NCBI RefSeq assembly: GCF_000355695.1
Contig: NC_020891.1
Span: 2,728,001-2,792,000, forward strand
DNA length: 64,000 nucleotides
Reading direction: 5' to 3'
DNA from: Clavibacter nebraskensis NCPPB 2581
GTDB taxonomy: Bacteria > Actinomycetota > Actinomycetes > Actinomycetales > Microbacteriaceae
Shown here piece by piece: positions 1 to 64,000 of this stretch (position 1 is the first letter of the stretch; every line of letters begins with the position of its first letter). The notes under the pieces were generated by a model. That model saw only the letters and a list, made by a program, of their open reading frames with translations. It was not told the DNA's origin and did not search any database. A program made the position numbers and the translations under genes.

Positions 1-224
1 GGAGGGACGGAGGCGGGAGCGGAGCGTCATGGGGGTCCTTGCGGTCACGGCGGATCTCGAGAGCGGGATCGCCTCGTGCGGGTGCTGTGTGCGCGGTGCT
101 GCGGCGCCTGGTGCTCGGAACCAGTCCGAGCGCGCCGACCGTCATGGTCTCAACGCCCTAGTCGTGTCGGTATTCCCATGTCGCCGTATGACGGAGCCGC
201 CGCGTCGGAACGCCCGCGCCACGG

Positions 225-704
225 CTAGAAGAGCGGCTCGGGACCGGTGCCGTCCCCGTCGTCGGGCACCGGCCCGATCTCGCCCTCGAGCTCCTGGAGC
301 CGCAGGTTGACGAAGCGGTCGAGGGCCTGGCGGATCACGGGCGCGAGCGGGGCGAGCTCGCGCACCATCGCCAGGTCCACCGCCTGCTGGATCCCCTCCT
401 CGCGCTCCCCGTAGTCGACGAACGCGGGCATGCCGAAGGGGTGGTCGCGGTAGACCGGCCCGCGGGTGTCGCGGTAGAGGCGTTCGCGGGCGTCGCGGGC
501 GGCCTCGGCGCGGGCCACCTCGAGCGCGGCGACGAGCGGGTGGATCGCCGTGTGGGGCGCGTCCCGCGGGATGGCCTCCTGGTCCGTGAAGACCGACGCG
601 TCGCAGGCGGGGCAGGATCCGGATCCGGTGCCCGACGCGGTCGGCGTCCAGGTCGCGTAGCGCAGCGCGTGCGCCCGCCACGCCAGGACGACGTCCTCCA
701 GCAT
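225..704 (-). CDS. hypothetical protein with a CxxC pair
   Basis: I do not recognise this 159-residue protein. The reading frame is open further upstream, but ATG at 704 gives a sensible N-terminus (MLEDVVLAWR). The upstream extension is Arg/Pro/Gly-rich, as expected for translated GC-rich noncoding DNA. The sequence carries one SCPAC motif near residue 30, which could bind metal or form a disulfide, and an acidic C-terminal tail. No membrane segment or signal peptide is seen. It lies downstream of rpoC on the same strand, separated from it by a strong hairpin, so it is probably a separate transcription unit. Confidence 0.6.
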   Translation of the reverse strand: MLEDVVLAWRAHALRYATWTPTASGTGSGSCPACDASVFTDQEAIPRDAPHTAIHPLVAALEVARAEAARDARERLYRDTRGPVYRDHPFGMPAFVDYGEREEGIQQAVDLAMVRELAPLAPVIRQALDRFVNLRLQELEGEIGPVPDDGDGTGPEPLF

Positions 705-835
705 GCGCACGACGCCTCCTCGGGTCCCGGCGTCGGCCGCTGCCGGGTCCGCCCACTGTATCGCCGGGACGGGCCCGCCCCGGGAGCCCGCGGGCGCGGG
801 ACGGGGGCGCGCGACGCGCGCCCCCGGGGACGAGG

Positions 836-861
836 AAGGGCCCCGCCGGAGCGGGGCCCTT
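836..861 (-). terminator. rpoC terminator hairpin
   Basis: A perfect 11-bp inverted repeat (AAGGGCCCCGC and its complement) with a 4-nt loop starts about 29 nt past the rpoC stop. There is only a weak pyrimidine run after it, as is usual in high-GC actinobacteria. It would end the rpoB-rpoC transcript. Confidence 0.7.
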
Positions 862-889
862 CTCATCGTGCGCTCACGCGCCGGCGGTC

Positions 890-4789
<3,900 letters not shown>

Positions 4790-4837
4790 TTTTCCTTCTC
4801 TCCTTGGAAAGCTTCGAGTCGAAAGTCTTGAGCGGGC

Positions 4838-8326
<3,489 letters not shown>

Positions 8327-8631
8327 GGAAATTACCTCCGTGGGCCCCGTCGGGCTCCGATGTCGTCGATACGCCGAGACCGACCTGGGACGTGACCCGT
8401 GCCGATCCTGATGGAGTTGCTCGCCACACCTCGCGGGATGGGCTCGGGATGGACCCGAGCGCACACGATGACCGACCGCAATATGAAGGCAAAAGGGAGT
8501 GGGAGCGCAAAGGATCACCATACGGGTCGCGACGCGCCATGTCCAGCGGAATCTTGCATCCTCGGCGTGTCTCGGTGTATAACGTCCGGCTGCCCTGCCG
8601 CAGGACCGCTCCGCCCGCGTAGCGTCGGGGC
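8327..8631. other. divergent intergenic region of rpoBC
   Basis: This 305-bp gap lies between the divergent rpoB and a hydrolase gene. It must hold the rpoBC promoter and a leader of up to about 150-300 nt. An A/T-rich patch near 8475-8510 (CAATATGAAGG, CAAAAGG on the plus strand) is the most likely place, but I cannot assign clear -35 and -10 boxes on the minus strand. The only good promoter match faces the hydrolase (8554-8583). No small gene is apparent. Confidence 0.5.
8554..8583 (+). promoter_or_regulatory. candidate promoter of the hydrolase gene
   Basis: TTGCAT (8554-8559) and TATAAC (8578-8583) are separated by 18 bp, a good housekeeping-sigma match. Transcription would start about 40 nt before the ATG at 8632. 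Found by eye only. Confidence 0.5.
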
Positions 8632-9300
8632 ATGAACGCACCCTGGCACGTGTCCCCCGGCGGCCCCTCGCACGTGCACACGGCGGGCGACGTGGAGATC
8701 CGGAAGGCCTCCGTCGGGCCGATGGACAACGACGCGTACCTCCTCACCGACCTCGACTCCGGCGAGCGCCTCCTCGTCGACGCGGCGGCCGACGTCGAGC
8801 GGCTGCTGGCCCTCGTGGCGGAGCCGGATCCCGTGGGCCGCCTGGCCGTCGTCGTCACCACCCACGGCCACGCCGACCACCACGGCGCCCTCGCGGCCGT
8901 GCTCGACGCGACGGGTGCCGCGTCCGCCGTGGGCGACGCGGATGCCGCCGACCTGCCCGTCGACGCCGACCGGCGCCTCACGCACGGCGACCGCGTCGCG
9001 TTCGGCGGCGTCGAGCTCGCGGTGATCGCCCTCCGCGGGCACACGCCCGGCAGCGTCGCGCTCGTGCTGCAGCCGGGCGACGGCAGCACGCACCTCTTCA
9101 CGGGCGACTCGCTCTTCCCGGGCGGCGTCGGGAACACGCAGGGCGACGCCGACCGCTTCCGGCAGCTCATGGACGACGTGGAGGAGCGGGTCTTCGCGCG
9201 CTTCCCCGACGACGCGCACGTGCACCCCGGCCACGGCGACGCGACGACGCTGGGCGCGGAGCGTGGATCCCTGGCGGAGTGGCGCTCGCGCGGCTGGTGA
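8632..9300 (+). CDS. metallo-beta-lactamase-fold hydrolase
   Basis: This 222-residue protein belongs to the metallo-beta-lactamase superfamily, in the glyoxalase II-like branch. The dinuclear zinc site is complete: THGHADHH at residues 77-84, H137 in GHTPGS, D159 in TGDSLFPGG and the HPGHGD segment at 198-203. There is no signal peptide, so it acts in the cytosol, probably hydrolysing a thioester or related bond; the substrate cannot be read from sequence. It is divergent from rpoB. The next gene follows after about 50 nt on the same strand and could be co-transcribed. Confidence 0.88.
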
Positions 9301-9353
9301 CGGGACGCCCGGCGGCCGGGCCCCGGCGCCGGGCGGACGCCTAGGCTGAGGAG

Positions 9354-10211
9354 ATGCCCGAGCACCCGTCGACCGTCCTGTCACTCAGCGGGCACCGGGC
9401 CGTCATCGAGCCCGACCGGTTCGTGCCGGGGGCCTACCAGCTCGTGGTCGACGGGACGCCGCAGTCGCACGTCAACATGGACGACCCGGGCGAGCTGTTC
9501 TTCGAGTACGTGCAGCGCATGGGCCACGTCATCGACCTCCTGGGCGATCCCGGCCAGCCCGTCACCGCGCTGCACCTCGGCGCCGGCGCGCTCACCCTCC
9601 CGCGGTACGTCGAGGCGACGCGGCCCGGATCCCGCCAGCAGGTCATCGAGCTCGAGCAGGACCTCGTGGACCTGGTGCGCGAGCACCTCCCGTGGTCGCG
9701 CAAGGCATCCATCCGGCTGAGGTACGGCGACGCGCGCGAGGTCATGGGCCGGCTGCCGCAGGGGCTCCGCGGATCCGTCGACCTCGTCGTGGTGGACGTC
9801 TTCAGCGGCGCCCGCACGCCCGCCCACATCACGAGCCGCGACTTCTACGCGGAGGCCGCGGCGTTCCTCGCGCCCGGCGGGATCATGACGGTCAACGTCG
9901 CCGACGGCCACGGGCTCCGCTTCGCCCGCGGCCAGGCCGCGACGATCCAGGACGTGCTGCCGCACGTGGCCGCGCTCGCCGAGACGCAGGTCCTGAAGGG
10001 CCGGCGGTTCGGGAACGTCGTGTTCGCCGCGTCCGCGACGCCCCTGCCGCTCGACTTCGTGCCGCGCCTGCTCGCGGGCGGTCCGCATCCCGCGAAGGTC
10101 GTCGAGGGGCGCGAGCTCGCCGACTTCATCGCGGGCGCCTCCGTCGTCACCGACGCCACCGCCGTGCCGTCCCCCTCCCCCGCCCGCAGCATCTTCCAGA
10201 CGAAGCCCTGA
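9354..10211 (+). CDS. spermidine synthase-like methyltransferase-fold protein
   Basis: This 285-residue protein has the Rossmann fold shared by spermidine synthases and methyltransferases. A nucleotide-binding motif I (LHLGAGALTLPRY) is near residue 80, followed by an acidic strand end (VIELEQD). A DARE motif and VVVDVFSG follow, matching the spermidine synthase pattern of GDA and D..D segments. Actinobacteria often carry such proteins without clear polyamine synthesis, so the real substrate is uncertain. It starts 53 nt after the hydrolase gene. The start is ATG at 9354 after GAGGAG. Confidence 0.75.
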   Translation: MPEHPSTVLSLSGHRAVIEPDRFVPGAYQLVVDGTPQSHVNMDDPGELFFEYVQRMGHVIDLLGDPGQPVTALHLGAGALTLPRYVEATRPGSRQQVIELEQDLVDLVREHLPWSRKASIRLRYGDAREVMGRLPQGLRGSVDLVVVDVFSGARTPAHITSRDFYAEAAAFLAPGGIMTVNVADGHGLRFARGQAATIQDVLPHVAALAETQVLKGRRFGNVVFAASATPLPLDFVPRLLAGGPHPAKVVEGRELADFIAGASVVTDATAVPSPSPARSIFQTKP

Positions 10212-10257
10212 CCGGCCTCCCCCGGGCATCGAGGCCCGCCGATCCACCGGAGTCACC

Positions 10258-11430
10258 ATGAACCGCCGCTCCCGCACCCGCCCGGCGCGCGTCGCCGCGC
10301 TCGGGTTCGCCGCCCTCGTCGCGCTGACGGGCTGCACGAACGACGACGGCTCGCCCGTGGACGTGCGCGCCACCGAACCGCCCGCGCCCTCGCCCACCAG
10401 CACGAACGCCGACCCGGTGGGCGTCGCACCGTCGGGCACGCCCACCGCCGTCGCGTCCGACCTCGTCTCGCCGTGGTCCGTCGCGGAGCTGCCGTCGGGA
10501 GCCCTGCTCGTGAGCGAGCGCGACACGTCGCGCATCGTGGAGGTGCTCGACGACGGCACCACGCGGGTCGCCGGCACGATCGCGGGCGTGGGGCCGCAGG
10601 GCGAGGGCGGGCTGCTCGGGATCGCGGTGCGCGAGGCCGACGGCGCCACGCAGCTCTACGCCTACTTCACGAGCTCCACCGACAACCGCATCGTGCGCAT
10701 GGACGTGACGGGCGATCCGGGATCGCTCGGGCTCGGGGCGGCCGAGGACATCGTGACGGGGATCCCCCGCGACACGACCCACAACGGCGGCCGCATCGCG
10801 TTCGGCCCCGACGGCATGCTCTACGCCACCACGGGCGACGCGAACCTCCGCGACGCCGCGCAGGACCGGATCTCGCTCGCGGGCAAGATCCTCCGCCTCA
10901 CGCCCGACGGGCAGGGGCCGGCGGACAACCCGACGCCGGGATCCCCCGTCTACTCGATGGGCCACCGCAACCCCCAGGGGATCGCGTGGGACGCCGAGGG
11001 GAACCTCTGGGCGGCGGAGTTCGGCCAGGACACCTGGGACGAGCTGAACCTCATCGAGCCCGGCGGGAACTACGGGTGGCCGGTCGTCGAGGGAGCGACG
11101 GACGACGCGTACATCGACCCGGTCCGCCAGTGGGCCACCGACGACGCGAGCCCGAGCGGCATCGCGATCACCGGCGACACCATCTTCATGGCGGGCCTCG
11201 GCGGCCAGCGCCTCTGGGTGATCCGGCCGGGCGCGGTGGTCACCGACCCCATCCCGGACGACCGCGTGACCGAGTTCTATACGCGCGAATTCGGGCGGAT
11301 CCGCGACGTGCAGGCCGCGCCCGACGGCTCGCTGCGCATGCTCACCGGCAACACCGACGGCCGCGGCACCCCTCGCGCGGGCGACGACAAGCTGCTCCGG
11401 GTCGAGCTCATGCCGATCCAGGCGGGATAA
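10258..11430 (+). CDS. lipoprotein PQQ-type sugar dehydrogenase (GSDH family)
   Basis: This 390-residue protein resembles the glucose/sorbosone dehydrogenase beta-propeller family. It has a lipoprotein signal peptide with lipobox LTGC, Cys26 being the predicted lipidated residue, followed by a Ser/Pro-rich linker. Family motifs include GEGGLLGIAV, HNGGRIAFGPDG, the TGDANLRDAAQ block and GHRNPQGIAW. It would act on the outer face of the membrane, oxidising a sugar or aldose with PQQ. No PQQ biosynthesis gene is in the window, so the cofactor is an inference from the family. GGAG precedes the ATG by 5 nt. Confidence 0.85.
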   Translation: MNRRSRTRPARVAALGFAALVALTGCTNDDGSPVDVRATEPPAPSPTSTNADPVGVAPSGTPTAVASDLVSPWSVAELPSGALLVSERDTSRIVEVLDDGTTRVAGTIAGVGPQGEGGLLGIAVREADGATQLYAYFTSSTDNRIVRMDVTGDPGSLGLGAAEDIVTGIPRDTTHNGGRIAFGPDGMLYATTGDANLRDAAQDRISLAGKILRLTPDGQGPADNPTPGSPVYSMGHRNPQGIAWDAEGNLWAAEFGQDTWDELNLIEPGGNYGWPVVEGATDDAYIDPVRQWATDDASPSGIAITGDTIFMAGLGGQRLWVIRPGAVVTDPIPDDRVTEFYTREFGRIRDVQAAPDGSLRMLTGNTDGRGTPRAGDDKLLRVELMPIQAG

Positions 11431-11431
11431 T
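11426..11431 (+). promoter_or_regulatory. candidate -10 box giving a leaderless transcript
   Basis: GATAAT overlaps the TAA stop of the sugar dehydrogenase and lies 9 nt before the GTG of the next gene. That gene has no visible ribosome binding site. No convincing -35 box is present, so this is tentative. Confidence 0.3.
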
Positions 11432-11440
11432 CTCTACCTC

Positions 11441-11971
11441 GTGACAGGCACCGCGATCATCATCGGCTACGACAGGGACACCCTCCGGGAGAAGGTGGAC
11501 CTGCGGGCGGCCGGCGAGCGCCTGGACGACCTCGAGGCCCTCCGCAGCCTCTCCGCCATCACCGAGAAGGTCGCGCTGCTGCGCATGCTCGGCCGGCTCG
11601 ACGAGGCGTGGGACATGGCGAACGCGGCCGTCCGCCAGGCGCGCTTCACGGGCGACCGGGAGACGCTGCTCGCGTGCCGCATCCGCCGCGCGCAGGTGCA
11701 GCAGTACCGGGGCAAGCTCGACATCGCGCTGCAGGACCTCGGCGGCTGCGTCGACGAGGCCCGCGCGCACGAGTGGTACGCGCTGGAGGCGTTCGCGCTG
11801 CAGCACCGCGGCAAGGTGCACTTCGACCGGGGCGACTACCGCCTCGCGCTCTCCGACTTCGAGGACGCGTACACGCTGCGCACGCGCGAGGGCCTCCCGA
11901 GCGATCAGCTGGAGAGCTCGGCGCTCGCGATCGACGTCGCCAAGGAGCGCATCGCCGCCCAGCCCGCGTGA
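11441..11971 (+). CDS. TPR-like helical repeat protein
   Basis: This 176-residue protein is mostly helical. Successive segments such as LRMLGRLDEAWDMANAAV, QVQQYRGKLDIALQDL and KVHFDRGDYRLALSDFEDAY match the tetratricopeptide repeat pattern, so at least three repeats are likely. It probably acts as a protein-interaction module in the cytosol; the partner is unknown. The start is taken as GTG at 11441, 10 nt after the upstream stop and without a Shine-Dalgarno sequence. Confidence 0.7.
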   Translation: MTGTAIIIGYDRDTLREKVDLRAAGERLDDLEALRSLSAITEKVALLRMLGRLDEAWDMANAAVRQARFTGDRETLLACRIRRAQVQQYRGKLDIALQDLGGCVDEARAHEWYALEAFALQHRGKVHFDRGDYRLALSDFEDAYTLRTREGLPSDQLESSALAIDVAKERIAAQPA

Positions 11972-12007
11972 TGGGCCCGCTCGCCTCCCGGTCGACGGCG
12001 GCCGTAC

Positions 12008-12514
12008 GTGGCTGACCTCGCCCGGGTGCGGATCTGGGCCGAGGCCCTGATCGCGCTCCACCTCGACCCCTCGTGGACGTTCGCGTTCGACCACGCCCGC
12101 ACGCGCGCCGGCGCCTGCCACTACGGCGAGAAGAGGATCACGGTCTCGCGGCACCTCGCGGGGCGGTTCGAGGACGACGAGATCCACCAGGTGCTGCTGC
12201 ACGAGGTCGCGCACGCGCTCGCCGGATCCCGCGCGGGGCACGGGCCGAAGTGGAAGGAGGTGGCCGCCGAGCTCGGCTACGAGGGGTCACGTCTGCACTC
12301 CGGCGCCGTCGCCGAGGAGCTCGCGCCCTGGGTGGGAGCGTGCCCGTCCGGCCACGCGCACTTCCGCTACCGGAAGCCGACCCGGCCGCTCGCCTGCGGG
12401 CTGTGCTCGAGGCGGTTCGACCGGGCGCACCTCATCGCGTGGACGAAGCGGGACGTGCCGTCGGGCGCCGCCGCGACGCGCCATGCGCCGGATCGGCGCG
12501 AGGGCGCCGCGTGA
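12008..12514 (+). CDS. SprT-like zinc metallopeptidase-fold protein
   Basis: This 168-residue protein is of the SprT-like type. It has the HEVAHA zinc/catalytic motif (H65, E66, H69) and a C-terminal treble-clef-like region with two cysteine pairs (ACPSGH and ACGLC). SprT-like domains of the Spartan group process DNA-protein crosslinks, but the bacterial branch is poorly characterised, so the role is inferred. The start is GTG at 12008. Its stop overlaps the GTG start of the CGNR gene by 4 nt, so the two are translationally coupled. Confidence 0.82.
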   Translation: MADLARVRIWAEALIALHLDPSWTFAFDHARTRAGACHYGEKRITVSRHLAGRFEDDEIHQVLLHEVAHALAGSRAGHGPKWKEVAAELGYEGSRLHSGAVAEELAPWVGACPSGHAHFRYRKPTRPLACGLCSRRFDRAHLIAWTKRDVPSGAAATRHAPDRREGAA

Positions 12515-13194
12515 GCCGCGCGCCGGGATCCGAGCGGCCCACCGGCCAGTGGATCACCGACCCCGACGGCCTGCGCTGGTTCCTCGACACGGGCGCCGTG
12601 AGCCTCGACCTCGCGTACACCGGTGCGCTCGGGGATCCGGAGCCGCGCGAGACGCTCCCCGACACGGCGGCCCTCGGCGCGTGGCTGAGCGAGCACCTCG
12701 CGCCCGTGTCGGAGCCCGGCGAGCGCGACCTCGCGGACGCCCGCACCCTCCGGCAGGCGATCGGCGACATCGCGGCGGCCATCGCGGACGGCGGGGAGCC
12801 GGCGCCGCGCGACGTCGACGTGCTCAACCTCTACGCGGCCACGCCCGACCTGCCGCCGGCGCTCGGCGGCGGATCCCGCCAGGCCGGCCGCGCCCTCGCC
12901 CGGCCCGCGCAGGCGCTCGCGTCGGCGGCGCGCGACGCGGTGGTGGTGTTCGGGGCGGGATCCGAGCGGATCCACCGCTGCTCGGCCGACGACTGCACCG
13001 TGCTCTACCTCGACACGACGCGCTCGGGCACGAGGCGCTGGTGCTCGATGCGGCGCTGCGGCAACCGCGCGAAGGTGCGCGCCCACCGCGCCCGGCAGCT
13101 GCGGGAGCGGCGGACGGGGATCCCGGCGCGCGTGGCGCCCGTGCGCCCCGCGGCGGCGCCTGCCCCCGGGGACGACGACGGCCCGGGCGCCTGA
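12511..13194 (+). CDS. CGNR zinc-finger protein
   Basis: This 227-residue protein ends with the CGNR zinc-finger module typical of actinobacterial regulators. It shows HRCSADDC followed by WCSMRRCGNRAKVRAHR, with four cysteines for one zinc and a basic tail suited to DNA binding. The N-terminal part matches the ABATE-type ligand-binding domain layout (GLRWFLDTGAV, then LRQAIGDI). GTG at 12511 overlaps the SprT-like gene in a GTGA junction. The frame is open much further upstream, but that part is antisense or shadow sequence. Confidence 0.85.
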   Translation: MSRAPGSERPTGQWITDPDGLRWFLDTGAVSLDLAYTGALGDPEPRETLPDTAALGAWLSEHLAPVSEPGERDLADARTLRQAIGDIAAAIADGGEPAPRDVDVLNLYAATPDLPPALGGGSRQAGRALARPAQALASAARDAVVVFGAGSERIHRCSADDCTVLYLDTTRSGTRRWCSMRRCGNRAKVRAHRARQLRERRTGIPARVAPVRPAAAPAPGDDDGPGA

Positions 13195-13222
13195 GCCCCC
13201 GGGCCGTCGTCGCGGATCCGCG

Positions 13223-13525
13223 TCACTCGCTGACGCGGACCTCCTTCCAGAACGCGACGTAGCCGCTGTAGTCACGGCCCACGCGGTCGAACGACGACGG
13301 GATGGGCGTCGGGTACGACCAGGCGCGGTCCTGCAGCACGGTGTCGCCGTCCTTGACGGAGAAGTACTGCGTGTCGCCCTTCCACGGGCAGTGGTACGGC
13401 GTGCTGGTCTCCGCGAGGAGCGACATGTCGACGCTCTGCGGCGGGAAGTACCAGTTGCCCTCGATCTCGATGAGCTCGTCCTTCGGGGCCTCGGCGACGG
13501 TGACGCCGTTGATGACTGCCTTCAT
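13223..13525 (-). CDS. DUF427 family protein
   Basis: This 100-residue protein is a compact member of the DUF427 family. Typical segments are MKAVINGVTVAEAP, IEGNWYFPP, TPYHCPWKGDTQYFSV and the aromatic-rich end (GYVAFWKEVRV). Its biochemical role is unknown. ATG at 13525 is chosen because GGAAGG lies 7 nt upstream; the frame stays open far beyond it but looks noncoding. Confidence 0.88.
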   Translation of the reverse strand: MKAVINGVTVAEAPKDELIEIEGNWYFPPQSVDMSLLAETSTPYHCPWKGDTQYFSVKDGDTVLQDRAWSYPTPIPSSFDRVGRDYSGYVAFWKEVRVSE

Positions 13526-13638
13526 GTGATGACCTTCCGGTTCCGTGGCGTCGTGACGGTGCGGCGCCTGATGCCCAAGGGGAACACGCGCTCCTGGGCG
13601 CCCATTCCGGGCGGACATCGGGCGGATGGCGCGCGGGC

Positions 13639-14229
13639 TCAGGCGTCGCGGTGGAGGCGGTGCACGACCACGTCGGCGGGGCCCGCGGCGAGCGCCGCGG
13701 CGACCAGCCCGTCGTGGCCCGCGTCGTCGAGCCGGCGCGCCGAGACGCTCGCGGTGACGAGGTGCCCGACGGCCGGCCGCAGCTGCTGGTAGGCGGCGCA
13801 CGCGACGGCAGCTTCCGGCGACGTGGCGTCGATCCCGAGGGCGGCGAGCGCATCGACCACGGCACCCGCGGCGAGCTGGTCCTCGGCGCACGCGCGCCAG
13901 GATCCGTCGGCCTCCACGGTGCCCGCGGCGATGACGGCCACGTACGCGCGGCGGCCGAGCGCGGTCTGGAGGGCGAGGATCCGGTCGGCGACGGCTGCCG
14001 CGTCTGCGAGGCCGGCGCTCACGACGGCGGGCCGGGCCGGCATGGTCGCGAGGACCTCGTCGCGGCGGGCGGGCGTGGGCGGCGGCACGGAGGGCAGGGC
14101 GTCGACCCAGACGATGACGTCGGCACCGCCCGCGATGCGGCGGGCGCCGGCCACGCCGCCGTCGAGCCGGACCTGGTAGCGGGCCTGCGTCGACGGGTCG
14201 GGGTGCGCGGCGTCAGCGGAGGAGGTCAC
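13639..14229 (-). CDS. possible 2-phosphosulfolactate phosphatase-like (ComB) protein
   Basis: This 196-residue protein is Ala-rich and has no signal peptide. The strand ADVIVWVDALPS, the block AYVAVIAAGTVEADGS and the AACAAYQ-type helix resemble the ComB family layout, but I recognise no decisive catalytic motif. The substrate could therefore differ. Its start overlaps the end of the upstream EVE gene by 17 nt, so the two are one transcription unit. Confidence 0.5.
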   Translation of the reverse strand: MTSSADAAHPDPSTQARYQVRLDGGVAGARRIAGGADVIVWVDALPSVPPPTPARRDEVLATMPARPAVVSAGLADAAAVADRILALQTALGRRAYVAVIAAGTVEADGSWRACAEDQLAAGAVVDALAALGIDATSPEAAVACAAYQQLRPAVGHLVTASVSARRLDDAGHDGLVAAALAAGPADVVVHRLHRDA

Positions 14230-14713
14230 GATCCGATGCTACGGGCGTCCACGGCCCGGACCCTCCGCGGATGACGCGGCGCGACGGCTCGGGCGCCCCG
14301 CGGCGCATGGCCTGGCGGATCACCTCGAAGTCGTCGCGGGTGATCTCCAGGAGCCCCGGCGCGAGCTTCCGACCCCACTCGAGCGAGTCGCGCGTGAAGT
14401 CGAGCACGGGCACGAGCGGGCGGATGGGGGCGTCGACCGCGCCGAGGTCCCAGTCCATCCGCCGACGCCACGGCCGCCACTCGCCCACGCGGCCCTGGTA
14501 CGGCGCGGCGTCGGCGACCCGGCCGATCGCGGTGAACGAGCGGAGGAGCGGGCCGTCCGGGTACGACTCGCGCGGCGAGTAGTAGACGAAGCCGTCGGCC
14601 TCGCCGAGGCGCTCGACGGGCGCGCGGGCGCCGCGGTTGACCTGCGCGATGCCGAGGTCCAGGCCGTCGAGCACGCGGTCGCGCGAGACGACGCCCACCC
14701 AGTACCTGATCAT
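14213..14713 (-). CDS. EVE domain protein
   Basis: This 166-residue protein matches the EVE (PUA-like) family. It begins IRYWVGVVSRDRV and has GFVYYSPRES, PYQGRVGEW and FGDLG-like segments typical of the group. EVE domains bind modified nucleobases in DNA or RNA, and some are linked to restriction systems, but this copy sits among housekeeping genes. ATG at 14713 is chosen because the N-terminus then aligns with the family start. The end overlaps the following gene by 17 nt. Confidence 0.8.
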   Translation of the reverse strand: MIRYWVGVVSRDRVLDGLDLGIAQVNRGARAPVERLGEADGFVYYSPRESYPDGPLLRSFTAIGRVADAAPYQGRVGEWRPWRRRMDWDLGAVDAPIRPLVPVLDFTRDSLEWGRKLAPGLLEITRDDFEVIRQAMRRGAPEPSRRVIRGGSGPWTPVASDRDLLR

Positions 14714-14782
14714 GTCCGTCCCATCCTGTCCCACGGCGGCGGGACGCCGGGCGCGCCCAGCCGCGCGGAGCACACTGGGGTC

Positions 14783-15343
14783 ATGCGCGTGCTGCTGAAG
14801 ACCATCCTCGACTGCGATCCCGACGCCGCCTGGCGCGCGCTCCACTCGCCCACCGTCATGCGGGAGGTCGCGGGCCCGCTCGTCGACTTCGTGCCGCTGG
14901 AGGACGACGGCTTCCCCAGCAGCTGGGACGGCCGCGAGCACGTCGCCGCGATGCAGGCCGGGCCGTTCACCGCCGGACGCCAGAGCATCCGCCTCCGCGA
15001 CATGAAGCCCCGCGTCGACGGGGTGCGCATCGTGCGCGACGACGGCCACGGGCTCTCCGGGCTGATGTCGATCCCCACGAGCATGCGGCACAGCATGGCC
15101 GTCTCGGCGGATCCCGCCGGCCCCGACGCGGACGGCCGCGTCAAGACCCTCTTCCGCGACCAGCTCGAGTTCGAGGCCGGGCTCCTCGGCCCCGCGATGT
15201 GGCCGACCTTCTGGGCCTTCTGGCAGTGGCGCGCGTTCCGCCTGCGCCAGCTCGCGCCGACGTGGGCGTACGACTGGGAGCCCGCCGCCGAACCCGACGC
15301 GGACGCCGCCCCGGCCGACGACGCGGGCCTGTCCGCCCGCTGA
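14783..15343 (+). CDS. hypothetical protein, SRPBCC-like
   Basis: The 186-residue product begins MRVLLKTILDCDPDAAWRAL, the usual opening of START/SRPBCC ligand-binding domains. Tryptophan-rich helices near the C-terminus (WPTFWAFWQWRAFR) would fit the long closing helix. The acidic Ala/Asp-rich tail is low complexity. The ligand is unknown. It is divergent from the EVE gene with about 70 nt between them. Confidence 0.6.
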   Translation: MRVLLKTILDCDPDAAWRALHSPTVMREVAGPLVDFVPLEDDGFPSSWDGREHVAAMQAGPFTAGRQSIRLRDMKPRVDGVRIVRDDGHGLSGLMSIPTSMRHSMAVSADPAGPDADGRVKTLFRDQLEFEAGLLGPAMWPTFWAFWQWRAFRLRQLAPTWAYDWEPAAEPDADAAPADDAGLSAR

Positions 15344-15396
15344 CGGCCCGCGCCCCGTCGAGGCGCCCGGCGCGAGCCGACGCGTACGGTGGGCGC

Positions 15397-16044
15397 ATGC
15401 CCTCCGCCGTCACCGCCCTCCACGTCGCCGACTGGCGCCGCCGTACCTTCGAGATGTACGCGGAGGTGCGCTGGGTCGCGCAGACGGATCCCGCCGCCGC
15501 CCACGCGCTCTGGCGCCGCACGCGCGACGACATGTTCCGCAGCCACCCGGCCACGCCGCTCCTGCCCGAGCACCGCGCGGACTTCGACCGGCTGGACGTC
15601 GTGGACTACGACCCGGCCTGGCGGTTCGAGCTGGAGATCCACGACGACCGCGGCGAGGAGCGCCACGAGGTCGAGACGGGCACCGACGGCGTCGTGCCGT
15701 TCGAGCTGCTCGGATCCGTGCACATCCCCGCCGCCGACGGACGCGACGCGGGCAGCCTCGACGTCTGGCGCCTCGCGAGCTACGGCGGCGGCCTGCACCT
15801 GCCCGTCAAGGACGCGTCGCACCGCCGCGCGGGCGGCACCTACGGGGGCGGCCGCTACCTGCTCGACACGGTGAAGGGATCCGACCTCGGCCAGGGCGCG
15901 CCCGGCTCGATCGTGGTCGACCTCAACTTCGCCTACAACCCGTCGTGCGCCTACGACCCGGCCTGGGCGTGCCCCCTCGCGCCGGCCGGCAACGTGCTCG
16001 GATTCGAGGTCCCCGTGGGCGAGATGGGCTTCTCCCCGGCCTGA
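15397..16044 (+). CDS. DUF1684 family protein
   Basis: This 215-residue protein shows the DUF1684 signature near its C-terminus: a VVDLNFAYNPSCAYDP segment, then WACPLAPAGNVLGFEVPVGE. N-terminal WR..R...F and SHPATPL elements also fit. The family is widespread but uncharacterised; no signal peptide is seen. ATG at 15397 is used; the upstream open frame overlaps the previous gene out of phase. Confidence 0.85.
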   Translation: MPSAVTALHVADWRRRTFEMYAEVRWVAQTDPAAAHALWRRTRDDMFRSHPATPLLPEHRADFDRLDVVDYDPAWRFELEIHDDRGEERHEVETGTDGVVPFELLGSVHIPAADGRDAGSLDVWRLASYGGGLHLPVKDASHRRAGGTYGGGRYLLDTVKGSDLGQGAPGSIVVDLNFAYNPSCAYDPAWACPLAPAGNVLGFEVPVGEMGFSPA

Positions 16045-16046
16045 CC

Positions 16047-16280
16047 TGCTATGGTGTGAGGACTTGCGAGCACATCACCGTGCTCCCTGCGTCGAGAGAA
16101 CGCGTTCCCTCCTCACCCCGATCAGATCGCCGCACAGGCCGACGGGGCCGAGTGACATCTTTCTTACGGCGAACGGATGCGCCCATCGGCGCCTTCGCCA
16201 TCCTCCGCTTCCGTGCGCCTCACGCACATCCCGAGAACGCACACCGGGGCGGACCCCTGCCTGGAAGGCAACTCCCCCGC
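16047..16280 (+). promoter_or_regulatory. extended -10 promoter and long leader of the DEAD-box gene
   Basis: TGCTATGGT at 16047-16055 is an extended -10 match starting just after the DUF1684 stop. It would give a leader of about 220 nt before the ATG at 16281. A perfect 6-bp hairpin (GAGCAC/GTGCTC) lies at 16068-16085. The ribosome binding site GGAAGG sits inside a second small hairpin (TGCC-TGGAA-GGCA) near 16258-16270. Long structured leaders are common for cold-inducible RNA helicases, but regulation here is only inferred. Confidence 0.4.
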
Positions 16281-17822
16281 ATGACCACTGACAGCTTCGG
16301 CGCGCTCGGCGTGCCCGCCCCCCTCGTCTCCGCCCTCACGGCGAACGGCATCACCACGCCGTTCCCCATCCAGGTGGACACGCTCCCCGACACCCTGAAC
16401 GGCCGCGACGTGCTCGGCCGCGGCAAGACGGGCTCCGGCAAGACGCTGGCGTTCGCCATCCCGATGATCGCGCGCCTCGGCGGCGGCCTCGCCGGCGGCC
16501 GTCGTCGTCCGGGCCGCCCGCTCGGCCTCATCCTCGCGCCGACCCGCGAGCTCGCCACGCAGATCACCGCCGCGATGGCGCCGCTGGCGGAGGCGTACGA
16601 CCTCACCACCACGACGATCTTCGGCGGCGTCTCGCAGCAGCGCCAGGTCGCGGCCCTCAAGGCCGGCGTCGACGTGGTCGTGGCCTGCCCCGGCCGCCTC
16701 GAGGACCTCATGAAGCAGGGCTTCGTGAACCTCGACGCCGTGGAGATCACCGTCCTCGACGAGGCCGACCACATGGCCGACCTGGGCTTCCTGCCCGTCG
16801 TCACACGGATCCTCGACAAGACCCCGAACACCGGCCAGCGCATGCTGTTCTCCGCCACGCTCGACAACGGCGTGGACAAGCTCGTGCGCCGCTACCTGCA
16901 CGACCAGGTGCTGCACTCCGTCGACGAGGCGAATTCGCCCGTCGCCGCCATGACGCACCACGTGTTCGAGACGACCGACGTCGAGGCCAAGCGCCTCCTC
17001 GTGCAGAAGCTCGCCTCGGGCTCCGGCCGCCGCATCCTCTTCATGCGCACCAAGCACCACGCCAAGAAGCTCGCGAAGCAGCTCACCGACGCGGGCATCC
17101 CGTCGGTGGACCTGCACGGCAACCTCTCGCAGGTCGCCCGCGACCGCAACCTGGCCGCGTTCTCCGCGGGCGACGTCAAGGTCCTCGTGGCCACTGACGT
17201 CGCGGCGCGCGGCGTGCACGTCGACGACATCGAGCTCGTGATCCACGTCGACCCGCCGGCCGAGCACAAGGCGTACCTGCACCGCTCGGGGCGCACGGCG
17301 CGCGCGGGCTCCGCGGGCGACGTCGTCACGATCATGCTGCCGGCGCAGCGCAAGGACGTGCAGCTCCTGATGCGCAAGGCCGACATCCACGTCACGCCGC
17401 AGCAGGTCACCGAGTCCTCCCCCGCCGTCGCCGAGCTGACGGGCGCCGTCGCGGCGTACGTGAAGCCCGCGCCGCGCGAGACGAAGTCGGTGCGCGAGTC
17501 CACCCAGCGCCAGTCGCAGGGCGGCCGCGCGAACGGCGGCGGACGCTCGCAGGGCGCCAACGCGCAGCGCAAGCGCGCGGCCCGCGACGGCGCGCCCGTC
17601 GGCGGCGGTCGTCGTGACGGCGCCTCGTCCGGTCGCCGCGACGGCGCATCGGGCGGTCAGCGCGGAGGCGCGCCCCGCAACTTCAGCACCTCGTCCGAGG
17701 GCTTCGGCGGCGGCACGTCCGTCGCCTCCGCCCGCCCCCGCCAGGAGCGCCCCGCGGCGTCCGGCGGCGCCGCGGCCGGCGGTCGCGAGCGCACGCACCG
17801 CCGCGTCTCCAGCGGACGCTAG
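16281..17822 (+). CDS. DEAD-box RNA helicase
   Basis: This 513-residue protein is an ATP-dependent RNA helicase. The order is Q motif (FPIQ, residues 28-31), Walker A GKTGSGKT (48-55), APTREL (86-91), PGRL, DEAD (160-163), SAT (191-193), then the second RecA lobe with HGNLSQ, VATDVAARG and HRSGRTARAG. A tail of about 110 residues is rich in Arg, Gly, Ser and Ala with repeated RRDGA units, a typical flexible RNA-binding extension. It likely acts in ribosome assembly or RNA turnover. GGAAGG precedes the ATG by 12 nt. Confidence 0.93.
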   Translation: MTTDSFGALGVPAPLVSALTANGITTPFPIQVDTLPDTLNGRDVLGRGKTGSGKTLAFAIPMIARLGGGLAGGRRRPGRPLGLILAPTRELATQITAAMAPLAEAYDLTTTTIFGGVSQQRQVAALKAGVDVVVACPGRLEDLMKQGFVNLDAVEITVLDEADHMADLGFLPVVTRILDKTPNTGQRMLFSATLDNGVDKLVRRYLHDQVLHSVDEANSPVAAMTHHVFETTDVEAKRLLVQKLASGSGRRILFMRTKHHAKKLAKQLTDAGIPSVDLHGNLSQVARDRNLAAFSAGDVKVLVATDVAARGVHVDDIELVIHVDPPAEHKAYLHRSGRTARAGSAGDVVTIMLPAQRKDVQLLMRKADIHVTPQQVTESSPAVAELTGAVAAYVKPAPRETKSVRESTQRQSQGGRANGGGRSQGANAQRKRAARDGAPVGGGRRDGASSGRRDGASGGQRGGAPRNFSTSSEGFGGGTSVASARPRQERPAASGGAAAGGRERTHRRVSSGR

Positions 17823-17857
17823 ACCGCACGGCGCGCACCCGGCGCCGGCGTGACATC

Positions 17858-17887
17858 GAGGGCCCCCGTCCACGGACGGGGGCCCTC
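17858..17887 (+). terminator. terminator of the DEAD-box gene
   Basis: GAGGGCCCCCGTCC and its exact complement form a 12-14 bp GC-only stem with a very short loop 36 nt after the stop. The downstream bases are CGTCGTCCC, without a strong U-run. Confidence 0.75.
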
Positions 17888-17966
17888 CGTCGTCCCCGCC
17901 CGCCCGCGGGACGACGCGTCCGTGCCCCGAGTCTCCCCAGCTGAGGCAGTGCCTGTTGACGGTCAC

Positions 17967-17978
17967 ACGGGCGCCCGT
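17967..17978. promoter_or_regulatory. candidate TetR operator palindrome
   Basis: The perfect 12-bp palindrome ACGGGCGCCCGT starts 5 bp after a TTGACG box (17956-17961) and ends 23 bp before the TetR-family start. Position fits autoregulation, but a palindrome this short and GC-rich can arise by chance. Confidence 0.3.
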
Positions 17979-18001
17979 CGCCATCCGGTTACGGTGAGCC
18001 A

Positions 18002-18625
18002 ATGACTCGCGCCGCCCTCGCCACCCGTGGCCCGTACCGCAACGGCGTGGAGCGCCGGGAGCTCCTCATCCGCACCGCCATCGAGGTGTTCGCCGAGCAG
18101 GGCTACCGCAGCAGCTCGCTGCGGGAGATCGCGTCCCGGGCGGAGATCACCCCGGCCGGCCTGCTGCACCACTTCAGCGGCAAGGAGGAGCTGCTGCTCG
18201 CCGTGCTCGAGCGCCGCGAGGAACGCCTCGCCGCCGCCATCGAGCTGCACCGCCCGCGCAGCGTCGCGGAGCACGCGGCCGTGGTCATCGCCGACGGAGA
18301 GCAGAGCGCGTGCCTCACGCGCGTCATCGCCGTCGTCTCGTCGGAGGCCTCGGCCGCCGGCCACCCGCTGCACGAGCTGTTCCGCGAGCGACGCGCGCGC
18401 GAGCTCGAGCGCATCACGGCCGGCGTCGTCGTCGACCAGGCGCGCGGCCTCATCGACCCCCACCTCGACCCGGAGGCGGCGGCCGCCGTCGTGCTCTCGG
18501 CCATGGACGGCCTGCACGTGCAGCGCTGCTACGGCGTGGGCGCCGGCGCGAGCCAGGCCTTCGAGGACCTGCGCCGGCACTACCTCGAGCCGCCGCAGTT
18601 CGCGGAGCGGGCCTCCGCCGTCTGA
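18002..18625 (+). CDS. TetR/AcrR family transcriptional regulator
   Basis: This 207-residue protein has an N-terminal TetR helix-turn-helix: LIRTAIEVFAEQGYRSSSLREIASRA followed by ITPAGLLHHFSGKEELL, at residues 20-65. The C-terminal helical ligand domain is divergent, so the inducer is unknown. The nearest genes are a helicase upstream and a convergent DUF4916 gene downstream; neither is an obvious target. It probably represses its own promoter. Confidence 0.9.
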   Translation: MTRAALATRGPYRNGVERRELLIRTAIEVFAEQGYRSSSLREIASRAEITPAGLLHHFSGKEELLLAVLERREERLAAAIELHRPRSVAEHAAVVIADGEQSACLTRVIAVVSSEASAAGHPLHELFRERRARELERITAGVVVDQARGLIDPHLDPEAAAAVVLSAMDGLHVQRCYGVGAGASQAFEDLRRHYLEPPQFAERASAV

Positions 18626-18688
18626 TCCGGCAGGGCGCGGTCCGCGGTCAGTGGTCCGCGCCCGCGCATCCCGGCTGGCGCGACGCGA

Positions 18689-19243
18689 CTAGGGCAGCAC
18701 GCCCACCGAGGCGAGGGCCGCGCGGAGCAGTGCGCCGCGGCCGCCCTCCATGTCGGCGGAGACGGCGTCGGACGCCGCCTCCTCGGGCGTCATCCACGTG
18801 ATCTCGAGCGCGTCCTGGCGCGGATCGCACGTGCCCGTCACCGGCACCACGTACGCGAGCGACACGGCGTGCTGCCGGTCGTCGGTGTACGGGCTCGCGC
18901 CGGGGAACGGGAAGTACTCGGCGACCGAGAAGGGCGTCGGGCTCGCGGGGAGCTGCGGGAACGCCATCGGCCCGAGGTCCTTCTCGAGGTGGCGGAAGAG
19001 CGCGTCGCGCAGGGTCTCGCCGTACATGACGCGGCCGGAGACGAGCATGCGCGTCATCTGCCCGGTGACCGTGGCGCGCAGCAGCACGCCGATGTCCTTG
19101 ACCTGCCCCATGCCGTCGACCCGCACGGGCACGGCCTCCACGTAGAGGAGGGGCAGCCGCTGCCGGATCTGCGCCAGCTCCACGTCCGACAGCCAGCCGG
19201 AGTTCGGGTCGGGGATGTTCGGGTCCGGGGTGCGCACGGTCAT
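18689..19243 (-). CDS. DUF4916 / NUDIX-like family protein
   Basis: This 184-residue protein matches the actinobacterial DUF4916 group, which has a NUDIX-like fold. Visible features are GWLSDVELAQIRQRLP, VDGMGQVKDIGVLLRA and GETLRDALFRHLEKDLGP, the last resembling a degenerate NUDIX box. The full catalytic REUXEE pattern is not clear, so pyrophosphohydrolase activity is uncertain. ATG at 19243 is used; residues further upstream look like translated intergenic DNA. Confidence 0.7.
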   Translation of the reverse strand: MTVRTPDPNIPDPNSGWLSDVELAQIRQRLPLLYVEAVPVRVDGMGQVKDIGVLLRATVTGQMTRMLVSGRVMYGETLRDALFRHLEKDLGPMAFPQLPASPTPFSVAEYFPFPGASPYTDDRQHAVSLAYVVPVTGTCDPRQDALEITWMTPEEAASDAVSADMEGGRGALLRAALASVGVLP

Positions 19244-19358
19244 GGTCCATTGTGACCCACGGCCGGAGCGCGGCGACCACCCGGCGCGCGGACCGGCTGC
19301 CGGGGGCGGATGCGAGGATGGGCGCGCCCGCCGACCCGCTCCCCCCGAAGAGGACACC

Positions 19359-20000
19359 GTGACCGCTCTCCCGCTGGATCCCGACGCCGTCCTCTGGTCG
19401 GCATCGTCCGCCGAGCTCGCCGACCGGCCGCTGCTCGTGCTGCTGCACGGCTACGGATCCCACGAGGGCGACCTCTTCGGGCTGTCGCCGTACCTGCCGC
19501 TCGGGCCGGTGGTCGCGTCCCTGCGGGCGCCTCTCCCGCTGCAGGGCGGATTCGCGTGGTTCCCGATCGTGCCCGGATCCACCGGAGACCCGGATCCCGA
19601 CGCCGCCGACGCCGCCGCGCAGGGCGTGCTCGACTGGCTCGACGCGCTGCCCGTGCGGCCGCGCTCGGTGGGGCTCCTCGGGTTCAGCCAGGGCGGCGCG
19701 ACCGCGCTCCAGCTGCTGCGGCTCGCGCCCGGGCGGTTCTCGTACGCGGTGCAGCTCAGCGGGTTCTCGGCGCGCGGCCAGCACGCAGGCGACGCGGCGC
19801 TCGCCTTGTCGCCGACGCCCGTCTTCTGGGGCCGGGGCACGGCCGACCAGGTGATCCCGGATGCCGCCGTCGCGCGCACGGCCGCGTGGATCGGCGACCA
19901 CACGGCCCTCACCGAGCGCATCTACGAGGACCTGCCGCACTCGGTCTCCGCGCCCGAGCTGCGCGACGTGTCGACGTTCATCCGGGAGCACGCGGGCTGA
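19359..20000 (+). CDS. phospholipase/carboxylesterase-type alpha/beta hydrolase
   Basis: This 213-residue protein is an alpha/beta hydrolase. The oxyanion-hole segment LLHGYGSHEGD is near residue 30, the nucleophile elbow GFSQGG is near residue 110, the acid is in GTADQVIP and the histidine is in DLPHSVS. That order and size fit the carboxylesterase/phospholipase family acting on small esters in the cytosol. GTG at 19359 follows GAAGAGG. It is divergent from the DUF4916 gene. Confidence 0.85.
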   Translation: MTALPLDPDAVLWSASSAELADRPLLVLLHGYGSHEGDLFGLSPYLPLGPVVASLRAPLPLQGGFAWFPIVPGSTGDPDPDAADAAAQGVLDWLDALPVRPRSVGLLGFSQGGATALQLLRLAPGRFSYAVQLSGFSARGQHAGDAALALSPTPVFWGRGTADQVIPDAAVARTAAWIGDHTALTERIYEDLPHSVSAPELRDVSTFIREHAG

Positions 20001-20081
20001 TCCACGGTGCGACCCGCCCTGCCGTCGTCCGGCGAGCGCCCGGCCCGGCCGGTTGTCGGCGGTCCGGAGGAGGATGAGTAG

Positions 20082-24908
<4,827 letters not shown>

Positions 24909-24935
24909 GCGGCGCCCGGGCGACGGGATCCGCGC

Positions 24936-25739
24936 GTGCCTGAGGGCGACACCGTCTACCGCACCGCCGCGCACCTGCACGAGGCCATCGGCGGCCAGGT
25001 GCTCACGCGCAGCGACTTCCGCGTGCCGAAGTTCGCGACGCTCGATCTCGCGGGCCAGGAGGTGGACGAGGTGGTGAGCGTCGGGAAGCACATCCTGCAC
25101 CGCGTCGGCGACCTCACGATCCACAGCCACCTCAAGATGGAGGGCTCCTGGCACATCTACCAGCACGGCACCGCGTGGCGGCGGCCGACGTTCGAGGCGC
25201 GCGTCGTGCTCGAGACGGCGGAACGGGTCACGGTGGGGTTCGCGCTGGGGGTGCTCGAGGTGATCCCGCGCGAGCAGGAGCACACGGTCATCGGGCACCT
25301 GGGGCCGGACATCCTCGGGCCGGACTGGGGCGACGCGGCGGCCGAGGAGATCGTGCGGCGGATCTCCGCGCAGCCGGAGCGGGCGATCGGACTGGCGCTG
25401 CTGGATCAGCGCAACGCCGCCGGCATCGGCAACGTCTACCGCGCTGAGCTCTGCTTCCTGCGCGGCGTGCTGCCCACCCGGCCCGTCAGCGAGGTGCCGG
25501 ACCTCCCCGCGATGGTCGCGCTGGCCCGCCGCACCATGCGCGCCAACCGCGACCGCATCGAGCGCACCACCACGGGCGACCTCCGCCGCGGCCGCACCGA
25601 CTGGGTCTACGGGCGCAAGGGCAAGCCGTGCCTGCGCTGCGGCACGCGGATCCAGCAAGGCCAGCTCGGCGATCCGGTGCGTCCCGGCATGGGCGCGCAC
25701 GACCGGGTCACCTACTGGTGCCCGCGCTGCCAGACCTGA
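24936..25739 (+). CDS. endonuclease VIII-like DNA glycosylase (Fpg/Nei family)
   Basis: The 267-residue product begins MPEGD, giving the catalytic Pro2 and Glu3 of the Fpg/Nei family after Met removal. The helix-two-turn-helix region (LLDQRNAAGIGNVYRAE) and a C-terminal zinc finger (CLRCG ... WCPRC) are complete. It removes oxidised bases and cleaves the abasic site. GTG at 24936 is fixed by the need for P2-E3. It lies 27 nt after lhr, so the two are probably co-expressed. Confidence 0.93.
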   Translation: MPEGDTVYRTAAHLHEAIGGQVLTRSDFRVPKFATLDLAGQEVDEVVSVGKHILHRVGDLTIHSHLKMEGSWHIYQHGTAWRRPTFEARVVLETAERVTVGFALGVLEVIPREQEHTVIGHLGPDILGPDWGDAAAEEIVRRISAQPERAIGLALLDQRNAAGIGNVYRAELCFLRGVLPTRPVSEVPDLPAMVALARRTMRANRDRIERTTTGDLRRGRTDWVYGRKGKPCLRCGTRIQQGQLGDPVRPGMGAHDRVTYWCPRCQT

Positions 25740-25757
25740 CGCGCGGGCACCGGGGGA

Positions 25758-27290
25758 TCAGTCCCGCGGCGTCGACGCCGACGGCAGCTCGGGCGCGGGC
25801 GCGCCGCCCGCCGCGATGCGCGCCTCCTCCTTGCCGACCAGCGAGTGGCGCCGGCCGTAGAGGAAGTAGACCGCGAAGCCGAGCGCGAGCCAGACGAGGA
25901 AGCGCACCCACGTGAGCGTCGTGAGGTTGAGCATCAGCCACACGCAGAGCACGGCCGACAGGATCGGCAGCCACGGCATGAGCGGCACGCGGAACGACGC
26001 GCGGATGTCCGGGCGCTTCTTGCGCAGCACGATCACGCCGATGCTCACGAGCACGAACGCGGACAGCGTGCCGATGTTGATCATCTCCTCGAGCACGCCC
26101 ACGTCGGTGAAGCCGGCGAGGGCCGCGACCACGACGCCCGCGAAGATCTGCACCCGCACGGGCGTGCGGCGCTTCGCCGAGGTGCGGCTGAGGCCGCGCG
26201 GCAGCAGGCCGTCGCGGCTCATCGCGAACACGACGCGGGCGAGGCCGAGGAGCAGCACCATGAGCACGGTGGTGAGGCCGAGCAGGGTGCCGATCGAGAT
26301 GACCTGCGCCGCCCATCCGGCGCCGACCGCCGCGAACGCGGTCGTGAGCGACGGCTCCTTGGCATCCGCGAGCACCGTGTACGGCACCATGCCGGTGAGC
26401 ACGAGGGTCACGAGCACGTAGAGCACGGTGACGACCGCGAGGCCCGCGAAGATGCCGCGCGGCAGGGTGCGCTGCGGGTCCTTCACCTCCTCGGCGCTCG
26501 TGGCCACGACGTCGAAGCCGATGAACGCGAAGAACACCAGCGAGGCGCCGGCGAGCAGGCCGTAGAGGCCGTACTGCGTGGGCTCCTGGCCGCTCGCCCA
26601 GGAGAAGAGGGACTGGGTCCAGACGTCGGCGGATCCGCCCTCGGCCGGACGCTGCGGCGGGATGAACGGCGAGTAGTTCTCAGGCCTGACGTAGAAGGCG
26701 CCCACGACGATCACGAACAGCACGACCGCGACCTTCAGCACCGTGAAGACGCTCGAGACGCGGCTGGAGAGCTTGGTGCCGAGCACGAGCAGCACCGTGA
26801 AGATCGCGGTGATGAGCACGGCGCCCCAGCTGATGCCGAGGCCGGCCACCGTGATGGTGGAGGGGATGTCGAGCCCGGCGAGCTTCAGCGCCGACTCCAG
26901 GTAGATGCCCCAGTACTTCGCGATGACCGCGGCCGCCGTGAGCATCTCGAGGATGAGGTCCCAGCCGATGATCCACGCGAGCAGCTCGCCCATGGTCGCG
27001 TAGGTGAACGTGTACGCGCTGCCCGCGACGGGCACGGCGGACGCGAACTCGGCGTAGCACATGATCGCGAGGCCGCACGTGACGGCGGCGAGCACGAACG
27101 CCAGCGTGACGGACGGTCCCGCGTAGTTCCCGGCGGCCTTCGCGCCGACGGAGAAGATGCCGGCGCCGACCGCGACGGCGACGCCCATGAGCATGAGGTC
27201 CCACGTGCCGAGAGAGCGGGTGAGGCTGCGCTCGCCTCCCGCGGCGTCGGCGAGCGACGACTCGATGCTCTTCGTGCGGAACAGGCTCAT
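25758..27290 (-). CDS. APC-family amino acid permease
   Basis: This 510-residue integral membrane protein has about 12-14 hydrophobic segments. The start of the transport core, LMGVAVAVGAGIFSVGAKAAG, carries the GxGIF signature of the APC superfamily. The PVAGSAYTFTYATMGE block is typical of cationic amino acid transporters. It would import amino acids by proton symport or exchange; the substrate is not certain. The gene converges on the nei-like gene with 18 nt between the stops. Confidence 0.9.
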   Translation of the reverse strand: MSLFRTKSIESSLADAAGGERSLTRSLGTWDLMLMGVAVAVGAGIFSVGAKAAGNYAGPSVTLAFVLAAVTCGLAIMCYAEFASAVPVAGSAYTFTYATMGELLAWIIGWDLILEMLTAAAVIAKYWGIYLESALKLAGLDIPSTITVAGLGISWGAVLITAIFTVLLVLGTKLSSRVSSVFTVLKVAVVLFVIVVGAFYVRPENYSPFIPPQRPAEGGSADVWTQSLFSWASGQEPTQYGLYGLLAGASLVFFAFIGFDVVATSAEEVKDPQRTLPRGIFAGLAVVTVLYVLVTLVLTGMVPYTVLADAKEPSLTTAFAAVGAGWAAQVISIGTLLGLTTVLMVLLLGLARVVFAMSRDGLLPRGLSRTSAKRRTPVRVQIFAGVVVAALAGFTDVGVLEEMINIGTLSAFVLVSIGVIVLRKKRPDIRASFRVPLMPWLPILSAVLCVWLMLNLTTLTWVRFLVWLALGFAVYFLYGRRHSLVGKEEARIAAGGAPAPELPSASTPRD

Positions 27291-27543
27291 GGGATGTCCG
27301 TTCGGTGTCGGGCGGCGGGGAACGGGGATCGAGCCTACCGGCGGGCGAGCAGCGCCCCCGTCGTGGGGCGCTGCTCCGTGCTGGCGCGGATCGCGGCGGC
27401 ATCGACACGCCCGGCCCGCGGAGAAGCGGGAGAAGCGCCGAGGAGAAGTGATCGGAGGACCTAGGCAGGTGTGAGGAGCAGTGCTTCTCTGGAGGAGCGG
27501 TCAAGCAGCGTGCCGCATCCGACACGAGTCCGGAAGGTCCTGA

Positions 27544-28533
27544 GTGACCGGAACGCTGCGCACGCGCGCCCTCGCCGCCGCCCCGCCCGCCTCGCGCGGA
27601 TCCGCCTCCCGCGCATCCGCGTCGGCCATCCCGCGGACGACCCCGCTCCCCCGCACGACGTCGCTCGCGCCCGACCTCACGGCGGCGCGCGACGAGAAGC
27701 GCCGCGTGACCCACGACCGGTTCGTGCGCGCCGCCGCCGCGGCCGAGGATGCGGCCGGCGACGCCGAGCGTCGCCGCCTGCACGACCAGATCGTGCTCGA
27801 CCACCTCGAGCTCGCCGACCAGCTCGCCCGCCAGCACTCGGGCCGCGCGCACGACTGGAGCGACCTCCGCCAGGTCGGCTACCTCGGCCTCGTGAAGGCC
27901 GCGCGCCGCTACGACCCGGGGTTCGGCGCGCCCTTCGTGTCGTTCGCGATCCCCACCATCTCCGGCGAGATCAAACGCCACCTGCGCGACAACGGGTGGG
28001 TGATCCGCCCGCCGCGGCAGGTCCAGGAGCTGCGGCACGCGCTGCTCGCGGTCGTGCCCGCGCTCACGCAGCGCCTCGGCCGCACGCCCAGCGAGGCCGA
28101 GCTCGCCGCGCACACCGGGCACGCGCAGGAGGAGGTCGCCGAGGCGCTCGCGGCGCACTCCAGCCTCCGGCCGGCGTCGCTCGACTTCACGGTGCACGAG
28201 GACGAGGGCACCTCCCTCGCGGACACGATCGGCACCGACGACCCCGGCTATGCGCGCGCCGAGCGCACCGTGCTGCTGGACGCGGCGCGCGGGGTGCTCA
28301 GCGACCGCGACCGGCGGATCCTGCACCTGCGCTTCGTCGACGAGTTCAGCCAGTCGGAGATCGCGGCGGAGCTCGGCGTGACGCAGATGCAGGTCTCGCG
28401 GCTGCTGGCGCGGATCCTCGGGGCGTTGCGCGCCGAGCTGACCCGCGGCGAGGCAGAGGCCCTGCCGGAGGTGGCGCCGCTGGCCGCCGTGTCGCCGATC
28501 CGGCCGAGCGGGGTCGACCGCCAGACGGCCTGA
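27544..28533 (+). CDS. SigB/SigF-type (group 3) sigma factor
   Basis: This 329-residue sigma-70 family protein has regions 2, 3 and 4 but no region 1.1. Region 2 reads DHLELADQLARQHS ... DLRQVGYLGLVKAARRYDP with FVSFAIPTISGEIKRHLRD, typical of stress/sporulation sigma factors. Region 4 ends with the helix-turn-helix SQSEIAAELGVTQMQVSRLL. An extra 45-residue Ala/Ser/Arg-rich N-terminus is unusual. No anti-sigma gene is adjacent. GTG at 27544 follows GGAAGG. A matching SigB-type promoter is seen at 59097-59122. Confidence 0.92.
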   Translation: MTGTLRTRALAAAPPASRGSASRASASAIPRTTPLPRTTSLAPDLTAARDEKRRVTHDRFVRAAAAAEDAAGDAERRRLHDQIVLDHLELADQLARQHSGRAHDWSDLRQVGYLGLVKAARRYDPGFGAPFVSFAIPTISGEIKRHLRDNGWVIRPPRQVQELRHALLAVVPALTQRLGRTPSEAELAAHTGHAQEEVAEALAAHSSLRPASLDFTVHEDEGTSLADTIGTDDPGYARAERTVLLDAARGVLSDRDRRILHLRFVDEFSQSEIAAELGVTQMQVSRLLARILGALRAELTRGEAEALPEVAPLAAVSPIRPSGVDRQTA

Positions 28534-28545
28534 GGCCGGGGGGGC

Positions 28546-28561
28546 GGCGCGTGCGCGCGCC
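28546..28561. terminator. possible hairpin between convergent genes
   Basis: GGCGCG/CGCGCC with a 4-nt loop lies between the convergent sigma factor and ANTAR genes. The stem is short and no U-run follows. Confidence 0.3.
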
Positions 28562-28585
28562 AGGACCTCGGCATCCCGGATCCTC

Positions 28586-29164
28586 TCAGGCGCCGGGCAG
28601 CGCGCCCGTCTGCACGACGCGGCGCGCGACCTCGACGAGCTTCACGTTGCCGTCCTGCGAGTAGCGGCGGAGCACCTGGAACGCGCGGTCGGCGTCGAGC
28701 GAGAAGCGCTCCATCAGGATCCCCTGGGCCTGCCCGATGACGGACCGCGACGCGAGGCCGAGGGCGAGGTCCTCCGCCGCGTCCCACGCGGCGAGCGCGA
28801 TGCGGGCGTGGACGGCGACCTCCTCGGCCACGGCGCGGTCGACCGCGTCGAGCGCCCCGGTCGAACGGTGCAGCGCGACGGCGCCGCCGGAACGCCGGCT
28901 CGCGTCGGCGCCGTCCTCCATCGCGACGAGCAGCACCCCGGAGCCGTCGGGTGCCGGGCCCGCCGCGAGGAGCGCGCCGAGGGCGGCGCCGGACTCCCCC
29001 GCGGTCGCGACCGTGGACGCGCGCGGCAGGACCACGGCCGCGCCCGTCGCGGAGGACGCGTCGAGGAGAGCGGCCAGCAGCAGCTCGACGCCGGCGGCGC
29101 GGCTCGGGGCGGCGTGGAACGCGGCGACGACGCGCACGGGCAGGGCCGAACGGTGCTGCTCCAT
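28586..29164 (-). CDS. GAF-ANTAR domain protein
   Basis: The 192-residue protein has a GAF-like sensor half (about residues 8-130) and a C-terminal ANTAR RNA-binding domain: ASRSVIGQAQGILMERF, then AFQVLRRYSQDGNVKLVEVA. ANTAR proteins bind paired hairpins in nascent RNA and act as antiterminators. ATG at 29164 is preferred over an upstream GTG because GGGGAGG sits about 5 nt before it. It converges on the sigma factor gene. The signal and RNA targets are unknown. Confidence 0.88.
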   Translation of the reverse strand: MEQHRSALPVRVVAAFHAAPSRAAGVELLLAALLDASSATGAAVVLPRASTVATAGESGAALGALLAAGPAPDGSGVLLVAMEDGADASRRSGGAVALHRSTGALDAVDRAVAEEVAVHARIALAAWDAAEDLALGLASRSVIGQAQGILMERFSLDADRAFQVLRRYSQDGNVKLVEVARRVVQTGALPGA

Positions 29165-29264
29165 CCCGTCCTCCCCACTTCGTCGGGTCGTCGGCGGCTC
29201 CTCGGGCACGGGATGCCCAGGCCCGCCGCGTCGCGGGGAGACGCCGAGCCCCGGCTCGACCGTT

Positions 29265-29293
29265 CGAGTATCGCACCATCAGTTTGCACGCAA
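29265..29293 (-). promoter_or_regulatory. candidate promoter of the GAF-ANTAR gene
   Basis: On the minus strand TTGCGT (29293-29288) and TACTCG (29270-29265) are 17 bp apart. Transcription would begin about 95 nt before the ATG at 29164. Confidence 0.45.
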
Positions 29294-29387
29294 AGCGTCG
29301 GGGGCGAGAACTCACGGGGAGCCGTTCGCGGGCCGGCCGGGGGCGCCCACCCGGCGGCATCGGATCCGCGCCTGCCATGCTCGATGC

Positions 29388-29570
29388 ATGGCCACCCTCA
29401 TGCGTCCCCGTCGCGGGAAGATCATCGCCGGCGTCTGCGCCGCCCTCGCCGACCGCTTCGGCATCAGCCGCTTCCTCGTCCGCCTGCTGTTCGTCATCTC
29501 GATCGTGCTGCCGGGCCCGCAGGTGCTGCTGTACCTGATCCTCTGGATCGTCTTCCCCAAGCAGCGCTGA
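29388..29570 (+). CDS. PspC domain small membrane protein
   Basis: This 60-residue protein consists of one PspC domain: RRGKIIAGVCAALADRFG followed by one long hydrophobic stretch (FLVRLLFVISIVLPGPQVLLYLILWIVFP, split by PGP). PspC proteins are membrane stress components. ATG at 29388 gives the usual short form; another Met is at codon 5. It is divergent from the GAF-ANTAR gene. Confidence 0.85.
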   Translation: MATLMRPRRGKIIAGVCAALADRFGISRFLVRLLFVISIVLPGPQVLLYLILWIVFPKQR

Positions 29571-29663
29571 CCCGGCCCGGGTCGCCGCGCGCCGCATCCC
29601 GCCGCCGCGTGCCGCCGACCCGGGATCGTCCCGCGTCGGAAACGCTCCCGCAACACCCGGTTC

Positions 29664-29696
29664 CCAGACTGGGGAGACGCCTCTCCCCTCGTCTGG
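29664..29696. promoter_or_regulatory. inverted repeat just upstream of the amidase start
   Basis: CCAGAC and GGGGAG pair with CTCCCC and GTCTGG in an imperfect hairpin with small bulges. It ends 10 nt before the amidase ATG, where an operator or a start-masking RNA structure would sit. No clear promoter boxes are seen with it. Confidence 0.35.
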
Positions 29697-29706
29697 ACGG
29701 ATCCGC

Positions 29707-31596
29707 ATGCCCGCTCGTCGACGCGCCCCTGCCCGGATCCGCGGCGGCGGTCGTGCCCTCGCCGCGGCCGCTCTCGTGCTCGGACTGGCCGCGGGCGGTG
29801 GGCTCGTCGCGGAGCCGGCCCGGGCGTCCGTCGACGCCGACGCCCCGGCACCCGCGGCGCCCGCAGCGCCCGCAGCGCCCGCCGTCGTCGACCTGGGCGT
29901 CGCGGACGCGGTCGCGCTCCTCCAGGCCGGATCCACCACCTCCGTCGAGCTGACCCGCGCCTACCTCGCGCGCATCGCCGCGTACGACGACGACGCCGCC
30001 GGTGGGACGGGCCTCCAGGCCGTCATCACCACGAACCCGGACGCGCTCGCGACGGCCGCCGCGCTCGACGCGGAGCGCGCGGCCGGCACCATCCGCGGGC
30101 CGCTGCACGGCCTCCCGATCGTCGTGAAGGACAACCACGCCACGGCCGACATGCCCACGACCGTCGGCAGCGCCGCCCTCCGCGACTACCGCACGACGGC
30201 CGACTCCACCGCGGTCGCGCGGCTGCGGGCGGCCGGGGCGATCATCCTCGCGAAGACGAACATGTCCGAGTTCGCGCGGCACGGCACGTACACGCTGAGC
30301 TCCGCGCGCGGCCGCACCGCGAATCCGTACGACCGGTCGTGGAGCGCGAGCGGATCCAGCGGCGGCACGGCGGCGGCGGTCGCGGCGGCCTACGCGCCGG
30401 CGGGTCTCGGCACGGACTCGTGCCGATCCGTCCTGGGACCGGCCGCGCACCAGTCGCTCGTGGGCTTCCGGCCGACGATGGGCCTCACGAGCACGGCCGG
30501 CATCGTGCCGCTCTCGCCTCGGCAGGACGTCTCCGGCCCGATGACCACCACGGTCGCCGACGCCGCGCTCCTCACGGAGGTGCTCGCGGGCCGCGACCCC
30601 GCGGATCCGCTCACGGCGATCGCCGACCAGCAGGACACCGACGCGTACGTCGCCGGCCTGACGACCACCGCCCTCGCCGGGAAGCGCATCGGCTGGGTGC
30701 GCTGGGACATCCCGGAGGATCCCGAGAAGCCCGGCCTCGCGGAGACGACCGCGCTCATGGAGCAGGCCGTGCGCGACCTCGAGGCCCAGGGCGCCGAGGT
30801 CGTGGAGGTGCCGCTCACGGAGGAGTTCGTGGAGCAGACGCTGCAGAGCGGCGGCTGGCGCGACATGCGCCCGGCGATCGATCGCTTCCTCCGCGAGACG
30901 CCCGCCACCTGGCCCGCGCGCGTGGCGGCCCGCACCGAGCCCGCCGATGTGCTCTCCTTCGCCGACGTGATGGCCGACCGGCCGAGCGCCCTCACCGACG
31001 GCGACATCGCCTACTTCCTCAGCCACGAGGACATCCCGAACCCCGACTACGACCGCTCGATCGCGGAGCAGGACGCGGGCAAGGCCGCGATGGACGCGTT
31101 CTTCGTCGAGCAGCGGATCGACGCCCTCGCCATGCCGACGAGCGCCACCAGCGCGACGCCCACCTGGGCGGGCACGACGTTCTGCGACATCGGTGCGAAC
31201 ACCGGGATCCCGACGATCTCCGTGCCCGCCGGCTTCACCTCGACGGGCGCTCCCGTCGGCCTCGAGCTCGCCGCGCCCCGCAGCCGCGACGGCGACCTGC
31301 TCGCCATGGCCTACGCGTACGAGCAGGCGACCGGGCACCGGGTCGCGCCGGAGACGACGCCGGAGCTGGCGGCGGACGTGGATCCCGCACCCGCGGCAGC
31401 GGAGGTCCCCGCGGACGACGACCCCGCCTCGTCCGATCCCGCTCCTGCTCCCGAAGCGCTCGGCGCGGTCCGCACCGCCGGCATCGGCGTCAACACGCTC
31501 GCGGAGAACCTCGCCATCGCCGCGGGCCTCGCCCTGTTCGGCGGGATCGCCGTCGCCGCGGGTCTCGTGCGGCGGCGGCGGCACCCCGCCACCTGA
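29707..31596 (+). CDS. secreted, C-terminally anchored amidase (amidase-signature family)
   Basis: This 629-residue protein has a signal peptide and an Ala/Pro-rich linker. The amidase-signature domain spans roughly residues 60-540, followed by an acidic Pro-rich stalk, a C-terminal membrane segment (LAIAAGLALFGGIAVAAGLV) and basic residues. The Ser-cisSer-Lys triad appears present as K141, S217 and S241, with the usual 24-residue spacing between the serines. The nucleophile motif, normally GTDxxGSIR, reads GTDSCRSVL here, so two usually conserved positions differ. It would hydrolyse amides at the cell surface, if active. Confidence 0.85.
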   Translation: MPARRRAPARIRGGGRALAAAALVLGLAAGGGLVAEPARASVDADAPAPAAPAAPAAPAVVDLGVADAVALLQAGSTTSVELTRAYLARIAAYDDDAAGGTGLQAVITTNPDALATAAALDAERAAGTIRGPLHGLPIVVKDNHATADMPTTVGSAALRDYRTTADSTAVARLRAAGAIILAKTNMSEFARHGTYTLSSARGRTANPYDRSWSASGSSGGTAAAVAAAYAPAGLGTDSCRSVLGPAAHQSLVGFRPTMGLTSTAGIVPLSPRQDVSGPMTTTVADAALLTEVLAGRDPADPLTAIADQQDTDAYVAGLTTTALAGKRIGWVRWDIPEDPEKPGLAETTALMEQAVRDLEAQGAEVVEVPLTEEFVEQTLQSGGWRDMRPAIDRFLRETPATWPARVAARTEPADVLSFADVMADRPSALTDGDIAYFLSHEDIPNPDYDRSIAEQDAGKAAMDAFFVEQRIDALAMPTSATSATPTWAGTTFCDIGANTGIPTISVPAGFTSTGAPVGLELAAPRSRDGDLLAMAYAYEQATGHRVAPETTPELAADVDPAPAAAEVPADDDPASSDPAPAPEALGAVRTAGIGVNTLAENLAIAAGLALFGGIAVAAGLVRRRRHPAT

Positions 31597-31621
31597 ACCG
31601 CGCGGACGCCCACGGGACGAC

Positions 31622-31657
31622 GGAGGGGCGGGCGGCCACACGGCCACCCGCCCCTCC
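31622..31657. terminator. bidirectional terminator
   Basis: A 16-bp inverted repeat with one mismatch and a loop of about 4 nt lies between the convergent amidase and PAP2 genes, 26 nt from the amidase stop. Confidence 0.75.
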
Positions 31658-31680
31658 CGCGTGCACGGAATCGGATCCGG

Positions 31681-32949
31681 TCAGCCCTTCCCGTGCTTCA
31701 CCAGCGACACCGTGCCGTCGGCCGTCACGACCACCTTCGCGGCCATGGCGGCCGGGAGGTCGATGCGCTGCCAGCTGCCTTCGGTGCCCTCGTCGAGCGG
31801 CTCGCCCGAGTCGATCGCGGTGAGCGCGAGCACCTGGCGGCGCTGCTCGGGCGTGAGGTCGGGGTGGCTGGTGATGAGGAGCGACTCGGCGCCGGTGGGC
31901 ACGGTCATGGGCTGGCCCTTGTCGCCGACGCGCGGGAAGTCGTAGCTCATGCGCTGCTCGTAGACCTTGAGCGCCTGCTTCGTGGACAGGTACGGCTTGT
32001 CCTTCGCGATGCAGACCGCGAGCGTCGCGCCGCACTTGGCCTCGAGCACCGTGCGCAGCTCGGTGGACGCCTGCTCGAACAGGGTGCGGAACGACGGGTC
32101 GGACCAGCGGCGCTCGACGATCTTCTGGCCCATCATGCGGCCGGCCATCACGTCGAGCGGGTAGTGCGCGCCCATGATGATGCGGTTGTTGCCGGCGTCG
32201 GAGGCGCGGGCCAGGATCTGCGGGGCGAGCTCCGGCAGCATCGTCGCGAGCGCGGTGCCCTGCCAGAACGCCTGCGAGGTGTGGCCGCTGGGGTACGAGC
32301 CGTCCTGGCCGGCCCACGCGTTGCCGTTCGGCTTATCGCGGTACTTGAGCTTGAGCGGGAACGCGACGTAGGGCCGCGGGTTCGCGAAGTACGCCTTCAC
32401 CGGGTTGGTGGAGGAGTACTTGCCGACGAGGCCGCCGTTCTTGGCGAGCAGCGCATCCGTCTTCGGGAGCTGGCCCGCCACGCGCGCGGTGCGGTAGATC
32501 TCGCCGAGGTTCTTCCCGAGGCCGTCCGACATCGTGATGGACATGTCGGCGTACTGGTCGATGATCGCCCGGGCCGACTGCGCCTTCGTGGCGGCCTGGT
32601 TGATCCTGATCGTCTTCTTGTCGTTCAGCTTCATGATGTCGGGCCGGTTCGCCTTCAGCGAGGTGAACTGGTCGAGCATCGGCACGAAGTCGTAGGTGCT
32701 GTTCGACGGGTAGGGCGCGTCGAGCGTGGCCTGGTCGAAGGGCGCGACGGCCGGGGCGGTGGAGGACGCGGCCGGGGCGTCGGCAGCGGTCGCGGCGGTG
32801 ACGCCGGTGCCGGTGAGCAGCAGGCCGATGATCGCGGTGGTCGACAGCAGCGTCGCGGTGCGGGCGCGGGGACGCCGGAGCAGGGTGGGGATGATCGTGC
32901 CTCTCGTCGGACGGGCGGGCGGCCGTGCGGCCTCTGGCACCGTAGGCAT
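31681..32949 (-). CDS. secreted PAP2-family acid phosphatase
   Basis: This 422-residue protein has a signal peptide (hydrophobic stretch ending near TAATAADAPA) and a class A-type PAP2 phosphatase domain. The motifs are in order: K-x6-RP-like KLKYRDKP, YPSGH, and an R-x5-H-x3-D element in NNRIIMGAHYPLD. It would release phosphate from organic phosphates outside the cell. The N-terminal 25 residues before the hydrophobic core are long and basic. No clear ribosome binding site precedes the ATG at 32949, so a start slightly downstream is possible. Confidence 0.87.
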   Translation of the reverse strand: MPTVPEAARPPARPTRGTIIPTLLRRPRARTATLLSTTAIIGLLLTGTGVTAATAADAPAASSTAPAVAPFDQATLDAPYPSNSTYDFVPMLDQFTSLKANRPDIMKLNDKKTIRINQAATKAQSARAIIDQYADMSITMSDGLGKNLGEIYRTARVAGQLPKTDALLAKNGGLVGKYSSTNPVKAYFANPRPYVAFPLKLKYRDKPNGNAWAGQDGSYPSGHTSQAFWQGTALATMLPELAPQILARASDAGNNRIIMGAHYPLDVMAGRMMGQKIVERRWSDPSFRTLFEQASTELRTVLEAKCGATLAVCIAKDKPYLSTKQALKVYEQRMSYDFPRVGDKGQPMTVPTGAESLLITSHPDLTPEQRRQVLALTAIDSGEPLDEGTEGSWQRIDLPAAMAAKVVVTADGTVSLVKHGKG

Positions 32950-32989
32950 CGCGCGTGGCGTGGATCCGTCCGGGAGGTGGAGCGGAGGT

Positions 32990-33012
32990 GGCCGGGCGGT
33001 GCGCGCCCGGCC
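32990..33012 (-). terminator. terminator of the serine hydrolase gene
   Basis: GGCCGGGCG and its perfect complement form a 9-bp stem with a 5-nt loop directly after the stop at 33020. Confidence 0.65.
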
Positions 33013-33019
33013 ATCCGCC

Positions 33020-34402
33020 TCAGCCGCGCGAGCTCGGGACCATCCGCCGGGTCCAGGGCTCGAGCGTCATGCCGCCGCCCGCGCGGATCCGGTCGACGGA
33101 TCCGTCGGGGCCGCGGTCGGCCGTGACCTCCTCGCCGACGGATCCGAACCCGTCGCCCTCGACGATGCGGGCCGACGAATCGCCCGTGCGCTCGAGCACG
33201 TCCACCGAGTCGAGCGGGTGCTCCGCGGTCGGGTCGATGCGGAGGAAGCGGTCGCCGATCACCTGGAAGTCCTGCAGGCCCCACATGTTCCCGAAGCGGC
33301 CGGTGAAGGGCGCGTCGACCGCGGCGCGCTCGGCGTCGGTGGCGGCCGAGTCGGCGAGGAGCAGCTCGAGGATCCCCGTGCTGAGCGCGGCGGCCGGGCC
33401 GTCGATCGCGTTCGTGAGCACGGAGACGGCCCAGCCGCTCTCCGGATCCACCGCCGTGCGCGTGATGTGGCCCGGGTACCCGCCGGAGTGGCCGAGCACG
33501 GTGGCCTCGTGGGCGCCGGATCCGACGCGCTCGACGATGAGGCCGTAGCCGTAGCGACGGGGGCCGGCGGGATCCGCGCTCGTGGCGTAGCGCGGGCGCT
33601 GCTGCGCGCGCTTCGACGCGGCCGTGAGGAGCCGCTCGTCGTCGGGCAGCACGAGCGCGGAGAAGAAGGAGACGAGCTCGGACGCCGTGCTCGTGACGCC
33701 GGTGGCCGCGGCCATCGCGCGCGTGTCGACGTGCGGGAGGACGGTGCGCTCGCGCGAGGTGCGGAGCGAGGTGGAGGCCGCCGCGTACTCGTCCGCGCGC
33801 TCGGGGACGTACTCGGCCGTGGTGTCGCGGAGGCCGAGGGGACCCGTGATCCGCTCGGCGAGGTGGTCGGCGTAGGACAGGCCGGACGCCGCCTCGACCA
33901 CGAGGCCGAGCAGCGCGTAGCCGACGTTCGAGTAGTTGAAGGCGGTGTCGGGCGCGACCTTGGCGACGCCGGGCGTCGTCGCGATGGCGAGGAGGTGACG
34001 CCGGTCGGGGAACGGGCCGGAGTGCTGCCAGTGGTCGCCGTCGAACCCGTCGCGGAGGACGCCCGCGCCGTGCTCGAGGAGGGCGGCGATCGTGACGTCG
34101 GCGAGCTCGGATCCGGCCTCGGCCAGCTCGGGCACGTGCTGGCCGAGCCGGTCGTCGAGGCGGAGGGCGCCCTGCTCGGCGAGCTGGAGGATCGCGGTCG
34201 CGGTGAACGTCTTGGAGTGCGACGCGACGCGGAACAGGTGCGCGGGGGTGAGGGGCGCGTCGGTCGTGGGATCCGCGACGCCGAACGCCTCCGACAGCAC
34301 GACCTCGCCGTGCCGGGCGATCGCGACCTGCGCGCCGGGGACGCGGGTCTGCCAGACGCGGAGGTCGAGCCAGGTGCGGACGTAGTCGAGGATGTCGGTC
34401 AT
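33020..34402 (-). CDS. beta-lactamase-family serine hydrolase
   Basis: This 460-residue protein is a class C beta-lactamase/esterase-like hydrolase. The SxxK motif is S61-H-S-K64, the YxN motif is YSN in NYSNVGYALLG, and a HSGG segment takes the place of the KTG triad. No signal peptide is seen, so it is probably an intracellular esterase or peptidase rather than a resistance enzyme. The final 110 residues form an extra domain. ATG at 34402 follows CCGGAG; the longer open frame upstream looks noncoding. Confidence 0.88.
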   Translation of the reverse strand: MTDILDYVRTWLDLRVWQTRVPGAQVAIARHGEVVLSEAFGVADPTTDAPLTPAHLFRVASHSKTFTATAILQLAEQGALRLDDRLGQHVPELAEAGSELADVTIAALLEHGAGVLRDGFDGDHWQHSGPFPDRRHLLAIATTPGVAKVAPDTAFNYSNVGYALLGLVVEAASGLSYADHLAERITGPLGLRDTTAEYVPERADEYAAASTSLRTSRERTVLPHVDTRAMAAATGVTSTASELVSFFSALVLPDDERLLTAASKRAQQRPRYATSADPAGPRRYGYGLIVERVGSGAHEATVLGHSGGYPGHITRTAVDPESGWAVSVLTNAIDGPAAALSTGILELLLADSAATDAERAAVDAPFTGRFGNMWGLQDFQVIGDRFLRIDPTAEHPLDSVDVLERTGDSSARIVEGDGFGSVGEEVTADRGPDGSVDRIRAGGGMTLEPWTRRMVPSSRG

Positions 34403-34716
34403 GGGGCTCCGGCTCGTGTCGGGGACGGTGTTCGCAGGATGCGCGACGGCACGGCTCGGGCGGCGGGGGCCGACCTCCGGGTCACGGGTCGCCCGTCGGA
34501 CACTACGCGAGTCGCCGCGGCCGGCCGGGGATCCGCCCTCAGTGCGGCGGAGGGGCGGCGGACGCCGGCGGGGCCATGCGGCGGCGGCCCGGCATGTCCG
34601 CCGACCGAAGCATCCGGCCCGCCCGCTGTGCACCCGCTGGACCGGGAGGACGCCGCACGAGCCCGTCTCGTCCGCTGGGGGACGGACCCGCCGTCACCGA
34701 CCAGGAGGACCGAGCC
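34403..34716. other. intergenic region between divergent genes
   Basis: This gap of 314 nt separates the serine hydrolase from a short coupled ORF. Frames are open but Arg/Pro/Gly-rich and look noncoding. I see no convincing promoter pair, repeat or RNA gene in it, apart from the strong AGGAGG at 34703-34708 that belongs to the next ORF. Confidence 0.5.
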
Positions 34717-34761
34717 ATGCGCGAGACGACCCGAGGATCCCGGGACGAGGCCGGACGATGA
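34717..34761 (+). CDS. possible 14-residue leader peptide
   Basis: ATG at 34717 sits 8 nt after a perfect AGGAGG and encodes a 14-residue peptide (MRETTRGSRDEAGR). Its TGA overlaps the ATG of the next gene (ATGA). The membrane protein has no Shine-Dalgarno sequence of its own, so ribosomes finishing this peptide could restart there. The peptide itself has no recognisable function. Alternatively the AGGAGG simply serves a mis-annotated start. Confidence 0.4.
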   Translation: MRETTRGSRDEAGR

Positions 34762-35024
34762 GCGCGCGCGTGGACGGCCCCGTGCGTCGGCGGCGTCCGC
34801 GGGCTGTGCGGGCCGCGACGCGCACCGGCGCCATCGTGAGCGCGGTCGTGGTCGTCGGGGTGCTGCTGCCCGTGCTCGGGTTCATCGGCGCGGCGGACGC
34901 GGCGACCGCCGGCCAGCTCGACGTGCCCGTGACCCTCATCGCGCTCGACGTGGGGGTGTCGCTGGTGGTCGCGGTCGTGATGCTCGTGATCTCCTCCCGC
35001 ACCCGGGACGGCCGCGTCGCGTGA
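34758..35024 (+). CDS. small membrane protein, probably truncated
   Basis: I do not recognise this 88-residue protein. It has a basic N-terminus (PVRRRRPRAVR) and two hydrophobic segments (about residues 25-47 and 58-80). It ends at TGA 35022, but the same frame continues for 46 more codons that encode a third hydrophobic segment. That suggests the stop is a recent nonsense change, for example of a TGG codon. Translation is probably coupled to the 14-codon ORF upstream. Confidence 0.55.
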   Translation: MSARVDGPVRRRRPRAVRAATRTGAIVSAVVVVGVLLPVLGFIGAADAATAGQLDVPVTLIALDVGVSLVVAVVMLVISSRTRDGRVA

Positions 35025-35165
35025 ATCGCCGCGGTGTCGGCCGTGGTCGCGGCGCTCGTCGGATCCGCGTGGCCGCTCGTCGCCACCACCATCGCGAGCG
35101 TCGACCAGGTGCAGGACGCGATCCCGTTCGTGCATGGCCTCGTCGGGCGGGTGCTGGGCGGCTGA
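35025..35165 (+). pseudogene. in-frame continuation of the truncated membrane protein
   Basis: Directly after TGA 35022-35024, and in the same frame, 46 sense codons run to TGA at 35163. They begin IAAVSAVVAALVGSAWPLV, a good membrane helix, followed by a short amphipathic tail. Codon use matches the region. It could also be translated separately from GTG at 35034. Confidence 0.5.
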
Positions 35166-35192
35166 CCCGCGTTCCCTCCCCCACTACGCACG

Positions 35193-35224
35193 AGCGGCCG
35201 CCGACCCGAGGGTCGGCGGCCGCT
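35193..35224. terminator. bidirectional terminator
   Basis: A 14-15 bp perfect GC-rich stem (AGCGGCCGCCGACCC and complement) with a tiny loop lies between the convergent membrane protein and nitroreductase genes. Confidence 0.8.
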
Positions 35225-35240
35225 GGCGTGCGGGGGGCGA

Positions 35241-35849
35241 CTACTCGCGGACGAGCACCAGCTCGGAGAGCGGCAGGCGCGTGCGGGGCGCGGTCTCGCG
35301 CTCGGCGAGCGGGCCCTCGAGCGCGTCGGCAGGCGCGACCGTGCCGACGGCCGTGACCGTGAGCGGCTGCAGGTTCTCGGGCAGGTCGAACGCGGCGGAC
35401 AGCTTGTCGAACTCGACGCCGGCCATCTGGTGCGTGTGCAGGCCCTCGGCCTGCGCCTGCACGGAGAGGTGCGCGACGGCCTGGCCGAGGTCGTACGCGG
35501 CGTAGGGGCGCTTCTCCCCCTCGACCGTGGAGGTCTCGGCGATCGCGACGAACAGGGCCGACGCGTTCACGGCCCACGCGGCGTTGAAGCCGACGAGCGC
35601 GTCGACGATGGTGTCGAAGGCGTGCGTGCCGCGGCGGGCGACGATGAAGCGGCGCGGCTGCTGGTTGCTGCCGGACGGCGCCCAGCGCGCGGCCTCGAGC
35701 AGCGCGTCGAGCTGCTGGTCGGAGACGGTGGCGTCCTTGTCGAAGGAGCGCGGGCTCCAGCGGGTATCGAGCTCGCGCACGATCGGCACGGCCGTGTCGG
35801 CGGTGCGCTCGGTCGATGCGGGGGTGGTGGCGTCCTCGGTGAGGGTCAT
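35241..35849 (-). CDS. nitroreductase-family flavoprotein
   Basis: The 202-residue protein fits the nitroreductase fold. RWSPRSFD near residue 30 is the FMN phosphate-binding element, followed by ARWAPSGSNQQPRRFIV, the classic APSGSNxQPW-type block. AYDLGQAVAHLSVQAQAEGL forms the central helix. It reduces nitro or quinone compounds with NAD(P)H. ATG at 35849 is chosen because AAGGA precedes it by 7 nt; the extension upstream lacks a site. Confidence 0.92.
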   Translation of the reverse strand: MTLTEDATTPASTERTADTAVPIVRELDTRWSPRSFDKDATVSDQQLDALLEAARWAPSGSNQQPRRFIVARRGTHAFDTIVDALVGFNAAWAVNASALFVAIAETSTVEGEKRPYAAYDLGQAVAHLSVQAQAEGLHTHQMAGVEFDKLSAAFDLPENLQPLTVTAVGTVAPADALEGPLAERETAPRTRLPLSELVLVRE

Positions 35850-35912
35850 GGCGGTTCCTTCGGTCGATGTCGGGGATGCGGCACTCCGTCGGGCCTCGCG
35901 GATCACAATGCG

Positions 35913-35954
35913 GGACGCCGCCCGGCTATTCCTGGGTGGAACCGGGCGGCGTCC
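35913..35954 (-). terminator. terminator of the sugar cluster
   Basis: GGACGCCGCCCGG and its exact complement form a 13-bp stem with a 16-nt loop, just past the oxidoreductase stop at 35970. Confidence 0.75.
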
Positions 35955-35969
35955 TCGCGCATGAGGCGC

Positions 35970-37064
35970 CTATTCCGCGAGGGGGTCGCGCACGTCCTCG
36001 AAGCGGCCCGACTCCGCCGAGCGGCCGGCCGCCTCCATGAGCGCGAGGCTGCCGAGGTTGTCGCGGCCGCTCGTCTCGGGCGGCGGGCCGCCGAGGATCG
36101 AGAGGGCGAAGGCGCGGAGGCCCGCGGCGCGTCCGATGAGCGGCAGGGTCTCGAGGTCGAGCTCGCGCTCGGCGCCGGCGGCGTCGCGGATCCCGACCCG
36201 GTCGGCCGAGACGCCCTCGCCGCGGCTCGTGAAGGTCAGCTCGCCGTCCTCGCCGGAGATGCGCCACTCGCCCGCCCACGGAGTGACGGGTCCGCGGTGC
36301 AGCCAGCTGCCGCGGTAGTCGACGACCAGGCCGCCCTCCAGCTCGATGACCATGCTCGCGACCGCGGGGTCGCGGTAGTGGCTGAATGACGGGCGGCTGG
36401 TGCGGGCGAACACGCGCACGGCCTCGCGGCCGGTGACCATGCGGATCAGGTCGAAGTGGTGGATCGCCATGTCGTTGATGATCGGCTGCGGGAACCGGTA
36501 GTGCGGGTAGTCGTCGGGCTCGTCGTTGTCCCACTGGCGGAAGTCGATCTCGATGGTCGCGACCTCGCCGAGCGCGTCGGCCGCGAGCAGCTCGCGCACC
36601 CGCCGCGGCGCCGGGTACCAGCGGTAGTTCTGGCTGACCTGCACGATGAGGCCCAGCTCCTCGCCCTTCCGGACCACGGCGGCGGCCTCCGCGGTGGAGT
36701 TCGCGAACGGCTTCTCGACGATGACGTGCTTGCCCGCCTCGAGCGCCTCCAGCGCGAGCGGCGCGTGCGTGACGGCCGGGGCGGTGAGGATGACGGCGTC
36801 CGCCTCCACCGCGGCGAGCGCGTCGGCGAGCGAGGCGTACGCGGCGGACGCGGGCAGGCCGAGCAGCGCGCGCACCCTCTCGCGGGTGGGCTCGCTCGGA
36901 TCCACGATCGCGGCCACCTCGATCTCGGCGACGGCTGGCACGGCGTTGCGCGCCCAGTCGCCGCCCCAGCCGCCGAGGCCGACGTGGATCACGCGGACGC
37001 GGGGGCCGTCGTAGGCGGGAGCCGCGGGAGCCGCGGATGCGGCGGGCTTCTTCGCGGCGCTCAT
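35970..37064 (-). CDS. Gfo/Idh/MocA family oxidoreductase
   Basis: This 364-residue protein has an N-terminal NAD(P)-binding Rossmann domain ([11 protein letters not shown] near residue 28), the conserved [13 protein letters not shown] catalytic lysine block, and a C-terminal substrate domain ([15 protein letters not shown]). It likely oxidises a sugar or inositol derivative. Its ATG overlaps the stop of the ThuA-like gene in an ATGA junction, so the two are translated together. A low-complexity Ala/Lys-rich N-terminus precedes the fold. Confidence 0.92.
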
Positions 37065-37792
37065 CGGGCGAGGAACCAGTCGCGCGGGTGCTGGTCGGCC
37101 GTGAGATCGGCGCGGCCCTGGGTGGGCGCGACCCAGCGGGCGGCGTTCGCGAGCACGCGGCGGATGTCGGGGTGGTGGTACACGGGGTACTCCTGGTCCC
37201 CCGGCGAGAAGTAGAAGACCCGGCCGCGGCCGCGGTGGTACGCGACGCCCGAGCGGAAGACCTCGCCGCCCGCGAAGGTGGAGAGGAACACCTCCTCGTC
37301 GGGGCGCGGGATGTCGAACTGCTCGCCGTACATCTCCTGCCGGTCGATGACGATCGGGTGCGGGATGCCCGCGGCGATCGGGTGCTGCGGCGCGATGGTC
37401 CAGACCAGCTCGCGCTCGCCGTCGTTGCGCCACTTCAGCGAGCACGTCGTGCCCATGAGGCGCGTGAACACCTTCGAGTAGTGGCCCGAGTGCAGGACGA
37501 CGAGGCCCATGCCGGCGTGGACGTGGCGGATCACGCGCTCGACGACCTCGTCGGACACCTCGCCGTGGGCGACGTGGCCCCACCAGTAGAGGACGTCGGT
37601 CGCGGCGAGGCGCTCCTCCGTGAGGCCGTGCTCCGGATCCTGCAGCGTGGCGGTGCTCACGGAGGCGTCGTCGCCGAGCAGCTCGCGGAGGCCGTCCGCG
37701 ACCACGGCGTGGATCCCGTCCGGGTAGTGCGACAGGACGGTCGCGTCCCCCCGGCTCTCGTGCACGTTCTCGTTCCAGACGACGATGTCCAT
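37061..37792 (-). CDS. ThuA-like sugar-utilisation protein
   Basis: The 243-residue protein matches the ThuA-like family with a glutamine amidotransferase-like fold. [13 protein letters not shown] opens the domain; [27 protein letters not shown] and [14 protein letters not shown] follow. ThuA-like proteins take part in uptake and oxidation of trehalose-type disaccharides and usually neighbour oxidoreductases, as here. ATG at 37792 follows GAGGAG. Confidence 0.88.
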
Positions 37793-37862
37793 GGCGCTCC
37801 TCGTTCGGCGGTGATCGGGGGATCGGGCTGCGCTCCGGACGTGTCGGGCCCGAGATCGGCCG

Positions 37863-37891
37863 TGACGACGCGGCATGCCCGCGCCTACGAT
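37863..37891 (+). promoter_or_regulatory. weak candidate promoter of the isomerase gene
   Basis: TGACGA and TACGAT are 17 bp apart in the 176-nt divergent gap. The -10 is part of a perfect TACGATCGTA palindrome. The -35 match is weak. Confidence 0.3.
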
Positions 37892-37968
37892 CGTACGCAT
37901 GCCCCGCGCCGATGCGGGCGACCCGGAGGACGCATGGACGCCATCGCCGACGACCACGGAGCGATCCG

Positions 37969-38805
37969 GTGACCGGCCCGACCGGCACCACCCGCCCCAC
38001 CGACAAGGCCGTCCACGCCTGGTCCCTCGACGGGACGCTCGGGCATCCGCGCGTCCCCGGCCCGGACGGATCCGGCACCGTCACCCGGGCGGCCGGCGCC
38101 CTCGACCTCCTCGACCTGCCCGCCGAGCTCGCCCGCCGCGGGTACCGCGCCGTGCAGCTCGCCCACTTCCAGCTGCCCACGCGCGACGCCTCCTACCTCG
38201 AGGAGCTGCGGGCCGCGCTCGAGTCGTCCGGCATCGTGCTCGACGCGTTCCTGGTCGACGACGGCGACCTCGTGCACCCCACCGACGCCGACTTGCACGA
38301 GCGGTGGATCTCCGACCTGCTCGACGACGCACTCACTCTCGGCGCCCACCACGCCCGCGTCGGCGCCGGCCGCAGCGCGCCCACGCCGGAGCTGCTGGCA
38401 GCGAGCGCCCGGCGGCTGTCGCGGCTCGCGGACGGGCACCCGGGGATCCAGGTGGTCGTCGAGAACTGGCGCGAGATGATGCCCGACGCGGACGCAGTGC
38501 TCGCCCTGCTGGCCGACGCGGGCGACGTGCGCCTCCTCATCGACCTCGGCAACTGGACCATGCCCGACAAGCACGAGCAGCTCGCCCGCATCGCCCCGCA
38601 CGCCGTCACCTGCCACGCCAAGGCGCACCGCCACGACGACGGCAGCCTGGACGACGTCGACTACGCCCGCTCCCTCCGCGTGCTGCAGGACGCGGGCTAC
38701 CAGGGCGCGCTCGCGATGGTGAACGAGTCGAGCCGGCCCGACGGATCCGACGAGTGGGACGGCCTCGAGCAGGAGCACGAGGTGGTGCGGCGGGTCTTCG
38801 GGTGA
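37969..38805 (+). CDS. xylose isomerase-like TIM-barrel protein
   Basis: This 278-residue protein resembles the sugar phosphate isomerase/epimerase TIM-barrel family. Strands and metal ligands are suggested by [17 protein letters not shown] (Glu ligand), [19 protein letters not shown] and a final LAMVNESS. It would isomerise or epimerise a sugar in the catabolic route shared with the divergent oxidoreductase and ThuA-like genes. GTG at 37969 follows GGAG by 8 nt. A 12-codon ORF at 37934 ends in a GTGA overlap with this start. Confidence 0.82.
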
Positions 38806-38842
38806 GACGGACCCGCGGCCCGGGGCGGGCTCAGGGCGCGCC

Positions 38843-40738
38843 TCAGCCCAGCGCCGCCTCCTCCGCCGCGACGTCCTTCCGCACCTCGAACTGGGTCCGG
38901 TGCAGCTCCTCGTAGCGCCCGCCCCCGGCGAGCAGCTCCTCGTGCGTGCCGCGCTCGACGATCGCGCCGTCCTCGACGACGAGGATCATGTCGGCGCTGC
39001 GGATCGTGGAGAGGCGGTGCGCGATGACCAGGGCCGTCCGCCCCTCGAGCGCCTCGCTGAGCGCGGCCTGCACCGCGGCCTCCGACGTCGAGTCGAGCGC
39101 CGCCGTCGCCTCGTCGAGGATCACGACGCGCGGGCGCGCGAGCAGCAGCCGCGCGATGGTCATCCGCTGGCGCTCGCCCCCGGAGAGCCGGTAGCCGCGC
39201 TCCCCCACCATGGTGTCGAGCTGGTCCGGCAGGGAGCGGATCATGGGCTCGAGCCGCGCGCGCCGGACCGCGTCCCACACCTCGTCCTCGGTCGCCTCGG
39301 GCCGCGCCAGGCGCAGGTTGGACAGGATCGTCTCGTGGAACAGGTGGCCGTCTTGCGTCACCATGCCGAGGGTGTGCCGCATGGACGCGAACGTGACGTC
39401 GCGCACGTCCGTCCCCGCGAGGCGCACGGCGCCGCTGTCGACGTCGTACAGGCGCGAGAGGAGCTGCGCGATCGTGGACTTGCCGGCGCCGGACGTGCCG
39501 ACGAGGGCGACGGTCTGCCCCGCCTCGATCCGGAAGGACATGCCGTGCAGCACCTCCTCGCCGCCGCGGGTGTCGAGCGTGGAGACCTCCTCGAGGGAGG
39601 CGAGCGACACCTTGTCCGCGGACGGGTAGGCGAACCGCACGTCGTCGAACTCGACGGCCACCGGCCCTGACGGCACGGGGACCGCGTCGGGCTTCTCCCG
39701 GATGAGCGGCTCGAGGTCCAGCACCTCGAAGACGCGCTCGAAGCTGACCACCGCGCTCATGATCTCGACCCGCGCGTTCGCGAGGCTGGTCAGCGGCGCG
39801 TAGAGGCGGGTGAGGAGGAGCGCCAGGGTGACGACCTCGCCGGTGTCCAGCTGCCCGCCGAGCGCGAGGACGCCGCCGAGCCCGTAGACGAGCGCGAGCG
39901 CGAGGGCGGAGACGAGCATCAGCGCGGTGAAGAAGACGAACTGCAGCATCGTGCTGCGGACCCCGATGTCGCGGACCCGGGCGGCCCGCACGCGGAACTC
40001 CTCGGCCTCCTCGTCGGGCCGGCCGAAGAGCTTGACGAGGGTGGCGCCGGGTGCGGAGAAGCGCTCGGTCATCTGCGTGCTCATGGCGGAGTTGTGGTCG
40101 GCGGCCTCGCGGCGGAGAGCGGCGAGGCGACCGCCCATGCGGCGCGCGGGGATCAGGAACACGGGGAGCATGACCACCGCGAGCACCGTCACCAGCCACG
40201 ACGTGCTGAGCATGACGACGAGGGTGAGGATCAGCGCCACGAGGTTCGTGACCACGCCCGACAGCGTGCCGCTGAAGGCCTGCTGCGCGCCGATCACGTC
40301 GTTGTTGAGGCGGCTCACGAGGGCGCCCGTGCGCGTGCGGGTGAAGAACGCGATCGGCATCTTCTGGACGTGGTCGAACACGGCGGTGCGGAGGTCGAGG
40401 ATCACGTCCTCGCCGATGCGCGCCGAGTACCAGCGCGTGATGAGCGACACCCCGGCGTCGGCCACGGCCACGAGCGCGATGACGACGGCGAGCCGGACGA
40501 TCGTGCCGACCTCGCCGCGGGCGACGATGACGTCGACCACCTGGCCGGCGAGCACCGGGGTCGCCACCGCGAGGAACGCGCCGACGACGGACAGCGCGAT
40601 GAAGAGCACCAGCTTCGCCCGGTACGGCACCGCGAACGTCAGGATCCGGCAGACGGACGCGCGGGAGATGCGGTTCTTGCCGTCCCGTGCGCTCGAGATC
40701 TTGTAGAGCGAGCTCCAGGCGACGCCTTCCATGCTCAT
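38843..40738 (-). CDS. ABC transporter, fused membrane and ATPase domains
   Basis: This 631-residue half-transporter has six predicted membrane helices in the first 320 residues, then an ATP-binding domain. Walker A is GTSGAGKST with Lys420. LSGGERQR is the signature, DEATAALD is Walker B with the catalytic Glu, and AHRLST is the H-loop. It is an exporter of the MsbA/multidrug type, acting as a homodimer unless a partner lies elsewhere. ATG at 40738 follows GAGAGG. The substrate is unknown. Confidence 0.94.
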   Translation of the reverse strand: MSMEGVAWSSLYKISSARDGKNRISRASVCRILTFAVPYRAKLVLFIALSVVGAFLAVATPVLAGQVVDVIVARGEVGTIVRLAVVIALVAVADAGVSLITRWYSARIGEDVILDLRTAVFDHVQKMPIAFFTRTRTGALVSRLNNDVIGAQQAFSGTLSGVVTNLVALILTLVVMLSTSWLVTVLAVVMLPVFLIPARRMGGRLAALRREAADHNSAMSTQMTERFSAPGATLVKLFGRPDEEAEEFRVRAARVRDIGVRSTMLQFVFFTALMLVSALALALVYGLGGVLALGGQLDTGEVVTLALLLTRLYAPLTSLANARVEIMSAVVSFERVFEVLDLEPLIREKPDAVPVPSGPVAVEFDDVRFAYPSADKVSLASLEEVSTLDTRGGEEVLHGMSFRIEAGQTVALVGTSGAGKSTIAQLLSRLYDVDSGAVRLAGTDVRDVTFASMRHTLGMVTQDGHLFHETILSNLRLARPEATEDEVWDAVRRARLEPMIRSLPDQLDTMVGERGYRLSGGERQRMTIARLLLARPRVVILDEATAALDSTSEAAVQAALSEALEGRTALVIAHRLSTIRSADMILVVEDGAIVERGTHEELLAGGGRYEELHRTQFEVRKDVAAEEAALG

Positions 40739-41090
40739 GGTGGTTCCTCTCGTGGGCGCTCCGCTCGGTGCGGGCAGGGGTGCCGCCGGGCTCGGGATGG
40801 TCCGCGGCGGCGGTGAGCCGAGGCGGCGTCCCGCAGACGGTCCGGGTGGCGACGCCGTCGTCGTGGCCGGATCCGCGGGCGGGGCGCGCACCGCTCATCC
40901 TCCCGGTGCGCGCATCCCCATCATGAGCCACGGACGGCGCCGATCACGCCGCGCGGGCGAAGCGTCACCGGATGGGACGCGCGGCGGGCAGGCCGCCAGC
41001 ACCTTCGAGCCGTCGGGCGGAGGAGTTAGTCGCGTCCGCCGCGCGGACCACGCGCGCGCCGCGGGATACGGCACGGCGAGCGCGACCCGC

Positions 41091-41858
41091 ATGGCGACCG
41101 CCGCCGACTGGATCGCCCACTTCCACGCCAACGCCGACCGGCACCTGGCGCCCGAGCAGCTGATCCCGTCCGGCACGCCCTCGCCGCTCGACGCCCGCAC
41201 CCGCCGCGCCTTCGTCCGCTCGTTCCAGCGGTTCGCGCTCGGCGAGAGCGGCGACGGCGTGCACCTCCTGCGCATGGCGGCCGACGCGGGCGATCCCGCG
41301 TACACGCACGCCCTCGCGCTCCTCGTGCAGGAGGAGCAGAAGCACGCGGCCCTCTTCCTCCGCGCGCTCGACCACCTCGACGCGCCCGCGCTCTCCGCGC
41401 ACTGGACGGACGCGGCCTTCACCCGACTCCGGCACCTCATCGGGCTGCGGACGGAGATCAGCCTGTTCCTCATCGCGGAGACCGTCGCGATGGGCTACTT
41501 CCACACCCTCGCCGACCACGCGCCGGATCCCGCGCTCCGGGCCCTCGGGCGGCGCATCGCGGACGACGAGCGGGACCACGTCCGCTTCCAGATCGACCGC
41601 CTCCGCACCGGCTTCCGCGACACCCCCGCTCCCCTGCGCTCGCTCATCGGCGCCGCGTGGACGGTCGTCGCGGCGGGCGCGGCGACGGTGGTCGTGGTCG
41701 ACCACCGCGCTGCGCTCCGCGCCTGCGGCGTCGCACCGCGCGCGTACTGGCGGCAGGCGATGCGCGGCTTCAGGGCTGCTGCGCGCTCGGTGCTGGTGGA
41801 TCCGCGGGCGCCGCTGCTGGGGCCGACGGACGCCGCCGACGAGCCCGCGTGCGCCTGA
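41091..41858 (+). CDS. ferritin-like (diiron) protein
   Basis: This 255-residue protein has a four-helix ferritin-like core. Iron-ligand motifs are EEQKHAALF near residue 83, an ETVAMGYFH helix, and DDERDHVRFQ near 163, fitting the two ExxH-type ligand sets of a diiron carboxylate site. A hydrophobic stretch (AAWTVVAAGAATVVVV) follows the core and may associate with membrane. It could be an oxidase, desaturase-like or iron-handling protein. The frame is open upstream, but ATG at 41091 starts the recognisable fold. Confidence 0.75.
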   Translation: MATAADWIAHFHANADRHLAPEQLIPSGTPSPLDARTRRAFVRSFQRFALGESGDGVHLLRMAADAGDPAYTHALALLVQEEQKHAALFLRALDHLDAPALSAHWTDAAFTRLRHLIGLRTEISLFLIAETVAMGYFHTLADHAPDPALRALGRRIADDERDHVRFQIDRLRTGFRDTPAPLRSLIGAAWTVVAAGAATVVVVDHRAALRACGVAPRAYWRQAMRGFRAAARSVLVDPRAPLLGPTDAADEPACA

Positions 41859-41870
41859 CCCCGCGCACGC

Positions 41871-41909
41871 GGGAGGGGCGAGCAGCCTCCTCGGCCGCCC
41901 GCCCCTCTC
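41871..41909. terminator. probable terminator
   Basis: GAGGGGCG and its complement flank a loop of about 19 nt downstream of the ferritin-like gene, followed by the pyrimidine-rich TCTCCGTCTTCC. It sits between convergent genes. Confidence 0.5.
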
Positions 41910-41972
41910 CGTCTTCCGCTACCGGCTGTCGTCAGACGCGCGCCAGCGCATCGACGGGTCGCCCGGCCGTGT

Positions 41973-42251
41973 TCAGCGACGCACGGACTTGGGGCCGCCG
42001 ACCTTCACGTAGATGAACAGCACGATGATGGCGCCGATGATCGAGCCGATGATGCCGGCGGGCTGGAAGAAGCCCTCCATGGCGTCGTGCTGGAAGAGCA
42101 GGAAGCCGAGGAATCCGCCGACGAACGAGCCGACGATGCCGAGCACGATGGTCATGAGGATGCCGATGTTCTGGCGTCCGGGCACGACGGCGCGGGCGAT
42201 GAAGCCCGCGATGAGGCCGACGACGATGAGGCTGATGATGAGTCCGAGCAT
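41973..42251 (-). CDS. GlsB/YeaQ/YmgE-type membrane protein
   Basis: This 92-residue protein has three hydrophobic segments and the Gly-rich pattern of the transglycosylase-associated (GlsB/YeaQ/YmgE) family. GFIARAVVPGRQ and GFLGFLLF, then AGIIGSIIGAIIVLF, are typical. Members are stress-inducible in several bacteria. The gene is divergent from the LuxR regulator, with 124 nt between the starts. Confidence 0.9.
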   Translation of the reverse strand: MLGLIISLIVVGLIAGFIARAVVPGRQNIGILMTIVLGIVGSFVGGFLGFLLFQHDAMEGFFQPAGIIGSIIGAIIVLFIYVKVGGPKSVRR

Positions 42252-42334
42252 GGTGATCTCTCTTCTGTGCGAGCACGTCAGGAGGACGCGCGGTGGTGCC
42301 CGTTCGGGGCGATGACCTCAATCAACCACCCTCC

Positions 42335-42354
42335 GGGGTGTGGGTGCACACCCC
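42335..42354. promoter_or_regulatory. inverted repeat upstream of the LuxR gene
   Basis: GGGGTGTG-GGTG-CACACCCC is a perfect 8-bp inverted repeat 21 bp before the LuxR ATG, in the divergent region shared with the GlsB-type gene. It is a candidate LuxR operator or leader hairpin. Confidence 0.45.
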
Positions 42355-42375
42355 TGGGGGTGGGATCCTGGATCC

Positions 42376-43044
42376 ATGCCCGCCACCCGCACCCGCCCCG
42401 TCACGATCGCGCTCGTCGACGACTACGACGTGGTGCTGAAGGGCCTCGCCCACATGTTCGACGACTATCGCGACCGAGTGGTCGTCGCCGAGATCGACGC
42501 GAACGCGGCCCTCTCCGACGAGATCGACATCGTGCTCTACGACTCGTTCGCGCAGCCGGAGTCCGACCACCACGAGATCGCGGAGCTGGTGCGGAACCCG
42601 CGGGCCCGCCGCGTGGTCGTCTACACCTGGAACTTCCAGCCCGAGCTGATCGCCGACGCCCGCCGGCAGGGCGTGCAGGGCTACCTCTCCAAGGCGCTGC
42701 CGGCGCGGGAGCTCGTGGAGGCGCTCGAGCGGATCCACCAGGGGGAGGAGCTGTTCAGCGAGGCGCCGCTGCGGGCCGCGAGCGCGCCGTCGCTCGACTG
42801 GCCGGGCAAGCGCGAGGGGATCACGGACCGCGAGTCGGAGATCCTCGCGCTCATCACACAGGGCAAGAGCAACCAGGAGGTCGCGGCGCTCACGTACCTC
42901 TCCCCCAACACGGTGAAGAGCTACATCCGCTCGATCTACCGGAAGATCCAGGTGCAGAGCCGCACGCAGGCGGTCATCTGGGGCGTGGGGCACGGCTTTA
43001 GCCCGGACCACCATCGGATCGACCACTGGCTGGGCGGGCCGTAG
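42376..43044 (+). CDS. NarL/LuxR-type response regulator
   Basis: This 222-residue two-domain regulator has a receiver (residues 10-130) with acidic residues in LVDDYD and a candidate phosphoacceptor D56 in VLYDSF. The LuxR helix-turn-helix at the end reads ITDRESEILALITQGKSNQEVA and SPNTVKSYIRSIYRKIQVQ. The receiver is loosely conserved; the usual Lys is present in LSKAL. No histidine kinase is nearby. The last 254 bp are repeated exactly at 47902-48155. ATG at 42376 is preferred over an upstream GTG. Confidence 0.9.
   Translation: MPATRTRPVTIALVDDYDVVLKGLAHMFDDYRDRVVVAEIDANAALSDEIDIVLYDSFAQPESDHHEIAELVRNPRARRVVVYTWNFQPELIADARRQGVQGYLSKALPARELVEALERIHQGEELFSEAPLRAASAPSLDWPGKREGITDRESEILALITQGKSNQEVAALTYLSPNTVKSYIRSIYRKIQVQSRTQAVIWGVGHGFSPDHHRIDHWLGGP
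42791..43044 (+). repeat. 254-bp direct repeat, left copy (3' end of luxR-type gene)
   Basis: From CGCTCGACTGG to the TAG stop, this segment appears identical over all 254 positions to 47902-48155. It encodes the helix-turn-helix half of the response regulator. It brackets the restriction-modification island on its left side. Confidence 0.95.
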
Positions 43045-43095
43045 GAGGGACTGGTCGCCGCACAGCAGAATTTACACTCGCGAACTCGGAACGGA

Positions 43096-46065
43096 TCACT
43101 CCGGATCGAGAACACGAGCCACGAGCTCCGGATCCAGTTGGTAAGCGCTCGAGAGCAACTCCTCGACCTCTAGCTGAAGGAGACGGCGGCGGTCCTTCAT
43201 GGTCGACGCTATCGCCGTGTCGCTCTCATCACGAAGCTGGACAGCGAGATCTCGAAGCTCTTCTACGCGTTCCTCGATGACGAGCTGCGCGCGGTCCGAG
43301 AGCGCCGGAACGGGGATGCCCTTCAAGAACTCCTTCCGATGCACAGCATACGAACCTCTGTACTTCTTACCCGCAACCGACACCATTAAATCAACCACGG
43401 GATGGGAAAGGATCGCCTGAATGACATCCATCGAGTAGGGACAGTCCGCATCAGGTCGAAGGAAACCGTAGGGGCCCCCGTCTCCCCCACCGGGCGCGAC
43501 TAGCCCTTCATGATCGACCGCATACCTGGGACTCAGAGACATCACCCTGGCAATGAGCTTGGGCCCACTAAGTTTGCTGAGCGACTGCGACCTCCCAAAC
43601 GCCCAGAAGGCCTCGCCTGGATCCGGCGACACATTCCGCCCGTGTTGTAATTTGCCCCTGTGGCGATCGAAGTACTTCGCGGCAAGAGGGTATTGCGTGC
43701 GCATGACATCTTCCGTGATGAGCTTCATACGACGACTTTCGGAATCTAAGACGTAGGGGAATATGACCCGCCTGTCCGGGATCGGCTGTCCATCGTAAAC
43801 GGCTATTTTACGATCCTTCAGCGCGGGCTTCAAGAGGCTTGCCTCGATCCCAGTACGCACTCCTTCGATATCGATGAACTCCACGATTCCTGCGTCGTCG
43901 CCGTCATCAATCGGTTTGAGGAAGAACCACTCATCGGCACTCGTCTGGACGCCCACGAAGATGTCGACCCAACCTGGATCGCCCAGGCGGGCCACGCAGT
44001 TTGCGGCTAGTTGGCCGAACAGTGTGGTTTGATCGACAGTCGCGAAGGGCCAGGTCGCGGGACCGAGCGAGGTGCGCTCCACCTCTAGGAATGTTGCGCT
44101 GCGAGCCGTCCTCCATGCTTCCAAATCCCCAACCATGGCAATCGAGACCGCATCATCTCTCTTCGGGCCCGCGACGACAATGGCGGTGTACGTCGTACGT
44201 CCCGGAAAGACCTGCTGCTCACCAAAGTGAACCATGGACTCAAGACGTGGGCCCAGCTTGCGCCTGACACCACTCGCGGAGAGATGGCTTGCAAAACGGT
44301 TCGGTACGATCATGCCTAGACGGCCGTCAGGAGCCAGTAGCTCTAACGCCCGCTCCATGAAAACGAGATAAAGGTCGAAGTTATTAGCGACCGGGGCATC
44401 ATAGAGTGACGCGCCGTGCTGCAGGTACTGCAGCTGATCCGGCATGTGGCGAGCGAGATCTTGAATGCGCACGTACGGCGGATTCCCCAAGACCACACTG
44501 AAGCCCCTTCTGGGATACGCCGCCCCTATGGCCGCCTTGATGTCGAGGGGGCTTACAAGTGCGCGGCGGTGCGGCACACGCGCTGCGGCAGGAACGAGCG
44601 CGTCGAAGTCCTCGCGCACGACAGCGTTGCCGACCACGATGTTCCGATCTAAGTTCGGCAGCACTCCCCGGGCGATCGCCGGATCGACATCTTGGTTACC
44701 GAGTACCGCAAGCTGGAGACTGAGCTTCGCGACCTCCACAGCAGCCCCGTCGATGTCGATACCGAATAGATGCGATCGCACAAGCGCTCCGCGCTCCGCC
44801 AGCGACAGACGGGGGCGCGCCAGTTCCGCCGCTTCAACCAGCCGGTCAAATGCATCGAGGAGGAAGACTCCGCTGCCAACTGCCGGATCGAGCACGGTCA
44901 GGTCTTCGGGCACACCCTCCGCCAGAGCAGGCCCCAAAGCCTGGTGCCCGATTTCTTTCACGATGTCGTCGGGCGTCGCTACGACCCCAGCAGCATGAAC
45001 GAGTTCTGGCTTTAATATGAGAGTGACGCGCCGGCATTCGTCGAGGTCGACCCGCTCAGCCAGGTACTGCTCGTATACGCCCGCGAGGATACTCGCGTCG
45101 AGGACACCGAACGCATACTGCGTGCGCGGCCAATACATGTCCTCGACCACAAGCATCAGCACGTCCGCATCGACGGTGGTCCCGTGCAACACATTGAACA
45201 ACCCCGCATTGTAAACTCGATCGGCAGCCTGAAACGCTTCCACCAAGGTTCGCGATCGCGCCGAGTCAAACAGGCTGCGATAGCGCCCTATTTCCCGATC
45301 CTCGCAGACGCGCAGAAATAGAAGAGCGTTCAGCAGGCTCTGAGCCCGGCGACCTACTTCAGGCGCGCCGAGGGCTGGATTACCATCGGCAACAGCTTGA
45401 GCCAACGACTGACGCCAGTGACGGAAGTCACCGAGAAAGCGCTGATCGAAAGGCGACTCACCCCGGGGCGGGCGGGCGAAGTCGTAGATGCCTTCGAGCC
45501 CGGTAACCCTGAGGGATTCGTATGAGACGAGACGCCAGAGCTCGTCGAATCGAGTAACGAATTCCTCGAAACCGAAGACGCCTCCAGGCAGGACCGCGAC
45601 CGACGGGCCGTCGGTTTCACGCGGCTCTACTCGCGAATCGAAAACGATGAGTTCGTGGAAGTTCGTGAGAACGGCAGCGGGGAGCGACAGAGACCAACCG
45701 TACGACCGCGCCTGTCGCGAGGACGAAGCATTTGTAGCCAAGGAGACGGACGGCTTTTTCGCCTCGATCGGCATGACGTCCATTCCGTCCAAACGGAGGC
45801 GGTAGTCCGGCCGACCCCACGATCCGTCGGCGTCTCTTCCTGTCCGCTCCCTTACAACCTCAACTGACCTCTGGCTATGTGCGCCCTGGTTCCTGACATC
45901 CCAGCCGAGACACTCGAGGAGGGGGTCGATGAACTCCACACGGACATCAGTCTCTGTGTACGTCGATCCTGGCCGGACGAGCTCAGAGGCCACACCTCGG
46001 TAACGCGCGACGAGGTCGGTGACGCGACGGAGCCCCTCGGACTTGGTGACCCGGGCAAAGACCAT
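43096..46065 (-). CDS. type IIG restriction-methyltransferase
   Basis: At 989 residues this has the full layout of a single-chain restriction enzyme and methylase. The N-terminus holds a PD-(D/E)xK nuclease site (P86-D87, E101-A-K103). A helical linker follows, then an N6-adenine methylase with motif I DPAVGSG (393-399) and catalytic NPPY (528-531). The last 350 residues form a TaqI-like target-recognition domain and a final coiled segment. It would cut unmodified foreign DNA and methylate one strand of the site. No Shine-Dalgarno is evident before ATG 46065. It is divergent from the second methylase, 78 nt away. Confidence 0.88.
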   Translation of the reverse strand: MVFARVTKSEGLRRVTDLVARYRGVASELVRPGSTYTETDVRVEFIDPLLECLGWDVRNQGAHSQRSVEVVRERTGRDADGSWGRPDYRLRLDGMDVMPIEAKKPSVSLATNASSSRQARSYGWSLSLPAAVLTNFHELIVFDSRVEPRETDGPSVAVLPGGVFGFEEFVTRFDELWRLVSYESLRVTGLEGIYDFARPPRGESPFDQRFLGDFRHWRQSLAQAVADGNPALGAPEVGRRAQSLLNALLFLRVCEDREIGRYRSLFDSARSRTLVEAFQAADRVYNAGLFNVLHGTTVDADVLMLVVEDMYWPRTQYAFGVLDASILAGVYEQYLAERVDLDECRRVTLILKPELVHAAGVVATPDDIVKEIGHQALGPALAEGVPEDLTVLDPAVGSGVFLLDAFDRLVEAAELARPRLSLAERGALVRSHLFGIDIDGAAVEVAKLSLQLAVLGNQDVDPAIARGVLPNLDRNIVVGNAVVREDFDALVPAAARVPHRRALVSPLDIKAAIGAAYPRRGFSVVLGNPPYVRIQDLARHMPDQLQYLQHGASLYDAPVANNFDLYLVFMERALELLAPDGRLGMIVPNRFASHLSASGVRRKLGPRLESMVHFGEQQVFPGRTTYTAIVVAGPKRDDAVSIAMVGDLEAWRTARSATFLEVERTSLGPATWPFATVDQTTLFGQLAANCVARLGDPGWVDIFVGVQTSADEWFFLKPIDDGDDAGIVEFIDIEGVRTGIEASLLKPALKDRKIAVYDGQPIPDRRVIFPYVLDSESRRMKLITEDVMRTQYPLAAKYFDRHRGKLQHGRNVSPDPGEAFWAFGRSQSLSKLSGPKLIARVMSLSPRYAVDHEGLVAPGGGDGGPYGFLRPDADCPYSMDVIQAILSHPVVDLMVSVAGKKYRGSYAVHRKEFLKGIPVPALSDRAQLVIEERVEELRDLAVQLRDESDTAIASTMKDRRRLLQLEVEELLSSAYQLDPELVARVLDPE

Positions 46066-46079
46066 GCGGTGAGGCTACC

Positions 46080-46094
46080 GTGCGGTTGCCGCAC
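46080..46094. promoter_or_regulatory. inverted repeat in the divergent restriction-modification promoter region
   Basis: GTGCGG-TTG-CCGCAC lies 14 nt from the type IIG start and 49 nt from the methylase start. It could bind a regulator, or one of the enzymes, to balance the two genes. A CAGAAT box at 46132-46137 would give a leaderless methylase transcript. Confidence 0.4.
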
Positions 46095-46143
46095 CGGAGG
46101 AGGCACGGACACGAGTGTCAGTCGGGCAAGGCAGAATTGAGTC

Positions 46144-47742
46144 ATGACGACCGTGTTCGCAGCCAAGAGCGCCCCCTCGAGCGAGAAGCTGCGCGGGGGG
46201 TACTACACGCCCGAGCCGCTCGCGAGGTTCGTAGCCGCCTGGGTCGCCGTCGCCGGCGACGAACTGCTTGAGCCGTCGTGTGGGGACGGGGAGATCCTGC
46301 AGTTCCTCGCGGCCTCGGGCCGAGCGACGGGCGTCGAGCTGTTCCCCCTCGAGGCCGCTGCGGCTCGCGAGCGCACGGGTGCAGACGTCTTCGACGGGGA
46401 CTTCTTCTCATGGTTCGCTCCCGAGCGCCATGGGACGTTCGACGGCGTAGCGGGCAACCCTCCGTTCATCCGCTACGGATCGTGGGAGGAACAGTACCGA
46501 GAGCCCGCCTTCGAGCTCATGCGCTCTGAAGGCTTGAGCCCTACTAGGCTGACCAACGCTTGGCTTCCATTCGTAGTCGCATCCGTCGTGGCAGTTCGCG
46601 ACGGCGGCCGAGTAGGCCTCGTGATCCCAGCGGAGCTATTGCAGGTCGGCTACGCCGCTCAAGTGCGCGCGTATCTTGTGGACCAATGTAGTGAGATCAC
46701 GATCGTCGCATTCCGTGAGCTGGTCTTTCCCGGCGTCCTTCAAGAAGTGGTGCTACTACTGGTCACCAAAGGTAATGGCCCCGCTTCCATCCGCACCGTC
46801 GAAGTGACGAATGGAGCGCATCTCACAGACGTCGACCTCGATGTCGCAGCCATTCGCGCCCCTCTTCATGGCTCTGAGAAGTGGACCAAGTACTTCCTCG
46901 ACGTCGTTCAGATCGGCCTCCTGCGCGACCTTAAGAACGACTCACGCCTGGCCCGCCTCGAGCGCTACGCAAAAGTCAATGTCGGAGTGGTGACTGGACG
47001 GAACTCCTTTTTCTGCATGACGGAGGCGGAGGCGCAGCGTCTCGGAATAGAGGAGCACACTCTTCCCCTGCTCTCTCGGTCTGCGCAATTCACCGGGGTG
47101 GGCCTGACCTCGCAAGACCTGAGATCACAGGCCGCACGAGGAGCCATGACTAGGTTGCTCGCGCTCGATCCCGCGCACGACGTCGCATCCGACCCCTCCC
47201 TGTCGCGGTACGTTCGGTTGGGCTTACAAGACGGCGTCAACGACGGTTACAAGTGCCGCATCCGCCAATCCTGGTGGTCTGTTCCTTCAATCTCGCAGCC
47301 GGATGGATTTATGTTGAGGCAGGTTTCGACCTACCTACGCTTTCTCAGCAATGACACCGGAGCCACTAGTACCGACACAGTGCATCGCGTCTTCGTGAAG
47401 CCTGGCGTAGACATGAGGAGGCTAACGGTCGCTGCCCTTAACTCCGCGACGCAGGCCATGTCAGAGGTCCTCGGCCGAAGCTACGGCGGTGGCCTTCTGG
47501 AAGTCGAACCTACTGAAGCCGTGGCGCTTCTCGTGCCGGATCCCGAGTTGATCGATGAAGACCTCATGTCAAGAGTCGACGATCTTTTGAGAAATGGACA
47601 GATTGAGCAAGCCATCGCACTTGTGGATCAGCGGGTCATGATCGACCGCCTCGACTTCTCGGAGGCCGAGATCGGGGCCATCCGCGAAGCAGGATACCTG
47701 CTTCGAGAACGTCGTTTGCGTCGCGGTCGGAAAAGCACGTGA
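46144..47742 (+). CDS. N6-adenine DNA methyltransferase
   Basis: This 532-residue class I methyltransferase begins with the SEKLRGGYYTPEPLARF element typical of gamma-type N6-adenine methylases. It has motif I LEPSCGDGE (42-50) and NPPF (105-108), followed by a long target-recognition region ending in a basic tail. The size and layout recall PaeR7I/XhoI-like methylases, which I note only as a resemblance. Placed back to back with a type IIG enzyme, it probably methylates the strand or site that the fused enzyme leaves unprotected. A solitary methylase role is possible. Confidence 0.85.
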   Translation: MTTVFAAKSAPSSEKLRGGYYTPEPLARFVAAWVAVAGDELLEPSCGDGEILQFLAASGRATGVELFPLEAAAARERTGADVFDGDFFSWFAPERHGTFDGVAGNPPFIRYGSWEEQYREPAFELMRSEGLSPTRLTNAWLPFVVASVVAVRDGGRVGLVIPAELLQVGYAAQVRAYLVDQCSEITIVAFRELVFPGVLQEVVLLLVTKGNGPASIRTVEVTNGAHLTDVDLDVAAIRAPLHGSEKWTKYFLDVVQIGLLRDLKNDSRLARLERYAKVNVGVVTGRNSFFCMTEAEAQRLGIEEHTLPLLSRSAQFTGVGLTSQDLRSQAARGAMTRLLALDPAHDVASDPSLSRYVRLGLQDGVNDGYKCRIRQSWWSVPSISQPDGFMLRQVSTYLRFLSNDTGATSTDTVHRVFVKPGVDMRRLTVAALNSATQAMSEVLGRSYGGGLLEVEPTEAVALLVPDPELIDEDLMSRVDDLLRNGQIEQAIALVDQRVMIDRLDFSEAEIGAIREAGYLLRERRLRRGRKST

Positions 47743-47769
47743 CGCATTGCCCCGACCACGGACTTCGCT

Positions 47770-47901
47770 TCACCTTGGGTTCATATTGCGCCTCAAATAG
47801 TCCGCGATGCAAGCGTCGATGTCGAACGGTGGCGCTTCTCCGCTCGCCTCACGGGCGACCAGCGTTGCTCGCAGCGCCTCGACCTGCGGCTCCTGCTACC
47901 G
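47770..47901 (-). pseudogene. truncated ParD antitoxin remnant
   Basis: The minus strand encodes about 40 residues (QEPQVEALRATLV, AREASGEAPPFDIDA, CIADYLRR) and a TGA stop at 47770. They match the C-terminus of the intact antitoxin at 48482-48715 ([35 protein letters not shown]). Nucleotide identity over about 97 bp is roughly 80 percent by eye. Similarity ends at the edge of the 254-bp repeat, so the rest of the gene was cut away there. Confidence 0.8.
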
Positions 47902-48155
47902 CGCTCGACTGGCCGGGCAAGCGCGAGGGGATCACGGACCGCGAGTCGGAGATCCTCGCGCTCATCACACAGGGCAAGAGCAACCAGGAGGTCGCGGCGC
48001 TCACGTACCTCTCCCCCAACACGGTGAAGAGCTACATCCGCTCGATCTACCGGAAGATCCAGGTGCAGAGCCGCACGCAGGCGGTCATCTGGGGCGTGGG
48101 GCACGGCTTTAGCCCGGACCACCATCGGATCGACCACTGGCTGGGCGGGCCGTAG
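47902..48155 (+). repeat. 254-bp direct repeat, right copy
   Basis: This is an apparently exact copy of 42791-43044, the 3' end of the response regulator gene including its TAG stop. The flanking bases on both sides differ from those of the left copy. It marks the right boundary of the restriction-modification island. Confidence 0.95.
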
Positions 48156-48194
48156 AGGGCCTCGGACAGCTGCCCGGCGCGGCCCTGCGAGCGA

Positions 48195-48485
48195 TCACAG
48201 ATGGCGCGACGGGTCCATCCGCTGATGCAGGATCCGGATCACGTCGACCGTCTCGGGTCGGTCCACGTAGTACACGGTGTGGCTCTCGATGCTGTACCGC
48301 CGGTAGCCCGGGCGGATGTCGCCGCAGTCACGGCCGCGCGTGGGGTCTTCGGCGACCCGCCTGATCGCGGCGCCGATCTCCCGGACATAGGTCTCAGCCT
48401 GATCGGCGTCCCAGCGCTCCTCCGTGTAGTCCCAGATCTCGGAGAGGTCCTTCGTCGCGGCCGGCGTGAGCCGGTGCGGCTTCAC
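48195..48485 (-). CDS. parE: ParE/RelE-family toxin
   Basis: This 96-residue protein is of the RelE/ParE superfamily. It opens [23 protein letters not shown], and the core strand shows [24 protein letters not shown] with the final [12 protein letters not shown], the standard pattern. ParE toxins poison DNA gyrase. GTG at 48485 overlaps the antitoxin stop by 4 nt, so the antitoxin is made first and the two are coupled. The longer open frame upstream is the antitoxin region out of phase. Confidence 0.9.
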
Positions 48486-48715
48486 GCGCGCTTGTCCGCG
48501 ATGAACGCGTCGAGGTCGAACGGTGCGGCCTCGCCGCTCGCCTCGCCGGCGACCAGCGCCGCACGCAGCGCTTCGAGCTGCGTCTCCTGGTCCTCCAGGA
48601 GACGGAGCCCGGCGCGGACCACCTCGCTCGCGGATCGGTAGCGCCCGGACTCCACCTCCCGGGCGAGGAAGCCGGTGAAGTGCCCGTCCAGGCTGATCGA
48701 GGTGTTCTGCGCCAT
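48482..48715 (-). CDS. parD: ParD-family antitoxin
   Basis: This 77-residue antitoxin has a ribbon-helix-helix N-terminus ([18 protein letters not shown], then [19 protein letters not shown]) and an acidic/hydrophobic toxin-binding tail ending [12 protein letters not shown]. It neutralises the following ParE toxin and should bind its own operator at 48724-48742. ATG at 48715 is chosen because it places the operator directly upstream; the ATG at 48766 would read through the operator. Confidence 0.92.
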
Positions 48716-48723
48716 GGGGCGAA

Positions 48724-48742
48724 GGTACCAAGGATTGGTACC
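48724..48742. promoter_or_regulatory. parDE operator and promoter core
   Basis: GGTACCAA-GGA-TTGGTACC is a perfect 8-bp inverted repeat 9 bp before the parD ATG. On the minus strand TTCTCG and TACCTT lie 17 bp apart with the repeat covering the spacer and -10 box. ParD binding there would block RNA polymerase. The start point would fall at or next to the ATG, giving a leaderless message. Confidence 0.7.
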
Positions 48743-48826
48743 TCCGAGAAAGGCCCGGAGGGTCATCGCCGTATCGACAGCGCCAGGAAGAGGGCAGCAG
48801 CTGAATCGCGAAAGACGGGGCCGGAG

Positions 48827-49027
48827 CTATCGGCCGAGCACGTGCCGCCGGATCTCGGCGACGGCCTCCTCCGAGGTGATCTCCTCCAGCGCGGCCCGCT
48901 CGGTGATCTCGAGCAGGACCGGGTCGGTCACCTCGCCGCCGGCCAGCGCGAGCGCCGCATCGGCGAAGGCCAGGCTCTCGGCCGCCCGGACCGCGATGTC
49001 CTCGGCGTCACCGGATCCATGCTGCAT
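48827..49027 (-). CDS. VbhA-like antitoxin family protein (second copy)
   Basis: This 66-residue protein resembles the small antitoxin domain of the VbhA family, which inhibits Fic AMP-transferases through a helix. Its end (GEVTDPVLLEITERAALEEITSEEAVAEIRRH) has the G-E-I-T/S-x-E-E-A pattern. It follows a paralogue after 15 nt. No Fic-domain gene (HPFxxGNGR) is in the window, so its toxin partner, if any, is elsewhere or lost. Confidence 0.65.
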   Translation of the reverse strand: MQHGSGDAEDIAVRAAESLAFADAALALAGGEVTDPVLLEITERAALEEITSEEAVAEIRRHVLGR

Positions 49028-49042
49028 CTCCGCGAGCCCCTG

Positions 49043-49270
49043 TCAGACCGACGTGTGGTCAGAGGACGGAGCATCGCCCTGGATGTGCCTGCGGATCTCG
49101 GCGATCGCCTCCTCCGAGGTGATCTCGTGCCGCGCGGCACGCTCGAGGATGGCGCGGAGCACCGGATCTGTCACCTCGTGCCCGGCCAGCGCGAGCGCGG
49201 CGTCGGCGAATGCGAGGTGCTCGCGGACTCGTGCGTCCTCCGCGGCGGCGGCGTTCTCTGCGTGCGCCAC
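49043..49270 (-). CDS. VbhA-like antitoxin family protein (first copy)
   Basis: This 75-residue paralogue shares most of its last 50 residues with the next gene: LAFADAALALAGHEVTDPVL and EITSEEAIAEIRRHIQG. GTG at 49270 follows GGAAGG by 8 nt, giving MAHAENAAAAEDARVREH. The two genes are a tandem duplication in one unit. As with its neighbour, no Fic toxin is visible nearby. Confidence 0.65.
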   Translation of the reverse strand: MAHAENAAAAEDARVREHLAFADAALALAGHEVTDPVLRAILERAARHEITSEEAIAEIRRHIQGDAPSSDHTSV

Positions 49271-49352
49271 GACGAGGCCCTTCCGTTCGGTCGGATGAGA
49301 GTACCGAGCGGAGCGGGTCGGAGTCCGCGCGCTCCCCGCCGCCTCTGCCAGC

Positions 49353-50426
49353 ATGACCCGCATGATCCCCTCCACGACCTCCCGGTTCCGCAAGTCCGTG
49401 CCCAAGGCGAAGGCGGGGGATCGGGTGGCGGTGCTGAGCCCCGCGTTCGCCGCGCCCGGCATGGCGCCCGAGGTGCACGAGCAGGCGATGCGGCGGCTGC
49501 AGGAGGCGACCGGGCTGATCCCCGTCGAGTACCCGACCACGCGGCGCCTCGGCGCGAGCGCCCGTGACCGCGCCGCCGACATCACGGCCGCGTTCGCCGA
49601 CGACTCCATCCGCGCGATCGTCTCGACCATCGGCGGGGACGACCAGGTCACGGTGATCCCGCACGTCGACATCGAGGAGCTGGCCCGCAACCCGAAGCCG
49701 TTCCTCGGCTACAGCGACAACACGAACCTGCACAACCTGCTCGCCGGGCTCGGCATCCCCTCCTTCTACGGCGGATCCACGCAGGTGCACCTCGGCGCAG
49801 GGCCCGGCATCGACGACGTGCACCTGCGCTCGCTGCGGGCCGCGCTCATCGAGGGCGAGGAGCTCGAGATCACCGAGCCCGGGGAGTCGGAGGACTTCGG
49901 GATCGACTGGACGGATCCCCGCGCGCTCACCGAGCACGGCGAGCGTCACGCGACCGAGCCGTGGAAGTGGGCCGGCCCGGCGAAGACGGTGGAGGGGCCG
50001 ACGTGGGGCGGCTGCATCGAGGTGATCGACCAGATCGCGATGGCCGGGCGCATGCCCGAGGTCGCGAAGCTCGAGGGCGGGATCCTGCTGCTCGAGACGA
50101 GCGAGGAGGTGCCGTCGGCCGACAGCGTGCGGCGGTGGGTGCGGGGGCTCGGCGAGCGCGGGATCCTCGACGTGGTCGCGGGCGTGCTCGTCGCCCGTCC
50201 GGTGACCATCGTGATGGGCGCGCCCGTGCCGTCGGCCGAGGAGCGCGCCCGGCTGCGCGCGGAGCAGCGCGACACCGTCATCGAGCAGATCGCCCGCTAC
50301 AACCCGCGCGCCGTGGTGTGCGTGGGCGTGCCGTTCGGGCACACGCGGCCGCAGTGGATCCTGCCGCACGGCGGGACGGTGCGGCTCGACGGGGCGGCGC
50401 AGACCGTGCACGCGGACTACAGCTGA
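49353..50426 (+). CDS. LD-carboxypeptidase / MccF-like S66 peptidase
   Basis: This 357-residue protein belongs to peptidase family S66. GDRVAVLSPAFAAP opens the fold; the nucleophile Ser is in GYSDNTNLHN near residue 120. The catalytic Glu is likely in ILLLETSEEVPS and the His in GVPFGHTRPQ. The family includes murein LD-carboxypeptidases and MccF, which gives immunity to microcin C. The sequence looks closer to the MccF branch, but I cannot decide. ATG at 49353, with ATG codon 4 as an alternative. Confidence 0.88.
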   Translation: MTRMIPSTTSRFRKSVPKAKAGDRVAVLSPAFAAPGMAPEVHEQAMRRLQEATGLIPVEYPTTRRLGASARDRAADITAAFADDSIRAIVSTIGGDDQVTVIPHVDIEELARNPKPFLGYSDNTNLHNLLAGLGIPSFYGGSTQVHLGAGPGIDDVHLRSLRAALIEGEELEITEPGESEDFGIDWTDPRALTEHGERHATEPWKWAGPAKTVEGPTWGGCIEVIDQIAMAGRMPEVAKLEGGILLLETSEEVPSADSVRRWVRGLGERGILDVVAGVLVARPVTIVMGAPVPSAEERARLRAEQRDTVIEQIARYNPRAVVCVGVPFGHTRPQWILPHGGTVRLDGAAQTVHADYS

Positions 50427-50602
50427 GGCAGAGGAACAGAGAAGCCCCCACTCCTGCTGGACTTCACGTCATGCGCGAGTCACCTCGCCGAGCAAGGGGT
50501 GAGGACAGCGTGTGGAAGGTCCCCTGACGGAGCTGCGGTCTCCCTTTAGATTTCCCGGGCACGCCACGTGACGCGCGATCCCGCAGAGAGTAGGAGACCC
50601 CA

Positions 50603-50962
50603 GTGCACATCCATGCCAGGATCCTCAGCACCATCGGCGCCAGCATCCTCATCGCAGGTTCGACCATGGCACCCCCAGCGGATGCCACGGAGAAGCACAT
50701 TGCTCCGACGCACCACCACATCGTCACCACGGCGGCGATGCCCGGGAGCGTGGCCATGGCGGCGGAGGATGGCGATCCCCTCGTCGCTCCCCTCCAGGCC
50801 AGCCCTGTAGGTTCCCGATGGCAGGATCATCGGAATCGTCTCGTGGTGCTCAGGATCTCAGCGCAACAGCACATCTACAGCAAGCACGGCCTGAATCGGA
50901 AGGTACCTCGAGTGGCGACCGAGTATCCCGACTCTTCCCACGCGGAGCACGGCGACAGCTAG
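50603..50962 (+). CDS. secreted protein, probably N-terminal part of a broken toxin-like gene
   Basis: I do not recognise this 119-residue product. It has a signal peptide (ILSTIGASILIAGSTMAPPADA) and a His-rich segment, then a QQHIYSKHGLNRK motif. HxxxxHG motifs of that kind occur in several secreted polymorphic toxins, a weak hint only. The frame is stopped by TAG at 50960 but resumes as good coding sequence for 58 codons. GTG at 50603 follows GGAG. GC content is lower than in neighbours. Confidence 0.5.
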   Translation: MHIHARILSTIGASILIAGSTMAPPADATEKHIAPTHHHIVTTAAMPGSVAMAAEDGDPLVAPLQASPVGSRWQDHRNRLVVLRISAQQHIYSKHGLNRKVPRVATEYPDSSHAEHGDS

Positions 50963-51139
50963 GAGTACTTCACCACATTCATCAAGAGCACGGACGGCAA
51001 GATCGAGGCGACGGAGCGCGTGCGTACGGTGGTCGACTTCCGCAACGTGGACGGTGACCCACAGGGGGTGGTCACGGAGTACTGCCTCACGACTCCCGGT
51101 CAGATCTGCCCGGCATGGATCAATGAAGTCGTGGGGTGA
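50963..51139 (+). pseudogene. in-frame continuation of the secreted protein
   Basis: After TAG 50960-50962 the same frame codes 58 residues beginning EYFTTFIKSTDGKIEATE and ending with two cysteines (EYCLTTPGQICPAWINEVVG) before TGA at 51137. Composition and strand pattern look like the end of a real globular domain, so the TAG probably arose by mutation. The 3' end overlaps the next gene by 17 nt. Confidence 0.55.
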
Positions 51140-51638
51140 GTCTAGGTTGCCGACGGCGGTGACGTTCCGCGGCAATCTCCTCTCGAAGCTCACGCTCCTC
51201 GAGAGATCGCAGCCAGACGGGGACTTCGTCGTCGACGCCCTCGACTTCCACGACGACTCGACATCGATCCGCACGACCACGGGATCCGCGCTCGAGATCC
51301 CTGCCTGGACAGACGTCTCCGAGCTGCACCGGCGCCTCTCCGGGGTCATGGACCTCGCGCCACTGGACCCATGGAGCTGGGACTCGTACCCCGGGACCAT
51401 GTCCGTGTGGGCAGCATGGCTGACGCTCCACTACGACATGGCGCTCCTCGAGCACCATCTCTCCGACAACGTGCCGCGGCTCCGCTACCTCGCGCTCCAC
51501 CGGCACGGGGACTTCGCGATCGCCTCTACTGAGCTTGACGGCGAGCGATTCGACCATGAGGTCACGCTGCACGCACAGCCGCTAGGCGTCGCCGTCGACT
51601 TCGCTTTCGAGGTGGCTCGCCAGCTCCGTACTCGCTGA
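51123..51638 (+). CDS. hypothetical protein, possible immunity protein
   Basis: This 171-residue cytosolic protein has no recognised family. It is rich in aromatic and acidic residues (WSWDSYPGTMSVWAAWLTLHYD) and has two predicted strand-rich parts, as many immunity proteins do. ATG at 51123 lies inside the last codons of the secreted-protein frame. This toxin-then-immunity order with overlap supports an immunity role, but only by context. Confidence 0.5.
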   Translation: MKSWGESRLPTAVTFRGNLLSKLTLLERSQPDGDFVVDALDFHDDSTSIRTTTGSALEIPAWTDVSELHRRLSGVMDLAPLDPWSWDSYPGTMSVWAAWLTLHYDMALLEHHLSDNVPRLRYLALHRHGDFAIASTELDGERFDHEVTLHAQPLGVAVDFAFEVARQLRTR

Positions 51639-51670
51639 CACGTTCGAAGCAGTTCAGAGGCGCTCCCGCG

Positions 51671-51770
51671 AGGGGGCGGATCACGCGGTGGCCGGCGAGC
51701 GAACGGGCCGCCTCGAGGACTCGGCCGGGGTGATCGCGACGACCGCTGGGTCGGGATCGCCGAGCCCCTG
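51671..51770 (-). pseudogene. remnant of the glycosyltransferase 9 3' end
   Basis: On the minus strand this stretch matches the last 33 or so codons of the gene at 52833-53861. Segments IPDPAVVAITPAE and HRVIRP-type sequence are recognisable, with a one-base deletion that shifts the frame near the middle. Identity is roughly 80 percent by eye. It sits just upstream of the DUF1266 gene, so that gene is flanked on both sides by this 3' end. Confidence 0.7.
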
Positions 51771-51784
51771 ACTAGGCTCGCAGG

Positions 51785-52822
51785 GTGACGCTCCAGAACC
51801 ATCCCGGCGATGTCGAGTTCCCCGTCCAAATGCGGAACCGGCACGCGCGCGCGGCCGACGCCGCCCGGCGCACGGCACCCGCGGCCCTGCGGCGGCGCGC
51901 GCTCCTCATCACCGCGTGGTCGGCGCCGTTCGCCATCGTCGCGCTCGTGATCGCGGTGCCCCTCGCCGACCGGCAGGACATGACCGGGCCGCCCGTGGTC
52001 GCCGTGCTCGCGTTCATGCTCGGCGTGACGATCGTGAGCGTGGCCTTCCACCTCCGCGACGCCCGCGCGCCGCTCGCCCACCAGCGGGCCTACGTGGCGG
52101 CCGCGGGTCGCGCCCCCGTCACGCTCGAGCAGCAGCAGCTCCTGGCGCTGGATGCGGTGAGCGACTTCTCCTACCGGCTCTGGAACTCGTCGCTCGCCTT
52201 CCAGCCGACGTTCGCGGAGCTGCCGGCGGGGATCCGCGAGCGCCACGCGGACGGCGCCACGGGCACGGGAGGATGGCCGGCCCTCCCCATCGCGTCCCTC
52301 GCCCAGCAGCGCGCGGCCCTCGACTCGCAGTTCCGCATCGCGTCGCGCACGGACCTCGAGCTGTTCGTGGCCGACGCGATGACCGATGGACTCGTCTCGG
52401 CCCGCTTCGCCGAGGTGGCGGCGGGCCCGGACGCCGAGCGGATGGTCGCGCGCATGGCCGCGCTCACCGGGCGCAGCGAGTTCGAGGTCATGGAGCGCAC
52501 CCGGCCCCGGGGCGACCGGCCGCCCGTGCTGCTGCTCGCGGGCGACAGCGAGCGCACGATCGGCGCGATCCGCTACGCCTACGTCGCCGGGTACCTGCCC
52601 GCGGACGACGCGTGGGCGCTCATCCGCGAGGTCGGCGCGCGCGTGTTCGCGGCATACGACGGTTGGGACGCGTACTGGGCGGACGTCGCGCTCGCCCTCG
52701 CCTTCCGCACCGACAGCCTCGAGACCGTCCAGGCCGCGCAGCGCGTGCAGGAGGGGCTGCGCACGTCGGGCTGGCCCGCGGCGAAGGTGCCGTGGCCGGG
52801 AGAGGGCGCGCCTGTCGGCTGA
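51785..52822 (+). CDS. DUF1266 domain membrane protein
   Basis: This 345-residue protein has two hydrophobic segments near the N-terminus (about residues 40-60 and 70-88). The C-terminal soluble part matches DUF1266: AYVAGYLPADDAWALIREVGARVF, then YDGWDAYWADVALALAF. The function is unknown; DUF1266 proteins often occur in accessory and toxin-related loci. GTG at 51785 is the start. It converges on the glycosyltransferase gene with 10 nt between stops. Confidence 0.75.
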   Translation: MTLQNHPGDVEFPVQMRNRHARAADAARRTAPAALRRRALLITAWSAPFAIVALVIAVPLADRQDMTGPPVVAVLAFMLGVTIVSVAFHLRDARAPLAHQRAYVAAAGRAPVTLEQQQLLALDAVSDFSYRLWNSSLAFQPTFAELPAGIRERHADGATGTGGWPALPIASLAQQRAALDSQFRIASRTDLELFVADAMTDGLVSARFAEVAAGPDAERMVARMAALTGRSEFEVMERTRPRGDRPPVLLLAGDSERTIGAIRYAYVAGYLPADDAWALIREVGARVFAAYDGWDAYWADVALALAFRTDSLETVQAAQRVQEGLRTSGWPAAKVPWPGEGAPVG

Positions 52823-52832
52823 CCGGGCCGGA

Positions 52833-53861
52833 TCAGTCGCGCGGCTCGCCCGTGAGGGGCCGGATCACGCGGTGGCCGTCGAGCGAGCGCGCCGCCTCGA
52901 GGACGTGGGCCGGCGTGATCGCGAGGAGCGCCGGATCCGGGATCGCCGAGAACGTGTCGCCGAGGCGCTGGGAGGCGTCGGTCAGCACGATGTGCGGGCC
53001 GGACGCGGGCGGGCCCCACTCCTCGGGCGGGGCCGGGCCGAAGATCACGACCGAGGGGATGCCGTAGGCGGTCGCGAGGTGGGCGGCACCGGTGTCGGCG
53101 GAGATCACGAGGTCGGCGGCGGCGATGATGCCGGCGAACGCGTCGAGGGCCAGCTCGCCCGCGAGCACGGTCTCCGTCGGCATTCCGGCGAGGGCCGCGA
53201 CCTCGAGGGCGCGCTCGCGCTCCTTGTCGGATCCGGTGAAGACGACCGTGCGGCCCTCGTCGGCGAGCGCGCGGGCGACCTCGGCGAAACGGTCGACGGG
53301 CCACTGGCGGGAACCGTAGGCGGCGCCCACGTGGATCACGACGGCGTGCTCGGCGACGGGCGTCTCGGCGGGGACGAGGATGCCGACGTCCTCGGGATCC
53401 GCAGGCATGCCGTGCCACGACACGAGCCGGGCCCAGCGGTAGCGCTCGAGGACGTGGTCCTCCCAGGCGGGGCCGTCGGCGGCGGGCATCCCGTCGAGCT
53501 CGGGGGCGGCGTGGCCGAGGGTGCGGTGCGCGCGCAGCTCGTGGAGGAGGGTGCGGCTCTCGATCCCGGCGCCGTGCAGGTTGATCGCGAGGTTGACCGT
53601 GCCAGGCGCGCGCGCGATGGGGTGGTCGAAGCCCTGCTGCGGGAGGTGCTCGTCGATCATGCCGAGGAGCTCGACGACCGGCGCGAGCCAGCCGGTGGTG
53701 GCGAGCGAGATGCGGGCGTCGGGGTGCGCGCGGCGGATGGCGCGGAGCGCGGGGACGGCCACGAGGATGTCGCCGAGCTTGATGGCGCGGAGGACGAGGA
53801 TCTCGGCGGGGGCGGAAGCGGGCACGGCGTCGGGAGCGGCGCTGGCGCCGGGGATCTGCAT
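52833..53861 (-). CDS. glycosyltransferase family 9 (heptosyltransferase-like)
   Basis: This 342-residue protein has the GT9 two-domain layout. The N-terminal motif is ILVLRAIKLGDILVAVPALRAI; the C-terminal nucleotide-sugar site includes VVIHVGAAYGSRQWP and LVISADTGAAHLATAYGIPSVVIFGP. GT9 enzymes mostly transfer ADP-heptose in Gram-negative lipopolysaccharide; here it could use the heptose made by the 59-64 kb operon. The acceptor is unknown. A degraded copy of its 3' end lies at 51671-51770. Confidence 0.88.
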   Translation of the reverse strand: MQIPGASAAPDAVPASAPAEILVLRAIKLGDILVAVPALRAIRRAHPDARISLATTGWLAPVVELLGMIDEHLPQQGFDHPIARAPGTVNLAINLHGAGIESRTLLHELRAHRTLGHAAPELDGMPAADGPAWEDHVLERYRWARLVSWHGMPADPEDVGILVPAETPVAEHAVVIHVGAAYGSRQWPVDRFAEVARALADEGRTVVFTGSDKERERALEVAALAGMPTETVLAGELALDAFAGIIAAADLVISADTGAAHLATAYGIPSVVIFGPAPPEEWGPPASGPHIVLTDASQRLGDTFSAIPDPALLAITPAHVLEAARSLDGHRVIRPLTGEPRD

Positions 53862-53909
53862 GGGTTCCAGCCTGGCAGAGGAGCGCGGCGGCGGTCGGGC
53901 CGCAGTGCC

Positions 53910-54575
53910 TCAGGCCGTCCGCACCCGCCGGATCAGCCGCGACACCACGAACCACACGACGAGCAGCGCGATGACGCCGACGGCCGCGTACGAGATCAGG
54001 CCGCTCCACTCCTCCAGCACCGGGCGGATTGCCGGGCCGAACGCGAAGCCGAGGCCCACCCAGATGGCGTTCCAGGCGCCGGATCCGATCACCGTGTAGA
54101 GCGAGAAGCGCCCGATCGGCATGCGCTCGATGCCCGCCGGGATGGAGATGAAGGAGCGCACGAGCGGCACGCACCGACCGAGGAGCACGGCGGTGCCGCC
54201 CCAGCGCGTGAAGAATGCCTCGGCCTTGTCGAAGTCGGCGTGGTCGAGCAGCGGGATCCGGCCGACGAGCCGGCGCGTGCGATCCCGGCCGAGCGCGGCG
54301 CCGATCGCGTACCAGATGAGCGCGCCCACGAGCGCGCCGGCGGTCGCCGCGGCCCACGCGCCCCACGCGCTCATCCGGCCCTCGTAGGCGAGGAAGCCGG
54401 CGACGGGGAGGATCGCCTCGGAGGGGATCGGCGGCACGAACGTCTCGATGAGCACGGCGAGGCCGACGCCCACCTCCCCCAGCGTCTCGATGAGCGAGAG
54501 GACCCAGCCGACGAAGCCGTCGTACCCCTCGCTCGGATGGATCTCGCCGGGGGTCACTGCCTGGATGGCGCTCAT
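53910..54575 (-). CDS. DedA family membrane protein
   Basis: This 221-residue protein has four to five membrane segments and the DedA motifs: LIETFVPPIPSEAILPVAGFLA, then FFTRWGGTAVLLGRCVPLVRSFISIPAG with the key arginines and the GxxR..P pattern. DedA proteins are lipid flippases or scramblases such as undecaprenyl-phosphate carriers. ATG at 54575 is preferred; the upstream frame is Pro/Arg-rich noncoding. It lies 48 nt upstream of the glycosyltransferase on the same strand. Confidence 0.9.
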   Translation of the reverse strand: MSAIQAVTPGEIHPSEGYDGFVGWVLSLIETLGEVGVGLAVLIETFVPPIPSEAILPVAGFLAYEGRMSAWGAWAAATAGALVGALIWYAIGAALGRDRTRRLVGRIPLLDHADFDKAEAFFTRWGGTAVLLGRCVPLVRSFISIPAGIERMPIGRFSLYTVIGSGAWNAIWVGLGFAFGPAIRPVLEEWSGLISYAAVGVIALLVVWFVVSRLIRRVRTA

Positions 54576-54731
54576 GCGGCCTCTCGTCTTCTCGGGGGGG
54601 GTCGGGCGTCGGGGTGGTCTCGCGATACGCGGGGCACAGCGCACGGCGGCGCCCCGATCCGCGAGCCTAGGGAACCCATTTCCACAACTGCTGAATCGGC
54701 GTGGTCCGGCCGCGGCGGGCGGCCCGGAGGA

Positions 54732-55355
54732 TCAGCGCCCGCCGTCCTCCGCGAGTAGCGCCACCGCCCGGGACAGGTCGGCGACCGCGCGCTCGGCCGC
54801 CGCATCCGCGCCCGCATCCCGGCACGCGAGCCAGGCCCCGATGATCCCCTGCATGCCCGCCACCGCGAGCGCCGCGCACCGCCCGGCGCGCTCCTCGTCG
54901 AGGCCGGCCGCGGCGAACCGGCGGCGCGTCTCCTCCACGTAGCGGCCGTGCTCCCACGCGGGCAGGTCGGCGAGCGCCGGGATCCGCTGCACGGCCGAGG
55001 CGAGGTCGAGCAGCACGCGCTGGCGGTCGGGCTCGCGGCGCACCCGGTCGAGCTCGGCGCGGAGGGTCAGGGCGACGACCTCGCCGAGCGGTGCGCCCGC
55101 GGGATCCTCGGCGGCCGCCAGCTGCGCGACGACCGCCTCGACCTCCTGCCGCAGCAGCGCGCCGAGCAGCTCCTCCCGCACGCCGAAGCAGTAGTGGAAG
55201 GCGCCGTGCGCGAGGCCGGCCTCCGCGGTGATCGCCCGCGTGCTCGCCCCGGCGACGCCCGTGACGGCCATCACGCGCACCGCGGCGTCGAGGAGCTCGG
55301 CCCGCCGGGCGTCGCGTGATCCATACGCGCGGGTGCTCTCGGAGGCGGCCTTCAT
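54732..55355 (-). CDS. TetR family transcriptional regulator
   Basis: This 207-residue regulator has an N-terminal helix-turn-helix (LLDAAVRVMAVTGVAGASTRAI, then AGLAHGAFHYCFGVREELL at residues 20-65) and a helical ligand domain. It is divergent from a truncated acetyltransferase gene and probably controls both. A palindrome at 55376-55388 overlaps its likely promoter. Confidence 0.9.
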   Translation of the reverse strand: MKAASESTRAYGSRDARRAELLDAAVRVMAVTGVAGASTRAITAEAGLAHGAFHYCFGVREELLGALLRQEVEAVVAQLAAAEDPAGAPLGEVVALTLRAELDRVRREPDRQRVLLDLASAVQRIPALADLPAWEHGRYVEETRRRFAAAGLDEERAGRCAALAVAGMQGIIGAWLACRDAGADAAAERAVADLSRAVALLAEDGGR

Positions 55356-55375
55356 GGGAGAAAGCTACCAAGCGC

Positions 55376-55388
55376 GGCCAATTTGGCC
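55376..55388. promoter_or_regulatory. TetR-type operator overlapping the promoter
   Basis: GGCCAA-T-TTGGCC is a perfect 6-1-6 palindrome. On the minus strand a TTGGCC and a TAGCTT lie 17 bp apart, so the operator covers the spacer of the regulator's own promoter. A related half-site (TGGCCGAA) follows. Confidence 0.5.
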
Positions 55389-55421
55389 AAGTGGCCGAAT
55401 ATGTCGTCCAGCGTCGGGGCC

Positions 55422-55742
55422 ATGAGCACCGACAGCCCCACCGTCCCGACCATCCGACCCGCGGCCGCCTGGGAGGCGCCCGGCGGCATCCCCGCGCACC
55501 GGACCCTCCGGCAGGCGCCGACGTTCCTGCGCGCCCTCGGCGTCGGATCCGCGCTCCTCGCCCATGGGCTCGCCCGCGTCGACGCCGACGGATCCGCGGC
55601 CTACCTCGAGTCGTCGACCGCGCGGAACCGCGCGCTCTACCTCCGCGACGGCTTCGCCGAGCTGGGCGAGCTGACGAGCCTCGCCGGCGCGCGTCCGGTG
55701 GCGATGTGGCGGGCGGCGCGCGTGGAGGCGCCGACGGCCTGA
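55422..55742 (+). pseudogene. internally deleted GNAT acetyltransferase
   Basis: This 106-codon frame starts like a GNAT protein (TIRPAA) and then jumps to the C-terminal half: LGVGSALLAHGLARVDADG, AYLESSTARNRALYLRDGF. GNAT enzymes are normally 150-200 residues; roughly the middle 80-100 residues, including most of the acetyl-CoA loop, are missing. The remainder stays in frame. It is unlikely to be an active enzyme. Confidence 0.65.
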
Positions 55743-55766
55743 CGCCACGGCGCCCGAGCGCCTCGA

Positions 55767-56003
55767 TCAGACGGGGCAGTGCACCTGCGTGCGCGCTCCC
55801 GACCGGTCGATGTCGTGGTCCGGCATGGGCTTGCCACACATGGGGCAGAGGCGCGACTGTGGCTCGGACACCGGGTCGTCGGTGTACGGGCCGAGCGGCG
55901 GTGCGCCGAGGTAGGGGCGGAGGCGCTCGTTGAACCGCTCGATGGCCGCCCCGAAGCCGCGCTCGCGCCGCGGGCCGTCCTCCCGATCTTTACCTCGTGT
56001 CAT
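55767..56003 (-). CDS. small zinc-ribbon-like protein
   Basis: This 78-residue protein has a basic N-terminus (MTRGKDREDGPRRERG) and a C-terminal CPMCGKPMPDHDIDR segment followed by a final HCP, suggesting one zinc site. I do not recognise the family. It is divergent from the MarR-type gene, with only 45 nt between the starts, so a shared operator is likely. Confidence 0.65.
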   Translation of the reverse strand: MTRGKDREDGPRRERGFGAAIERFNERLRPYLGAPPLGPYTDDPVSEPQSRLCPMCGKPMPDHDIDRSGARTQVHCPV

Positions 56004-56048
56004 AGTATTCAGTGTACGCGGTATTTCGGCGGGCGGCGAGGAGCTGGC

Positions 56049-56519
56049 ATGGCACACGAGGGCGCGATGCGCACGGATCCCCTGGCGCTCGAGAGCCAGC
56101 TCTGCTTCGCGACCGTGCTGGCGGCGAGATCCGTCGTCGCGCTGTACCGCCCGATCCTCGAGCCGCTCGGACTCACGCATCCGCAGTACCTCGTGATGCT
56201 CGCCCTCTGGGAGCGCGACGGACGCTCGATCTCCGACCTCGGCGGCGCGCTCGCCCTCGAGCCCGCGACCATCACGCCGCTGCTCAAGCGCCTCCAGGCG
56301 GCCGGCCTCCTCGAGCGCGCCCGCAGCGCCGAGGACGAGCGCGTGGTGCGCGTCACCCTCACCGACGCCGGCCGCGCGCTCCGCAGCGAAGCCGAGCGGG
56401 TGCCGGCCCAGGTGGCCGAGCGCACGGGCATGACCCCGTCGGAGCTCAGCCGGATCCGGGATGACCTGCACGCGTTCCTCGCGCGCATCGACGCGGCGCC
56501 GGATCCCGCGGGCGCCTAG
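56049..56519 (+). CDS. MarR family regulator, OhrR-like
   Basis: This 156-residue regulator matches the OhrR branch of MarR. LESQLCFATVLAARSVVALYRPIL holds the peroxide-sensing Cys19, followed by LGLTHPQYLVMLALWE and the winged helix-turn-helix (LGGALALEPATITPLLKRLQAAGLLERARS, split by DERVVRVTLT). OhrR proteins de-repress peroxide defence when the Cys is oxidised. No ohr gene is adjacent; the divergent zinc-ribbon gene may be the target. AGGAG precedes the ATG. Confidence 0.87.
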   Translation: MAHEGAMRTDPLALESQLCFATVLAARSVVALYRPILEPLGLTHPQYLVMLALWERDGRSISDLGGALALEPATITPLLKRLQAAGLLERARSAEDERVVRVTLTDAGRALRSEAERVPAQVAERTGMTPSELSRIRDDLHAFLARIDAAPDPAGA

Positions 56520-56628
56520 CCCTGGCATCGATATCGACCGACGCAGACCAGCGGGCGACCGTTCGGCATCCGACTCCCTCACCGGGCAGAGCTCGCGCGA
56601 TCCGTGCACCGCGACGCGTGCTGGGCTC

Positions 56629-56657
56629 TCGACAGGCCGCCGAAGGGCCAGTATCCT
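56629..56657 (+). promoter_or_regulatory. promoter of the Abi-like gene
   Basis: TCGACA (56629-56634) and TATCCT (56652-56657) are exactly 17 bp apart, the best housekeeping-type promoter in this part of the window. Transcription would start near 56664, leaving a leader of about 65 nt. Confidence 0.55.
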
Positions 56658-56670
56658 CGACTATGTAGCG

Positions 56671-56706
56671 CCCCAGGACTATTCGACTCCGGTCGGACTC
56701 CTGGGG
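56671..56706 (+). promoter_or_regulatory. leader hairpin of the Abi-like gene
   Basis: CCCCAGGA and TCCTGGGG form a perfect 8-bp stem with an inner GAC-TCCG-GTC stem, lying within the predicted leader and ending about 12 nt before AAAGGAG. It could be an attenuator, an RNA target of the HEPN protein, or an operator. Confidence 0.45.
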
Positions 56707-56728
56707 CCATCGTCGTTAAAGGAGCGCG

Positions 56729-57421
56729 ATGATCGATCCCGCCACGCTCACCGCGCTCCCCGCTCTGCTGAGCGCGCCGAGGTTCGCCCGCTACCGAGAC
56801 CGCTATTCGGGCGACGACGGGCTCGGTCTCCGGCTGTACGCCTGGAACACGGAGCTAACGGCGGCATGCTGGGGTCCTGTCAGCGTGGTCGAGGTCGTGG
56901 TCCGGAACAGCATCCATGACGCGATGCGACGAGACAGGCGCGACGACTGGTGGGAGGAGCCGCATGTGCGGCTCCTGGACCGTGAGCGCTTCACCATCTC
57001 CGACACGATCGCGAAACTACGTCGACGGGGCATCGATGAACCGACACCGGGACAGGTCGTGGCGGCGACGAGCTTCGGTCTGTGGGTGGGCCTGACCGAC
57101 GCCGGACTCCCTCGTGACCCGCTGCTCAGCTACGAGACCGCGCTCTGGCAGCCGCGCATCCAGCGGGCGTTCCCCCACCTCGGTCAGGTGAGGCGGAAGG
57201 AGCTGTACCGCAAGCTCGACGGCGTCCGCATCTTCCGCAACCGGCTCGCCCATCACGAGCCCGTCTATGCAGCCCCGATCACGCGCATCCTCGCGGACAT
57301 GATCGACATCGCGGGGTACGTGCACCCGGATGCGGCTGCCCTCATCGTGGGCGCTGGACGCGTCGAGTCGACCATCGCGCGCATGCGGGCAGCCGTCGGC
57401 TCGGGTGAGTGCTGCATCTGA
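56729..57421 (+). CDS. Abi family HEPN protein (abortive infection-like)
   Basis: The 230-residue protein matches the Abi_2-like family of predicted HEPN RNases. RLYAWNTELTAACWGPVSVVEVVVRNS is the usual N-terminal helix pair, and the HEPN active-site motif is R170-N171-R-L-A-H175, followed by HEPVY. Such proteins cleave RNA during phage infection and arrest growth. No dedicated antitoxin gene is adjacent, as is common for Abi_2 types. AAAGGAG precedes the ATG by 4 nt. Base composition is slightly lower in GC than that of the neighbours. Confidence 0.82.
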   Translation: MIDPATLTALPALLSAPRFARYRDRYSGDDGLGLRLYAWNTELTAACWGPVSVVEVVVRNSIHDAMRRDRRDDWWEEPHVRLLDRERFTISDTIAKLRRRGIDEPTPGQVVAATSFGLWVGLTDAGLPRDPLLSYETALWQPRIQRAFPHLGQVRRKELYRKLDGVRIFRNRLAHHEPVYAAPITRILADMIDIAGYVHPDAAALIVGAGRVESTIARMRAAVGSGECCI

Positions 57422-57486
57422 CCCGCGGGCGTGACGGTTCCCCGCCAGCGGCGGTCGCCGCGGCAGAGCGGGGGGACGATGGATCC

Positions 57487-58332
57487 ATGACCCTCCGCGC
57501 CGATGACACCCTCCAGGACGGACGGGCGCTCGTCGGCCCGGTCGACGCCCCCGAGCTGCACGTGATGACGTACAACCTCCGGCGCCTGTTCCGCCGGTAC
57601 CGGCCGGGCAGCCCCGACCGCTGGGCGGATCGCGAGCCGCTCATCGCCGAGCTGCTCCGGCGCGAGCAGCCGGCGCTCCTCGGCACGCAGGAGGCGATGC
57701 CCACGCAGGGCCGCGCGCTGTCGCACGCGCTCGGGCGGCACTACCGGCGGATCGGGCACGGCCGCAACGCCGACGGCCACGGCGAGGGCTGCCCCACCTT
57801 CTACGACACGCGCCGCCTCGAGCTCACGAGCTGGCGCCAGGTCGCGCTCTCGGACACGCCCGCGGTCGCCGGCTCCCGCAGCTGGGGCAACATGGTGCCG
57901 CGGATCGCCGTGGTCGCCGACTTCACGGATCGCGCCACCGGTCTGCCGCTGCGCCACGTGAACACGCACTTCGACCACCTCTCCCGGCGGTCGCGCGAGG
58001 AGTCCGCGCGGATGATGCTCGGGATCGTCGCCGAGGTGCAGGTGCCCACGATCGTCGCGGGCGACACCAACGCGGGCGTCGACACGGAGCCGCACCGGCT
58101 GCTGATCGAGTCGGGCGCGCTCGTCGACGCCTGGCCCGCCGCGCGCGAGCGGCTCACGCCCGAGTGGGGCACGTGGTCGAACTACAAGGCGCCAAAGCGC
58201 ACGACCCGCCGCATCGACTGGATGCTCGTCACGCCCGACGTCGAGGTGGAGCGCGTGGGCATCAACACCACGCGCATCGGCGGCCGCGCGCCGAGCGACC
58301 ACGAGGCGCTGCAGGCGGTGGTGCGGTGCTGA
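57487..58332 (+). CDS. endonuclease/exonuclease/phosphatase-family protein
   Basis: This 281-residue protein has the EEP fold: MTYNLRRLF (Asn), LLGTQEAMP (Glu metal ligand), NTHFDHLSRRSREESARMM, VAGDTNAG (Asp/Asn) and the final PSDHEAL (Asp-His pair). The family includes phosphodiesterases, nucleases and sphingomyelinases; there is no signal peptide, so a cytosolic phosphodiesterase is likely. It overlaps the next gene by 7 nt. Confidence 0.9.
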   Translation: MTLRADDTLQDGRALVGPVDAPELHVMTYNLRRLFRRYRPGSPDRWADREPLIAELLRREQPALLGTQEAMPTQGRALSHALGRHYRRIGHGRNADGHGEGCPTFYDTRRLELTSWRQVALSDTPAVAGSRSWGNMVPRIAVVADFTDRATGLPLRHVNTHFDHLSRRSREESARMMLGIVAEVQVPTIVAGDTNAGVDTEPHRLLIESGALVDAWPAARERLTPEWGTWSNYKAPKRTTRRIDWMLVTPDVEVERVGINTTRIGGRAPSDHEALQAVVRC

Positions 58333-58985
58333 CGGATCCGACCGGGGCGACCCCGCCGGACGCGCCGGCCGCACCCGCGGACGTCGCGGCCTTCGCCGGG
58401 CTGGCCGGGCTCACCTTCCTGCAGCCGCCGCGCGGGATCACGGCGGTCCTCGCCGACGTCGTCCGCGTGATCGGGCTCCTCACGTTCCTCTTCTCCGTGT
58501 TCGCGTGGACGGGCACGACGTCGGCGATGTTCGCGCTCGCGCTGCTCGGGCTCGTGGCTCCGCGGGGTCTCGGGGCGCGGCCGGGGCTGGATCTCGGGAT
58601 CGGGATCACCACGCTCGTCTCGGCCGCGAGCAACCGGCTCGACCTCTACGAGACGCTGCCGTGGTGGGACATCCCCGCGCACCTCATCACGACGGCGGCG
58701 CTCGCCGCGCTCGTGATCCTGCTCGCCGACCGCGCGGGCGTCGTGGTCGACCGGCGGCCGCTGCCCCTCGGGTTCCTCGCGCTCACGGTGGGCCTCGCGC
58801 TCTCGGCGCTGTGGGAGCTCGGCGAGTGGGCGGGGCAGGCGTGGCTGGATCCGGAGATCCTCACCGGGTACTCGGACACCATCGGCGACATGGCGGTCGG
58901 CGGGCTGGGGGCGCTGCTCATCGCGCCGCTCATGCCGATGCTGCTGGCGCGGTCGCGGTGGATCTCGGAGGCGCCCCGGCGCTGA
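58326..58985 (+). CDS. integral membrane protein, YjdF/DUF2238-like
   Basis: This 219-residue protein has about five membrane helices. The pattern YETLPWWDIPAHLITTAAL, then ALWELGEWAGQ and SDTIGDMAVGGLGALL, resembles YjdF-type (DUF2238) proteins, in which Asp, His, Glu and Asp-Thr-x-x-Asp residues line a putative site. The function is unknown. GTG at 58326 overlaps the upstream gene, so they are coupled. Confidence 0.65.
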   Translation: MLTDPTGATPPDAPAAPADVAAFAGLAGLTFLQPPRGITAVLADVVRVIGLLTFLFSVFAWTGTTSAMFALALLGLVAPRGLGARPGLDLGIGITTLVSAASNRLDLYETLPWWDIPAHLITTAALAALVILLADRAGVVVDRRPLPLGFLALTVGLALSALWELGEWAGQAWLDPEILTGYSDTIGDMAVGGLGALLIAPLMPMLLARSRWISEAPRR

Positions 58986-59096
58986 CGGCGCGCGCGGCGC
59001 CACCGCCGCGCCCCCGTGGTCGCGCCCCCGCCCGAGGGCGCTGCTCTCTCCGCGTCGGAGAAGTCTGACGGCCCGAGGAGAAGTGCTCCGGGCGGG

Positions 59097-59122
59097 GTTT
59101 GGCTCGAGGAGCAGCCGGGTAC
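59097..59122 (+). promoter_or_regulatory. SigB/SigF-type promoter of the heptose operon
   Basis: GTTT (59097-59100) and GGGTAC (59117-59122) are separated by 16 bp, fitting the actinobacterial SigB/SigF consensus GTTT-N14-17-GGGTAY. The expected start point, 7-10 nt after GGGTAC, falls at or next to the ATG at 59132, so the message would be leaderless. No Shine-Dalgarno precedes the ATG. Confidence 0.6.
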
Positions 59123-59131
59123 TGGCCGGTC

Positions 59132-60715
59132 ATGCGCTCGCCCGGGAACGACCTCGAGGCCGTCCTGTTCGACCGGGACGGGACGCTCGTCGTCGACGTG
59201 CCGTACAACGGCGATCCCGCCCTCGTCGCGCTCATGCCCGGCGCCCGCGAGGCCGTCGACGCCGTGCGCGCCGCGGGCCTCCGCGTCGGGATGGTGACCA
59301 ACCAGTCCGGCATCGCGCGCGGCCTCATCACGCGCGCGCAGGCCGACGCCGTCAACGCGCGCGTGCAGGAGCTGCTCGGCGCGTTCGACCTCGTGCTGCT
59401 GTGCCCGCACGGATCCGACGACGGCTGCGACTGCCGCAAGCCGCGGCCCGGCATGGTGCTCGAGGCCTGCCGGACGTGGGGCGTGGATCCGTCGCGCGTC
59501 GCCGTCGTGGGCGACATCGCCGCCGACATGGGCGCCGCCCGGGCCGCGGGCGCGCGCGGCGTGCTCGTGCCGACGCCCGTCACGCGCGAGGAGGAGGTGG
59601 CCGAGGCGGAGCTGGTGGCCCCGACGATCCTCGACGCGGTGCACCTCCTCATCCACGACCCGGCGCCCCGCCGCGTGCTCGTCGTGCGACTCGACTCGGT
59701 GGGCGACGTGCTGATCTCCGGCCCCGCCGTGCGCGCCGTCGCGGCCTCGTCGGCCGTCGAGGTCCACCTGCTCTGTGGCCCGCGCGGCGCGTCCGCCGGT
59801 CGACTGCTGCCCGGCGTCCACGCGGTGCACGTGTGGGAAGCGCCATGGATCTCCTCCCCCGCGCCCGCCGCCGACGCCGCCTCGGTCGACGCCCTGCACG
59901 CGATCCTCGCGGAGGTCGACGCGGACGAGGCCGTCATCCTCACGTCCTTCCACCAGTCGCCGCTCCCGCTCGCGCTGCTGCTGCGGCTCGCGGGCGTCGG
60001 CCGGATCACGGGCGCCAGCGTCGACTACGCCGGCTCCCTCCTCGACGTGCGCCTCAAGCCCGGCGAGGACCTCGACGAGGACCAGCCCGAGCCCGAGCGC
60101 GCCCGCGCGATCGCCGCCGCGGCCGGCCACGCGCTGCCCGCGGACGACGACGGTCGCCTCGCCGTCCTACCGGCCGAGCTGTCGTCCGACGTGGCGGCGC
60201 TCCTCCCCGACGGCCCGTTCGCGCTCGTCCACCCGGGCGCCGCGGTCGGCGCGCGCTCCTATCCGGCCGACCAGCACCGCGACGCCGTGGCGCTCCTGGC
60301 CGAGCGCGGGATCCCCGTGGTCGTCACGGGCGGCCCCGACGAGCGGGACCTCACGGCGCACGTCGCCGGATCCGCCGGCCTCGACCTCGGCGGCCGCACC
60401 GACCTCGCCGGCCTCGGCGCGCTCATGCGCCGCGCGGCCGTGCTCGTGAGCGGCAACACCGGCCCCGCGCACCTCGCCGCCGCCGTGGGGCTGCCCGTCG
60501 TCAGCCTGTTCTCGCCCGTCGTGCCGCCGATCCGCTGGGCGCCGTACCGCGTGCCCGTGATCCTCCTCGGCGACCAGGACGCGGCCTGCAAGCTGAGCCG
60601 CGCGCGTGACTGCCCGATCCCGGGCCACCCGTGCCTCGCGGGCGTCTCGCCGGCCGAGGTCGCCGACGCGGTGGAACGGCTGATGGCGACGAGCCGCACG
60701 GAGGTGCCCGCATGA
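59132..60715 (+). CDS. fusion of GmhB-type heptose bisphosphate phosphatase and GT9 glycosyltransferase
   Basis: This 527-residue fusion joins two activities. Residues 1-170 are a HAD phosphatase of the GmhB type: DRD at 14-16, TNQSG at 56-60 and the GmhB zinc site C91-P-H93 with C99-D-C101, then RKPRPG. Residues 185-520 are a GT9 (heptosyltransferase) domain: RVLVVRLDSVGDVLISGPAVRAV, ALVHPGAAVGARSYP and SGNTGPAHLAAAVGLPVVSLF (each in parts). It would dephosphorylate heptose 1,7-bisphosphate and transfer heptose. It is first in an operon; its stop overlaps the next start (ATGA). Confidence 0.9.
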   Translation: MRSPGNDLEAVLFDRDGTLVVDVPYNGDPALVALMPGAREAVDAVRAAGLRVGMVTNQSGIARGLITRAQADAVNARVQELLGAFDLVLLCPHGSDDGCDCRKPRPGMVLEACRTWGVDPSRVAVVGDIAADMGAARAAGARGVLVPTPVTREEEVAEAELVAPTILDAVHLLIHDPAPRRVLVVRLDSVGDVLISGPAVRAVAASSAVEVHLLCGPRGASAGRLLPGVHAVHVWEAPWISSPAPAADAASVDALHAILAEVDADEAVILTSFHQSPLPLALLLRLAGVGRITGASVDYAGSLLDVRLKPGEDLDEDQPEPERARAIAAAAGHALPADDDGRLAVLPAELSSDVAALLPDGPFALVHPGAAVGARSYPADQHRDAVALLAERGIPVVVTGGPDERDLTAHVAGSAGLDLGGRTDLAGLGALMRRAAVLVSGNTGPAHLAAAVGLPVVSLFSPVVPPIRWAPYRVPVILLGDQDAACKLSRARDCPIPGHPCLAGVSPAEVADAVERLMATSRTEVPA

Positions 60716-61764
60716 GGATCCTGATGTGGCACGTCCACGGCGGCTGGACCGACTCGTTCGTGCTCGGATCCCACGAGATCCTGTTCCCCACCACGCCCGC
60801 CCGCGACGCGTGGGGCCTCGGCCGCGGCGGCCGCGCGTGGCCCGCGAGCGCCCGCGAGGTGGATCCGTCGTCCCTGCACGAGACGCACGTCGACCTCGTG
60901 CTCCTCCAGCGCGTCCCGGAGATCGAGGAGGCGGAGCGACTGCTCGGCCGCCGCCTCGGATCCGACGTGCCCGCCGTCTTCCTCGAGCACAACACCCCGC
61001 GCGGCGCCCCGACCGAGACCGTGCACGCGCTCGCCGGCCGTGACGACATCCCCGTGATCCACGTCACGCGCTTCAACGCGCTCATGTGGGACACCGGCAT
61101 CGCGCCGACCACGGTCGTCGAGCACGGAGTGCCCGACCCGGGCGCGCTCTACACGGGCGAGTCCGCGTCGTTCGGCGCGGTGATCAACGAGCCCGTGCGC
61201 CGCGGCCGCATCACCGGCACCGACCTGCTGCCCGCGTTCGCGGAGGTCGCGCCCGTCGAGGTGTTCGGCATGGGCACGGACCTCCTGCCCGGCGCGTTCC
61301 CCGACCTCGGCGCGCGCCTCGTGCCGCGCGGCGACCTGCCGACCGCGCGCATGCACCCCGAGCTCGCGATGCTCCGCGCCTACGTCCACCCGCACCGCTG
61401 GACCTCGCTCGGCCTGTCGCTGCTCGAGGCGATGCACATGGCGATGCCCGTGCTGGTGCTCGACGCGACCGAGGCGTCGCGCGCGGTGCCGCCGGACGCG
61501 GGCGCGATCTCGTCCGACCCCGCCGACCTCGTGCGCGTCGCCCGCCTGCTCCTCGAGGATCCCGACGAGGCCGCCCGCCGCGGCCGCGTCGCCCGCGAGG
61601 CCGCGCTCGCCCGCTACTCGCTCGGCCGCTTCCTGCACGACATGGACGCCGTGCTGCACGACGCCGTGGACGCGACCGCCGGGCGTCGCGCCCGACGCGC
61701 GCCCGCCGGATCCACCCCCACGCACTCCCCGCACCACCCGCTCGACGAGAGGACGACACGATGA
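60712..61764 (+). CDS. GT4-like glycosyltransferase
   Basis: The 350-residue protein has a GT-B fold of the GT4 type. ILMWHVHGGW opens it; VFLEHNTPRG and VIHVTRFNALMWDT follow, and the sugar-nucleotide site is HPHRWTSLGLSLLEAMHMAMPVLVLDATE with its Glu, then DAGAISSDP. It probably adds a sugar to the same glycan as its neighbours. Both ends overlap neighbouring genes in ATGA junctions, which keeps production in step. Confidence 0.82.
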   Translation: MRILMWHVHGGWTDSFVLGSHEILFPTTPARDAWGLGRGGRAWPASAREVDPSSLHETHVDLVLLQRVPEIEEAERLLGRRLGSDVPAVFLEHNTPRGAPTETVHALAGRDDIPVIHVTRFNALMWDTGIAPTTVVEHGVPDPGALYTGESASFGAVINEPVRRGRITGTDLLPAFAEVAPVEVFGMGTDLLPGAFPDLGARLVPRGDLPTARMHPELAMLRAYVHPHRWTSLGLSLLEAMHMAMPVLVLDATEASRAVPPDAGAISSDPADLVRVARLLLEDPDEAARRGRVAREAALARYSLGRFLHDMDAVLHDAVDATAGRRARRAPAGSTPTHSPHHPLDERTTR

Positions 61765-63710
61765 GGATCGCGATGATCTCGGAGCACGCCAGCCCGCTGG
61801 CGACGCTCGGCGGCGTGGACGCCGGCGGCCAGAACGTGCACGTCGCGGCGCTGTCCGCGGCGCTCGCGGAGGAGGGCCACACCGTCACCGTCTACACGCG
61901 CCGGGACGACGAGGCGCTGCCGGCCCGCGTCGCCTTCGCGCCCGGCGTGGAGGTCGTGCACCTCGACGCCGGACCCGCGCGCGCCGTCCCCAAGGACGAG
62001 CTGCTGCCGCACATGGGCGAGCTCGCCGACGGCCTCCTCGCCGACTGGCGCACCGCCCGGCCCGACGTGGTGCACAGCCACTTCTGGATGTCCGGGGTCG
62101 CCGCGCTCGACGCCGCCGCGCGCCTCGCGTCCTCCCCCGTGGGCGCCGCCGCGGCCCCGCCGGTGCTGCACACCTTCCACGCGCTCGGATCCGTGAAGCG
62201 CCGCCACCTCGGCGCCGAGGACACCAGCCCCGCCGCGCGCGCCGAGCTCGAGCCCGGGGTCGGCCGCCGCGCCGACGCCGTCATCGCCACCTGCTCCGAC
62301 GAGGCCGCCGAGCTCGTGCGCGCGGGCGTCGACGCGGCCCGCATCACGGTGATCCCGTGCGGCGTCGACATCGAGCACTTCACGCCGCGCGCGGACGACG
62401 ACGATGCCGCCGGCCCGATGCGCGTCATGGTCGTCGGCCGCCTGGTGCCGCGCAAGGGCGTCGACCTCGCGATCGAGGCCGTCGGGATCCTCGCCCGCCG
62501 CGGCCACCGCGACGTCGAGCTGGTCGTCGTCGGCGGATCCGGCGACGCCGCGAGCGGAGCCGACGACCCCGAGGCCCGCCGACTCATGGACGCCGCCCGC
62601 GCCGCCGGGGTCGCCGACCGCGTGCGCCTGCACGGCCGCGTCTCCCAGGCCGACATGCCCGCCGTGATGCGCACCGCCGACGTCGTGGTGTGCGCGCCCT
62701 GGTACGAGCCGTTCGGCATCGTCCCGCTCGAGGCGATGGCCTCCGGCGTGCCCGTCGTCGCGTCCGCGGTCGGCGGCCTCACCGACAGCGTGGTCGACGG
62801 CGTGACGGGGATCCTCGTACCGCCGCGCGACCCCGCCGCCATCGCCGACGCCCTCGGGGAGCTCCGCGCGGATCCCGCCCGCCGCCGCCGCCTCGGCCGC
62901 GCCGGCCGCGCCCGCATGGAGCACGGCTACGCGTGGTCGACGGTCGCCGCGCGCACCGCCGAGGCGTACCGGGCCGCGATCCAGGCCGCCGCCCCCGACG
63001 ACCTCCCCGCCGACCCGACCGTGGTCGACGCCCACCTCGACGCGCTCGCCCCCGTGCTCGCCGACCTCCGCACGCACGCGCCGCGCCTCACCGCGTGGGG
63101 CCGCGAGATGGCCGACCGCCTCAGCCACGGCGCGCGCCTCATCGCAGCCGGCAACGGCGGATCCGCGGCCGAGGCCCAGCACCTCACGAGCGAGCTGGTG
63201 GGCCGCTTCGATGGCGACCGCCGCCCGTTCTCGGCCATCGCGCTGCACTCGGAGTCGTCCGCGGTCACGGCCATCGGCAACGACTACGGCTTCGACGAGG
63301 TCTTCGCCCGGCAGGTGCACGCGCACGCGAGATCCGGCGACATCGTCGTGCTGCTCTCCACGAGCGGCCGCAGCGAGAACCTCCTCCGGGCCGCGGCCGC
63401 CGCGCGCGCCGCCGGTGCGACGACCTGGGCGATGACGGGCCCCGGCCCGAACCCGCTCGTGGAGGCGTGCGACGAGTCCCTAGCGCTCGACGGGCCGTCG
63501 GCCAACGTGCAGGAGGCGCAGCTCGTCGCCGTGCACGCGATCTGCCGATCGTTCGAGAGCCGGCTGCAGGCGAACGACCGGGCCGCCGCCCGCGCGTCCG
63601 CGACGACGGCCGCCGCGACCCTGTCGGCCTCGGCCGCCGCATCCGCGTCCGTCCCCGTGACCGTCGCGCCCGCGTCCACCACGACCGCGCCCGCGGAGGT
63701 GCCGGCATGA
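61761..63710 (+). CDS. fusion of GT4 glycosyltransferase and GmhA-type sedoheptulose 7-phosphate isomerase
   Basis: This 649-residue fusion has an N-terminal GT4 transferase (residues 1-410: GGVDAGGQNVHVAALS, VVGRLVPRKGVDLAIEA, PWYEPFGIVPLEAMASG). The SIS domain covers about 420-600 and has the GmhA signature AAGNGGSAAEAQHLTSELVG, then LLSTSGRSENLL and a QEAQLVAVHAIC helix with metal-binding His. GmhA makes D-glycero-D-manno-heptose 7-phosphate, the first step of the pathway. A low-complexity Ala/Ser/Thr/Pro tail follows. ATGA overlaps link it to both neighbours. Confidence 0.9.
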   Translation: MRIAMISEHASPLATLGGVDAGGQNVHVAALSAALAEEGHTVTVYTRRDDEALPARVAFAPGVEVVHLDAGPARAVPKDELLPHMGELADGLLADWRTARPDVVHSHFWMSGVAALDAAARLASSPVGAAAAPPVLHTFHALGSVKRRHLGAEDTSPAARAELEPGVGRRADAVIATCSDEAAELVRAGVDAARITVIPCGVDIEHFTPRADDDDAAGPMRVMVVGRLVPRKGVDLAIEAVGILARRGHRDVELVVVGGSGDAASGADDPEARRLMDAARAAGVADRVRLHGRVSQADMPAVMRTADVVVCAPWYEPFGIVPLEAMASGVPVVASAVGGLTDSVVDGVTGILVPPRDPAAIADALGELRADPARRRRLGRAGRARMEHGYAWSTVAARTAEAYRAAIQAAAPDDLPADPTVVDAHLDALAPVLADLRTHAPRLTAWGREMADRLSHGARLIAAGNGGSAAEAQHLTSELVGRFDGDRRPFSAIALHSESSAVTAIGNDYGFDEVFARQVHAHARSGDIVVLLSTSGRSENLLRAAAAARAAGATTWAMTGPGPNPLVEACDESLALDGPSANVQEAQLVAVHAICRSFESRLQANDRAAARASATTAAATLSASAAASASVPVTVAPASTTTAPAEVPA

Positions 63711-64000
63711 GGATCGTCGTGGTCGGCGACGTGCTGCTCGACGTCGACATGACCGGTGCCGCGCACCGCCTCAGCCCCGACGCGCCCGTGCCGGTGATCG
63801 AGGTCGAGGAGTCGCTGCCCCGCGCGGGCGGCGCCGGCCTCGTCGCGACGATGCTCGCGCGCGACGGGCACGACGTGCGCCTCGTCACCGTGCTGTCCGA
63901 CGACCGCCACTCCGCGACGCTGCGCGCCTGCCTCGACCGGATCGAGGTGGTCGCCGGCCCGTCCGGCGCGCCCACGCCCGTGAAGACCCGCGTCCGCGCC
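63707..64000 (+). CDS. HldE-type heptose 7-phosphate kinase, partial
   Basis: The first 98 codons of a PfkB/ribokinase-type kinase are visible; the gene is cut by the window end. MRIVVVGDVLLDVDM, then HRLSPDAPVPVIEVEES and RAGGAGLVATMLARDG match the kinase domain of HldE (RfaE). It would phosphorylate heptose 7-phosphate at C1. Whether an adenylyltransferase domain follows cannot be seen. ATG overlaps the upstream stop (ATGA). Confidence 0.85.
   Translation, partial: MRIVVVGDVLLDVDMTGAAHRLSPDAPVPVIEVEESLPRAGGAGLVATMLARDGHDVRLVTVLSDDRHSATLRACLDRIEVVAGPSGAPTPVKTRVRA

What the first reader, a model, noticed from the sequence alone, without database searches (positions are those of the whole stretch)
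59097..64000. Heptose-nucleotide pathway in a Gram-positive, encoded as fused enzymes in a fully overlapping operon
Four consecutive genes joined by three ATGA overlaps encode GmhB-GT9, GT4, GT4-GmhA and an HldE-type kinase. Together they cover isomerase, kinase and phosphatase steps for glycero-manno-heptose and at least three transferases. ADP-heptose is classically a Gram-negative lipopolysaccharide precursor and an immune-active metabolite. Fusing a synthesis enzyme to a transferase, twice in one operon, suggests channelling of heptose into a surface glycan of an actinobacterium. Motifs and overlaps are read directly; pathway is family knowledge; glycan use is inference.
Basis: partly seen in the sequence, partly recalled or inferred. 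Interest (0 to 1): 0.82.

Follow-up and report, generated by a model that had tools for sequence, protein, structure and literature searches.

The report
Actinobacterial heptose-glycan operon with fused enzymes
A Gram-positive plant-associated bacterium of the genus Clavibacter carries a conserved set of overlapping genes that is predicted to make an activated seven-carbon sugar best known from Gram-negative lipopolysaccharide and would likely attach it to a still unknown glycan, and in this genus two of the predicted sugar-making enzymes are fused to predicted sugar-transferring enzymes.

Summary
Window 59132-65089 encodes GmhB-GT9, a GT4, GT4-GmhA and a complete HldE (kinase plus adenylyltransferase, finished beyond the window), joined by three ATGA overlaps; an SDR gene follows 73 bases later. 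Active-site residues of the GmhA, GmhB and HldE domains are kept. No HldD epimerase passes its cut-off in the genome, so ADP-D,D-heptose is the predicted product. The host is a Clavibacter. The locus is not unique: the order GmhB, GT9, GT4, GT4, GmhA, HldE, SDR recurs in many actinobacterial families, mostly as separate genes that keep 4-base overlaps. GT4-GmhA is one ORF in 13 of 79 assessable loci and GmhB-GT9 in 3 of 76; only the three Clavibacter loci have both. Trees need several fusion changes. In Clavibacter two more GT9 genes and a second HldE lie within 30 kb. Heptose nucleotides in actinobacteria are already in print, so the pathway is not new; I found no description of this transferase cluster, its product or these fusions in the open papers searched, and the most relevant paper could not be read. 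Channelling and the glycan are inference. Verdict: a real, widespread heptose-glycosylation cluster, here in its most fused form; a new variant of a known kind.

The parts
59132..60715 (+). Gene 1: GmhB-type phosphatase (residues about 8-172) fused to a GT9 transferase (about 181-495); 527 aa; in-frame TTG at 59099 is an alternative start
   Evidence: D14, D16, C91, C99, C101 same in at least 97% of 75 aligned loci
60712..60715 (+). ATGA overlap, gene 1 stop / gene 2 start
60712..61764 (+). Gene 2: divergent GT4 glycosyltransferase, 350 aa
   Evidence: AlphaFold model mean pLDDT 92.6; GT4 structures are its PDB neighbours
61761..61764 (+). ATGA overlap, gene 2 stop / gene 3 start
61761..63710 (+). 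Gene 3: MshA-like GT4 (about 1-410) fused to GmhA/SIS isomerase (about 421-605), 649 aa with an Ala/Thr/Ser-rich tail
   Evidence: two folded domains, residues 414-416 and tail 630-649 below pLDDT 50
63707..63710 (+). ATGA overlap, gene 3 stop / gene 4 start
63707..64000 (+). Gene 4 (part in window): HldE-type heptose-7-phosphate kinase + heptose-1-phosphate adenylyltransferase; continues to 65089 in the genome (460 aa)
   Evidence: L009:5707-7089
52833..53861 (-). Second GT9 of the locus (342 aa); matches the GT9 family that stands upstream of the core in related loci
   Evidence: best hit falls in neighbour cluster 6 in 52 of the 72 loci it hits

Best explanation
[quoted passage not shown] Predicted steps: the GmhA domain makes heptose 7-phosphate, the HldE kinase domain makes the 1,7-bisphosphate, the GmhB domain removes phosphate 7, and the HldE adenylyltransferase domain makes the nucleotide sugar. 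With no HldD, the sugar would stay in the D,D form. The inverting GT9 domain would then add the heptose, and the two retaining GT4s would add neighbouring residues. Shown: gene order, overlaps, both fusions, kept active-site residues, no HldD match over its cut-off, conservation of the cluster in actinobacteria, and fusion labels that change several times on trees. Inferred: co-transcription, enzyme activities, donor and acceptor, envelope location, and any benefit of fusion (tying precursor supply to the transferase).
For: Domain calls (18, 19). GmhA columns H474, E478, Q584, H592 kept; the deposited GmhA sequences 5lu5 and 5ltz differ from their parent at the columns of E478 and Q584, and all four are the same in at least 97% of 79 aligned loci. 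GmhB DxD and C-x-H...C-x-C kept. HldE nucleotidyltransferase HxGH (338-341) and STT motif kept. Recurrent order in 81 mapped loci with recurrent 4-base overlaps. No HldD over cut-off. Fusion labels: 5 changes on the GT4 tree and 6 on the GT9 tree, at least 3 forced by well-supported branches in each. The three GT9 matches of the genome and its two HldE-type matches over cut-off lie within 30 kb.
Against: Several curated NCBIfam cut-offs are not met (GmhA 130.6 against 209.45; GmhB 122.8 against 178; HldE 271.2 against 521; its kinase domain 139 against 345), so the enzymes are a divergent branch. The GT9 has Asn442 where E. coli WaaC has Asp, Asn in 75 of 75 non-gap rows of its branch, so the donor may not be ADP-heptose. 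No recurring neighbour family looked like a membrane exporter (at least 4 segments by a strict hydropathy count: 5 of 81 loci, all non-recurring ORFs); the count is crude and gave only 2 to a DedA-type protein. One mapped locus, L095, has the GT4 alone without the heptose genes. No heptose chemistry for this genus was found.
Confidence: 0.6

Rival explanations
1. The cluster makes a small heptose-containing metabolite (septacidin-like or a cytosolic glycoside) rather than an envelope glycan.
For: Patchy distribution: 22 of 150 genomes of the family, 34 of 148 of the class. No recurring membrane-exporter-like neighbour (crude). Tailoring-type genes nearby: SDR, aldehyde dehydrogenase, carbamoyltransferase. 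Septacidin precedent.
Against: The same gene order across many families and up to five transferases is more than a sugar-plus-aglycone route needs; none of the 20 neighbour proteins scanned is an aglycone-forming enzyme such as a PKS or NRPS, but not all neighbours were scanned.
Confidence: 0.22
2. The isomerase, kinase and transferases act on a different sugar or a different nucleotide, so that ADP-heptose is not the working donor.
For: Curated cut-offs not met; Asp to Asn in the GT9; HldE carries the Arg of the NTP-promiscuous STTR5 motif, YHPGRSTT, so CDP- or UDP-heptose is possible.
Against: All four steps of one known pathway sit together with kept active sites, and the HldE nucleotidyltransferase domain scores at its curated cut-off (179.3 against 181.5; 182.3).
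Confidence: 0.16
3. The fusions carry no channelling: they are neutral joins of genes that already overlap or abut.
For: Unfused homologues already overlap by 4 bases at GmhB|GT9 (47 of 65) or lie 30-200 bases apart at GT4|GmhA (42 of 57), so small changes would join them. AlphaFold gives two separate domains with a low-confidence hinge and pTM 0.64.
Against: Fusion labels change several times on both trees, and both fusions are kept in the Clavibacter seen: 3 of 3 genomes for GmhB-GT9, and 28 full-length entries at 90% identity or more for GT4-GmhA.
Confidence: 0.45

Closest known systems
ADP-D,D-heptose pathway of Gram-negative bacteria (GmhA, HldE, GmhB, HldD)
   Same: Same four enzyme types with kept active-site residues; HldE bifunctional
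   Different: No HldD over cut-off; GmhA and GmhB are each fused to a glycosyltransferase; divergent from curated models
Tridomain NDP-heptose synthetases of actinobacteria (Tang 2022: title; the enzyme type is described)
   Same: Actinobacterial heptose-nucleotide synthesis, with domain fusion
   Different: There isomerase, kinase and nucleotidyltransferase are one chain; here HldE is didomain and the isomerase sits on a GT4. 0 of 78 assessable loci had GmhA fused to the HldE kinase
Septacidin and hygromycin B heptose biosynthesis in Streptomyces (Tang 2018; cited, not read)
   Same: Heptose derived from sedoheptulose 7-phosphate in Gram-positive bacteria
   Different: Natural-product clusters; here a recurrent multi-glycosyltransferase cluster
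GDP-heptose pathway of Mycobacterium tuberculosis (start of the abstract of PMC7705670 in the listing)
   Same: GmhA in an actinobacterium
   Different: GDP/alpha route; here a PfkB-type kinase and CTP_transf_like nucleotidyltransferase of the beta route
WaaC-type heptosyltransferases (GT9)
   Same: Pfam GT9; D192 aligns with the WaaC GD motif
   Different: Asp to Asn442, fused to GmhB, no LPS acceptor expected in a Gram-positive

Membership tests
ADP-heptose biosynthetic enzyme set | GmhA-type isomerase with His/Glu/Gln/His metal and catalytic residues (roles recalled) | tested here: met
   H474, E478, Q584, H592 of P0003
ADP-heptose biosynthetic enzyme set | PfkB-type heptose kinase plus nucleotidyltransferase with HxGH | tested here: met
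   PF00294 and PF01467 over cut-off; H338, H341, S448, T449
ADP-heptose biosynthetic enzyme set | GmhB HAD phosphatase with DxD and Cys/His zinc loop (roles recalled) | tested here: met
   D14, D16, C91, H93, C99, C101; the His is kept in 62 of 76 loci by pattern
ADP-heptose biosynthetic enzyme set | Curated NCBIfam cut-offs for GmhA, GmhB, HldE | tested here: not met
   130.6/209.45, 122.8/178, 271.2/521, kinase domain 139/345; adenylyltransferase domain borderline, 179.3/181.5 and 182.3 over cut-off. These are naming thresholds; filed as 'works like', not as equivalog
ADP-L,D-heptose pathway | HldD C-6 epimerase | tested here: not met
   best 100.2 bits, cut-off 274.6, whole genome
NTP-promiscuous STTR5 HENase | (F/L)XXGRSTT motif | tested here: inconclusive
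   YHPGRSTT: Arg present, first residue Tyr; Arg at that position in 61 of 75 loci
Tridomain NDP-heptose synthetase | Isomerase, kinase and nucleotidyltransferase in one chain | tested here: not met
   separate ORFs here; 0 of 78 assessable loci fused GmhA-kinase
MshA (mycothiol) | Curated cut-off and best match in genome | tested here: not met
   gene 3 254.8 bits; a better match at C1:3040185-3041345 with 324.2; cut-off 462.5 reached by neither
GT9 heptosyltransferase | PF01075 and the two conserved Asp of WaaC | tested here: inconclusive
   PF01075 met; first Asp kept (D192), second is Asn442
Heptose donor and product | ADP-heptose formed and transferred | not testable with these tools
   needs enzymology

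The most novel reading that the evidence does not exclude
Actinobacteria build an undescribed D,D-heptose glycoconjugate, a Gram-positive counterpart of the LPS inner core, with a conserved set of up to three GT9 and two GT4 transferases. Repeated evolution has hard-wired precursor enzymes to these transferases, in Clavibacter twice in one operon, so that heptose is committed to the glycan and not released as an immune-active nucleotide sugar.
Probability: 0.3. Interest if true: 0.75.

Novelty: new variant of a known kind. Interest (0 to 1): 0.5.

Why it matters
Two short papers ask what heptose nucleotides do in the many organisms that encode the enzymes, and one of them suggests looking at adjacent genes. 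This locus offers a concrete, recurrent gene set: heptose synthesis tied to specific transferases across soil and plant actinobacteria. It gives a testable route to a new Gram-positive glycan and a natural series of fused and unfused pairs for testing channelling.

Tried and rejected
Recent transfer from Gram-negative bacteria: not favoured. The named relatives among the 120 listed hits per protein (of about 8000 scored each) are actinobacteria, except P0102 (named only 'bacterium') and P0314, an HldE whose cut-off name begins 'Neobaci' (the genus Desertivibrio of P0318 is actinobacterial). MshA function of gene 3: not favoured. GmhB-GT9 fusion as an assembly error: unlikely, because 3 of 3 Clavibacter genomes, plus L017 and L072, have it; one further genome of that survey, G294, has an extra GT9 match reaching into the phosphatase part with two stops inside, left unresolved. 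The SDR as an HldD substitute: not supported; its best models are classical SDR ones.

Limits. Fusion was judged by sharing one stop-to-stop ORF. The GT4 tree used 80 of 81 loci (L022, a fused one, was left out by score), 78 with a label. The GT9 tree used 75 loci and 16 hand-chosen of 120 database proteins, which raises its fused share; its P0128 label rests on a phosphatase match that its Pfam listing does not show. Both were quick trees. Some label changes could be losses. may count same-frame neighbours as long matches, so it was not used to count fusions. The exporter check covered only ORFs with relatives in other loci and a crude hydropathy count. It misses the ORF at 58164-58985 just upstream of the operon, which has 3 to 6 such segments by cut-off, no Pfam family and no relative in the other loci. 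Of the literature, PMC11461863 and PMC11573728 were read in their first of two parts, PMC10948575 and PMC12137129 as passages; Tang 2018, Tang 2022 and Tang 2024 were not held.

Full report
What is there. The window lies at 2728001-2792000 of a single 3,063,596-base contig. Named Clavibacter proteins are 90-97% identical to genes 3 and 4, so the host is a Clavibacter. Genes 1-4 are GmhB-GT9 (59132-60715), GT4 (60712-61764), GT4-GmhA (61761-63710) and HldE (63707-65089), with three ATGA overlaps. An SDR gene follows at 65163-65867.

Are the enzymes plausible? Each gene has Pfam families over their cut-offs, but several NCBIfam cut-offs are not reached. The active sites are kept. In GmhA, H474, E478, Q584 and H592 align with residues of solved enzymes, and two deposited GmhA sequences differ from their parent at exactly the columns of E478 and Q584. 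GmhB keeps DxD and the cysteine loop. HldE keeps HxGH and an STT motif, YHPGRSTT, whose Arg is the mark of NTP promiscuity reported for such enzymes, though its first residue is Tyr, not Phe or Leu. The GT9 keeps the first Asp but has Asn442 in place of the second Asp of WaaC; in 75 of 75 non-gap rows of this branch that residue is Asn. The genome has no HldD over cut-off, so D,D-heptose is the predicted form. Gene 2 is a confident model whose nearest solved structures are GT4 enzymes (GlgM, BshA, PimB' and relatives) at 11-20% identity in the 50 rows listed. Gene 3 is modelled as two folded domains with a low-confidence hinge.

How common is it? A capped scan of named genomes gave 80 loci. 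With the window's own, 81 loci were mapped. The order GmhB, GT9, GT4, GT4, GmhA, HldE recurs in Micrococcaceae, Microbacteriaceae, Brevibacteriaceae, Intrasporangiaceae, Conexibacteraceae and others, usually followed by the SDR. Streptosporangiaceae, Nocardiaceae and some Pseudonocardiaceae have it rearranged, the two fully covered Streptomyces loci lack the SDR next to HldE, and one locus (L095) has only the GT4. Most are separate genes. GmhB-GT9 is one ORF in 3 of 76 assessable loci, all Clavibacter; GT4-GmhA in 13 of 79; both only in the 3 Clavibacter loci. In the family survey 22 of 150 genomes match gene 1 at E up to 1e-30, own included, and only the 3 Clavibacter genomes show one full-length match. 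GmhB-GT9 also occurs in Micromonosporaceae; 119 of the 120 listed hits to gene 1 match both parts. Of the phylum sample, 23 of 198 genomes have the GT4 orthologue at 323 bits or more, own included (counted); of the class sample, 34 of 148 at E up to 1e-80.

Fusion history. On a quick GT4 tree of 80 rows the fused label needs 5 changes; on the GT9 tree of 91 rows it needs 6; well-supported branches force at least 3 in each. Some of these could be losses. Unfused relatives keep 4-base overlaps at most GmhB|GT9, GT9|GT4, GT4|GT4 and GmhA|HldE junctions, so fusion looks like the end point of tight coupling.

Wider locus. Among loci with full flanks, Micrococcaceae (27) hold an upstream GT9 family in 20, a downstream GT9 family in 18, an aldehyde dehydrogenase in 8 and a second HldE in 23; Microbacteriaceae (15) in 12, 11, 7 and 12. 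Clavibacter keeps all four: GT9 at 52833-53861 (-), GT9 at 70432-71751 (-), aldehyde dehydrogenase at 79345-80784 and, with another ATGA overlap, a second HldE at 80781-82337 (window numbering carried past the end). Their best hits in other loci fall mostly in the same neighbour clusters: 52 of 72, 34 of 62, 29 of 32 and 63 of 63 loci hit, the last cluster holding both kinds of HldE. In Clavibacter the set is spread out by other genes, among them two GH26, a LacI-type regulator, sugar ABC transport parts and a GH35 gene. PF01075 finds three GT9 in the genome, all here. A carbamoyltransferase stands near the cluster in 18 of 81 loci. By a strict and crude hydropathy count, 5 of 81 loci have a protein with four or more membrane segments within 3 kb, none of them a recurring neighbour; laxer cut-offs blur this, and a DedA-type protein scored only 2. 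An ORF just upstream of the operon, 58164-58985, may be a membrane protein special to this genome.

Reading. The best reading is a cytoplasmic heptose-glycosylation cluster whose product is unknown. Heptose-nucleotide synthesis in actinobacteria is already published, so that part is known. The transferase cluster, its recurrence, the fusions and the Asn-type GT9 are what is added here. In ten searches of open papers I found no description of them; the most relevant actinobacterial paper was not readable, so it may describe part of this. Function, acceptor and channelling are inference.

Noticed in passing
window 43096-46065 (-) and 46144-47742 (+): A lower-GC stretch (2-kb blocks 0.61-0.63 from 42001 to 48000, neighbours mostly 0.69-0.75) holds a type IIG restriction-modification enzyme and a type II methyltransferase by PADLOC models.
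   Followed up: partly
window 52833-53861 (-): A second GT9 gene whose family sits upstream of the heptose operon in related genera; here about 5 kb of other genes lies between.
   Followed up: yes
window 58164-58985 (+): ORF directly upstream of the operon with 3 to 6 hydrophobic segments by cut-off, no Pfam family and no relative in the other mapped loci; could be co-expressed.
   Followed up: partly
L126:4781-6337 (window numbering 80781-82337): A second full HldE that overlaps the preceding aldehyde dehydrogenase gene by ATGA; its nucleotidyltransferase domain is over the curated cut-off. Why two HldE are kept is unexplained.
   Followed up: partly
P0001 residue 442: The GT9 branch of this operon has Asn where WaaC and, by eye, the other two GT9 of the genome have Asp.
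   Followed up: partly
L009:8411-18000 and L126:11-3239: Two GH26-type proteins, a LacI-type regulator, sugar ABC transport parts and a GH35 gene stand inside what is a more compact cluster elsewhere.
   Followed up: partly
L059 (Rathayibacter) 9793 and 11777: GmhA and the HldE nucleotidyltransferase appear in one stop-to-stop ORF with the kinase in another; possibly a frameshift or a real rearrangement.
   Followed up: no
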